Shown: positions 1-41,156 of the stretch, piece after piece
Layout of the letters: every line of letters starts with the position of its first letter
How positions within the stretch are numbered: position 1 is the stretch's first letter
NCBI GenBank assembly: GCA_003222535.1
Contig: QHWJ01000324.1
Span: forward strand, 1-41,156
Reading direction: 5' to 3'
DNA length: 41,156 nt
DNA from: Acidobacteriota bacterium
Lineage (GTDB): Bacteria > Acidobacteriota > Vicinamibacteria > Vicinamibacterales > CAVVIG01
Made by a program: the position numbers and the translations under genes
Notes under the pieces: model-generated
What the model was told of the DNA's origin: nothing
Database searches by the model: none
Seen by the model: the letters and a program-made list of their open reading frames with translations, nothing else

Positions 1-231
1 AGGCCGCCGCTGCCGTACGAAGTGGCGCGTTACAAACGCTGGCACCGGCGCCGCGTGGAAGCGAAACCTGGAATAACCGGCCTTTGGCAGGTCACCGGCC
101 GGAGCCGTACGACCTTCGACGGGATGGTCCGGCTGGATCTTCGCTACGCAAGAACCTCCTCGGTGTGGACCGACCTGAAAATCCTCCTGGCGACCCCATG
201 GGCCGTGATTTCAGGCAAAGGCGCTCATTGA
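1..231 (+). CDS. Polyprenyl-phosphate sugar-1-phosphate transferase, C-terminal end (partial)
   Basis: This is the last 76 codons of a bacterial sugar transferase; its start lies outside the window. The family moves a sugar-1-phosphate from a nucleotide sugar onto undecaprenyl phosphate at the inner face of the cytoplasmic membrane, the first step of EPS or O-antigen assembly. Visible signatures are KPGITGLWQVTGRS, then a conserved arginine-aspartate stretch (MVRLDLRYAR), the WTDLKIL segment and the usual short tail ISGKGAH before TGA. The stop is natural for the family, so this gene looks complete at its 3' end. The next reading frame begins on the same bases (TTGA), but that gene lacks its own front half. 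Which sugar is transferred cannot be told from this fragment. Confidence 0.9.
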   Translation, partial: RPPLPYEVARYKRWHRRRVEAKPGITGLWQVTGRSRTTFDGMVRLDLRYARTSSVWTDLKILLATPWAVISGKGAH

Positions 232-533
232 GCTTCTATCAGGTGTTCATCGGCCACGGTGTGGTCTTCATCAACGATTCCTACCCGAGAGCCTCGACCG
301 CAACCGGTGACATGCAGACTGCCAACGACTGGAAAGTCGAGAAAACGCTCGTGAAGACAGGCGCATCGATCGGATCCGGCGCGACGATCCTTTCGAATCT
401 GACCATCGGAGAGCACGCCATCGTCGGCGCCGGCAGCGTGGTGACACGCGACGTTCCTGCGGGCGCCGTCGTGGCAGGCAATCCGGCAAAAGTTCTTCGT
501 TCACTCCCCGATCAAAGGAACTCGCGTGAGTAG
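228..533 (+). pseudogene. 5'-truncated hexapeptide-repeat acyltransferase (WbpD-like)
   Basis: About 100 codons match the C-terminal half of left-handed beta-helix N-acyltransferases: VFIGHGVVFINDSYPRAS, then GASIGSGATILSNLTIG, then the terminal [24 protein letters not shown]. Family members normally have roughly another 90 residues of hexapeptide turns before VFIGHGV. Here that part is missing and the reading frame runs straight back into the sugar transferase in a different frame. The first usable start is TTG at 228 or GTG at 243. The downstream dehydrogenase GTG overlaps its stop, the normal arrangement for an acyltransferase-dehydrogenase pair, so the 3' end is in its original place. I read this as a deletion relic. 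It could in principle make a short peptide, but an incomplete beta-helix trimer is unlikely to be active. Confidence 0.7.
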
Positions 534-1608
534 CGGCCCTTCCGCTGCCGATCTGTCGGACTCGGCCTTTCCCTCCAGAGAATCGAGAGCCCGCAACAAC
601 GCGGATTCGGTTCGAGTGGGCGTGATCGGGTACGGGTACTGGGGCCCGAACATTGTCAGAAACTTCCGAGCGCTCGACCGATGCGAGGTGATATCGGTCT
701 GCGACAGGAACGCCAAAGCGCTGAAGCGCGCGCAGAAAACGTATCCCGCCCTTCATCTGACGACGGACTTCACAGAGGTTCTGGCATCGCCCGACATCGA
801 TGCCGTGGCGATTGTCACGCCGGTCTGGACGCACTTCGAGCTGGCGAAAAAGGCGCTCGAAAACGGCAAGCACGTCTTCGTGGAGAAACCGTTCACGTCT
901 ACTTCGGCGCAGGCGACTCAGCTCATCGAGCTGGCGTGCAAGAAGAACCTGCGGATCATGGTCGACCACACGTTCTTGTTCAGCGGCGCCGTTCGGAAGA
1001 TTCGCGAGCTGGTCGACAACGGCACGCTTGGACCTCTCTATTACTTCGACTCCACGAGGGTGAACCTGGGACTCTTTCAGCACGATGTGAGCGTCGTGTG
1101 GGACCTGGCGCCGCACGATCTCTCCATCATGGACTACATCGTCCGGGAGCGGCCGGAAGCGGTCGTCGCAACGGGAGGGAATCACTTCAACGACCTGGCC
1201 GACATGGCGTTCATCACCGTGTATTTCCCAAGCAACATCACTGCCCACATCAACGTCAACTGGCTGTCTCCAGTCAAGGTCCGCACGACGCTGATTGGTG
1301 GCCGCGACAAGATGCTCGTCTGGAACGACATCGAGCCTGACGAGAAGATCAAGGTGTACGACAAGGGCGTCGAGATCACCAATGGCCAGAGCGTCTACGA
1401 TCTGCTGGTCAGCTACCGGTCGGGCGATGTGTGGGGGCCCAAGGTTGATGCGACCGAGGCACTGACGCTCGAGCTCGGATATTTTGTGGACTGCATTCTC
1501 GAGGGCAAGGCACCCTCGAACGACGGTGCTGCCGGTCTGCGCGTGGTCCGCCTGCTCGAAGCCGCCGAGGAGTCCTTGAAGGATCGGGGCCGAATCATCG
1601 TGCTGTAG
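526..1608 (+). CDS. Gfo/Idh/MocA-family NAD-dependent sugar dehydrogenase (WbpB-like)
   Basis: A 360-residue cytoplasmic oxidoreductase. The NAD-binding Rossmann motif is VGVIGYGYWGPN at about residues 28-39. The family's catalytic lysine lies in VEKPF, and DHTFLFSG plus WDLAPHDLSIMDY mark the substrate domain. Relatives in EPS/O-antigen loci oxidise C3 of a UDP-N-acetyl-glucosaminuronic acid so that an aminotransferase and an acyltransferase can build a diacetamido sugar. The start is GTG 526, with an AAAGGA ribosome site about 7 bases upstream and an 8-base overlap with the truncated acyltransferase. It appears intact, unlike the second family member at 7339. The aminotransferase partner is at 9028. 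The substrate is inferred from context only. Confidence 0.88.
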   Translation: MSSGPSAADLSDSAFPSRESRARNNADSVRVGVIGYGYWGPNIVRNFRALDRCEVISVCDRNAKALKRAQKTYPALHLTTDFTEVLASPDIDAVAIVTPVWTHFELAKKALENGKHVFVEKPFTSTSAQATQLIELACKKNLRIMVDHTFLFSGAVRKIRELVDNGTLGPLYYFDSTRVNLGLFQHDVSVVWDLAPHDLSIMDYIVRERPEAVVATGGNHFNDLADMAFITVYFPSNITAHINVNWLSPVKVRTTLIGGRDKMLVWNDIEPDEKIKVYDKGVEITNGQSVYDLLVSYRSGDVWGPKVDATEALTLELGYFVDCILEGKAPSNDGAAGLRVVRLLEAAEESLKDRGRIIVL

Positions 1609-1788
1609 TCCAAAGCACTTTGCAAGCGACGACGATCAACGCCAGAAGACCGCAGAATTCGCAAGAGCTTTGGCTCTACGGCCTCGGCGCGTTCGATGTT
1701 GTGATGCCCTTGCAATGCGTTTCCAAGGACGGCTCAAATTCGCGGCCATTGTTGCTCAGCGGGCTTGGCGTGCTCTGCGTTGAATGTC
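1609..1788 (+). other. Short intergenic stretch, nothing recognised
   Basis: These 180 bases separate the dehydrogenase from the deacetylase-like gene. I see no tRNA, no terminator-like hairpin with a T-run and no convincing promoter. Short open frames exist (for example ATG near 1714 to a stop near 1782) but match nothing I know. Confidence 0.4.
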
Positions 1789-3231
1789 GTGAGCGATAGC
1801 GCATTCCTCGATTACTATCGTTGTCCTACCGGCGTGGCCTCGATTGGGACACGGCCTGAGCTCTCTCCCGGAGACGGTTATTTCAAGTTTGGAGACGCTG
1901 TCGCTTTCGGGCGGCTCGCTGGTGGGCGGCCGGCGGCGCATGCCACGGATCCCCTGACGGATGTCTTTGACGCCGTGACCGTTACCGGGGGACGACCCTG
2001 GCTCCCTTTCAATCTCTCTGAAGTGGCGACGAACCTGAGGGAGGAACGATATCGGCAGAATGGCTATACCTCGCTGCAGAAGACCACTGCCGGTCGAGCA
2101 GCCCAACGTCTTTACTATCTGCTTCGGCCGTTCATGGGAGTCGGAGTACGCAAGCGCCTGCAGAAGGCTTGCTTCAGCGGCTGGGACAAGATCCCGTTTC
2201 CCCGGTGGCCGGTCGACAGGACCGTCGACACGTTGATGGAGAGCGCGATGAGGCTCGTCCTGAAAGCGCAGGGCCAATCCGGAGTTCCGTTTATCTGGTT
2301 CTGGCCGGACGAAGCATCTGCCTGCGGGATGATGACGCACGACGTCGAGGGTCAGGCTGGCCTCGACTTCTGCGACGAGCTGATGAACATCGACGATTCA
2401 TATGCCATCAAGTCGGCGTTTCAGCTCATTCCCGAAGGCCGTGAAGAGGCGTGGCGTCGCACGGCCGCGCGGCTGCGGAAGAGGGGATTCGAAGCCAATC
2501 TGCACGATCTCAACCACGACGGACTTTTGTTTGCCGACAAGGAAGAGTTCCTGCAGCGGGCCAGGAGAATCAACCAGTACGCGCGTGAATTTGGATGCGA
2601 CGGTTTCCGCTCGGGAGTGATGTATCGCGAACAGAGTTGGTTCGGCGCCTTCGAGTTCTCGTATGACATGTCCGTTCCGAATGCAGCTCACCTGGAACCG
2701 CAGCGCGGCGGCTGTTGCACGGTGATGCCGTATTTCGTGGGCAACCTCCTGGAGCTCCCGTTGACGACCGTTCAGGACTACACGCTGTTTCATATCCTGA
2801 ATGACTACTCGATCGCGCTTTGGAAAGAGCAGATCCGCCTGATCAGCCAGCACCATGGGTTGGTCAGCATCATCACACATCCGGATTACCTGGTTGGCCG
2901 GCGCGAGCGCGAGGTGTACGTCGACCTGCTTCGCCATCTGGCCGATCTTCGCGATCGAGACGGGTTATGGGTCGCGCTTCCGGGCGAAGTCAATCGGTGG
3001 TGGCGGAACCGGCACCAGATGACGCTGGTTCCCTCTGGTGACGGATGGCGAATCGAAGGCCCGGACAGCCATCGTGCGCGAGTGGCGTACGCCACGCTTG
3101 AAAACGATCGCCTGGTGTACAGACTTGACGGTCTTGGCGAGGAACTTGTGGGGCGTATCGTCGGAATGCAGAGCGCCATGGCGGGTCCTGTCCGCGAACA
3201 GCCCACTCGGGTGCTCGGCAAAAAGCAGTGA
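1789..3231 (+). CDS. Polysaccharide-deacetylase-like (CE4/NodB-fold) protein 1
   Basis: A protein of about 480 residues with features of the NodB deacetylase fold. THDVEG at about residues 183-188 supplies the first acidic metal/catalytic residues. HDLNH (His239-x3-His243) is the usual H-x3-H metal pair. FRSG follows as the arginine motif, and ITHPDY near residue 365 carries the late histidine. The family removes acetyl groups from N-acetyl sugars in polysaccharides. The N-terminal 180 residues and the C-terminal 90 match nothing I recognise, and no signal peptide or membrane segment is evident, so a cytoplasmic or unusual role is possible. GTG 1789 gives VSDSAFLDYYRC; TTG 1765 is an alternative start. 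This is one of three deacetylase-like proteins in the cluster, all different. Confidence 0.75.
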   Translation: MSDSAFLDYYRCPTGVASIGTRPELSPGDGYFKFGDAVAFGRLAGGRPAAHATDPLTDVFDAVTVTGGRPWLPFNLSEVATNLREERYRQNGYTSLQKTTAGRAAQRLYYLLRPFMGVGVRKRLQKACFSGWDKIPFPRWPVDRTVDTLMESAMRLVLKAQGQSGVPFIWFWPDEASACGMMTHDVEGQAGLDFCDELMNIDDSYAIKSAFQLIPEGREEAWRRTAARLRKRGFEANLHDLNHDGLLFADKEEFLQRARRINQYAREFGCDGFRSGVMYREQSWFGAFEFSYDMSVPNAAHLEPQRGGCCTVMPYFVGNLLELPLTTVQDYTLFHILNDYSIALWKEQIRLISQHHGLVSIITHPDYLVGRREREVYVDLLRHLADLRDRDGLWVALPGEVNRWWRNRHQMTLVPSGDGWRIEGPDSHRARVAYATLENDRLVYRLDGLGEELVGRIVGMQSAMAGPVREQPTRVLGKKQ

Positions 3232-3267
3232 CCACGGGAGAGCACCTCCGCGCCCGCGTGGCGGGAT

Positions 3268-3292
3268 CCCCAACGCGGCAGCCGCGTTGGGG
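3268..3292. repeat. Perfect 11-bp inverted repeat (hairpin)
   Basis: CCCCAACGCGG and its exact complement CCGCGTTGGGG are separated by only CAG, in the 188-base gap between the deacetylase and the FemAB-like gene. There is no T-run on either side, so a classical terminator is not supported. It could be a REP-like palindrome, a structured mRNA spacer or a weak terminator. Confidence 0.6.
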
Positions 3293-3419
3293 TGCCTTGG
3301 GCGCCCGTTCGCGGCCACCGCAAGCGGCGCTGTACAAATCAGCAATACGGTCATTAGAAGCGGCAATCGAAATGCCGTCGCGGAATATCTGAAAAGCTCA
3401 GAACTCAGAGTTCAAGACC

Positions 3420-4475
3420 ATGCCCGTGCGGATCGTGGAAGACCCCGTCGAGGATCCGAGCTGGTCCGCGCTATTGGACCGGCATCCCGCGGCTTCGGTC
3501 TTTCACTCGCCCGGCTGGCTCAGCGCGCTACGCCAGACGTATGGGTACGAGCCATTCGTGGTGACCACATCGCCGGGCCCGACGTTGGAGAACGGGGTGG
3601 TGGTCTGCCGCGTCAGGGGTTGGACGTCGCGCCGGCTCGTGTCGCTGCCCTTCTCGGATCATTGCGACCCGCTCGTGGATGGGTCGGACGATCTGTCTGA
3701 GATACTCGCGCTCCTCGCCGGCGAGGCGCGGACGGCCAGCTGGCGCTCCGTCGAGTTGCGCCCCCGAGCCGTCGCCGGGCAGGCCTTCGAGGTGGCCGCT
3801 CGGGCCTGTGGGCTGAAGCCGGGCGGCGAGTACTGCTTGCACAGGGTCGACCTGCGGGCCGAGGCCACGGAGATCTTTCGACGATTCCACCCGTCCAGCA
3901 CGCAGCGGGCCGTTCGCCGTGCCGAGCGCGAGGGCGTCACGTACGAGGCGGGGACGTCGAGCCGATTGCTCACCAGCTTCTATGGACTGCTGCGACTGAC
4001 TCGTCGCCGCCACGGTTTACCGCCGCAGCCTCTCGCGTGGTTTCGCAACCTGGTGACGTGCCTGGGCGACCGCGTGTTGATCCACGTCGCGAGCAGGGAC
4101 GGCCAGCCGATCGCGAGCATCCTGACGCTGTCGTTCAAGAACACGCTGTCTTACAAGTACGGCGGATCGGACGCGTCGCTTCACCGATTGGGCGGCATGC
4201 CCTTTCTGTTCTGGCGGGTGATTCAGGATGCGCAGGCGCGCGGGTTCGTGGAGCTGGATCTGGGGCGGTCGGATGTCGATCAACCAGGGCTGGTCGCGTT
4301 CAAGGAGCACCTCGGCGCAACGCGTTCGATGCTGACTTACTACCGCTACCCCGAGAGACAGGTCGACGCGGGGCGCAGCGACTGGATGTCCCGCGCGGCC
4401 CACGGGGTTCTCGCGCATCTGCCCGATGCGACGCTGGACCTTGCCGGGCGGCTGCTCTACAAGCATCTCGGTTAG
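3420..4475 (+). CDS. FemAB/GNAT-superfamily acyltransferase, EPS-associated
   Basis: A 351-residue protein of the FemAB-like/BioF2-like GNAT group often found next to exosortase-linked EPS genes. An N-terminal half begins HPAASVFHSPGWLSAL. A basic helix with HPSSTQRAVRRAEREGV follows at about residues 158-174. The C-terminal GNAT half carries IASILTLSFKNTLSYKYGGS and LDLGRSDVDQPGLVAFKEH. FemAB relatives transfer aminoacyl groups, from aminoacyl-tRNA, to cell-wall precursors. The EPS members are thought to decorate sugars, but their donor is not firmly known. No signal peptide is seen; it is probably cytoplasmic. ATG 3420 follows a 188-base gap, so it may start a transcription unit. The next gene begins about 20 bases after its stop. 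Confidence 0.8.
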   Translation: MPVRIVEDPVEDPSWSALLDRHPAASVFHSPGWLSALRQTYGYEPFVVTTSPGPTLENGVVVCRVRGWTSRRLVSLPFSDHCDPLVDGSDDLSEILALLAGEARTASWRSVELRPRAVAGQAFEVAARACGLKPGGEYCLHRVDLRAEATEIFRRFHPSSTQRAVRRAEREGVTYEAGTSSRLLTSFYGLLRLTRRRHGLPPQPLAWFRNLVTCLGDRVLIHVASRDGQPIASILTLSFKNTLSYKYGGSDASLHRLGGMPFLFWRVIQDAQARGFVELDLGRSDVDQPGLVAFKEHLGATRSMLTYYRYPERQVDAGRSDWMSRAAHGVLAHLPDATLDLAGRLLYKHLG

Positions 4476-4494
4476 CGCGAATGCGTGTCAGCAG

Positions 4495-6111
4495 TTGATC
4501 GGTGTCGCTGCGAAAGAGGCCGACCTTCCCTGGGTCGCGGAGTTTTTCGAGCTCTTCAAGACACCGTGGGAATTGGCCGTCGGTGGAAAGCACTACAGAG
4601 TCCTGCTGAGCGCAGACGATCAGGCGGACACGGTCGACGCAGACTTGGCTCTGGTGTACGGCACGAAAGAACTTTCAATTGACCGCCGATCTCGATCTGT
4701 TGTCGGAGCCCTCGTCGGCCCTGTGGACGTTCGTTGGAGAGACGAGACCTTCCCGATTTACGGCCGCGCGGCGAGTTTCAGCGGCCAGGCGTATCGTGGC
4801 GTCCTGTTCGCCGGGACCGCAGCCATCGATTATCGGCAGACGTCGGGAGCGGCGATCCTCCATCGGATCGGATACGACTTGTTCGAAGAAGTGTCCTATC
4901 TGCTGACACGAGGACAGCCCAGGTCGCATGCAGAAACGCCGACCCTCGAGCTGCACATTGAGCTGATCCGACAATGCCTCCAGGAATCTGGCGTCTCATA
5001 CGTCGAGATTCCTGCGCGTCCATACAAATGCGCGTTTGTCTGCTGTCTCACACACGACGTCGATTTTTTTGGCATTCGCAGGCACACGGCCGATCGGACA
5101 TTGGCGGGATTTGCGGCACGCGGAACGGTGGGCACGCTTGTCGATGTCGTCCGAGGCCGGCGGCCGCTCGATGAAGCAATTCGCAACTGGCTCGCTGTCC
5201 TGTCGTTGCCGTTGGTGTTGCTCGGTCTTGCGCGTGACTTCTGGCAGCCGTTTGAAGACTACGCGCGCGCGGAGCAGGGCAAAAGCTCCACGTTTTTTCT
5301 CATTCCCTTCAAGGGGCAAGCCGGCGTGGGTCCCGATGGAGCAACACGCGCGCTTCGCGGAGCGCCATACAACATTCGCGAGATACGAACGGACATTGAA
5401 GCGAGCTCTGGACCGCGAACAGAGTTTGCGGTTCACGGGATCGATGCGTGGCGCGATGCAGACGCCGGCCGGGCGGAGCTGAAGGAGTTGGCTGCAGTCA
5501 CTGGACAACAGAAGCCCGGGATCAGAATGCACTGGTTGTATTTCTCAGACCATTCGCCGCGCCAACTCGAAGACGCCGGATTTGCGTACGACTCGACCTG
5601 CGGATACAACGACGCCGTCGGCTACCGCGCAGGGACGTCGCAGGTGTTTCGCCTCCCCGGCACACAAAGCTTTCTGGAACTGCCGCTGACGATCATGGAC
5701 TCTGCGCTGTTCTATACCGACCGTATGGGCCTCGACCGACAGGAAGCGATGGAGCGCTGCCGCGGGATTGTGCAGCATGCGCGGCGGTTCGGCGGGGCAC
5801 TCGTGATCGACTGGCACGAACGCAGCCTCGCTCCTGAGCGCCAATGGGGACGCTGCTACCAGGACCTGTTGAACGAGGTTCATGCCGGCGTCGTGTGGTT
5901 CGCGACGGCAGGCCAGGCCGTCGACTGGTTCCGGTGGCGCCGCGCCATTCGGTTCAGTCTCGAGGAGGGCTCGCCCCATGTGCATGTCGAAGCGCCGACA
6001 CCGTCCCCTCAACTGCCTGCGGCATGTCTCATCGTGCACCGCCCAGTCGGTCGTCAAATCGAAGCCGAGGAAACCCGTTTCGCCGGCCAATCTCAGACGC
6101 TGAGGTTGTGA
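4495..6111 (+). CDS. Polysaccharide-deacetylase-like protein 2
   Basis: A large protein of about 538 residues. A roughly 180-residue N-terminal region of unknown function (DLPWVAEFFELFKTPWEL) precedes the NodB-like part. CLTHDVDFFG (His187, Asp188, Asp190) is the first motif. EFAVHGIDAW (His314, Asp317) is an atypical second motif, lacking the usual H-x3-H spacing. VIDWHERSLAPERQ is the late histidine motif. A hydrophobic stretch near LAVLSLPLVLLGLARDF might anchor it or be a buried insertion. The proposed start is TTG 4495; the open frame continues upstream to 4426 inside the FemAB-like gene, so the start is uncertain. It overlaps the next gene by GTGA. Deacetylation of the sugar repeat is the likely role; activity is uncertain given the odd metal motif. 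Confidence 0.72.
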   Translation: MIGVAAKEADLPWVAEFFELFKTPWELAVGGKHYRVLLSADDQADTVDADLALVYGTKELSIDRRSRSVVGALVGPVDVRWRDETFPIYGRAASFSGQAYRGVLFAGTAAIDYRQTSGAAILHRIGYDLFEEVSYLLTRGQPRSHAETPTLELHIELIRQCLQESGVSYVEIPARPYKCAFVCCLTHDVDFFGIRRHTADRTLAGFAARGTVGTLVDVVRGRRPLDEAIRNWLAVLSLPLVLLGLARDFWQPFEDYARAEQGKSSTFFLIPFKGQAGVGPDGATRALRGAPYNIREIRTDIEASSGPRTEFAVHGIDAWRDADAGRAELKELAAVTGQQKPGIRMHWLYFSDHSPRQLEDAGFAYDSTCGYNDAVGYRAGTSQVFRLPGTQSFLELPLTIMDSALFYTDRMGLDRQEAMERCRGIVQHARRFGGALVIDWHERSLAPERQWGRCYQDLLNEVHAGVVWFATAGQAVDWFRWRRAIRFSLEEGSPHVHVEAPTPSPQLPAACLIVHRPVGRQIEAEETRFAGQSQTLRL

Positions 6112-7334
6112 ACCTCGCACAGCAGCCGAATGTCTCGAGCGCGGCGGGCCAGTCGCGTGTCAGAGGCCACGTCTGCATGATCGCGTACACCGACTATGCA
6201 GGCGACGCGCGCGTGCGGCGCGAAGCCGAGACGCTGGCCGCCCATGCGTTCCGAGTGCGCTGTCTGACCACCAAGAATGGCGGAGCGCCCAAACACTTCA
6301 CGCTGGATGGCGTGGATGTTCAGGAGCTCGGGATCAGGAAGTATCGGGGCAAGAGCACGCGAGCCTATGTCTCGTCCTATCTGCAGTTTCTTGCCGCCGC
6401 CGCCGTGACGTGCGTTCGCCTGATGGCGCGCGGTGAGCTCGACGTCGTGCATGCGCACAACATTCCGGATTTCCTCGTCTTTGCCGGGCTCGTGCCGCGA
6501 CTGGCGGGTCGCAAGGTCGTGCTCGACGTGCACGATTCGGTTCCGGAGACGTTTGCGGCGAAGTTCTCAAGCAGGTCGCTGGTTCGGAAAGCGCTCTTTC
6601 TGGAAGAACGCCTCAGTGCCCTGATTGCGCACAGGGTCATCTGCGTCAACCATCCGCAGCGCGAAACACTGGTCGCGAGAGGCATTCCCGACTCCAAGAC
6701 ATTCATCTCGATGAATGTCCCCGACCCACGAATCTTCAATCACGTGGACATCAAGCCGCACACGCCGGAACCGGGACGCTTGAGCCTCGTCTACCACGGG
6801 ACGATGGCGCACCGTCTGGGTGTCGACCTCTTGATCCGCGCCGTGGCCTGTCTCAAAGAACAGATACCGGGCCTCCGGCTGCACTTGTGGGGACATGGCG
6901 ACGACCTGCCGGCTCTTCAGATGTTGGCTCGAGACCTGAATTTGCGGGATCAAGTCCTGTTCAACCCAAGGGGCTATGCATTGGAAGCGCTTCCGGGCCA
7001 CCTGCGCGCCATGGATCTCGGCGTCGTTGGCAACCGGCGAAGCGCTGCGTGCGATCTGATGCTTCCCGTGAAGCTGTTGGAGTACGTCTCACTGGGCATT
7101 CCTGCCGTCGCGCCGCGCTTGAAAACCATCCAGCACTACTTCGGCGAGGAGATGGTGACGTATTACGAACCCGAAAGCGTCCAATCGCTGGCGGACGCGG
7201 TGGTCAGGCTTCACAGCGACCCGAAGCTGCGCGGGAGCCAGGCGGTCGCCGCACGAGACTTCCTGACGCGCTACGGCTGGGAGCGCCAGGGCGAGGAGTT
7301 GGTCACGATGTATCAGACACTGGTGGAGAGCTGA
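6108..7334 (+). CDS. Glycosyltransferase family 4
   Basis: A 408-residue GT-B glycosyltransferase. The N-terminal domain has [21 protein letters not shown], typical of the start of this group, and [10 protein letters not shown] for the acceptor side. The C-terminal nucleotide-sugar domain has [20 protein letters not shown], then [18 protein letters not shown], the E-x7-E-like donor region. These enzymes add one sugar to a lipid-linked chain at the inner face of the membrane. GTG 6108 overlaps the TGA of the deacetylase (GTGA), which implies coupled translation; a longer open frame upstream of it is only overlap with that gene. The donor sugar is unknown. Confidence 0.9.
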
Positions 7335-7338
7335 TCCG

Positions 7339-8332
7339 ATGAGCAACCTGCGATTCGCGCTGGTGGGGTGCGGAAGTATCGCGCGCAAGCACGCGCATGT
7401 CCTGCATAACTATCTGGACGAAGCTGAAATCGGCGCTTTCGTGGATTTGGACGGGGCGCGCGCGTGCGAGTTCTCCAGGAAGTTCGAGGCTCCCGGGTTT
7501 ACGTCGGTCGACGAGATGATGCGACGCGTGGGCGATCGGATTGACGTCATCAATGTCCTGACGCCAAGCGGCGCGCACTGCGAGAACGTGCTCGACCTGG
7601 TCCAGTACGGCCGTCCGCTCGTCGTCGAAAAGCCGCTCGCCCTGCGGCTCGAGGACGCCGACCGGATGATCGAGGCCTGCGATGCGCATGGTGTCAAGCT
7701 CTTCGTCGTCCACCAGAATCGCTACAACCTGCCGATCCTGAAGACCCGCGAGGCGCTGGAGCAAGGCCGATTCGGCCGGCTCGTGCTTGGAACGGTTCGG
7801 CTGCGATGGACGCGCGACCAGGCGTACTACGACTCCGAATCGTGGCGCGGCACCTGGGCGCACGATGGCGGCGTCTTCATGAACCAGGCCGTGCACCACA
7901 TCGACATGCTGACGTGGTTCATGGGGAACGTCGAATCGGTACGCAGCATGGCCGCGACGCGCCTCGTGAAGATCGAAGCCGAGGACACCGGCGTTGCCGT
8001 GTTGCGTTTCAACTCCGGTGCGCTGGGTGTCCTCGAAGCCACGACGGCCACTCGCCCAATAGACCTCGAAGGATCGATCAGCATCCTCGGCGAGAAGGGC
8101 AGCGTCGTCATCGGCGGGTTCTTCATGAACGAGCTCGTTCGGCCACAACCTGGGCGAGTACCTGCGCGGCGTGATCACGGCGATCCAGTCAAAGAAAGCG
8201 GCCCTGGTGGACGGACTCGAGGGCAGGAAGTCGCTGGAGCTCATTACGGCCATCTACGAGTCGATCGAAACCGACACGGATGTTCAGCTTCGTTTCCGCC
8301 CCAAGAAATGTCGATTGGGGCTCGCGTCGTGA
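7339..8332 (+). pseudogene. Gfo/Idh/MocA dehydrogenase, frameshifted with an internal deletion
   Basis: The first 265 codons are a good sugar dehydrogenase: [17 protein letters not shown] for NAD binding, [14 protein letters not shown] with the catalytic lysine, and [19 protein letters not shown] for the active-site histidine region. Near 8131-8141 the frame breaks. The family's C-terminal end continues in frame +2: [19 protein letters not shown], then [19 protein letters not shown], ending at the TGA at 8330-8332. Relatives have roughly 30-50 residues between GGFFMNE and GHNLGEYL that are absent here, so this is a deletion that also shifts frame. The GTG of the next acyltransferase overlaps the TGA (GTGA), confirming the true 3' end. 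A sequencing or assembly error is possible. Confidence 0.75.
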
Positions 8333-8943
8333 GCATTTCGAAAATCTATCAGAACGTCCAACTGGGTCTCGACTCGATTATCGAGGACTTCTCTATCGTT
8401 GGTACGCCTCCCCGTGGCGCCGCCGATGGTGAGTTGGCGACGACGATCGGCGATCGCGCGGTGATTCGGTCGCACACGGTTGTGTATGCCGGTAACGTGA
8501 TTGGCCGGAATTTTCAGACCGGCAACAAGGTGAACATCCGGGAACTGAACGACATCGGCGACAACGTCAGTGTGGGCACGCTCTCCGTAATCGAGCATCA
8601 CGTGAAGATCGGCAACAACGTTCGCATTCATACTCAGGCCTTCGTTCCAGAGTTCTCGGTACTCGAGGACGGGTGCTGGCTCGGTCCGAACGTGGTGTTG
8701 ACCAACGCAAAATACCCAGGGTCTCCGGGTGTGAAGGACCAGCTCGCAGGCCCCGTGATTCGCCAGGGCGCGAAGATCGGTGCCAACGCCACGATCCTTC
8801 CCGGCGTCGTCGTCGGCGAGAACGCGCTGGTCGGCGCTGGCGCTGTCGTCGTCCGAGATGTCCCAGCGGGTGCTGTGGTTGCCGGCAATCCCGCTCGAGT
8901 AATAGGTCAAATCGCTGATCTCCCTTACGGACTCAACGCATAG
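8329..8943 (+). CDS. Hexapeptide-repeat N-acyltransferase (WbpD-like)
   Basis: A 204-residue left-handed beta-helix acyltransferase with repeated I-G-x4 turns: [16 protein letters not shown], then [13 protein letters not shown], then [25 protein letters not shown]. The C-terminal [19 protein letters not shown] closes the domain. It transfers an acyl group, usually from acetyl-CoA, to the amino group made by a DegT aminotransferase, which is encoded 84 bases downstream. The start is GTG 8329 (VSISKIYQN), overlapping the dehydrogenase stop; ATG 8308 in the same frame is an alternative. A continuous frame with the preceding dehydrogenase exists only because of the frameshift there. As the other acyltransferase (228-533) is truncated, this is the cluster's only complete copy in the window. 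Confidence 0.85.
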
Positions 8944-9027
8944 TCGGTCGCTCTCGCCAGGACGTTCGTCCGTCTCCACGCGCGTTCATGCCAGGTCTGA
9001 CGACGGACACACAAAGAAATAGAGACG

Positions 9028-10158
9028 ATGCAGGCACCAGGAACAACACTCGCGATCCCGTTCGTGGACCTGAAAGCTCAGTACGAGTCAATCAAGCCCG
9101 AGATTGACGCCGCCATCGCGGCGGTCATTTCGGACACGGCGTTTGTGAGTGGTCCGTTCGTAAAGGCCTTCGAGGACGCGTTTGCGCAGTACTGTGAGGT
9201 TGGGCACTGCGTTGGCGTGGCAAACGGCACAGACGCGTTGTTCATCGCGTTGCGGACGCTTGGTGTCGGACCCGGCGACGAGGTCATTACCGTTGCCAAC
9301 AGTTTCGTCGCCACGTCAGAAGCAATTCGGATGGCCGGTGCGCAGGTCGTGTTCGTGGACATCAACCCCTTGACTCTCAACATCGACGTCGAGCGCATCG
9401 AAGAGAAGATCACTCCGAGAACAAGAGCGATCATCCCCGTCCATCTTTATGGGCAGCCGGCCGATATGGCGCCAATATGTGCCCTGGCGCAGAAGCATGG
9501 CCTTCGCGTGGTGGGCGATGCGGCACAAGCGCACGGGGCCCTCTACCGGGGGCAACCCATCGCGCGGCTCGCGGATATCACCTGCTACAGCTTTTATCCG
9601 GGCAAGAACCTCGGAGCATACGGTGACGCGGGCGCTCTGGTGACCGACAACGCCGAGTGGGCTTCCGCGGCGCGAATGTTTGCCAACCACGGCCGGACGA
9701 AGAAGTACTACCACGATCTCGAAGGGGTCAACAGCCGGCTGGACGGCCTCCAGGCGGCGATTCTCAGTGTGAAGCTGCGGCATCTCGAACAATGGACCGA
9801 GCAACGTCGGCGGAATGCGTGTTTGTACAGGAACGGGATCGAGGGTTGCGGAGTTGGCATTCCAGGTGAGCTCGACGATGTCCGAGCGGTCTATCACCTG
9901 TATGTCGTTCGCGTGCCAAACGCTAGCAGAGAAGCGCTGCAGGAGCTGCTCAAGGCCAACGGCGTCAGCACGGGCATCCATTACCCGATTGCTCTCCCGT
10001 ACTTGAATGCATACCGGCATTTGGGACATGCAGAGATGGATTTTCCCGAGGCTTTTCGCGCATCGGGCGAGATTCTGTCGCTGCCGATGTTCGCGGAATT
10101 GACCGAGGAGCAGGTGCGCTATGTGGCGGAGACGGTCGCGTCGGCCGCCGTCGTATGA
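9028..10158 (+). CDS. DegT/DnrJ/EryC1/StrS-family sugar aminotransferase (WbpE-like)
   Basis: A 376-residue PLP enzyme. IPFVDLKAQY opens the protein as in most family members. NGTDALFIALRTLGVG binds the cofactor phosphate, GDAAQAHGA holds the aspartate that contacts the pyridine ring, and SFYPGKNLGAYGDAGA carries the PLP lysine (Lys193). NSRLDGLQAAIL and TGIHYPIALPY complete the active site. The enzyme puts an amino group on a keto-sugar nucleotide using glutamate. Between the acyltransferase and dehydrogenases it fits step two of a 2,3-diamino uronic acid route. It is probably soluble. The stop overlaps the methyltransferase start (ATGA). Confidence 0.92.
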   Translation: MQAPGTTLAIPFVDLKAQYESIKPEIDAAIAAVISDTAFVSGPFVKAFEDAFAQYCEVGHCVGVANGTDALFIALRTLGVGPGDEVITVANSFVATSEAIRMAGAQVVFVDINPLTLNIDVERIEEKITPRTRAIIPVHLYGQPADMAPICALAQKHGLRVVGDAAQAHGALYRGQPIARLADITCYSFYPGKNLGAYGDAGALVTDNAEWASAARMFANHGRTKKYYHDLEGVNSRLDGLQAAILSVKLRHLEQWTEQRRRNACLYRNGIEGCGVGIPGELDDVRAVYHLYVVRVPNASREALQELLKANGVSTGIHYPIALPYLNAYRHLGHAEMDFPEAFRASGEILSLPMFAELTEEQVRYVAETVASAAVV

Positions 10159-11024
10159 GCTGCCTCAATGACTCCCTCATTGTGAGACGAATGCAGATGG
10201 TCACGACCGAGGGCATGAACAAGAGCTTTCTGGACGAGTACAACTCGCCGGAAGCGGTCCTGAAGTATTCGACCAAAACCGCGGGCCAGGGTGTCAACTA
10301 TCTGATTCAGCACGATTACGCACGCGTATATGACCAGGCCATTGACGGGTGCCGTGCCACGTCAGACCTGCCACTGCGAGTGCTGGAGTTCGGCTGCGGC
10401 GCGGGGATGAACCTTGTTGGGTTGGTTTCGCGGTTGCAGCGCCGAGGTATTCCGCTGGAGCGTGCCTGGGGAGCCGATTTCTCAGTGTCACTCATCGAAA
10501 CAGCCACAAAGGAAGCCAGTACCTTCCTTGCCGCCGGGATCCGCGACAAGGTGAGCTTCCACGTTGCCAGGAACGAAAGCCTCAGTGCGGATCTCGCCGC
10601 GGGAATTGATCGTTCGGCGGAGGATTTGCGCGGAGCGTTTGACCTCATTTTGGGGGTCAACACCTTCCGTTACTGCCATCGGTTGGGAAACGCCGCGGAC
10701 TGTGCTGCAGACATCTATCGCCTGCTGCGGCCAGGTGGGGTAGTGGTGATGATCGACATGAACGATCGCTTTCCGCTGTTTCGAAGCCATCTGAAGGGAA
10801 CAGTCGAGAGCCACGAGGAAGCGTATCTGCCGTCGCTGGAGGAATACGTCGTGCCTTTCGAGGCTGCGGGGTTTGAGATCACGACCAAGGATCACTTCTG
10901 CTGGATTCCTCACTCGGCGGGCCGAGCGCTCACAGGGATCTGCCGTACACTCACGCCTATTCTGAACGCGACGGCGCGCAGTCGCGCGATGCGCTCGCTC
11001 GTGGTGGCCAGAAAGCCAGCTTGA
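10155..11024 (+). CDS. SAM-dependent class I methyltransferase
   Basis: A 289-residue Rossmann-fold methyltransferase. Motif I is RVLEFGCGAGMNLVG near residues 74-88. The acidic motif II region is WGADFSVSLIETA, and DLILGVNTFRY plus YRLLRPGGVVVMIDM match motifs post-I to III. It would methylate a small molecule or sugar in the cytoplasm; the acceptor is not evident. ATG 10155 overlaps the aminotransferase stop, and its own TGA overlaps the next TTG (TTGA), so it sits in a translationally coupled chain. ATG 10200 or 10215 are alternative starts, because the first 20 residues look nonconserved. Confidence 0.85.
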   Translation: MSCLNDSLIVRRMQMVTTEGMNKSFLDEYNSPEAVLKYSTKTAGQGVNYLIQHDYARVYDQAIDGCRATSDLPLRVLEFGCGAGMNLVGLVSRLQRRGIPLERAWGADFSVSLIETATKEASTFLAAGIRDKVSFHVARNESLSADLAAGIDRSAEDLRGAFDLILGVNTFRYCHRLGNAADCAADIYRLLRPGGVVVMIDMNDRFPLFRSHLKGTVESHEEAYLPSLEEYVVPFEAAGFEITTKDHFCWIPHSAGRALTGICRTLTPILNATARSRAMRSLVVARKPA

Positions 11025-12871
11025 GCGTTGTCTCCGTATCGAGCGGCCTCGCGGCGACGCGGGCAGTCGTCATCTCTCGCGAGACACTCGGGATTCGAGA
11101 GGAGCGTCTGGGTCGCATCCTCACGTTCTTTGGTGTGCCGTGGCAGTCGGTGTCGCTGGCCGACGTTGTCGACTCGGGGCTACCGGCGGAACGCGGGGGC
11201 CCCTACGCGGTCTTCGGCTCCGCCGATGTCCTTGCGGCGGCGCTGGCGATGCCGCGCGGGGCCGCTGTCGTCGGCTGGGCCGCGGCGCTGTACGCGTATG
11301 CGTCGCCCGACCGCGAAGCGTCGCGGCGAGCAGTGTCGTCACTCGCCGGCAGTGAATGGATGTGGGCGTTGCCGCCGAACGGATCGGTATCGGTCGAGAT
11401 CACCGATCGCTGCCGCGAGCTAACCGGTCCGATGTCCGGTCTCCAGGTGAGTATCCGGTTGGCGCCGGATGAGGACGTCTTGGTGCCCTCGGAGGCAGCT
11501 CTAAGTCGTCCTTCCGACGACGGGCAGGCCCCCGGTGAGCGATTCACCTCAATAGTGTCCGTGGAGGGACTCCCGGCATTCTTCCGCGTGCTGCATCACG
11601 GCGTGGCGACGTACGTCTGTGCAAGCACTGCAGTCGTCGACATCGACGCGCCTGTGGGTCACAACTACTACGACGTCAAGGCCCACTTCCTGTCGGCGGT
11701 GCCGCTGGTGATGTTCATCACCTGGGCGTTTCGCGACGTCATGTGGCGCCCGCACGAGCTCGGCGCCTGCCTGATCATCGACGACCCACTGCTGAAGAGT
11801 CGATACGGGTTCTGCGATTTCGAGCATCTTCGTGACTTGATGCGGCAGCATCGGTTCACGACCAATATCGCGTTCATCCCTTGGAACTGGCGGCGGACGA
11901 CACGGCGCGCCGGCGAATTCTTCCGCCGCGAGTCGGATCTCTTTTCGGTGTCGGTCCATGGCTGCGATCACGTGGCCGGGGAGTTTGGCGCGACGTCACT
12001 CGATGTGATCCACAGCCGAGCGCGCTTGGCGCAAACGCGTATGCGCAAGCACCGGGCTCGCACAAAGATTCAACACGATCCCGTCATGGTATTCCCGCAG
12101 GGTGTCTTCTCCTCAACCTGTCCTGAGGTCCTGAAGCGGAATGGTTTCGTGGCGGCGGTGAACACCGAGATTTCGCCGGTGGACGGTGGTGGCCCAAAGA
12201 CTCTCGTTCGCGATGTCTGGGATATCGCAATTCTGAGGTACGGCTCTTTCGCCATCTACACGAGACGGTATCAGCACCACGGCGTTGAAAACTTTGCGTT
12301 CGATTTGCTCCTTGGCAAGCCGTGCTTCCTGGTCGCGCACCACGGGCTTCTCCGGGACGGCGGAGCCGGGCTCATCACGCTCATCGACAAGCTGCGGGCG
12401 CTCAACTGCACACTGCAGTGGCGCTCGCCTCGTGAGGTGGTTCGACGCGCGTACCGCAACCGATACGACGGCGGACTCGTTCGGGTGCAGATGTACGGAA
12501 CCGAGATGCTGCTCACAAATTCAGCCGGCCACGTCACCGAGTTCCACGTCCACAAACCCGAGAGCGAGCCATCCTTTGTCGCCGACGTTGCGAAGGACGG
12601 CGGCGACATCAAATGGTGCCACACGTCAGAGAGCCTGAACTTCCGGTGTCTAGTACCGCCGCGAGGCGAAGCACTCGTGAAGATCCGCTACCACGGCAAC
12701 TCTATCGATCAGAGACCATCACGATCCCTGAGATACGAGCTGTCTGTGGCGGCGCGCAGGATCTTCTCTGAACTGAGAGATGAGTACGTTCACAAGCTCT
12801 ATCCCCGGCGGGCCCGACCGGCAGTTGCCCAAAGGTCGAGTCGAATCGATTTTGAGAATTCCGCTAACTAA
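11021..12871 (+). CDS. Polysaccharide-deacetylase-like protein 3
   Basis: A 616-residue protein with a NodB-like core in the middle. CLIIDDPLLKSRYGF supplies the acidic pair (two adjacent aspartates), VSVHGCDHVAGEF gives H-x3-H for the metal, VMVFPQGVFSS resembles the third motif and FLVAHHGLL the late histidine. About 240 residues precede the core (a Rossmann-like N-terminus with many small residues), and about 150 follow with a beta-rich look (MYGTEMLLTNSAGHV). I do not recognise those flanks. No signal peptide is evident. The start TTG 11021 overlaps the methyltransferase stop. It probably modifies the EPS or its precursor; the exact reaction is unknown. Confidence 0.7.
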   Translation: MSVVSVSSGLAATRAVVISRETLGIREERLGRILTFFGVPWQSVSLADVVDSGLPAERGGPYAVFGSADVLAAALAMPRGAAVVGWAAALYAYASPDREASRRAVSSLAGSEWMWALPPNGSVSVEITDRCRELTGPMSGLQVSIRLAPDEDVLVPSEAALSRPSDDGQAPGERFTSIVSVEGLPAFFRVLHHGVATYVCASTAVVDIDAPVGHNYYDVKAHFLSAVPLVMFITWAFRDVMWRPHELGACLIIDDPLLKSRYGFCDFEHLRDLMRQHRFTTNIAFIPWNWRRTTRRAGEFFRRESDLFSVSVHGCDHVAGEFGATSLDVIHSRARLAQTRMRKHRARTKIQHDPVMVFPQGVFSSTCPEVLKRNGFVAAVNTEISPVDGGGPKTLVRDVWDIAILRYGSFAIYTRRYQHHGVENFAFDLLLGKPCFLVAHHGLLRDGGAGLITLIDKLRALNCTLQWRSPREVVRRAYRNRYDGGLVRVQMYGTEMLLTNSAGHVTEFHVHKPESEPSFVADVAKDGGDIKWCHTSESLNFRCLVPPRGEALVKIRYHGNSIDQRPSRSLRYELSVAARRIFSELRDEYVHKLYPRRARPAVAQRSSRIDFENSAN

Positions 12872-12931
12872 CGTGCGGCGGATACATCGCAGGCGGCGAA
12901 TGTATACAAGTGCGGTCCACGTTTGCCCCAC

Positions 12932-13843
12932 ATGATGAACTACGTCTTGATCACTGCGGCGCGAAATGAGGAGACGGTCATTCGATCGACGCTCGAATCT
13001 GTTGCAGCGCAAACGCGCCTGCCGGACCGATGGGTCATCGTCGACGACGGATCTACCGATCATACTTCAGCGATCGTGGAAGAGTATGTGAAGCGTCATC
13101 ATTGGATCGAATTGGTGCGCCGCGCACCGCGCGCGAATCGCAGTTTTGCCGGTAAAGTCCACGCAATCAATGCGGGCCTCGAGCAGCTTGAGGCGCTGGG
13201 CGCGCACTTCGAGCTGCTGGGCAACCTCGACGCCGATGTCTCCTTTGAACGCGATTACATGGAGTTCCTCCTCGAACGGTTCGCGCGCGACGTGCGGCTC
13301 GGAGTAGCCGGCACCCCATTCACCGAGGATGGCGGCTACGACTCGACACGAGACAGTTTCGAGGGGGACAAGTACGTGGCGGGGCCGTGTCAGTTGTTTC
13401 GCTTCGCATGCTTCCGCGACATCGGCGGGTACGTCGCCAACCCTGCTGGTGGCGTCGACTGGATCGCGGTGATGACGGCGCGCATGAAAGGGTGGACCGT
13501 CAGGGCGTTTCCGGAGAAGCGGTTCCACCACCATCGAGCGATGGGAACCGCCGAACGCGGTAGGGTTGCGGCGATGTTCGCCTACGGTCAGAAAGATTAC
13601 TACCTCGGCGGGTCGCCGCTGTGGCAGGTCTTTCGAGCCGCGTATCAGACTACAAAGCGGCCATTTGTTCTTGGCGGTTTGTCGCTGCTCGTGGGTTACG
13701 GGTGGGCAGCAGTCACCCGGGTTCCGCGAGCTGTGCCACCAGACCTGATCCGTTTTCACCGCAGGGAGCAGACAAGAAAGCTCAGCGCGGTGTTTCGCGC
13801 GATGTTGCGGTTTGAAAGAGTCGATGCATTCCGACTTCCCTAA
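12932..13843 (+). CDS. Glycosyltransferase family 2
   Basis: A GT-A enzyme of about 303 residues. VLITAARNEETVIRSTLESV opens the nucleotide-binding domain, WVIVDDGSTDHT contains the first aspartates, and LGNLDADVSFERDYMEF carries the metal-binding D-x-D. GYVANPAGGVDWIAVMTARM is the acceptor-side region, followed by KGWTVRAFPEKRFHHHR. A hydrophobic stretch near FVLGGLSLLVGYGWAAVTRV may attach it to the membrane. ATG 12932 or 12935 are the likely starts; a TTG at 12923 is also in frame. It overlaps the next gene by about 20 bases. Confidence 0.88.
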   Translation: MMNYVLITAARNEETVIRSTLESVAAQTRLPDRWVIVDDGSTDHTSAIVEEYVKRHHWIELVRRAPRANRSFAGKVHAINAGLEQLEALGAHFELLGNLDADVSFERDYMEFLLERFARDVRLGVAGTPFTEDGGYDSTRDSFEGDKYVAGPCQLFRFACFRDIGGYVANPAGGVDWIAVMTARMKGWTVRAFPEKRFHHHRAMGTAERGRVAAMFAYGQKDYYLGGSPLWQVFRAAYQTTKRPFVLGGLSLLVGYGWAAVTRVPRAVPPDLIRFHRREQTRKLSAVFRAMLRFERVDAFRLP

Positions 13844-15140
13844 CAAACTTGAGGGGTTCAGCGTCCCTAACGGTATTGAAGAAAATGTTCTCGCTGTTCT
13901 GAAAAGGTTTGTCGGCTGGCTCGATGAATTCGGTGGGACTTCGTGGGATCATCAGAGCTTCTTCGCGGGGCCGATCGGCAGCAGGGCAAAGTCTCTGTAC
14001 TATCGTCACGAACTGTTGGGAACGGCAGCGGTCGCTCCGATGGTCCTCTGCGAGGCGTTCCTGCCGTCGGCCCGGCGGCTTTTTCACCGTCCGACGCGAT
14101 TCCCCATCGCTGACGCCCACTATGCGATGGGCTTCTGGTACCTATACGGTGCAGTTGGCGATCCGGAGTATCTGGAGAAGGCGGCCGCGTACCTTGATGT
14201 CTTGAAGGACACGCGGTGTCCGGGATTCGAAGAGTACTGTTGGGGCTACCCCTTTGATTGGGTTACGCGGAACGGGACGATTTCCCGGCAGACTCCTCTG
14301 ATTACGACCACGCCTTACGCGTACGAGGCGTTCCTTCTCGGTTATGAGTTGTGCGGTCGCGAGGAGTGGCACCAGGTGCTCGCGTCAACCGCGCGACACG
14401 CCTTCGCCGACATCAAGGAGTTCAAATTGTCGGATGATTCCGCCACCTGCTCCTATACGCCGTTCGACGGTGGTGGTGTCATCAATGCGGCGGCATATCG
14501 CGCATTTCTGCTGACGAGCGCGTCGAAGTTGCTTGCAGAGGGTTCGTACTTGGAAGCGGGACAGCGAAATCTCAATTTCGTTCTCGACGCGCAGAATCCG
14601 AATGGCTCGTGGTATTACGCCGTTGATGGCGTGCGGGATTTCGTCGACCACTTTCACACGTGTTTCGTGATGAAGGCGTTGGCCAAGATCCACAGACTCA
14701 CGGGCCACGAGCGCTGTCTCGGCGCGCTCGCGAAGGGCGTGGAATACTATGTGACACACTTATTCGACGCGGACGGGTTGCCGAAACCGTTCTCGAGAGC
14801 GCCGCGGCTCACGACCTATAAACGGGAGCTTTACGACTGCGCCGAATGTATCAATTTGTGCCTGCTCCTGAAGGACCGCTTTCCGCAGCTGGAACAGACA
14901 CTGGCAACGGTTGTGGGATCTATCATGTCCGGCTGGGTCAAATCGGACGGTTCGTTTCGTTCGCGCCAGCTCCTGGTCGGATGGGACAACGTCCCGATGC
15001 ATCGCTGGGCGCAGTCGCAAATGTTCCGCAGCCTCGCGTTCTTCGTGTCAACCGCGAGGAGTGCGGCGGCCGTTCGTCATAGCGGCTCGCGTGCGTCCGC
15101 GGAGCGGCTCCCGATCGCTCCGGCCGTTCACACGGTGTAA
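13824..15140 (+). CDS. Uncharacterised protein, probable alpha/alpha-toroid fold
   Basis: A 438-residue protein I cannot name. It is mostly helical, with repeated small-hydrophobic helices and aromatic patches: AHYAMGFWYLYGAVGDPEY, TTTPYAYEAFLLGYELC, NFVLDAQNPNGSWYYAVDG, DHFHTCFVMKALAKIHRLTG. Such spacing is typical of the alpha/alpha barrels of six-hairpin glycosidases, uronyl hydrolases and prenyltransferase-like proteins. The conserved D-H-F-H-T and NGSWYYA segments suggest a ligand pocket. There is no signal peptide, so if it is a glycan enzyme it acts inside the cell or on a lipid-linked precursor. ATG 13824 lies inside the end of the GT2 gene, and the asparagine synthase follows after 12 bases. 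A role with sugar uronates is a guess from fold and context only. Confidence 0.6.
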   Translation: MHSDFPNKLEGFSVPNGIEENVLAVLKRFVGWLDEFGGTSWDHQSFFAGPIGSRAKSLYYRHELLGTAAVAPMVLCEAFLPSARRLFHRPTRFPIADAHYAMGFWYLYGAVGDPEYLEKAAAYLDVLKDTRCPGFEEYCWGYPFDWVTRNGTISRQTPLITTTPYAYEAFLLGYELCGREEWHQVLASTARHAFADIKEFKLSDDSATCSYTPFDGGGVINAAAYRAFLLTSASKLLAEGSYLEAGQRNLNFVLDAQNPNGSWYYAVDGVRDFVDHFHTCFVMKALAKIHRLTGHERCLGALAKGVEYYVTHLFDADGLPKPFSRAPRLTTYKRELYDCAECINLCLLLKDRFPQLEQTLATVVGSIMSGWVKSDGSFRSRQLLVGWDNVPMHRWAQSQMFRSLAFFVSTARSAAAVRHSGSRASAERLPIAPAVHTV

Positions 15141-15152
15141 ATCGGAATCGAC

Positions 15153-17048
15153 ATGTGCGGCATCGCCGGCCAATTCAATTTTGAACGTCTCGAACCGGTC
15201 GAGCCAGACATTATTCGTCGAATGGCTCGCTCGATTGCTCATCGCGGGCCGGACGATGAGGGCTATTTCTTGCGCGGTCCGCTCGGGTTAGGTTTTCGAC
15301 GGCTGTCCATCATCGATCTCGCTGGCGGCCATCAACCCATGTCCGACCGAGAGCAGACGGTGTGCGTGATCTTCAACGGCGAGATTTACAACTTCAAGGA
15401 GTTACGCGCCGAGCTCGAGCAGCACGGCCACGCGTTTCGCACCCGCTGCGACACCGAGGTGATCGTTCATGGGTACAAACAATGGGGCCCGGCTGTTTTT
15501 GGCAGACTGAACGGGATGTTCGGTCTCGCGAGTTGGGATGTCGAAAGGAGACGCCTCGTCGTCGCTCGGGACGCAATGGGCATCAAGCTCGTGTACTACA
15601 AAATAGCGGCGGGACGGCTGACGTTTGGGTCAGAAATCCGTGCGCTGTTGGCCGCCGAGCCCACTTTGCCCGACGTCGATCCTACGGCTCTGAACTTGTT
15701 CCTGAAATTTCGCTACACACCGTCGCCCCTCACGATTTTCAGGGGCATTCGAAAGCTTGCTCCGGGAACGATGCTGGTCGTCGAACACGGAAAGTGCACC
15801 GAGGCACGGTGGTACGATTACACGCCAGTCCCGTTTCCCAAGAGCAAGAGCGAGGAAGAAGCGACGAACGAGCTGCTGGACCTTTACAAAGGTGCGGTCA
15901 AGCGGCATCTGCTGAGCGACGTTCCTGTGGGCATCCTTCTCAGCGGGGGGCTCGATTCCGGGCTGCTGCTCGCGCTCATGCAGGAACATGGACGCCAGTG
16001 GCCTGCTTACACAGTCGGCTACGGCAAGACCTTCGAGGACGACGAACTGGCCGACGCCGCCGAATCGGCGGCCCTGTTGGGTGCCCGTCATGTGCCAGTG
16101 CAGCTCGATCGCAGCGAATTCGAACGGTCGTTACCGAGCATCGTCAGCAGCCTCGAGGAGCCGATCGCCTCATCGTCGATCGTGCCGATGTACTTCGTGT
16201 GTCGACGAGCACGCGAAGACGTCAAGGTGGTCCTCGTCGGCCAGGGACCCGATGAGCTGTTCTGCGGCTACAAGCGCCACCTCGGTATCCATTACGGCGA
16301 CGCGTGGCGAATGCTCCCGCACCCGGTCCGTCAGGCGATCGGGTCTGCCGTCAAGCGGCTGCCGCGCAATGAAACCGCGAAACGAGGCATTTACGCGCTC
16401 GGGATCCAAGATCCGCTCGCACGATTCGAGCATGTCTTCTCGCTCGCGCCGGCCGAACGGATAGCCGGGTTGTTTCGCAGCGGGCCGCCAGCAAATGCCC
16501 TCGGTCACGTGGAATCGTGGACAGCACTTCTGCGGGAAACCGAGTATCTGGACGAACTCGGCTGCTTCCAGCACCTCGAAATCCGATCCTCGCTGCCGGA
16601 CGAACTGCTGATGTTCGCTGACAAGCTCTCGATGGCGCATGGCCTGGAAGTGCGCGTGCCGTATTTGGATAGGACTGTCGTGGAGTTCGCCGAACGTCTG
16701 AACGTGAGCATGAAAATCCGCGGCCGACGTGGTAAATGGCTGCACAGGGAAGTGTGCAAGCGCTTCTTGCCAGCCGCTCTTCTCAAACGTCAGAAGCGGG
16801 GATTCGCCGTGAATGTCGTCGATCAGTGGTTCCAATCATCCACGAATAGCACCTTGTCGGAGCTACTCCTCGATCGAACGTCCATCATGTTCGAGTTGCT
16901 CGACCCAGAGCCGGTACGACTGTTGCTCGAGGATCATCGAGCCGGCAAGGACGACAACCACAAGCTGCTCTTCAGTCTCTCGATGTTTGAGCAATGGTTG
17001 CGCGGTATTTACTCCGCCCCGGACGTCAGCGCTGCCGTAAATCAATAG
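15153..17048 (+). CDS. Glutamine-hydrolysing asparagine synthase family, EPS-associated amidotransferase
   Basis: A 631-residue two-domain amidotransferase. MCGIAGQF places the glutaminase nucleophile Cys2 right after the start, and SIAHRGPDDEG, FNGEIYNFKEL and TRCDTEVIVHGY complete the class II glutamine site. The synthetase domain has the pyrophosphate loop ILLSGGLDSGLLLAL, and LADKLSMAHGLEVRVPYLD-like residues appear near 520 (FADKLSMAHGLEVRVPYLD). Ammonia from glutamine is passed to an adenylated carboxylate. Exosortase-linked EPS clusters commonly contain such genes, where amidation of uronic acids is suspected. The length matches typical AsnB-like EPS proteins (about 630). A second, cysteine-less relative lies at 19379. 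Confidence 0.92.
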   Translation: MCGIAGQFNFERLEPVEPDIIRRMARSIAHRGPDDEGYFLRGPLGLGFRRLSIIDLAGGHQPMSDREQTVCVIFNGEIYNFKELRAELEQHGHAFRTRCDTEVIVHGYKQWGPAVFGRLNGMFGLASWDVERRRLVVARDAMGIKLVYYKIAAGRLTFGSEIRALLAAEPTLPDVDPTALNLFLKFRYTPSPLTIFRGIRKLAPGTMLVVEHGKCTEARWYDYTPVPFPKSKSEEEATNELLDLYKGAVKRHLLSDVPVGILLSGGLDSGLLLALMQEHGRQWPAYTVGYGKTFEDDELADAAESAALLGARHVPVQLDRSEFERSLPSIVSSLEEPIASSSIVPMYFVCRRAREDVKVVLVGQGPDELFCGYKRHLGIHYGDAWRMLPHPVRQAIGSAVKRLPRNETAKRGIYALGIQDPLARFEHVFSLAPAERIAGLFRSGPPANALGHVESWTALLRETEYLDELGCFQHLEIRSSLPDELLMFADKLSMAHGLEVRVPYLDRTVVEFAERLNVSMKIRGRRGKWLHREVCKRFLPAALLKRQKRGFAVNVVDQWFQSSTNSTLSELLLDRTSIMFELLDPEPVRLLLEDHRAGKDDNHKLLFSLSMFEQWLRGIYSAPDVSAAVNQ

Positions 17049-17050
17049 CC

Positions 17051-18031
17051 ATGAGGAGTGAACCATCGACACAAATGTCTATCACCTATGTGGAGCGATT
17101 TGACAACGGTCACTGGATCAAAGTCCCATCAGTTGATATCGACGGCATAACCACCGTAGTCACGGGGAGCTGGCTCAAGCGCGCCGCCATAGACGCCGAG
17201 GAGTGCGGTGAAACGGAACTACCGGAACCGCAGACCTACATAGACAGACTTCAAAAGTATCGAGCTCACGGTTTAGTTGCAGACATGTTCACCTTCGCGC
17301 AGAAACTTCCCTGCACGGATAGAAAATATTCCTACCCGATGGAACGCGAGGGCGTCGCGGCGATTCGAATGACCACTTTCTCAAAGTGGTGGGATCGACT
17401 TCCGCAAGTGAGCCGCAAGAATGTTCGACGCGCGGCGAAGCGTGGTGTCGAAATCTGCGTCAAGAGCGTGGACGACGACCTTGTTCGCGGAATTGTCGAC
17501 ATCAACAACGAAACGCCGATCCGGCAGGGTAAGCAGTTCACGCATTACGGCGAACGCTTTGACCGAGTGAAGACAGACTTTCTCGCCTTCAGCCATAGAA
17601 GTGACGTCATCTGTGCGTATGTAGGCAGGGAGTTGGTCGGCTTGACGAAGATTATTTATTGCGGCGAAGTGGCAGCGATCATGAAGCTTCAAACGAAAGT
17701 GAGCCAAGCAGACAGGCGACCTGCGAACGCTCTCATTGCAGGAGCCATCGAGCATTGTTCCGAAAAGCGTGTTTCGTTTGTGACGTATGGCCTTTATCGT
17801 TACGGAAACCAAAGCTGGACGTCCTTGATGGAGTTCAAAGCGAGACATGGCTTCGAGGAGATCGTCGTGCCGCGGTATTTCGTGCCCTTGTCGGTCAAAG
17901 GCATCGTCACGTCTCGTCTGAAGCTGCACAGGGGTATCGTTGGCATTCTGCCCTCTGGAGTGGTGCAGGTTGGTCGAACTCTCAGGTCTCGCTGGACGTC
18001 GGGTCTTTTAGCCGGTGTAGCTCAACGCTAG
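17051..18031 (+). CDS. FemAB/GNAT-like transferase overlapping a tRNA-like sequence
   Basis: About 326 residues. LPQVSRKNVRRAAKRGVEI is the basic helix characteristic of FemAB-like/GNAT EPS transferases. AYVGRELVGLTKIIYCGEVA and ANALIAGAIEHCSEKRVSFV look like the GNAT beta-strands and cofactor helix, and SLMEFKARHGFEEI like the final motif. It may add an acyl or aminoacyl group to a sugar. Base composition looks a little less GC-rich than its neighbours, hinting at separate origin. ATG 17051 or 17075 can start it. Its last seven codons (18011-18031) are the first 21 bases of a tRNA-Thr-like sequence, so the present C-terminus may have been created when that sequence was inserted or recombined. 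Confidence 0.7.
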   Translation: MRSEPSTQMSITYVERFDNGHWIKVPSVDIDGITTVVTGSWLKRAAIDAEECGETELPEPQTYIDRLQKYRAHGLVADMFTFAQKLPCTDRKYSYPMEREGVAAIRMTTFSKWWDRLPQVSRKNVRRAAKRGVEICVKSVDDDLVRGIVDINNETPIRQGKQFTHYGERFDRVKTDFLAFSHRSDVICAYVGRELVGLTKIIYCGEVAAIMKLQTKVSQADRRPANALIAGAIEHCSEKRVSFVTYGLYRYGNQSWTSLMEFKARHGFEEIVVPRYFVPLSVKGIVTSRLKLHRGIVGILPSGVVQVGRTLRSRWTSGLLAGVAQR

Positions 18032-18086
18032 AGCAGCCGAAATTGTAATCGGCAGATGGTGCGTTCAAGTCCTCCCGCCGGCTCCA
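18011..18086 (+). tRNA. Degenerate tRNA-Thr(UGU)-like sequence
   Basis: Seventy-six bases fold as a tRNA closest to bacterial tRNA-Thr with anticodon UGU. The acceptor stem GCCGGTG/CGCCGGC is intact with one G-U pair, the D stem is GCTC/GAGC, the anticodon stem is GCCGA/TCGGC, and TTCAAGT is the T loop. CCA is encoded. Departures: the D loop (AACGCTA) lacks the conserved GG; eight bases (AATTGTAA) rather than seven lie inside the anticodon stem; the T stem GTGCG/CCTCC has two mismatches. These faults suggest a pseudogene, an integration scar or an RNA with a special, non-ribosomal use. It overlaps the end of the FemAB-like gene. No integrase is nearby. Confidence 0.6.
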
Positions 18087-18114
18087 TATAACTCCGCCCT
18101 GCCGCGCACTGATC

Positions 18115-19362
18115 ATGCCCTCGTCACGCGTGAACTCACTCAGAATGGATACCCGGGTCGCTTTGCTTACGGGTGGCACTGACAAACCGTACGCGCTGGG
18201 ACTGGCCTCTGCTTTGGCCGCTCAGCGCGTTCAGGTCGAGTTCATAGGTAGTAATGAGCTGGACTGCCCGCAGGTACGGGCGATTCCGGGATTGGTTTTC
18301 CTAAATCTTCGGGGCGATCAGCGCGAGGAAGTGCCTTTTGCCGGCAAGCTCGTGCGGGTTCTTGTCTACTACGGTCGACTTGTAAGGTATGTGGCGACCG
18401 CAAAGCCAATGATTCTGCACATCCTGTGGAATTCAAGGTTCGAGGTGTTCGACCGAACCGTGCTAATGGTGTACTACCGGCTTCTGGGGAAGCGAGTCGT
18501 CCTGACCGCGCACAATGTGAATGGTGCTGCACGCGATGATAAGGACGGGTGGGCCAATAGGCTGTCACTTCGGATTCAATATCGTCTCTGCGATCACGTA
18601 TTCGTGCACACTGATGCGATGAAGCGGGAGCTCGTCGCGGCATTCGGTGCGAGGGAGCAGCGAGTGACGGTGATTCCGTTCGGGATCAACGACACGATGC
18701 CGCACAGTGAATTGAAGCCAGCCGCTGCGAGGCAGAGGCTCGGAATGGCAGTGAACGGGCGGGCGGTGCTCTTCTTCGGCCAAATTGCGCCGTACAAAGG
18801 ATTGGAGTACCTGATTGCCGCAGTAGCTGTGCTCGCGAAAACTGGCGAAGACGTTCGCCTAATCGTTGCGGGGAGGGTCAAGCGAGGGAGCGAGGGATAT
18901 TGGGGAAGTATCCGACGCTCTATCACGGACCTTGGCATCGAGGACCTCGTGGTCCAGAAGATCCGATTCATTCCCGACGACGAGGTCGAGACCTATTTCA
19001 AGGCCGCCGATGCCGTCGTCATTCCGTATGTGGACATTTTCCAGAGCGGGGTCCCGTTTCTGGCATTTAGCTTCGGCCTGCCCGTCATTGCGACGGATGT
19101 TGGGTCGCTTCGTGAGGATGTGACCAGCGAGACCGGCTTATTGTGCAAGCCGAAGGATCCAGCGGATCTGGCGCGAGTCATTGCGGCCTTCTACCGGAGC
19201 GCGTTGCACCGGGAGCCGGATCGAGCGCAAGAACGCATCCGCGGGCTCGCGGCGGAGAGGCACTCATGGGAAACGGTGGTTGACCGAACCAGGGCTGTTT
19301 ACGCAAGTCTCGCAGCCGACGGTCGGAGCCCACATATCTTTGGTTCGCGTACGGGGCCGTAG
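18115..19362 (+). CDS. Glycosyltransferase family 4
   Basis: A 415-residue GT-B enzyme. VALLTGGTDKPYALGLASAL opens the N-terminal domain, and VVLTAHNVNG and HVFVHTDAMKREL are acceptor-domain signatures shared with many EPS GT4 proteins. The donor domain has VLFFGQIAPYKGLEYLIAAV and, near the end, FQSGVPFLAFSFGLPVIATD for the nucleotide-sugar site. ATG 18115 is the first start after the tRNA-like sequence; ATG 18145 (MDTRVALLTGG) fits the family's usual N-terminus better. It acts at the cytoplasmic face of the membrane on lipid-linked sugar. The donor is unknown. Confidence 0.88.
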   Translation: MPSSRVNSLRMDTRVALLTGGTDKPYALGLASALAAQRVQVEFIGSNELDCPQVRAIPGLVFLNLRGDQREEVPFAGKLVRVLVYYGRLVRYVATAKPMILHILWNSRFEVFDRTVLMVYYRLLGKRVVLTAHNVNGAARDDKDGWANRLSLRIQYRLCDHVFVHTDAMKRELVAAFGAREQRVTVIPFGINDTMPHSELKPAAARQRLGMAVNGRAVLFFGQIAPYKGLEYLIAAVAVLAKTGEDVRLIVAGRVKRGSEGYWGSIRRSITDLGIEDLVVQKIRFIPDDEVETYFKAADAVVIPYVDIFQSGVPFLAFSFGLPVIATDVGSLREDVTSETGLLCKPKDPADLARVIAAFYRSALHREPDRAQERIRGLAAERHSWETVVDRTRAVYASLAADGRSPHIFGSRTGP

Positions 19363-19378
19363 CGGCCAACCCATCGCC

Positions 19379-21259
19379 ATGCCAGGGATAGCTGGAATCA
19401 TCAGCCACGACCCGCCAGCGGACTGTCGTCGGCTCGTGACACACATGCTTCGAACCATGATGCACGAGCGCTTTTACGCGTCCGGAGCCTGCTTTGCGCC
19501 GGAAATTGGCGTATACGCGGGGTGGGTGGCTCATCCCGGTTCGTTTGCGGCGAGGGAGTCCAGTCGGGGCGCAGTCCAGAAGATCGGACTAGCGCTTGCG
19601 GGAGAGTGCTTTGAGGGGCAGAGCCTGCCCGATCCGTCCGCGGACCGCGACAATCAGAGACATTCCGGCAGCTCGGTGTTGGCGCTCTATGATCGGCTCG
19701 ATGAGCAATGCATCGCCGACCTGAACGGCCTTTTCTGCGGCCTGATCCTCGATCGCTCCAAAAGGCGGGCGCTCCTATTCAACGATCGCTATGGGCTCGA
19801 GCGCATCTACGTTCATGAAACCGAGCAGGCGACGTATTTCGCCAGCGAAGTGAAGGCTCTGCTGCGAGTTGTGCCAACGCTGAGGGTATTTGACGACCAG
19901 GCTGTCGCCGAGTTCTTGACGTTCGGGTGTCCCCTTGAAGGGAAAACGCTCTTTCGAGGGATCAAGAGCCTCCAAGGAGGGTCTCTCTGGTCCTTTGACG
20001 GCGGTTTATGCCGGAAAGCGCGGTATTTCGAGCCCGCACAATGGGAGTGTCAACCACTGCTGACACCGCGAGCCTTCGAAGCTGAATTCCAGGAGCGTTT
20101 CAAGAAAGCTCTCCCTCGATACTTCCGAGGCGAACCCAGGATCGGAGTGTCACTGACCGGCGGCCTCGATACGCGGATGATCATCGCGTGTCTGCCAGCT
20201 CTCGCGAGTCGTCCGCTCTGCTACACATTTTCGGGCCGGGAGGGGGACACGCTCGACGCGCGCATCGCGGCGCGTGTAGCCGCGGCCAGCGGCCTGGAGC
20301 ATCGGGTTCTGCGCATCGCCGAAGACTTTTTGTCGGAGTATGGTGCTTACGTCGACCGAACGGTGTACATCACCGATGGGTGTTCGGGGGCGCTGGGAGC
20401 TCATGAGATCTACTTGAACGGCCTGGCGCGAGAATCGGCGCCGATACGATTGACCGGTAATTTCGGCGGTGAAGTGCTGCGTGGCGTGTCGACATTCAAA
20501 CCGATGGGATTGTCACGCGAGTTGATCCATCCGGATTTCCATCACCGGATCGACACGGCTGCAGGCCGCACCTCCGGAATCGTCGGATCGGCGGTGACGT
20601 CCGCGGCGTTCCGTGAAATTCCATGGAATTTGTTCGGCACGATGGCAGCAGCAAGATCGCAGGTTGTGTTTCGTACGCCGTACCTCGACAACGAGCTCGT
20701 CTCGCTGGCGTACCGAGCGCCGGCGCGAGTGCGACAGTCCTCTGGTACCGCGCTACGTTTGGTGCGAGAACACCAGCCATGCCTCAGTCACATCCCGACC
20801 GACCGGGCTGTGACGCTCGACGGCCGGGGGATCGCGTACATGCTGAAGCGGTTGGTCGCTGAAGTCACATTCAAGCTCGACTATTTCCACAAAGAAGCGC
20901 TGCCGCAACGCCTGATGCGGTTCGATGCAGCAATTGGCGCTCTCGCGCGTTTCGGAGTATTGGGCCTGCATAAGTATCTGCCTTACCGGCTCTGGTTTCG
21001 CAGGGATTTGGCGGGCTACGTCAATGGCGTGCTTACCGATTCGGCATCGACGCGCCTGCCGTACTTGAATCAGCGATTTCTGACAACCCTGGCGCACGAC
21101 CACGTGGCTGGGAGGAGGGACTACGTCCGCGAAATCAATGCGGTCGTCACGCTGGCTGCTGTGGATCGGCTCCTCCTGCGTGGCTGGGCAGAAAGAGAGA
21201 ACTGTGAGCGTGATGTAGCGTGTGATGAAGGGACGGGTGCGGAATGCCTCCCTCGCTAG
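19379..21259 (+). CDS. Asparagine-synthase-like protein lacking the glutaminase cysteine
   Basis: A 626-residue relative of asparagine synthase. The N-terminus reads MPGIAGIISHD: proline replaces the nucleophilic Cys2 that every working glutaminase needs, and the glutamine-site NGE motif is altered to AGE (ALAGECFEG). The synthetase domain is better kept: IGVSLTGGLDTRMIIACL is the pyrophosphate loop with S-to-T changes, followed by YTFSGREGDTLDARIAARVA. Beta-lactam synthetase and other ATP-using relatives also lost the cysteine, so it may adenylate a carboxylate and use another nucleophile, perhaps an amine on the glycan. ATG 19379 is the start; the open frame upstream only overlaps the GT4. 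Its end overlaps the ligase start by 16 bases. Confidence 0.8.
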   Translation: MPGIAGIISHDPPADCRRLVTHMLRTMMHERFYASGACFAPEIGVYAGWVAHPGSFAARESSRGAVQKIGLALAGECFEGQSLPDPSADRDNQRHSGSSVLALYDRLDEQCIADLNGLFCGLILDRSKRRALLFNDRYGLERIYVHETEQATYFASEVKALLRVVPTLRVFDDQAVAEFLTFGCPLEGKTLFRGIKSLQGGSLWSFDGGLCRKARYFEPAQWECQPLLTPRAFEAEFQERFKKALPRYFRGEPRIGVSLTGGLDTRMIIACLPALASRPLCYTFSGREGDTLDARIAARVAAASGLEHRVLRIAEDFLSEYGAYVDRTVYITDGCSGALGAHEIYLNGLARESAPIRLTGNFGGEVLRGVSTFKPMGLSRELIHPDFHHRIDTAAGRTSGIVGSAVTSAAFREIPWNLFGTMAAARSQVVFRTPYLDNELVSLAYRAPARVRQSSGTALRLVREHQPCLSHIPTDRAVTLDGRGIAYMLKRLVAEVTFKLDYFHKEALPQRLMRFDAAIGALARFGVLGLHKYLPYRLWFRRDLAGYVNGVLTDSASTRLPYLNQRFLTTLAHDHVAGRRDYVREINAVVTLAAVDRLLLRGWAERENCERDVACDEGTGAECLPR

Positions 21260-22701
21260 CCCTGTTTTTGTGGCTCGTCGTTTTGGTGATGCTGCTGCGT
21301 TATGACCCCGCGAGGCGTCCAGATACTTCGCCGGGATTATGGATTCCTGTGCTGTGGGTCTCTATCGTGGCTTCGCGGCTCCCTTCGCAATGGCTTGGTG
21401 TCCGCCAGATGGCGGCGCAGGCGTATGATGAAGGGAATAGCTTAGACCGGATCATCTATAGCGTCCTGATCGTGATGGCCATCGGCGTGTTGATGTCGCG
21501 GTCGGTGAAATGGAGGGATGTACTTGCGCGACACATCGCAGTGGTTGGGGTGCTTTTATTCGCGCTGTTCAGCGTCGTGTGGTCGGACTTTCCATTGGTT
21601 GCATTCAAGCGGTGGTTTCGCGACCTAGGACTCTATTTGGGTATCCTCATCGTGTGGTCCGATCCTCGCCCGTTGGAGGCCGTCCGAACAGTGCTTCGCC
21701 GCCTGTGCTTTCTCCTTATCCCGCTCTCCATCGTGCTCTATAAGTATTATCCCGATACGGGAAGGCAATACGATTTGTGGACCGGCCAGCCATCGTACGT
21801 GGGAGCCACAACGAGCAAGAACATGCTCGGGCTCCTCTGCCTCGCGAGCGGACTGTTTTTCGTGTGGGATACAATGACCCGTTGGCGCGATCGCAGCGAA
21901 CCGCGCGCACAGCGAATCCTTCTTGTGAACGTGGCGTTCATCGGGATGACGATCTGGTTGCTGACGCTTGCCCACAGTGCTACGTCCAGCGCCTGCTTAA
22001 CGCTCGGCTGTGTCGTGCTCGCGGCGGCTCACGGGAAAGGCGGGTCGCGTCGCCTAGCCCTCTTCATGCTCCCGGTGCCGGTGGCAATCTGTTTATATGC
22101 GGTGCTGTCGCTCGGCTTCGGCGTCGACCTTGGGGCGACGTTCGCTCCGGTTTTGGGTCGTGACGCAACGTTGACGGGCAGAACGCAGATCTGGAACACT
22201 TTGATCGCCATGCAGACGAGTCCGCTTGTTGGCGCCGGATACGAGAGCTTTTGGATGGGTTCCCGACTTCAGCGTGTTTGGGCGTCCGATGCTGGAATGA
22301 TTAATGAGGCGCATAATGGCTACCTGCAGGTGTATTTGAACCTGGGCGCAATGGGGCTCTTGCTTCTCTTCGGTGTACTGATCGGGACATATTGGAGGAT
22401 TTGGAAAGGATTGAGAGCTTTTCCAGCCATCGGATCATTTGGTCTGGCACTGTGGACTGTTCTCGTCGTTTACAACGTCACGGAGGCGGCTTTTCTCGGC
22501 GGAGTGTTGTGGACAGCGCTCTTGATGATGATGGGACCTCTCGAGGGACACGGTGGCCAACAGCAGCCGGCGGCAGCAAAGGCGCCAGGCCATTCAAAGT
22601 GGAGGCACCTGAAACCTAGAGTTGCAGCCGTTTCCGTGACGTCGCTATCGTCTCGTCCGAGCACGCCCATGCTCCTGTCCGCGAGACGGCGAAAACTGTA
22701 A
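21244..22701 (+). CDS. O-antigen ligase / Wzy-type polymerase family membrane protein
   Basis: A 485-residue integral membrane protein with about ten hydrophobic helices, beginning LALFLWLVVLVMLL. The Wzy_C/O-antigen-ligase signature lies in a periplasmic loop late in the protein: NEAHNGYLQVYLNLGAMGL, with the conserved histidine-asparagine. LTGRTQIWNTL upstream of it is also typical of the family. It joins or polymerises lipid-linked sugar chains on the outer face of the inner membrane. The last 60 residues (GGQQQPAAAKAPGHSK onward) are charged and probably disordered in the cytoplasm. ATG 21244 overlaps the preceding gene by 16 bases. Whether it polymerises EPS or ligates chains to an acceptor cannot be told from sequence. 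Confidence 0.85.
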   Translation: MPPSLALFLWLVVLVMLLRYDPARRPDTSPGLWIPVLWVSIVASRLPSQWLGVRQMAAQAYDEGNSLDRIIYSVLIVMAIGVLMSRSVKWRDVLARHIAVVGVLLFALFSVVWSDFPLVAFKRWFRDLGLYLGILIVWSDPRPLEAVRTVLRRLCFLLIPLSIVLYKYYPDTGRQYDLWTGQPSYVGATTSKNMLGLLCLASGLFFVWDTMTRWRDRSEPRAQRILLVNVAFIGMTIWLLTLAHSATSSACLTLGCVVLAAAHGKGGSRRLALFMLPVPVAICLYAVLSLGFGVDLGATFAPVLGRDATLTGRTQIWNTLIAMQTSPLVGAGYESFWMGSRLQRVWASDAGMINEAHNGYLQVYLNLGAMGLLLLFGVLIGTYWRIWKGLRAFPAIGSFGLALWTVLVVYNVTEAAFLGGVLWTALLMMMGPLEGHGGQQQPAAAKAPGHSKWRHLKPRVAAVSVTSLSSRPSTPMLLSARRRKL

Positions 22702-22793
22702 GCGCCTTCGCAGGACAGTTATGCGCTCCTTCGAGGCAATGTCGGTTTTGCGGGCAGGAGTAATGATTGTGGCGACCTTGCGCCGGTCTGTGT

Positions 22794-22809
22794 CGGTACT
22801 CGTCTTGCC
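22794..22809 (+). promoter_or_regulatory. Possible sigma-54 (-24/-12) promoter
   Basis: GG at 22795-22796 and GC at 22807-22808 are exactly ten bases apart and the -12 part reads CTTGCC. The -24 part (CGGTA) keeps only GG. Transcription would begin near 22820, leaving a 44-base leader before the beta-helix gene. Chance GG-N10-GC matches are common in GC-rich DNA, so this is a weak call. Confidence 0.3.
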
Positions 22810-22863
22810 ACGGACAAAACGAGCAGTAGCGCGCGGGTGCCGGAATTCTGCTGGAGCGGGACA

Positions 22864-24396
22864 ATGATGAGCGAAACGAGCAGACGGTTTTGTTGCATGT
22901 TGCTGCTTCTCTCCGCCGTATTTTTCTGGAGGAGGATCGGCGCTACGACAGTCAGTGCAGCCTCATGCAGTGCGGGTGATGTGCAGAATGCTCTAAACCG
23001 GGCTACCGACGGAGACATCGTAACGATTCCGGCTGGCGCGTGTGCATGGACTACTCAGGTCGTGTGGACGGCACCTGCGAACGTGACCGTTCGCGGGGCC
23101 GGCAACGCCTTGCTGGGCGGAGGCGATCAGACCATCATCACCGACAACTACGCCAGCGATGGGCCCATCCTGTCGATCACGACGAGCGTCTCCGGAACAT
23201 TTCGGATGACGGGACTCACGTTCCGCGGTGGTAGCACCGGCGGCCAGGTGAAATGGAATGGGATGGTCATGATTGGGGGGAAATCAAGAAACCTCCGGGT
23301 CGATCACGTCCATTTCAACATGCAGGCGTACAGCCCTCCGAACAGTGGCGCGGCGCTGCGTTTTGTTGGACGGATTTATGGCGTTGTCGATCACAGTCTG
23401 TTTGACCTCTCTGGCGTCGGCAATGGCATCCAGATTCATTACGATGATGGCAGCGCAGGCGACGTGACATGGGCGGAAGCGACGGGACTGGGGTCGGACG
23501 CCCTTCTGTTCGTAGAAGACACGACGTTTAACGCGGATTCACGGTTTGGCGCCTCAAACGACTGCGCTGACGGCGGGAAGTGGGTATGGCGCCACAACAC
23601 GTTGAACTCTGCTATGGTGCAAACGCACCCCACTGGAGGCGGGGCGAGAGGTCGGGGGTGTCGCGCCTGGGAAGTGTATCTGAACGCGTTCAATGGCTCG
23701 AATGACGCGCCCAGTTTCAACGCTGCATTCATCAGCAGCGGGACCGGTGTGATCTGGGGGAATACGGCATCGGCTGGATACAGCAATTTTGTGACGCTGC
23801 ACTCGATGCGGAAGAGCAACAGCACGTATACGCAAACGGCTTCGCCGAACGGGTGGGGCTACTGCGGGACCGCCTTCAATGGGCTGGGGTCCAATTTGGA
23901 CGGCAATACGAGCACGTCGACCGGGTACCCATGCCTGGACCAGCCTGGACGGGGCGTGGGCGACCTCCTGTCGGGTGCCTTCCCGAACGTGACGAACACG
24001 GCCACGGGCTGCGCGGCCTCGTCGCCGTGCGCATGGCCGCGACAGGCGCTTGAGCCCATCTACGAGTGGGCCAACACCTGGGCCGCCGTGCCGGGCGACG
24101 GCGGCAGTTATTGGTCGGTCTACGAGCCGACCGTGCTTTTGCAGAACCAAGATTATTTTTTGCGCGCCTCGGTATTCACTGGGGAAGCAGGCACGGGCGT
24201 GGGAACGCTGGCCGGGCGGCCCTCGACGTGCACGGCAGGTGTAGGCTACTGGGCCACAGACAGCAACACGCTCTTTCAGTGCTCGACGGCGAACACTTGG
24301 ACGGTGTATTACAGGCCTTACACCTATCCCCATCCACTCACTCAAGACGCCCAGGCGATCCCGACAGCTCCGCAAAATGTCCGCATCATTCGATGA
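22864..24396 (+). CDS. Secreted parallel beta-helix (PbH1/pectate-lyase-like) protein
   Basis: About 510 residues. MMSETSRRFCCMLLLLSAVF with a following basic patch and AASCSAGD looks like a signal peptide, with cleavage near residue 32. CSAGDVQNALNRATDGDIV is the usual opening of right-handed parallel beta-helix proteins that coil around a polysaccharide (one turn per 20-25 residues). Repeated turns follow, for example LTFRGGSTGGQVKWNGMVM, NLRVDHVHFNM and VVDHSLFDLSG. Several paired cysteines later in the protein (CADGG, CRAWE, GWGYCG, YPCLD, SPCAWPRQ) may form disulfides outside the cell. It may bind, cut or modify the EPS. ATG 22864 has GGAGCGGG upstream. There is no sorting signal at its C-terminus. 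Confidence 0.8.
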   Translation: MMSETSRRFCCMLLLLSAVFFWRRIGATTVSAASCSAGDVQNALNRATDGDIVTIPAGACAWTTQVVWTAPANVTVRGAGNALLGGGDQTIITDNYASDGPILSITTSVSGTFRMTGLTFRGGSTGGQVKWNGMVMIGGKSRNLRVDHVHFNMQAYSPPNSGAALRFVGRIYGVVDHSLFDLSGVGNGIQIHYDDGSAGDVTWAEATGLGSDALLFVEDTTFNADSRFGASNDCADGGKWVWRHNTLNSAMVQTHPTGGGARGRGCRAWEVYLNAFNGSNDAPSFNAAFISSGTGVIWGNTASAGYSNFVTLHSMRKSNSTYTQTASPNGWGYCGTAFNGLGSNLDGNTSTSTGYPCLDQPGRGVGDLLSGAFPNVTNTATGCAASSPCAWPRQALEPIYEWANTWAAVPGDGGSYWSVYEPTVLLQNQDYFLRASVFTGEAGTGVGTLAGRPSTCTAGVGYWATDSNTLFQCSTANTWTVYYRPYTYPHPLTQDAQAIPTAPQNVRIIR

Positions 24397-24551
24397 CGCG
24401 GTTGCCGTTAGCTGGTTGAAGGATTGACAGTCGGCCGGAACGCCGAAAGGCGATGACCGCCTCCGCTCGTGCGAGGTTGCGTCTCGGCCCCAACGACCGG
24501 CAAGCCGTCATCCCCGCCACGAATCAGGACCGATTCTCCTACGACTAACTC

Positions 24552-25607
24552 ATGAAGCCACTCGTGTCGATCCTCATTCCCTCCTATAACGCCGAGGAGT
24601 GGATTGTGGACACCGTTGAATCTGCGCTGGCCCAGACGTGGTCGCGCAAGGAGATTGTCATTGTCGACGACGGATCTAACGACAGTACTCTCGCACTGGC
24701 ACGCCGCTATGAGTCCAAGCATGTTTGCATCGTGAGCCAACGAAACCAAGGGGGCGCCGCGGCGAGAAACACCGCCTTCGCGCACTGCCAAGGCGATTAC
24801 ATCCAGTGGCTCGATGCCGATGACCTTCTCGCCCCCGACAAGGTCATGAAACAGATGGCAATTGCCGAGCAGTGTGCGGACGATCGAATACTCGGATCGT
24901 CGGCGTGGGCGTACTTTATGTACCGCCCGAGTGCGGCGAGGTTTGCACCGACCCCCCTTTGGGATGACTTGCTCCCGATGGAATGGATGCTCCGGAAGTG
25001 GTCGCACAACGTGCATATGCAGACCGCCACGTGGCTCGTCAGCCGAGAGTTGAGCAGTGCAGCAGGTCCTTGGAACACCGAGCTCCTCGGAGACGACGAC
25101 GGAGAGTACTTCGCCCGCGTCGTTCTGGCGAGCCGTGGCGTCCGCTTCGCACCGGACGCGCGTGTCTTCTATCGGGTCGTGGGCACGAGCCGACTAAGCT
25201 ACATTGGCCGCTCGAACCGAAAACTCGAGGCACACTTCCGAAGCATCCAGTTACAGATCGGGCATGTTCGATCGCTCGACGACGGACCGCGTGTTCGCGC
25301 TGCCATAGTGAATTACCTGCAGACTTGGCTGCCGCATTTCTATCCAGAACGGCTGGACCTTGTGGACGAAATGCGGTCCCTTGCGTCGGCGGTTGGCGGT
25401 GAACTGCAAATCGCCTCAATCGGCGGGAAGTACGCATTGATAGACATGATGCTCGGTCGCGTTGCCGCCAAAAAGGCGCAACTCCACTACAACGCTGGAA
25501 AGACATTTGTGTTGCGATCGTGGGACAAACTCCTGTTCGCGCTCGCAGAGGAGCGAGTCAACAAAACAGGCATCGTAAGGACGGCCTGCAAAATGCCCGA
25601 CGCATGA
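24552..25607 (+). CDS. Glycosyltransferase family 2
   Basis: A 351-residue GT-A transferase. The N-terminus VSILIPSYNAEEWIVDTVES is the standard opening, IVIVDDGSNDSTLALARRYE binds the nucleotide, RNQGGAAARNTAF is the usual middle motif, and YIQWLDADDLLAPDKV carries the D-x-D-D. The C-terminal half (NTELLGDDDGEYFARVVL, then VVGTSRLSYIG) is typical of EPS GT2 proteins. It is soluble or peripheral and adds a sugar to the lipid-linked chain. The stop overlaps the flippase start (ATGA). A 155-base gap precedes it with no evident promoter or terminator. Confidence 0.9.
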   Translation: MKPLVSILIPSYNAEEWIVDTVESALAQTWSRKEIVIVDDGSNDSTLALARRYESKHVCIVSQRNQGGAAARNTAFAHCQGDYIQWLDADDLLAPDKVMKQMAIAEQCADDRILGSSAWAYFMYRPSAARFAPTPLWDDLLPMEWMLRKWSHNVHMQTATWLVSRELSSAAGPWNTELLGDDDGEYFARVVLASRGVRFAPDARVFYRVVGTSRLSYIGRSNRKLEAHFRSIQLQIGHVRSLDDGPRVRAAIVNYLQTWLPHFYPERLDLVDEMRSLASAVGGELQIASIGGKYALIDMMLGRVAAKKAQLHYNAGKTFVLRSWDKLLFALAEERVNKTGIVRTACKMPDA

Positions 25608-27154
25608 GAGCGCAGCGCGTACCGGGACCAGGACTTGGGAAGCTTACATGCCCGCCAACCGAGAGCGCGCTGGCTACTCACCATCTTCGAAAATCCATCA
25701 AGACTCGGACGATGGCGGGTGCGATTGCCAGTGCCGGCGGGCAAGGCGGGCAGCTCATTCTCGCCGTTGCATACAACGCGATCTTGGCACGGTTGATCAG
25801 TCCGCACGACTTCGGCCTCGTGGCGATGGCTATGGTCGTTGCGGGATTTCTGCAAGTGTTCAAGGATGCGGGACTCTCCACGGCAACCATTCAGCGCGCA
25901 GACATCACATACGCGCAAGTGTCGAATCTATTCTGGGTGAACGTGGCCGTCGGCGGGACGGCAATGGTCGGGATGGCGGCCACGGCGCCACTCGTCGCTT
26001 GGTTCTTTCACGAACCGGAGCTAGTCGGCATTTCCGTCGCGCTGTCAATTGGCTTCCTGCTCGAAGGATTCGTGGTTCAGCAGGTCGCCATTCTGAATCG
26101 CCAAATGCGATTCACGCTCCTCTCGGGAGTTGAGCTCGGTTGTGCCGCCGCTGGGTTTCTTATCGGAGCCATTATGGCTCTCACAGACTGGGGGTACTGG
26201 TCGCTGGTCTGCGCAACGTTGTCGACGGCCGCGTTACGGGTTACGACGGTGTGGAGTCTCTCGCGATGGCGGCCCCAGAAGCCGGCGCCTGGCAGTGGCA
26301 CGGGACCGCTCGTGCGATTCGGCGCGGACTTGACGCTTGTTGGTGTCGTGTATGCGGTCTCGCGGGGATGCGACAGCCTGCTCATTGGCCGCTACCTCGG
26401 CAGCGACGCCGTTGGACTTTACTCGCGGGCAACGGCACTGGTGACGCGTCCGCTCGAGCGCTTAATCGCACCCATCTATGCTGTGATTGTTCCGGCGCTG
26501 TCGCGACTTCAGACCGAACCGGAACGGTACCGAAATGCGTTTGTTCAGGTATTCGACGGGCTGACGATCGCGGCATTTCTTCTGGCTGGATTGTTATTTC
26601 CGTTGTCGAATGCGCTGGTCAAGGTGGTCCTGGGCGATAATTGGGACGCCGCTGCCCCGATCTTTGCGGCACTGACGCCTGCCTTCGTGCATCTTCCATT
26701 GGCGACGGCGACATCTTGGTTATATACGAGCCAGGGGCGCGGAAGGGACCTTTTGGTGACCGCTTGTGCCGGTTCGGCCGTCCTGGTTGGCGCGTTCCTG
26801 GCCGGCCTATCGTTCGGGGCGACTGGCGTCGCGATCGCCTACTCCGCCTCGAGTTTGCTGGTGATACTTCCACTGACATTTTATATGGCGGGGCGAGCCG
26901 GCCCAGTTACAACGCGGGATCTCTGGGTGACGGCCGGCACCCATCTCCCGGTGTTCTTCACAGTCTTGTGGGCAACATGGCTTGCTCGTGAGTGGATAGC
27001 GCCTTCGTTGTCGCCATTCGCACAGATTCTGGCCTGCATGTCTGTCGGTGGGGTCGCCGGAGTGGTCGCCGTGTGTGTCTTTGGTCGCAGCCGACGAGCG
27101 CGGGCCGGCTTTGTTGCACGGCTTCGGGAGTACTGGAAACGACAAGATGCATAA
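25604..27154 (+). CDS. MOP-superfamily polysaccharide flippase (Wzx/WzxC-like)
   Basis: A membrane protein of 516 residues with about 12 hydrophobic helices. After a 35-residue polar lead, LRKSIKTRTMAGAIASAGGQ begins the first helix, AILARLISPHDFGLVAMAMV is a hallmark of lipopolysaccharide/EPS flippases, and GLSTATIQRADITYAQVSN follows as in WzxC. The repeat FGADLTLVGVVYAVSRGCDS and RYLGSDAVGLYSRATALV begins the second half. It turns a lipid-linked repeat unit across the inner membrane. ATG 25604 overlaps the GT2 stop, while ATG 25712 is a possible but short start. There is no inner promoter. The specific repeat unit is unknown. Confidence 0.88.
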   Translation: MRAQRVPGPGLGKLTCPPTESALATHHLRKSIKTRTMAGAIASAGGQGGQLILAVAYNAILARLISPHDFGLVAMAMVVAGFLQVFKDAGLSTATIQRADITYAQVSNLFWVNVAVGGTAMVGMAATAPLVAWFFHEPELVGISVALSIGFLLEGFVVQQVAILNRQMRFTLLSGVELGCAAAGFLIGAIMALTDWGYWSLVCATLSTAALRVTTVWSLSRWRPQKPAPGSGTGPLVRFGADLTLVGVVYAVSRGCDSLLIGRYLGSDAVGLYSRATALVTRPLERLIAPIYAVIVPALSRLQTEPERYRNAFVQVFDGLTIAAFLLAGLLFPLSNALVKVVLGDNWDAAAPIFAALTPAFVHLPLATATSWLYTSQGRGRDLLVTACAGSAVLVGAFLAGLSFGATGVAIAYSASSLLVILPLTFYMAGRAGPVTTRDLWVTAGTHLPVFFTVLWATWLAREWIAPSLSPFAQILACMSVGGVAGVVAVCVFGRSRRARAGFVARLREYWKRQDA

Positions 27155-27243
27155 CCTGTCGACGTAGATGCGTCTGGCACTGAGTTGTGGGTGCGGGCCG
27201 TTGGCCACGAGTTCTTCCGATCTGCGTCTGGTGGACGTGCCCG

Positions 27244-28155
27244 TCACGGCCGGTTGGCCGGAGTCCAGAGGACATCTGTTGCTGCTGGCGGCATTGTTTC
27301 GGCTGTGGTCACTGGCACCAGGTGCAATCGATAGCGCATCCAGCGGCGTACGATGGCGATCGCGCATCCGGTATAGCCGAACCCGTGCATCAGGTCGAAG
27401 AGTTCCGCGACGGTTGAGCCGGCGCGCGCCAGATGTCCTGCAACTACTTCCGCGAGGACAATCGGTGTATGGCGTTCGATTGTCGCCCCAAGGCCACGCA
27501 GGGTGCGGCACTCAAATCCTTCCACATCGATCTTGATGACCATCGGTCGGTTTATTGGAGCGCGACCAAGAAGATCGTCACCACGTCGTACGGGTACCGC
27601 GTAGCGCGCGGTTACCGTCGCCTCGTCCGGCGGCGGCGCGAATGAGCCATGGACACTCGATCCGGTCTCCCGCGTCAGCGACAACATGGCATCTTGATCG
27701 CTAAGACCTACGGGATGAACGTGAACTTGGGTCAATCCGTTGCGGGTGACGTGTAGTCGGATGCGCTCGCAACAGTCTGGATTAGGTTCGAAGGCGTAGA
27801 CAACTCCAGTGGGGCCGACGGCGTGAGCCGCAAGTAAGGTCATTAACCCGATGTTTGCACCAATGTCGACAAAAGTATCGCCGGGGCGGAGCACATTTCG
27901 CAACGCCAACTGCGGACCGAGATCATAGTGCCGCCCGCAGAAGTAGACGATGCGCTCATGCATGTCGGCCAAGTTCAACCACACCGAATATGGCGTCCAC
28001 TTATAGCGCGTGCGGACCAGGGGTGTGCTGGGCCACCCCTGATCGATCGCCCCGCCAACGAGGGCCATCATCCGCCCCCACGCCGGTAGTTCACTGCGTG
28101 TATACGGTAGGACTAGCGGAAGGAGCGCAGTACGGACCATTACGTTATCCTCCAT
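27244..28155 (-). CDS. FkbM-family methyltransferase
   Basis: A 303-residue SAM-dependent methyltransferase, the only minus-strand gene inside the EPS cluster proper. FVDIGANIGLMTLLAAHAVG is motif I, VVYAFEPNPDCCERIRLHV is motif II, and VIKIDVEGFECRTLRGL is the FkbM signature with the acidic-glycine core. Members O-methylate sugars or natural products, so it may cap or protect a sugar residue. ATG at 28155 or at 28140 (MVRTALLPL) can start it. It is divergent from the GT9-like gene, with about 83 bases between for two promoters. Its opposite orientation suggests later insertion. Confidence 0.85.
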   Translation of the reverse strand: MEDNVMVRTALLPLVLPYTRSELPAWGRMMALVGGAIDQGWPSTPLVRTRYKWTPYSVWLNLADMHERIVYFCGRHYDLGPQLALRNVLRPGDTFVDIGANIGLMTLLAAHAVGPTGVVYAFEPNPDCCERIRLHVTRNGLTQVHVHPVGLSDQDAMLSLTRETGSSVHGSFAPPPDEATVTARYAVPVRRGDDLLGRAPINRPMVIKIDVEGFECRTLRGLGATIERHTPIVLAEVVAGHLARAGSTVAELFDLMHGFGYTGCAIAIVRRWMRYRLHLVPVTTAETMPPAATDVLWTPANRP

Positions 28156-28198
28156 TGTGCGATTGGCTAGGACTCCTGCCGGTCATCGAATTCAGCCG

Positions 28199-28214
28199 CG
28201 GCACAAGCATCGCA
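28199..28214 (+). promoter_or_regulatory. Candidate sigma-54 promoter for the heptose operon
   Basis: CGGCACAAGCATCGCA keeps the -24 GGCAC and the exact ten-base spacing to GC at 28212-28213; the -12 element is TCGCA instead of TTGCA. Transcription would start near 28225, 71 bases ahead of the GT9-like ATG. PrsR, encoded about 8 kb away, is the obvious activator candidate. Confidence 0.4.
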
Positions 28215-28295
28215 AGCCCTCGCTGAATCCAGTTCGGCTTGGAACACCACTCCCCGAGCATCGAGACGCGGTTTGTTCGTGATCATGACGGACAG

Positions 28296-29189
28296 ATGAT
28301 TCTAATTATTAAGCTCAATGCAACCGGCGACGTCGTGCGGACGACTACCCTGCTACGGCAGTTCGAGTGCGACGTGACATGGGTCACTTCAGCGCCAAAC
28401 CACGAGCTCTTGGGCGAGAGTGACAACATCCGGTGCGTGGAATTTACGCGGTCTGAGTTGGCGCTTGATCGCCACTACGACCTTGTCATCAACCTCGAAG
28501 ACGACCTGCCGCCCGCCCAATTCGCGCGTCAGGTCCAACACACTCGTTTGTTCGGCGCGTATCTCGACGAGACCGGGTCCGTCGCGTACTCCGAAGACTC
28601 GCGTCAATGGTTCGATCTCAGCCTCATCAGCGTGTACGGCAGACAACGCGCCGATGCGCTGAAGCTCCTGAACCGCCGCACGTACCAGGAGCTGGTCTTC
28701 GAAGGCCTAGGCCTCACCTTCAGCGGCGAACGTTATGTGCTTCCGCAGCCGGCACTAACGCGGCTCGCCGGCGACGTGGCCATTGCGCCGGTTGCCGGCC
28801 CGGTCTGGCCGATGAAAGGCTGGGCCTATTATGACCAGCTGAAGGCGGAGCTCGAGGCCACGGGGCTGCGCGTGAACGTCCTCCCGCGACGGAACTCGCT
28901 GCTCGAACACATGGGCGATGTCAGCAATCACCGCTGTCTGGTCGGCGGCGACAGCCTGCCGATGCATTTCGCCCTGGGCACCCGCACTCCCTGCGTCACG
29001 CTCTTCAACTGCACCAGCCCGTGGGAGATCTACGACTACGGCCTGCAGACGAAGCTGGTGTCGCCGCTGCTGGAGAGGTTCTTTTACAAGCGCGGCTTCG
29101 ACACCGCTGCCACAACCGCCATCCGCGTGGAAGACGTGTTCGACGCGGTCATGGAACGGCTCAAAACGCCTGCCGCAATCGCCAGATGA
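28296..29189 (+). CDS. Glycosyltransferase family 9-like (heptosyltransferase-type) protein
   Basis: A 297-residue protein. MILIIKLNATGDVVRTTTLL is the standard start of ADP-heptose:LPS heptosyltransferase-like GT9 proteins. WPMKGWAYYDQLKAELE and CLVGGDSLPMHFALGTRTP match the C-terminal donor region, where a conserved D-S-L-x-M-H binds the nucleotide sugar, and VTLFNCTSPWEIYDYGL follows. The donor is presumably ADP-heptose, because gmhA and hldE follow directly. ATG 28296 gives the family N-terminus; an in-frame TTG at 28239 would add 19 residues not seen in relatives. Its stop overlaps gmhA (ATGA). Confidence 0.82.
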   Translation: MILIIKLNATGDVVRTTTLLRQFECDVTWVTSAPNHELLGESDNIRCVEFTRSELALDRHYDLVINLEDDLPPAQFARQVQHTRLFGAYLDETGSVAYSEDSRQWFDLSLISVYGRQRADALKLLNRRTYQELVFEGLGLTFSGERYVLPQPALTRLAGDVAIAPVAGPVWPMKGWAYYDQLKAELEATGLRVNVLPRRNSLLEHMGDVSNHRCLVGGDSLPMHFALGTRTPCVTLFNCTSPWEIYDYGLQTKLVSPLLERFFYKRGFDTAATTAIRVEDVFDAVMERLKTPAAIAR

Positions 29190-29773
29190 ACTCAGACTAC
29201 AACGTCGCAGAGTATCTGGCCCGGGAGCTTGCCGACCACTCCGAGGTCGTCAGCCGCACCGCAGAAAACGTGCGTGAGACCTTCCCTCGACTCGTTGCCG
29301 CCTGCCTGGAGTCCATCAGGCATGGCCACAAGCTCCTGTTCTTCGGCAACGGCGGAAGTGCGGCCGACGCGCAGCATTTCGCGACGGAACTGGTGGTCCG
29401 CTATCAGGCGAACCGCCCCGCCATCAGCGCCATCGCGCTGACGACCGACACGTCCACATTGACTGCGATCGGCAACGATCTGGGGTTCGACGATGTGTTC
29501 GCCCGCCAGGTGGAGGCCCTCTGTATCGCCGGCGACGTGGCGATCGGCATCTCGACGTCCGGCAACAGCGAGAACGTCATCCGAGGCCTTCGAGCTGCCG
29601 GAGCAAGAGGCGCCGTCACTGTTGCCTTCACCGGCGGTGATGGCGGCCGGATTCAGTCGCACGCAGATCACGCGATCGTGGTCCCATCCACAACCACCGC
29701 GAGAATTCAGGAGATGCACCTGCTCCTGGGACATTCTCTCTGCGCACTGTTGGAAGAATCTCTCGCTTCGTAG
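29186..29773 (+). CDS. gmhA: Sedoheptulose-7-phosphate isomerase
   Basis: A 195-residue SIS-domain enzyme converting sedoheptulose 7-phosphate to D-glycero-D-manno-heptose 7-phosphate in the cytoplasm, the first step of ADP-heptose synthesis. LLFFGNGGSAADAQHFATEL is the phosphate-binding and catalytic region, VRYQANRPAISAIALTTDTS the second conserved block, and GISTSGNSENVIRGL the SIS motif. EMHLLLGHSLCALLE at the end supplies the C-terminal histidine seen in GmhA. The length is normal (about 195). ATG 29186 overlaps the GT9-like stop, so expression is coupled. No gmhB or hldD gene appears in the window, so those steps must be encoded elsewhere. Confidence 0.93.
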   Translation: MNSDYNVAEYLARELADHSEVVSRTAENVRETFPRLVAACLESIRHGHKLLFFGNGGSAADAQHFATELVVRYQANRPAISAIALTTDTSTLTAIGNDLGFDDVFARQVEALCIAGDVAIGISTSGNSENVIRGLRAAGARGAVTVAFTGGDGGRIQSHADHAIVVPSTTTARIQEMHLLLGHSLCALLEESLAS

Positions 29774-29908
29774 GCGCATTCGGCGAGCCACACCTCCATC
29801 CCCATCGCATTCCCTACACTCTAACAACCAGCTCGCGATTTCTCGATTTCGGTCACAACTATCGTTTGCCGACCCGCGTTTGCGCGCGCCGCGCCACCAA
29901 CCACAACC

Positions 29909-31351
29909 ATGAGTACCGCCGAATCATCAGACCGACTCGTGTCGATCGTTTCAGACTTCGTGAACAGGCGCGTGCTCGTTCTCGGGGATGCCATTCTCGA
30001 CGAGTACCTTTCAGGCGACTGCAGCAGGATTTCGCCCGAAGCGCCAGTGCCCGTCGTCAGAGTCCACAACGTCAGGCGGATCCTCGGAGGAGCGGCGAAC
30101 ACCGCGGCCAACGTCGCCGCCCTCGGGGGCCGCGCCACGCTCGTCGCCCTCGTTGGACACGACGATGCCGGGGCCACGCTGGCACGGTGCGCTCAAGAGG
30201 CGCGCGTCGATCTTCAGCCGGTGACCAACGGAGCGCCAACGCTTCGCAAAACACGGGTCGTCGGTCAGCATCAGCAGATCGTGCGCTTGGATTACGAGGA
30301 GGTCCACCCACTGGACGCGCACACCGAGGCGTCCATTCTCGCGCTGTTCAACGACTTGGTCTCCGCATACGACATCGTCGTGATGTCCGATTACGCGAAG
30401 GGCTTTCTCTCGAAGGCGCTCGCACAGCAGATCATCAGACGCGCACATGACGCCGGTCGGCAAGTGATCGTCGACCCTCGGCCCCAACATCGGGACTACT
30501 ACCAGGGATGCGATTACGTGACGCCGAACTGGCGCGAGTCGCGAGGGCTGCTCGCCCTGCCCGACGCGGAGCCGACGCCGGACGCCGCCCGCGCCGTTGC
30601 CCATGAACTGGCGTGCGCTTTGACATCGAACGTGTTGCTCACGCTCGGACCTCACGGCATCTCGTTCTGCAGCCGCACTGGAGACGAGCAGTTTGCGACA
30701 CCGACGTTGGCAAGGGAGGTCTTTGACGTCAGTGGCGCCGGCGATACCGTCGTGGCCACATTGGCGTTGGCCATTGCGTCGGGGGCTGACCACGCGTCAG
30801 CGGTGATGCTGGCGAATCGGGCCGCCAGCGTGGTCGTCGGAAAGTTCGGTACGGCGACGCTGACCTCCGAAGAACTGCTGGGCGAGCATGATGCCCTCCG
30901 GCTCGTGCCGCGCGCGTCGCTCCGGGGACTTGCTGCCACGTTGAGGGCGAAAGGCAGGCGGCTGGTCACCGTCAATGGGTCGTTCGATGTTCTGCACGCG
31001 GGACATCTGCACATCCTGAACGAGGCACGCAGCCAGGGAGACGTGCTCATCGTCGGCCTGAACAGCGATGCATCGGTGCGTTCGCACAAGGGACCCACGC
31101 GGCCTATCATTTCCGATCGGGGGCGCGCCGAAATGCTGCTGGCGCTGCGCGTGGTCGATTACGTCCACATCTTCGACGAGCCCGATCCGATTGCATTCTT
31201 GAGCGAGCTCAATCCTGATGTCCACGTCAACGGCGCGGAATACGGCGAGAACTGCATCGAGCGCGATGTCGTCATCCGCAATGGTGGCAGGCTGCACCTG
31301 GTCGACAGAATTCCAAACTTGTCCACGTCGGCTCTCGCGGGGCAATTGTAG
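29909..31351 (+). CDS. hldE: Bifunctional heptose-7-phosphate kinase / heptose-1-phosphate adenylyltransferase
   Basis: A 480-residue fusion of two enzymes. Residues 1 to about 320 are a PfkB-type sugar kinase: VLVLGDAILDEYLSGDCSR, RILGGAANTAANVAALGG, and the catalytic FDVSGAGDTVVATLALAI. Residues about 345-480 are a nucleotidyltransferase with VNGSFDVLHAGHLHILNEA, where HxGH is the ATP-binding motif, then DVLIVGLNSDASVRSHKG and RAEMLLALRVVDYV. It makes ADP-D-glycero-D-manno-heptose via the 1,7-bisphosphate. A GmhB phosphatase is needed in between but is not in the window. ATG 29909 lies 135 bases after gmhA. The final residues DRIPNLSTSALAGQL are a normal HldE-like end. Confidence 0.93.
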   Translation: MSTAESSDRLVSIVSDFVNRRVLVLGDAILDEYLSGDCSRISPEAPVPVVRVHNVRRILGGAANTAANVAALGGRATLVALVGHDDAGATLARCAQEARVDLQPVTNGAPTLRKTRVVGQHQQIVRLDYEEVHPLDAHTEASILALFNDLVSAYDIVVMSDYAKGFLSKALAQQIIRRAHDAGRQVIVDPRPQHRDYYQGCDYVTPNWRESRGLLALPDAEPTPDAARAVAHELACALTSNVLLTLGPHGISFCSRTGDEQFATPTLAREVFDVSGAGDTVVATLALAIASGADHASAVMLANRAASVVVGKFGTATLTSEELLGEHDALRLVPRASLRGLAATLRAKGRRLVTVNGSFDVLHAGHLHILNEARSQGDVLIVGLNSDASVRSHKGPTRPIISDRGRAEMLLALRVVDYVHIFDEPDPIAFLSELNPDVHVNGAEYGENCIERDVVIRNGGRLHLVDRIPNLSTSALAGQL

Positions 31352-31641
31352 CCGCCAGAGCCCAGACTGGCAGGTGTCAGCGAGCCAGAAATGACGCAGG
31401 GACTTCGGCTCGCCGCCGCGGTGCCTTCCCGGTGGTCGCAGGGCTGTCACAGTGGGACATCGTGCCCGTGCGAGACTCAGAGAATGACGACGCAGCGCCA
31501 CAAAGACGCGATCCTTCGACGACAGAAATCTGAGGCGCTAGGATGCTTTCATGAGTTTCCGCCGCGGCACATATCTGTAATCGACATGGAGTGGCACACC
31601 CCGGATCGCTGCAGTAACGGCCGTTTTACTAAGGAAACGCG
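31352..31641 (+). other. Gap of about 290 bases without a recognised gene
   Basis: No convincing protein, tRNA or terminator is visible. Stops are frequent in the frame leading into the downstream gene. No riboswitch motif that I know was recognised. The right end carries the sigma-54-like site at 31642. Confidence 0.5.
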
Positions 31642-31657
31642 GGGCACATCCTTTGCG
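31642..31657 (+). promoter_or_regulatory. Candidate sigma-54 promoter near the fibronectin-type gene
   Basis: GGGCACATCCTTTGC has the full GGCAC-N5-TTGC match with ten bases between GG (31643-31644) and GC (31655-31656). Transcription would begin near 31668, almost at the GTG start at 31671. That would be a very short leader, so either the gene is leaderless, the start is later, or the site is a chance match. Confidence 0.45.
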
Positions 31658-31670
31658 GACATGCTCTGCC

Positions 31671-32597
31671 GTGAATGCATCGAGATTTACCAGAGTCATC
31701 GTCTTTATCCTTATTGCAATCTGTTGCGCGCGCCTGTCGGACGCAGCCGATCTCACGCTCGCATGGGACGCGCCTAGCGACGGAATTACTACCGGTTACA
31801 TCCTCTTGTACGGCGTGGCGCCGAGGTCGTACTCTGGCCAAGTAGACGTTGGCAGCAGAACGTCGTACACCGTGAACGGCCTGGCAGATGGCACAACCTA
31901 CTACTTCGCAGTCCGCGCATACGACGCAATAGGCGACATGAGTAATCTGTCAAGCGAGGTATACGCGACGACCTTGTCCGGTGTTCCGCCAGTGGTGACA
32001 GCGCTTGCGCTCACCGCTGACCATCCTTCTCCACAAGTGGTCGGCACTACCGTGACCTGGCTCTCGGCGGCTACGGGCGGAGTCGCGCCTTATGAATTTC
32101 AATGGGCGCTTTATGGAGCCGGCAACTGGACGGTCTCGCCGTGGACAATCGCGTCCACTTGGACGTGGACTCCTTTGACGCCCGGCACCGAATATCAGGT
32201 AAAAGTCGCCGTTCGTAGTGCGGGCAGCAGCAGCACCAGCGGAGAAATGTCCCAGTCAGTGCCCTTCACAGTGACATCGCCGCCAGTGGCTTCAGTCACT
32301 CTGCAGTCAAATGTGGCCCCACCACAGATAGTTGGCAGCACGATCCTTTGGTCGGCGGGTGCGTCCGGTGGGGTTGCGCCGTACCAATACCGCTGGTGGG
32401 TGTTTGATGGCAGCGTCTGGAGCGCTGCGACCGCGTGGACCACGAGCTCGACATGGTCCTGGAAGCCAACGGTGGCCAATAGCGGCTACGTCGTCCGGGT
32501 CTGGGTACGTGGTGCTGGGAACTCCACCGACGCCGCGGAGGCGTCTGCTTCCGTCCCGTTCCCGATCAAATCGGCGCCAAAGGGACGCAAGCGTTAG
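31671..32597 (+). CDS. Secreted fibronectin type III / Ig-like repeat protein
   Basis: About 308 residues. FTRVIVFILIAICCARLSDA is a clear signal peptide, with AADLTLAWDAPSDGITTGYI beginning a fibronectin type III domain (YTVNGLADGTTYYFAVRAYD, then SSEVYATT). After residue 105, two related modules of about 80 residues follow. Each has a VVGTTVTW- or IVGSTILW-like strand, a GGVAPY turn, and an STWTWTP or STWSWKP segment. It has no LPXTG or CTERM tail. Secreted fibronectin-type proteins are common near exosortase genes and may bind the EPS matrix. GTG 31671 and TTG 31653 are both possible starts. Confidence 0.78.
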   Translation: MNASRFTRVIVFILIAICCARLSDAADLTLAWDAPSDGITTGYILLYGVAPRSYSGQVDVGSRTSYTVNGLADGTTYYFAVRAYDAIGDMSNLSSEVYATTLSGVPPVVTALALTADHPSPQVVGTTVTWLSAATGGVAPYEFQWALYGAGNWTVSPWTIASTWTWTPLTPGTEYQVKVAVRSAGSSSTSGEMSQSVPFTVTSPPVASVTLQSNVAPPQIVGSTILWSAGASGGVAPYQYRWWVFDGSVWSAATAWTTSSTWSWKPTVANSGYVVRVWVRGAGNSTDAAEASASVPFPIKSAPKGRKR

Positions 32598-32656
32598 TCC
32601 GAATTCTCCATTACGCGACGTGATCTTGCAACAATCCGGCGCATCGCATAATCGCC

Positions 32657-33403
32657 TCATTGCGCTCGTCCTGATCCTGCCGAGCCTGGAACAGACTTTC
32701 GATCAGCCGTCTTCTCCGCACGAAGGCGGAACGGCAGCACGTACAGTCTGTAGTACTGCAGCTTGAGCCACTGCTCCGCCACAACCTCCACTCCGTGCCA
32801 ACTCCGGGTCCATGTGCTCACTTCCCGTGTTCCCTGGACGGGCTCGCACCTGACCGCAATCCCGGCGTGGCCGAGCGTGGCGCCGTAGACCAGCGCGGAT
32901 CGTCTGCTGCGGAAAAGCGGCGAGACGACGATCACCGAGCGGATGCGTTCGCGCTCGATAAAGTGCAGCACGTCGTAGGCCGCGTTGAGAGAGATCGGCT
33001 CGACCTCCCGTGTCGGAACGGTGTCCATCGCGCCGAGGCGGGCGATCTTCGCCATCACTTCCGCCGTGCCCAGCGCAACAGCATTGGTTTCGGAGGTGCC
33101 TGACTCGGTCGGGATTGGTACGAGCACTCGCGTGGCAAAGCCAGCCCGACGCAGCTGAGTCGTGCGCTCGAACACGAGGTAGTCGGGGTCGAAGTTCTCG
33201 ACGAGGATGGCGTCGCTTGGCGCGCCGTTCGCGTCGCACACGAGGCTGCGGGCGATGGCGACGGTCCACCACCCGCGGGTCAGCCACGCGGCAATCACGA
33301 TGAGCGCCACAAACCCGACGCGGAACTTCCAGGTGGTCCTGGTATGCTCGGTGCGGTAGACGAAGTGCCGCGTCCAGCGTGGTGCGTTAGAGGACTCACG
33401 CAT
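32657..33403 (-). CDS. YdcF/SanA-like (DUF218) membrane-anchored protein
   Basis: A 248-residue protein with one N-terminal transmembrane helix (FRVGFVALIVIAAWLTRGWW) followed by a soluble domain. DAILVENFDPDYLVFERTTQ and LRRAGFATRVLVPIP are the first conserved strands; ETNAVALGTAEVMAKIA and SVIVVSPLFRSRRSALVYGA give the rest of the fold, with a conserved S-R-R. It resembles the ElyC/SanA/YdcF family, with roles suggested in envelope biogenesis. It is minus-strand, convergent with the fibronectin-type gene and divergent from the exosortase (97 bases between). Relatives occur in exosortase clusters, but its job there is not known. Confidence 0.7.
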   Translation of the reverse strand: MRESSNAPRWTRHFVYRTEHTRTTWKFRVGFVALIVIAAWLTRGWWTVAIARSLVCDANGAPSDAILVENFDPDYLVFERTTQLRRAGFATRVLVPIPTESGTSETNAVALGTAEVMAKIARLGAMDTVPTREVEPISLNAAYDVLHFIERERIRSVIVVSPLFRSRRSALVYGATLGHAGIAVRCEPVQGTREVSTWTRSWHGVEVVAEQWLKLQYYRLYVLPFRLRAEKTADRKSVPGSAGSGRAQ

Positions 33404-33500
33404 CGGCTGCCCGCCGGCGTGCGCAAATCGCGGCCGGAGAACCTCGGGTGATCATACAGCCAAAGATCCTGACGCGGCTGCAACTACCCTTGAGCAGCGG

Positions 33501-34448
33501 GTGACGAAACGCGAGCCAACGAAATCCGGGGAAGAAGCCCTGGCGAGCTCAGTCATCGGCGAGGGTACTGGAGCATGGGCGACGTGGCGAAGACTGCCAC
33601 GTCCGGAGCGGCTGCGAATCAGCGGGGGGTTTGGCTGGATCGTTGTGGTCACGCTGGCCTTCGTTCAGCCGCTCACCAGGCTGATGCTGCATGCCGCCCA
33701 GAGCGAGTTGCATTCCTACATCCCGCTGGTGCCGCTCGTCGCCTGTTACCTGCTCTTCATCCAGCGAAGGACGCTCTTGGCTGCCTGTCGGAGTTCGATT
33801 GGCGGAACGGTGGTGATGGGCGGCATCGGCGTGGCCGCACTCTCCGCAGCGATTGCATTCCGTGGAAGTCTGAGCATCAACGATGGCCTCGCCCTGATGG
33901 CGCTCGCCTACGTGAGTTTCGTCGCGGCTGCTGGATTTCTGTTCCTGGGGTCGAAATGGATGGCCGCCGCTGCCTTTCCCGTCGCGTTCCTGATCTTCAT
34001 GGTTCCGCTGCCGGACGGCGTAGTGAGCTGGCTGGAGACGGCTTCAGTGCTGGCCTCGGCGGACCTCGCAGCCTTGTTTTTCAACATGACGGGTACTCCG
34101 CTCCTGCGCGACGGCACGGTATTCGCGCTGCCCACCATTGTGCTCAGGGTCGCCCGGGAGTGCAGTGGGATCCACTCCAGTTGGGTGCTCTTTATCACGA
34201 GCCTGGTGGCTTCCCATCTCTTTCTCGAGAGCCCGTGGCGAAGAATCATCCTGGTGGCCTTCGTGATTCCGCTCGGGATTGTGCGGAACGGATTCCGGAT
34301 TCTGGTCATCGGGCTGCTCTGCGTAAATGTCGGCCCGCACATGATCGACAGCATTTTTCATCGCCGGGGTGGCCCCTTCTTTTTCCTGCTGTCTCTGGTG
34401 CCGCTGATCGTGTTCATGGCGTGGCTGCGGCGCCAGGAGCAATGGTGA
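33501..34448 (+). CDS. Exosortase (XrtC-like) transpeptidase
   Basis: A 315-residue polytopic membrane protein with about eight helices. VARECSGIHSSWVLFITSLV holds the catalytic cysteine (Cys221), IVRNGFRILVIGLLC the conserved arginines (Arg262, Arg266), and FHRRGGPFFFLLSLV the conserved histidine (His287). Together these are the cysteine-arginine-histidine set of exosortases. They cleave proteins ending in PEP-CTERM-like signals and attach them to the EPS or envelope. The only sorting-signal protein visible in the window ends VPDGGSTVTLLG, the VPDSG type read by exosortase C, so XrtC is the likeliest subfamily. There is no fused EpsI domain. GTG 33501 starts it. It overlaps prsK by seven bases. 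Confidence 0.9.
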   Translation: MTKREPTKSGEEALASSVIGEGTGAWATWRRLPRPERLRISGGFGWIVVVTLAFVQPLTRLMLHAAQSELHSYIPLVPLVACYLLFIQRRTLLAACRSSIGGTVVMGGIGVAALSAAIAFRGSLSINDGLALMALAYVSFVAAAGFLFLGSKWMAAAAFPVAFLIFMVPLPDGVVSWLETASVLASADLAALFFNMTGTPLLRDGTVFALPTIVLRVARECSGIHSSWVLFITSLVASHLFLESPWRRIILVAFVIPLGIVRNGFRILVIGLLCVNVGPHMIDSIFHRRGGPFFFLLSLVPLIVFMAWLRRQEQW

Positions 34449-36543
34449 CGCTTTTTTTCCTTCTCCCTTTCGCGGCTGGGTTCTTCAGCCTGCTCCTGGC
34501 CGTTGTCAGCCTGCTTCGCAGGAAGCGGTCCCCCGCTGCGTGGTGCTTCTCCGCGGGGATGGCGGCGCTCGGGCTTGATAGCGTATTCACGGGCCTCAGC
34601 CTGCGAGCCACTCAGCTCGGCGAGGTGGCCGAGTGGCTGGCGCCTGCATTCATCGTCAAGTCCCTCGTACCCGTGGTATGGCTGTGCTTCAGCCTGACGT
34701 ACTCGCGGAGTAATTACCGCGAGTTCGTGGCCCGCTGGAAAATCCCGCTGGCATTCCTGGGTCTGCTGCCGATCGGTGTGTCGCTCGGCTTCCTCGAACA
34801 ACTGGGGTCGCCAGCGACGCCGGGCGACCTCTGGTGGTTGCAGTCTGGCGCGATGGCCCAGGCGTTGAACGTCATCTTCCTCATGTCGCTCGTCCTGATC
34901 CTGACGAACCTGGAACAGACGTTTCGATCGGCAGTCGGCACGATGCGCTGGCGGATCAAGTTCGTGGTCGTCGCCCTCGCGGTGATCTTCGGTGCCCGTC
35001 TGTACGTTCGGAGTCAGGCGATGCTCTTCTCCGCGCCCGACATCGCGCTGTGGAGCATCGAGTCGGGTGCGCTCCTCATCGGGTGCTTCGTCCTGGCGCT
35101 GGCCTACGCACGAACCGGATTGGCCGAGATCGATGTGTATCCTTCGACGGCGGTCCTTCGGTCTTCCCTGACCGTGCTGATCGTCGGCGGATATCTCTTC
35201 ATCGTCGGCGTCCTTGCGCAGGTTGTGAGGCGTTTCGGTGGAGCCGAGATTTTCCAGTATCAAGCCGTTGTCGTGCTTCTCGGAATGGCCGGCCTGGCCG
35301 TGCTGCTTCTTTCCGACCGTGCCCGGCAGAGAATTCATGCCTTCGTCGTCCGCCATTTCAGAAAAGCGCAGCACGATTCGGCGCGCATCTGGACGCTGTT
35401 CTCGCTGCGGTTGGCCAGCGTGACAGATCAGGCTCGCCTCTGCGCGGTGTCCGCGAAATTGATCTCCGAAACCTTCGACGCGTTGTCGGTAACTGTCTGG
35501 CTGCTCGACGAGGAGAAGGGCAGGCTCATCGTCGGAGCCTCGACCGCGCGACAAGCGTCCAATGCCAGCGGCGCGTGCTCGGCGGACACTGCGTCAAGTG
35601 CCGTCATCGCCGGACTACGGGTAAGGTCTTCGCCGTTCGATCTGGAAGACATCGACGAGGCGTGGGCGGAGGAATTGCGGCAACTCAATTCGACGGCGTT
35701 CCCGAACGGCGGCAACCGTCTGTGTGTTCCCTTGCTCGCGGGAGAACGGAGCCTTGGCGTCCTTGTGCTGGCGGATCGCGTCAGTGGGGCGGTCTATACG
35801 GTCGAGGAATTGGAATTACTGAAATGCATCGGCGACCAGATGACGTCGGTCCTGTTGAATCTTCGACTTGCGAGTGAGGTGGCCCACGCCAAGGAACTCG
35901 AGGCGTTCCGGACGATGTCAGCGTTCTTCGTGCACGACCTGAAGAATGCGGCTGCATCGCTCAATCTGATGCTGAAGAATCTGCCCGTGCATTTCGATGA
36001 CCCTGCGTTTCGACAGGACGCGTTGCGCGGCGTCGGCAATACCGCCCGGCGAATCGATGGCATGATCGCGCGTTTGAGCGCCTTTCGGCAGCGGCCCGAC
36101 GCCATCCGGGTCGAAGCCGATTTGAATCAACTCGTGAGCGAGGCCCTCGACAGAATCAACGGGATGACGAACGTCGAATTAATGAGGAAGCTTCAGCCGC
36201 TGCCCAGGATTTTCGCCGATCGCGAACAGATCCAGAGCGTTGTGACCAACCTGGTGCTCAACGCGCGAGACGCGCTGGGTTCGGGAGGCCGCATTCAGGT
36301 GCGCACCGAGAATCGGGGGGAGCGCGTCGTTTTGTCTGTCGTGGACAATGGCTGCGGCATGAGCCAGGCGTTTCTGAAGGAGTCATTGTTTCGTCCCTTT
36401 CAGAGCACGAAGAAGAAGGGGCTCGGGATCGGCCTGTTTCAGTCCCGCGCAATCGTCCAGGCACACGGGGGCGGCATGCACGTGGAAAGCGAGGTAGGCA
36501 AAGGCACGACGTTCCTCGTGAGCTTTCCCGTCAACGACGAGAA

Positions 36544-36547
<4 letters not shown>
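34442..36547 (+). CDS. prsK: PrsK-type membrane sensor histidine kinase
   Basis: A 701-residue sensor kinase of the exosortase-linked PrsK group. The N-terminal 300 residues are about eight hydrophobic helices (FFLLPFAAGFFSLLLAVVSL). A GAF-like domain follows (RLCAVSAKLISETFDALSV), then the kinase core: FFVHDLKNAAASLNLML with phospho-accepting His498, VVTNLVLNARDAL (N box), VLSVVDNGCGMSQ (G1), and LFRPFQSTKKKGLGIGLFQS (F/G2). It would phosphorylate PrsR. ATG 34442 overlaps the exosortase stop by seven bases. A longer open frame back to 33575 only overlaps the exosortase in another frame. Its signal is unknown. Confidence 0.92.
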
Positions 36548-37899
<1,352 letters not shown>

Positions 37900-37921
37900 T
37901 TGCCGGTCACCTGAAAAGCAA

Positions 37922-37953
37922 AAAGGGCGCGGGCATTTCGCCTCGCGCCCTTT
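37922..37953 (-). terminator. Rho-independent, possibly bidirectional terminator
   Basis: A 10-bp perfect stem (AAAGGGCGCG/CGCGCCCTTT), extended by GGC/GCC across a small loop, lies between the prsR stop and the end of the VPDSG gene. On the minus strand it is followed by a T-rich stretch, so it best ends the VPDSG transcript. On the plus strand it may still stop prsR transcription. Confidence 0.8.
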
Positions 37954-37971
37954 GAAAGTACCCTGCCGGAC

Positions 37972-38607
37972 TCAGTTCTTGCCGAATCTCCGGCGAAGCA
38001 CGGCCAGACCAAGAAGGACCGAACCGAGCAGCGTAACCGTCGAGCCGCCGTCAGGCACAGATCCCGTCGTCGCGTCTATCGGACCCGTGGCTCCGTTGGT
38101 TGTGTTGATGACGCCTGCGACGAAAACGTTACCGTTACTATTCGCGGCGGTTAAGTCGGCAATTGTCGCATTGGCAACATGGAACAGGATATCGGTGGAG
38201 AATGAACCGGGATTACCGTTCGCGCATGAGGCGCAGTTGATCCCGAAGGCGAAGCTTCCAGTACCGTCTCCATTGAAAGACCCGCCGACTGCGACCAAAG
38301 CCGGGCTGTGGGGGTCGATGGTGATATCCGTCAGGGCGACGTTGGTACCGTTGAACTTGAAGGCCAGAAAGTCTGTGGAACCGTCCTTGACGAAAGCATA
38401 CGGAGGATTATTCAGCCCCACTGTAATATCAACGGTCGTCCCGGTCTGAGTCAGCGTCACATCGCCAAACACCGTGCCAGGCGCCCCGCAGCCAGCCGCG
38501 TTGGTGCAGTGGTTACTGGTCAAGTTATACTGCATCGAGAGCGCGTTTGCCGTCTGGCTCACAGCCAAACCCACCAGGCAGAAGAGAATTACCAAGTATT
38601 TCTTCAT
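37972..38607 (-). CDS. VPDSG-CTERM sorting-signal secreted protein
   Basis: A 211-residue secreted protein. MKKYLVILFCLVGLAVSQTANA is a signal peptide. The mature part is rich in glycine, threonine and asparagine, with a beta-sandwich look and four cysteines (HCTNAAGCG, NCASCANG) that may pair outside the cell. The C-terminus from about residue 184 is the sorting signal: VPDGGSTVTLLGSVLLGL, then AVLRRRFGKN, i.e. motif, hydrophobic helix and basic tail. The exosortase at 33501 is the likely processing enzyme. An AAGGAG ribosome site (38615-38620) lies seven bases before the ATG, and a sigma-54 promoter lies 66 bases upstream. The function of the mature domain is unknown. Confidence 0.88.
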   Translation of the reverse strand: MKKYLVILFCLVGLAVSQTANALSMQYNLTSNHCTNAAGCGAPGTVFGDVTLTQTGTTVDITVGLNNPPYAFVKDGSTDFLAFKFNGTNVALTDITIDPHSPALVAVGGSFNGDGTGSFAFGINCASCANGNPGSFSTDILFHVANATIADLTAANSNGNVFVAGVINTTNGATGPIDATTGSVPDGGSTVTLLGSVLLGLAVLRRRFGKN

Positions 38608-38672
38608 GTTGTTGCTCCTTCGTGCAAAACGTCTGAACTCAGCTGCCTTCAGGTTGAGCTAGATGCTCCCGG

Positions 38673-38688
38673 AGCAAATCGGCGGCCA
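38673..38688 (-). promoter_or_regulatory. Sigma-54 (-24/-12) promoter of the VPDSG-CTERM gene
   Basis: On the minus strand the sequence reads TGGCCGCCGATTTGCT: TGGC and TTGCT with exactly ten bases between GG and GC, a close match to the sigma-54 consensus. Transcription would begin near 38662, giving a 55-base leader with a strong ribosome site. PrsR, encoded next door, is the expected activator. Confidence 0.65.
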
Positions 38689-38938
38689 AAACTCGCCGAT
38701 GCGCCGGCACCACCCAGCAACGAGACCTATCACCCTTATCCACAACATTTTACGGTGTGTCGTGGTCCCAGGATTATCCGAGACGTCGGTTCCAGCGCGC
38801 GGGATGTTTGTAAAGGCTGCCGACAACCTTCGGGCGCCTGGCTGGGCTGCGAGAAGCGATTTCGCCTCGAAACAGCCACCAAACCAGCGATCACAAAGTC
38901 ACCCTAAAAAATGTAAAGGATTCCGACAAGACCAGCAC
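38689..38938 (+). other. Intergenic stretch, upstream control region likely
   Basis: About 250 bases upstream of the sigma-54 site on the VPDSG side. No gene is recognised; open frames here lack codon bias and cross into the repeat. An enhancer for PrsR would be expected within 100-150 bases of the promoter, but I could not identify a clear inverted repeat. Confidence 0.4.
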
Positions 38939-39168
38939 GTAGCGCCGAGTCTGATACAGCGAGCGTCCGGGGCAGATGGGTCAGGTAAGTCGGGTAGGTC
39001 AGGTAGGTCAGGTAGGTCAGGTAGGGCGGGTAGGTCAGGTAGGATGGGTAGGCCGGGTCGTTTGTAGCGCGAAGGCTTCAGCCGAGCGTCGGCGGCAGAT
39101 GGGTCTGGTAGGTCTGGTAGGTCGCGTAGGTCAAGCAAGGCGGGTAGGTCAAGTAGGCGGGTAGGGCA
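38939..39168 (+). repeat. Tandem 9-bp repeat array in two composite copies
   Basis: Copies of a nine-base unit (GGTAGGTCA and variants) are strung together at about 38980-39060 and again at 39094-39168. Each block is preceded by a related lead: GTAGCG, then GAGCGTC and GGCAGATGGGT (from 38939 and from 39064). So the region is a duplicated composite element: lead plus nonamer array. Any translation gives low-complexity Gly-Arg-Ser or Val-Gly-rich peptides and is not a gene. The unit is far too short, and spacers are absent, so it is not a CRISPR array. Confidence 0.8.
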
Positions 39169-39173
39169 ACTAA

Positions 39174-39392
39174 ATGAAGACCAATTACTTTCCCGACACC
39201 GGCTCGCTGAACATCGACCTGTCTGAGCAACCGAGCGCGGACAGTCGAGAGATCTCCGAAGGCGTGGTGTTGGACTACGACGCCTCCGGCCAGTTGGTCG
39301 GCATCGACATCGATAACGCCAGCGCCAAGGTCGACCTTCACCGGTTTGTCGTCAGCAAGATCCCTGCATCTGTTGAAACGATCGCTGGCTGA
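39174..39392 (+). CDS. DUF2283 small protein
   Basis: A 72-residue protein. YFPDTGSLNIDLSEQ, SREISEGVVLDYDASGQLVG and IDIDNASAKVDL match the DUF2283 pattern of three beta-strand blocks (Y-x-P-x-T-x2-L, then a hydrophobic V-L-D-Y-D). Such proteins are widespread, of unknown role, and often sit near toxin-antitoxin or defence genes. It begins only five bases after the tandem repeat. No obvious partner gene follows; the next frame is a relic. Confidence 0.75.
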   Translation: MKTNYFPDTGSLNIDLSEQPSADSREISEGVVLDYDASGQLVGIDIDNASAKVDLHRFVVSKIPASVETIAG

Positions 39393-39401
39393 CATCGCCG
39401 A

Positions 39402-39701
39402 TCAGCGTATCCCCGGATCCCTCGATCCATGTCGCTTTGTCAGGAAACGCCGTCGGACGCCATTCGTCAGAGGGCCGACGAGACGTCCGCCGTCGAAGCT
39501 CGCGAGATTGGCGGCAATGTCATCCCGGCGGAGAGCTTCATCGCCAGGAGCCGCGTAGGGCCTCAACCGTGATGTTGCGCGACTCGAGAACGACTTCGCC
39601 CAGCGCGAGACCGTAGCAATGCGCTGCGAGTCCGCGCTGTCGTCGTTGATGACGACCGCGACGTTTTCGGGCGATTTGCCGTGGATAAAGGGCGCCGCCA
39701 T
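39402..39701 (-). pseudogene. Possible relic of a TIGR03790-like protein N-terminus
   Basis: The minus-strand frame begins MAAPFIHGKSPENVAVVIND and DSADSQRIAT, which resembles the start of TIGR03790-family proteins (SPENV-VV-ND--DS--IA-YYA). After that the frame loses similarity; a shifted frame gives YGLALGEVVLESRNITVEAL, as though a base was lost. Nothing beyond about 60 codons looks like a protein. It lies immediately downstream of the Fic gene. I treat it as a decayed fragment; the match is from memory and weak. Confidence 0.3.
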
Positions 39702-39713
39702 GGCGCGCCGGCC

Positions 39714-41153
39714 TTACAGGTCCGGCGGGATGCCGGTCGAACCCATCACCAGGCGCACCGCCGACTCGATCGAGGCGATTTCGCCGTCACTGAGCTCGCT
39801 GAAGTGCTCACGCTTGTTGTGGGCGAGCGTGCCCTTGTTTTGCAGGATCAACCGCACCAACAGCGACGCCCTCCTATCGGGCATGTCGACGATCTCCATC
39901 GTCCGCCGCACCGCGCGATCGAAGACGTTCAAGAAGCCGATCTCTTCCTCCAGGTCGTGACGAATCGCCTGCTCGACGCATCCGTACAGGTACTCCGCCA
40001 ACGGGGTCGCGTCCCAATATCGATACAACGGCGCGGTGGCGTTGTGAACCATCATGCGTCCATCGGGATCGAGCGTGTATTGGATGAACGGGCTGATCAG
40101 CGAGGAGTAGGCGGCGAGCGCGCGATCGTAACTGCGTCGATCGCGAAGCATCACCGCCGACACCGGGAGCAACAGCTCTCGGGGCGTGAATTCCAAGCGA
40201 GCCAGCAGGTGATGAATCAGGAAGCGATGAATGCGTCCGTTTCCGTCTCCAAAGGGGTGAATGAACACAAATCCGAATGACGCCGCGGCGGCCGCGCACA
40301 CCGGATCGAGCCTGGACGGATACAGCCGGCGGAGCATGTCCATCCAGCCCTGCATGAGCGGCCGGACATCTTCCGGTTTCGGGCACACGTAGTGCACGTG
40401 TTCGCTGAAATCGCGACGGGTCTGGCCGACGAAATTCTGAACCGATCGCCAATCGACCTCGGCGTAGCGAGGATCGACGATCGCGTTTTGCAGCTGAATG
40501 AAAGACGTGGCATCCAGAGCGTCGAAATCGGCCGCGGTCGAGAGTGCCGCCACAAAACGTTCGGAGCGATCGGCGCCTGGAGATTCACCTTCGATCGCGT
40601 ACGAGGATTTCGTCTCTTTCGTGTAGAGATAGTGGACGGCGCGCGCCAGAACGCTCGGGTCACAGGTTTCGACGAGCGCGCGCGCCTGTTTATCCAAGCC
40701 GGCCTGCATGAAACGGGAGAGCGCGTCCGTGCGCCGGATCAAAGGGCAATACTTGGCGTTGCCGAGCAGGTTGTCGTTCAAGCGCTGGCGCCGAACTCGA
40801 AAGGGCGCCCCCGTCATGTGCCGCTTCGAGTCGAGAAGGTCCGCATAGCCGGTGGGCGGCACGTCGTCCACGTCCAGAGTGGTTGCAGTCAGGAGCTCGT
40901 ACAAGTACCAGGCCCGTCGCGCAAAGACGCCGGTGTGTTCCGTTCGAACCCAGGTCTCCAGGAGTGTCCGGTCCAGCGCAGAGAACACGGCGTGTAGTAC
41001 CGCCAAGTCCACAGGTTCGTGGCGCATCGCAAATTTGAGATGACCGACGAGACTCTTTGGAGCGTAGAGGGCTGGGTATTGCTCGAAAATGACCCCCTCA
41101 GCGATCCGCGTGCGACGAACTCCAGCGATCACCTCGGAGCGCGTGGCCGGCAA
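39714..41153 (-). CDS. Fic-domain protein (probable AMP-transferase), maybe partial at its start
   Basis: A 479-residue or longer Fic protein. The active-site loop is FVFIHPFGDGNGRIHRFLIH (HPFxDGNGRxxR intact), with the catalytic histidine. ETKSSYAIEGESPGADRSE carries the (S/T)xxxE(G/N) inhibitory helix motif upstream of the Fic core, so it can self-inhibit (class II arrangement). Fic enzymes attach AMP, or other nucleotides, to target proteins. No antitoxin gene is seen within the window. The start is TTG at 41153, only three bases from the window edge, so the true start may be further out. It lies outside the EPS cluster and is probably unrelated to it. Confidence 0.88.
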   Translation of the reverse strand: MPATRSEVIAGVRRTRIAEGVIFEQYPALYAPKSLVGHLKFAMRHEPVDLAVLHAVFSALDRTLLETWVRTEHTGVFARRAWYLYELLTATTLDVDDVPPTGYADLLDSKRHMTGAPFRVRRQRLNDNLLGNAKYCPLIRRTDALSRFMQAGLDKQARALVETCDPSVLARAVHYLYTKETKSSYAIEGESPGADRSERFVAALSTAADFDALDATSFIQLQNAIVDPRYAEVDWRSVQNFVGQTRRDFSEHVHYVCPKPEDVRPLMQGWMDMLRRLYPSRLDPVCAAAAASFGFVFIHPFGDGNGRIHRFLIHHLLARLEFTPRELLLPVSAVMLRDRRSYDRALAAYSSLISPFIQYTLDPDGRMMVHNATAPLYRYWDATPLAEYLYGCVEQAIRHDLEEEIGFLNVFDRAVRRTMEIVDMPDRRASLLVRLILQNKGTLAHNKREHFSELSDGEIASIESAVRLVMGSTGIPPDL

Positions 41154-41156
41154 GGG

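What the first reader, a model, noticed from the sequence alone, without database searches (positions are those of the whole stretch)
18011..18086. Degenerate tRNA-Thr-like sequence fused to the end of a FemAB/GNAT-like gene
Seen: a 76-base cloverleaf with UGU anticodon, intact acceptor and D stems and an encoded CCA. It lacks the D-loop GG, has eight bases inside the anticodon stem and two T-stem mismatches, and its first 21 bases are the last codons of the FemAB-like gene. Known: FemAB-type enzymes take amino acids from aminoacyl-tRNA, and in staphylococci special tRNA-Gly species with altered D and T loops avoid the ribosome and serve wall synthesis. Inference: this could be a dedicated, non-translating aminoacyl donor for decorating the EPS. 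A pseudogene or an integration scar is the simpler alternative. The anticodon stem differs from common tRNA-Thr at a C-G/G-C pair that still base-pairs, which mildly favours function.
Basis: partly seen in the sequence, partly recalled or inferred. Interest (0 to 1): 0.65.

Follow-up and report, generated by a model that had tools for sequence, protein, structure and literature searches.

The report
Dedicated non-ribosomal threonine tRNA beside transferase
A bacterial gene cluster that builds a surface polysaccharide carries its own odd threonine tRNA, written into the end of an enzyme gene; the same tRNA and enzyme are kept together in many related soil bacteria, which suggests that the tRNA feeds threonine to the enzyme rather than to the ribosome.

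Summary
The 76-base tRNA-Thr-like sequence is real and is not a relic. I found 12 further intact copies in Acidobacteriota genomes, each at the 3' end of a homologue of the same GNAT-type gene (here "FemL"). FemL proteins that carry it form one clade (100/99 support). Outside the clade none of 26 FemL loci has it. FemL proteins are 39-75% identical and third codon positions 30-57% (near saturation), yet the RNAs are 73-93% identical.

All 13 keep G1-C72, C2-G71, G35, U36, U73 and CCA, the features expected for threonine charging. They drop features a translating tRNA needs: the T-stem always carries a bulged pyrimidine, G18G19 is lost in 10 of 13, U33 in 6 of 13, and two have anticodon AGU. 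The host genome has normal tRNA-Thr for UGU, CGU and GGU.

In two sister genomes the Thr-like copy has decayed and a tRNA-Cys-like gene sits just upstream of FemL, which looks like a change of donor.

Best explanation: a dedicated, ribosome-avoiding threonyl donor for FemL, which would put threonine on a polysaccharide precursor. Conservation, linkage and structure are shown; charging and transfer are inferred. Closest known case: the cell-wall tRNA-Gly of staphylococci.

The parts
18011..18086 (+). non-canonical tRNA-Thr-like gene (UGU), 76 nt with encoded CCA
   Evidence: Rfam RF00005 39.3 bits; family model R1 99 bits against at most 77 for other tRNAs; 12 intact homologues next to FemL
18011..18017 (+). 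acceptor stem 5' strand GCCGGUG (pairs with 18076-18082 CGCCGGC); pairs 1-5 identical in all 13 members
18020..18034 (+). D arm, 7-nt loop AACGCUA; G18G19 not kept
18036..18053 (+). anticodon arm GCCGA-AAUUGUAA-UCGGC, 8-nt loop; anticodon UGU at 18044-18046; G35 and U36 invariant in 13/13
18058..18075 (+). T arm with bulged C (18062): GGUG-C-G / UUCAAGU / C-CUCC; bulged pyrimidine in 13/13 members
18083..18086 (+). discriminator U73 and encoded CCA, as in the genome's normal tRNA-Thr
17051..18031 (+). FemL, GNAT-superfamily protein (326 aa; start could also be 17075); its TAG stop is tRNA positions 19-21
18115..19362 (+). GT4 glycosyltransferase, lying between the tRNA and asnB2 in this genome; in most relatives asnB2 follows the FemL/tRNA directly
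19382..21259 (+). asparagine-synthase-like amidotransferase asnB2, usual downstream neighbour of FemL
15153..17048 (+). asparagine-synthase-like amidotransferase asnB1, related to TIGR03108 of XrtA/PEP-CTERM systems (479 bits, cut-off 817)

Best explanation
The element is a working tRNA gene of a special kind. It is transcribed with, or from inside, the 3' end of the FemL gene, cut out by the usual tRNA enzymes, and charged with threonine by the cell's ThrRS, because acceptor pairs 1-72 and 2-71, G35, U36 and U73 are kept. It is kept off EF-Tu and the ribosome by a bulged T-stem, a loosened D-loop/T-loop contact and an unreliable U33. FemL, a GNAT-fold protein most like aminoacyl-tRNA-dependent transferases, takes threonine from it and joins it through its carboxyl group to an amino (or hydroxyl) group of a precursor of the exopolysaccharide. 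SHOWN: presence, conservation, structure, linkage to one FemL clade, an existing normal Thr tRNA set, and an apparent change to a tRNA-Cys-like gene in one lineage. INFERRED: expression, charging, escape from EF-Tu, transfer by FemL, and the polysaccharide as acceptor.
For: Linkage: 13 intact copies (window, G231, G609, G925, G776, G975, G808, G897, G783, G796, G814, G802, G768) at the FemL 3' end, plus G890 interrupted by assembly Ns. FemL tree: 17-row clade at 100/99 with 14 Thr-like, 2 swapped, 1 loss; none in 26 FemL outside. Searches with RNA model R1 found only FemL-linked copies: G231 and G609 in all 237 held genomes of one family, the window in 162 of its order. Selection: RNAs mean 86% identical; FemL 54% aa, third positions 38%; 78 of 78 pairs. 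Structure: RNAalifold finds the bulged T-arm unaided; 98.2% of cells paired against 90.8% in the normal register; T-stem pair A-U/G-C changes on both sides. Against 139 other tRNAs of these loci: normal 5-bp T-stem 0/13 v 130/139, GG 3/13 v 135/139, U33 7/13 v 132/139. Normal Thr tRNAs present. Change of donor: G787 and G910 have a broken or truncated Thr-like relic and a tRNA-Cys-like gene upstream of FemL; against G787's normal tRNA-Cys its pair 2-71 is flipped to C2-G71, as in the Thr-like RNAs; pair 2-71 is the FemX identity pair (PMC4052509). The RNA follows FemL, not asnB2, in G814 and G796. FemL: Acetyltransf_1 or Acetyltransf_6 matches in 29 and 25 of 39 members; Foldseek top hits FemX, then among others Sba18/Sbb17 and MprF-type domains.
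Against: No RNA, charging or enzyme data. The FemL model is poor (pLDDT 43.5) and VIA-align ranks CoA-dependent GNATs beside or above FemX, so FemL could use acyl-CoA. The swap is one event seen in two sister genomes. G597 has FemL of this clade without any tRNA nearby, so the tRNA is not strictly needed everywhere. The window copy has a U.U in the T-stem and an 8-nt anticodon loop. The polysaccharide target rests only on gene neighbourhood.
Confidence: 0.75

Rival explanations
1. Cis-acting tRNA mimic. The fold stays in the mRNA and controls FemL or the downstream gene, for example by binding ThrRS as the E. coli thrS operator does, or by acting as a processing and stability site.
For: It overlaps or abuts the FemL stop codon in every member, lies within the operon, and tRNA-like operators and regulatory pseudo-tRNAs are known (PMC9976931; PMC3399842).
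Against: Acceptor stem, U73 and CCA are almost fully kept, which a ThrRS-binding anticodon mimic or a plain processing site does not need. The downstream gene differs between loci. The replacing tRNA-Cys-like gene sits upstream of FemL, so position is not fixed.
Confidence: 0.12
2. FemL acts on the charged tRNA as acceptor, acylating the amino group of Thr-tRNA with an acyl-CoA, instead of using it as donor.
For: GNAT folds usually use acyl-CoA, and CoA-dependent GNATs match the FemL model as well as FemX does.
Against: Setting in a polysaccharide cluster, Foldseek order led by FemX, and no need for a special tRNA inside EPS operons under this view.
Confidence: 0.05
3. An extra tRNA-Thr used in translation that happens to lie in the cluster.
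For: Threonine anticodon and acceptor features are kept.
Against: T-stem bulge in 13/13, G18G19 lost in 10/13, U33 lost in 6/13 and AGU anticodons in two; normal Thr tRNAs are present; strict link to one FemL clade.
Confidence: 0.03
4. Pseudogene or integration scar.
For: Low tRNA score, ARAGORN silent, and a glycosyltransferase inserted just downstream relative to relatives.
Against: Conserved in 13 genomes with compensatory changes while third codon positions are near saturation; real decay is seen only in the two genomes with the Cys-like gene; no att-like repeat around it.
Confidence: 0.02

Closest known systems
Non-proteinogenic tRNA-Gly of Staphylococcus aureus (donors for FemX/FemA/FemB wall bridges)
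   Same: Extra isoacceptors beside the normal set; G18G19 replaced; T-stem pairs that EF-Tu uses are weakened; charging identity kept (PMC4052509, PMC9976931).
   Different: Here threonine (cysteine in one lineage); T-stem has a conserved bulge rather than weaker pairs; U33 is also lost in many; the gene overlaps the end of the putative transferase gene and sits in an exopolysaccharide cluster.
FemXWv and other GNAT-fold aminoacyl-tRNA-dependent transferases (VlmA, DhpH-C, PacB, Orf11, Sba18/Sbb17, MprF)
   Same: FemL has a GNAT core, and FemX, Sba18/Sbb17 and MprF-type domains lead or appear high in the Foldseek list; the acceptor pair 2-71, a FemX identity pair, is the one flipped in the swapped tRNA-Cys-like gene.
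   Different: FemL of the window has no significant FemAB Pfam match; no reaction is known; the review read here (PMC12945691) contains no mention of a tRNA gene.
tRNA-Other, pseudo-tRNA of Bacillus cereus
   Same: A tRNA-like gene not used in translation, linked to cell-surface traits (PMC3399842).
   Different: That one was read as part of a larger regulatory RNA; here acceptor end and threonine identity are under strong constraint and it travels with one enzyme.
thrS operator of E. coli (tRNA-Thr mimic in mRNA)
   Same: A threonine-anticodon-bearing fold inside an mRNA.
   Different: The operator lacks an acceptor arm (PMC9976931); here acceptor pairs 1-5, discriminator and CCA are invariant.

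Membership tests
canonical elongator tRNA-Thr | Rfam tRNA model over its gathering score | tested here: met
   39.3 bits against 29
canonical elongator tRNA-Thr | uninterrupted 5-bp T-stem | tested here: not met
   0 of 13 against 130 of 139 other tRNAs
canonical elongator tRNA-Thr | G18G19 in the D-loop and U33 | tested here: not met
   GG absent in 10/13 including the window; U33 absent in 6/13, though present in the window copy
canonical elongator tRNA-Thr | threonine identity: G1-C72, C2-G71, G35, U36 | tested here: met
   13/13; that bacterial threonine identity lies in acceptor-stem pairs and anticodon bases is from PMC9976931, the exact positions from own knowledge of E. coli tRNA-Thr
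non-proteinogenic tRNA of the staphylococcal kind | extra isoacceptor beside a full normal set | tested here: met
   normal tRNA-Thr UGU, CGU, GGU in the same genome
non-proteinogenic tRNA of the staphylococcal kind | G18G19 replaced and EF-Tu T-stem pairs altered | tested here: met
   features as given in PMC4052509
non-proteinogenic tRNA of the staphylococcal kind | charged by the cognate synthetase and used by a Fem-type transferase | not testable with these tools
   needs biochemistry
FemABX family (PF02388) | Pfam FemAB match over the curated cut-off | tested here: not met
   no FemAB match for FemL of the window; 9 of 39 homologues match weakly, best E 0.0014
FemABX family (PF02388) | double-GNAT fold with tRNA-binding helix | tested here: inconclusive
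   Foldseek top hit is FemX but the model has pLDDT 43.5 and only one GNAT core is confident
GNAT superfamily | match to GNAT profiles or fold | tested here: met
   PF13480 at E 0.001 in the window (19.6 bits, cut-off 22), PF00583/PF13480 in 29 and 25 of 39 homologues; VIA Z about 12 over residues 122-249
tRNA pseudogene / integration scar | neutral decay, no conservation across homologous loci | tested here: not met
   73-93% identity against 30-57% at third codon positions

The most novel reading that the evidence does not exclude
A polysaccharide gene cluster encodes its own amino-acid donor: a tRNA made unusable for translation, written over the end of its transferase gene, inherited with that enzyme across several families, and exchangeable for a tRNA of another amino acid when the product changes. 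Because every FemL stop lies inside or just past the tRNA, cutting out the tRNA would leave the FemL message without a stop, so one transcript could give enzyme or donor tRNA but hardly both, a built-in balance between the two.
Probability: 0.45. Interest if true: 0.88.

Novelty: new variant of a known kind. Interest (0 to 1): 0.8.

Why it matters
Aminoacyl-tRNA is known to feed cell-wall, lipid and antibiotic pathways, but in most cases it is unclear how it is diverted from protein synthesis. Here nature supplies a tRNA that has lost ribosome-related features and kept charging features, tied to one enzyme family, with relatives, losses and an apparent change of amino acid for comparison. That makes the question testable, points to amino-acid-decorated polysaccharides in Acidobacteriota, and offers a natural orthogonal tRNA/transferase pair. 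It also shows that low-scoring tRNAs in biosynthetic clusters should not be discarded as pseudogenes.

Tried and rejected
Pseudogene, integration scar and ordinary extra tRNA: rejected on conservation, structure and linkage. Close homologues of the window's FemL in its own order have no tRNA, which first looked like refutation; the FemL tree explains it, since they lie outside the tRNA-bearing clade. DNA similarity searches in phages and plasmids gave only matches of about 74-80% identity, one set annotated as tRNA-Thr, and FemL has no match in plasmids. A D-loop pattern scan of 396 genomes found only G231 besides the window without GG. The TIGR03019-like FemAB at 3420-4475 has no tRNA beside it. 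A TGGTATAAT -10-like box precedes the tRNA in two loci (L092, L177) but not generally, so no promoter is claimed. Library searches found no paper on such a tRNA in an EPS cluster, nor any on Acidobacteria with exosortase, EPS and tRNA together.

Full report
OBSERVATION. The sequence at 18011-18086 is a tRNA by Rfam (39.3 bits, gathering score 29), the lowest of 41 in its genome, and is missed by ARAGORN. The genome has normal tRNA-Thr genes for UGU, CGU and GGU, from which the element differs throughout. All three normal genes share U73, so the discriminator is not odd.

THE NEIGHBOUR. The gene at 17051-18031 ('FemL') has no Pfam or NCBIfam match in the standard scans, a borderline GNAT match (PF13480) at E 0.001, and GNAT matches in most homologues, with weak FemAB, TIGR03019 and MprF-type matches in some. 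An AlphaFold model from three sequences is poor (pLDDT 43.5), but Foldseek ranks FemX of Weissella and Staphylococcus first and the aminoacyl-tRNA-dependent synthases Sba18/Sbb17 and MprF-type domains high. VIA-align places CoA-dependent GNATs level with FemX. FemL is therefore a GNAT protein that resembles aminoacyl-tRNA transferases. It is not shown to be one.

RELATIVES. FemL homologues in the window's own order have no tRNA. G231, from another family, does, exactly at the FemL 3' end, and so does G609. A covariance model (R1) from these three gives 99-103 bits to them and at most 77 to ordinary tRNAs. Searched with R1, all 237 held genomes of the G231/G609 family yield only these two, and 162 genomes of the window's order only the window. 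A FemL search of 389 genomes of G231's class then brought ten more intact copies, one broken by assembly Ns (G890) and two relics, again all at FemL. The phylum is Acidobacteriota: the contig of L037, titled as an Acidobacteria MAG, has the length of contig G826:C8, which is listed as same phylum.

One caution on independence: the FemL genes with the tRNA form a single clade (17 rows, 100/99) with one loss (G597), so this is one origin kept through long divergence, not many independent events. None of the 26 FemL outside the clade has it. In G768 and G796 a second FemL copy stands in tandem in the same operon and only the clade member has the tRNA at its 3' end. In G814 and G796 the usual neighbour asnB2 is not next to it, so the tRNA follows FemL.

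SELECTION. Among the 13 intact members the tRNA is 73-93% identical (mean 86%), FemL 39-75% in amino acids, and third codon positions 30-57% (mean 38%); the RNA is better kept than FemL codon positions 1+2 in 78 of 78 pairs. The window copy is up to 91% identical to the others although its FemL is only 39-48% identical.

ANATOMY. RNAalifold, not told the answer, gives a cloverleaf whose T-stem is four pairs, one bulged pyrimidine and one pair. This pairs 98.2% of cells, against 90.8% in the normal register, and one T-stem pair changes on both sides (A-U to G-C in five members). The window has U.U at that pair. Against 139 other tRNAs found in the fetched loci, a normal 5-bp T-stem occurs in 0/13 v 130/139, GG near positions 18-19 in 3/13 v 135/139, and U33 in 7/13 v 132/139. 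Wobble base 34 is U, C or A, while G35 and U36 are invariant, as are acceptor pairs 1-5, U73 and CCA. That is the pattern of a tRNA selected for charging by ThrRS and freed from decoding. Staphylococcal wall tRNA-Gly likewise lost G18G19 and altered T-stem pairs that EF-Tu uses (PMC4052509, PMC9976931).

CHANGE OF DONOR. In sister genomes G787 and G910 the Thr-like copy is ruined (broken acceptor in one, T-arm missing in the other) and a tRNA-Cys-like gene stands just upstream of FemL. Compared with G787's normal tRNA-Cys its second acceptor pair is flipped from G2-C71 to C2-G71, as in the Thr-like RNAs. Pair 2-71 is an identity element for FemX (PMC4052509). This is a single event, so it is suggestive only.

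OVERLAP. In all 14 loci examined FemL has no stop before the tRNA. The stop lies inside it (positions 8-10, 19-21 or 36-38) or shortly after CCA. Maturation of the tRNA would thus remove the stop from the FemL message. Whether this is a control device or a by-product of how the tRNA arrived is open.

MECHANISM AND LIMITS. Shown: the RNA family, its constraint, its tie to FemL, and its loss of ribosome-related features with threonine identity kept. Inferred: expression, threonylation, escape from EF-Tu, use by FemL, and a polysaccharide acceptor; the last rests on the setting among glycosyltransferases, amidotransferases, a Wzy-like ligase, an exosortase and a PEP-CTERM-type response regulator. 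I give 0.75 to the full donor hypothesis and above 0.9 to 'conserved functional RNA not used in translation'.

NOVELTY. Non-ribosomal use of aminoacyl-tRNA and special donor tRNAs are known, so I file this as a new variant. What I did not find described is a donor tRNA encoded in, and overlapping, its transferase gene inside a polysaccharide cluster; the literature search covered open-access papers only.

Noticed in passing
L201:8275-8347 + (G787) and L205:13495-13568 - (G910): tRNA-Cys-like genes just upstream of FemL in the two genomes whose Thr-like tRNA is a relic; acceptor pair 2-71 flipped relative to G787's normal tRNA-Cys.
   Followed up: partly
18029-18031 and equivalent places in 13 other loci: The FemL stop codon always lies inside or just past the tRNA, so cutting out the tRNA would leave a message without a stop; in six loci the stop is 5 nt after CCA.
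   Followed up: partly
3420-4475: A real FemAB-type protein related to TIGR03019 (XrtA/PEP-CTERM FemAB) with no tRNA beside it.
   Followed up: no
33501-34448 and 37972-38607 -: Exosortase closest to the VPDSG type (XrtC, 241 bits, under the cut-off of 300) with a VPDSG-CTERM protein nearby, together with a PEP-CTERM-box response regulator at 36544-37899.
   Followed up: no
L203:8308-9189 and L212:2397-3251: Second FemL copies without a tRNA standing in tandem with tRNA-bearing FemL.
   Followed up: no
L092 and L177, 16-19 nt upstream of the tRNA: TGGTATAAT, an extended -10-like box made by conserved Trp-Tyr-Asn codons of FemL; may be a local promoter or chance.
   Followed up: partly
L214:9330-9560 - (G597): FemL of the tRNA-bearing clade with no tRNA; the 120-nt gap before asnB2 might hold a decayed trace.
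   Followed up: partly
39714-41153 -: Protein with a Fic-like HPFGDGNGRIHR motif at the window end, seen by eye in the translation.
   Followed up: no
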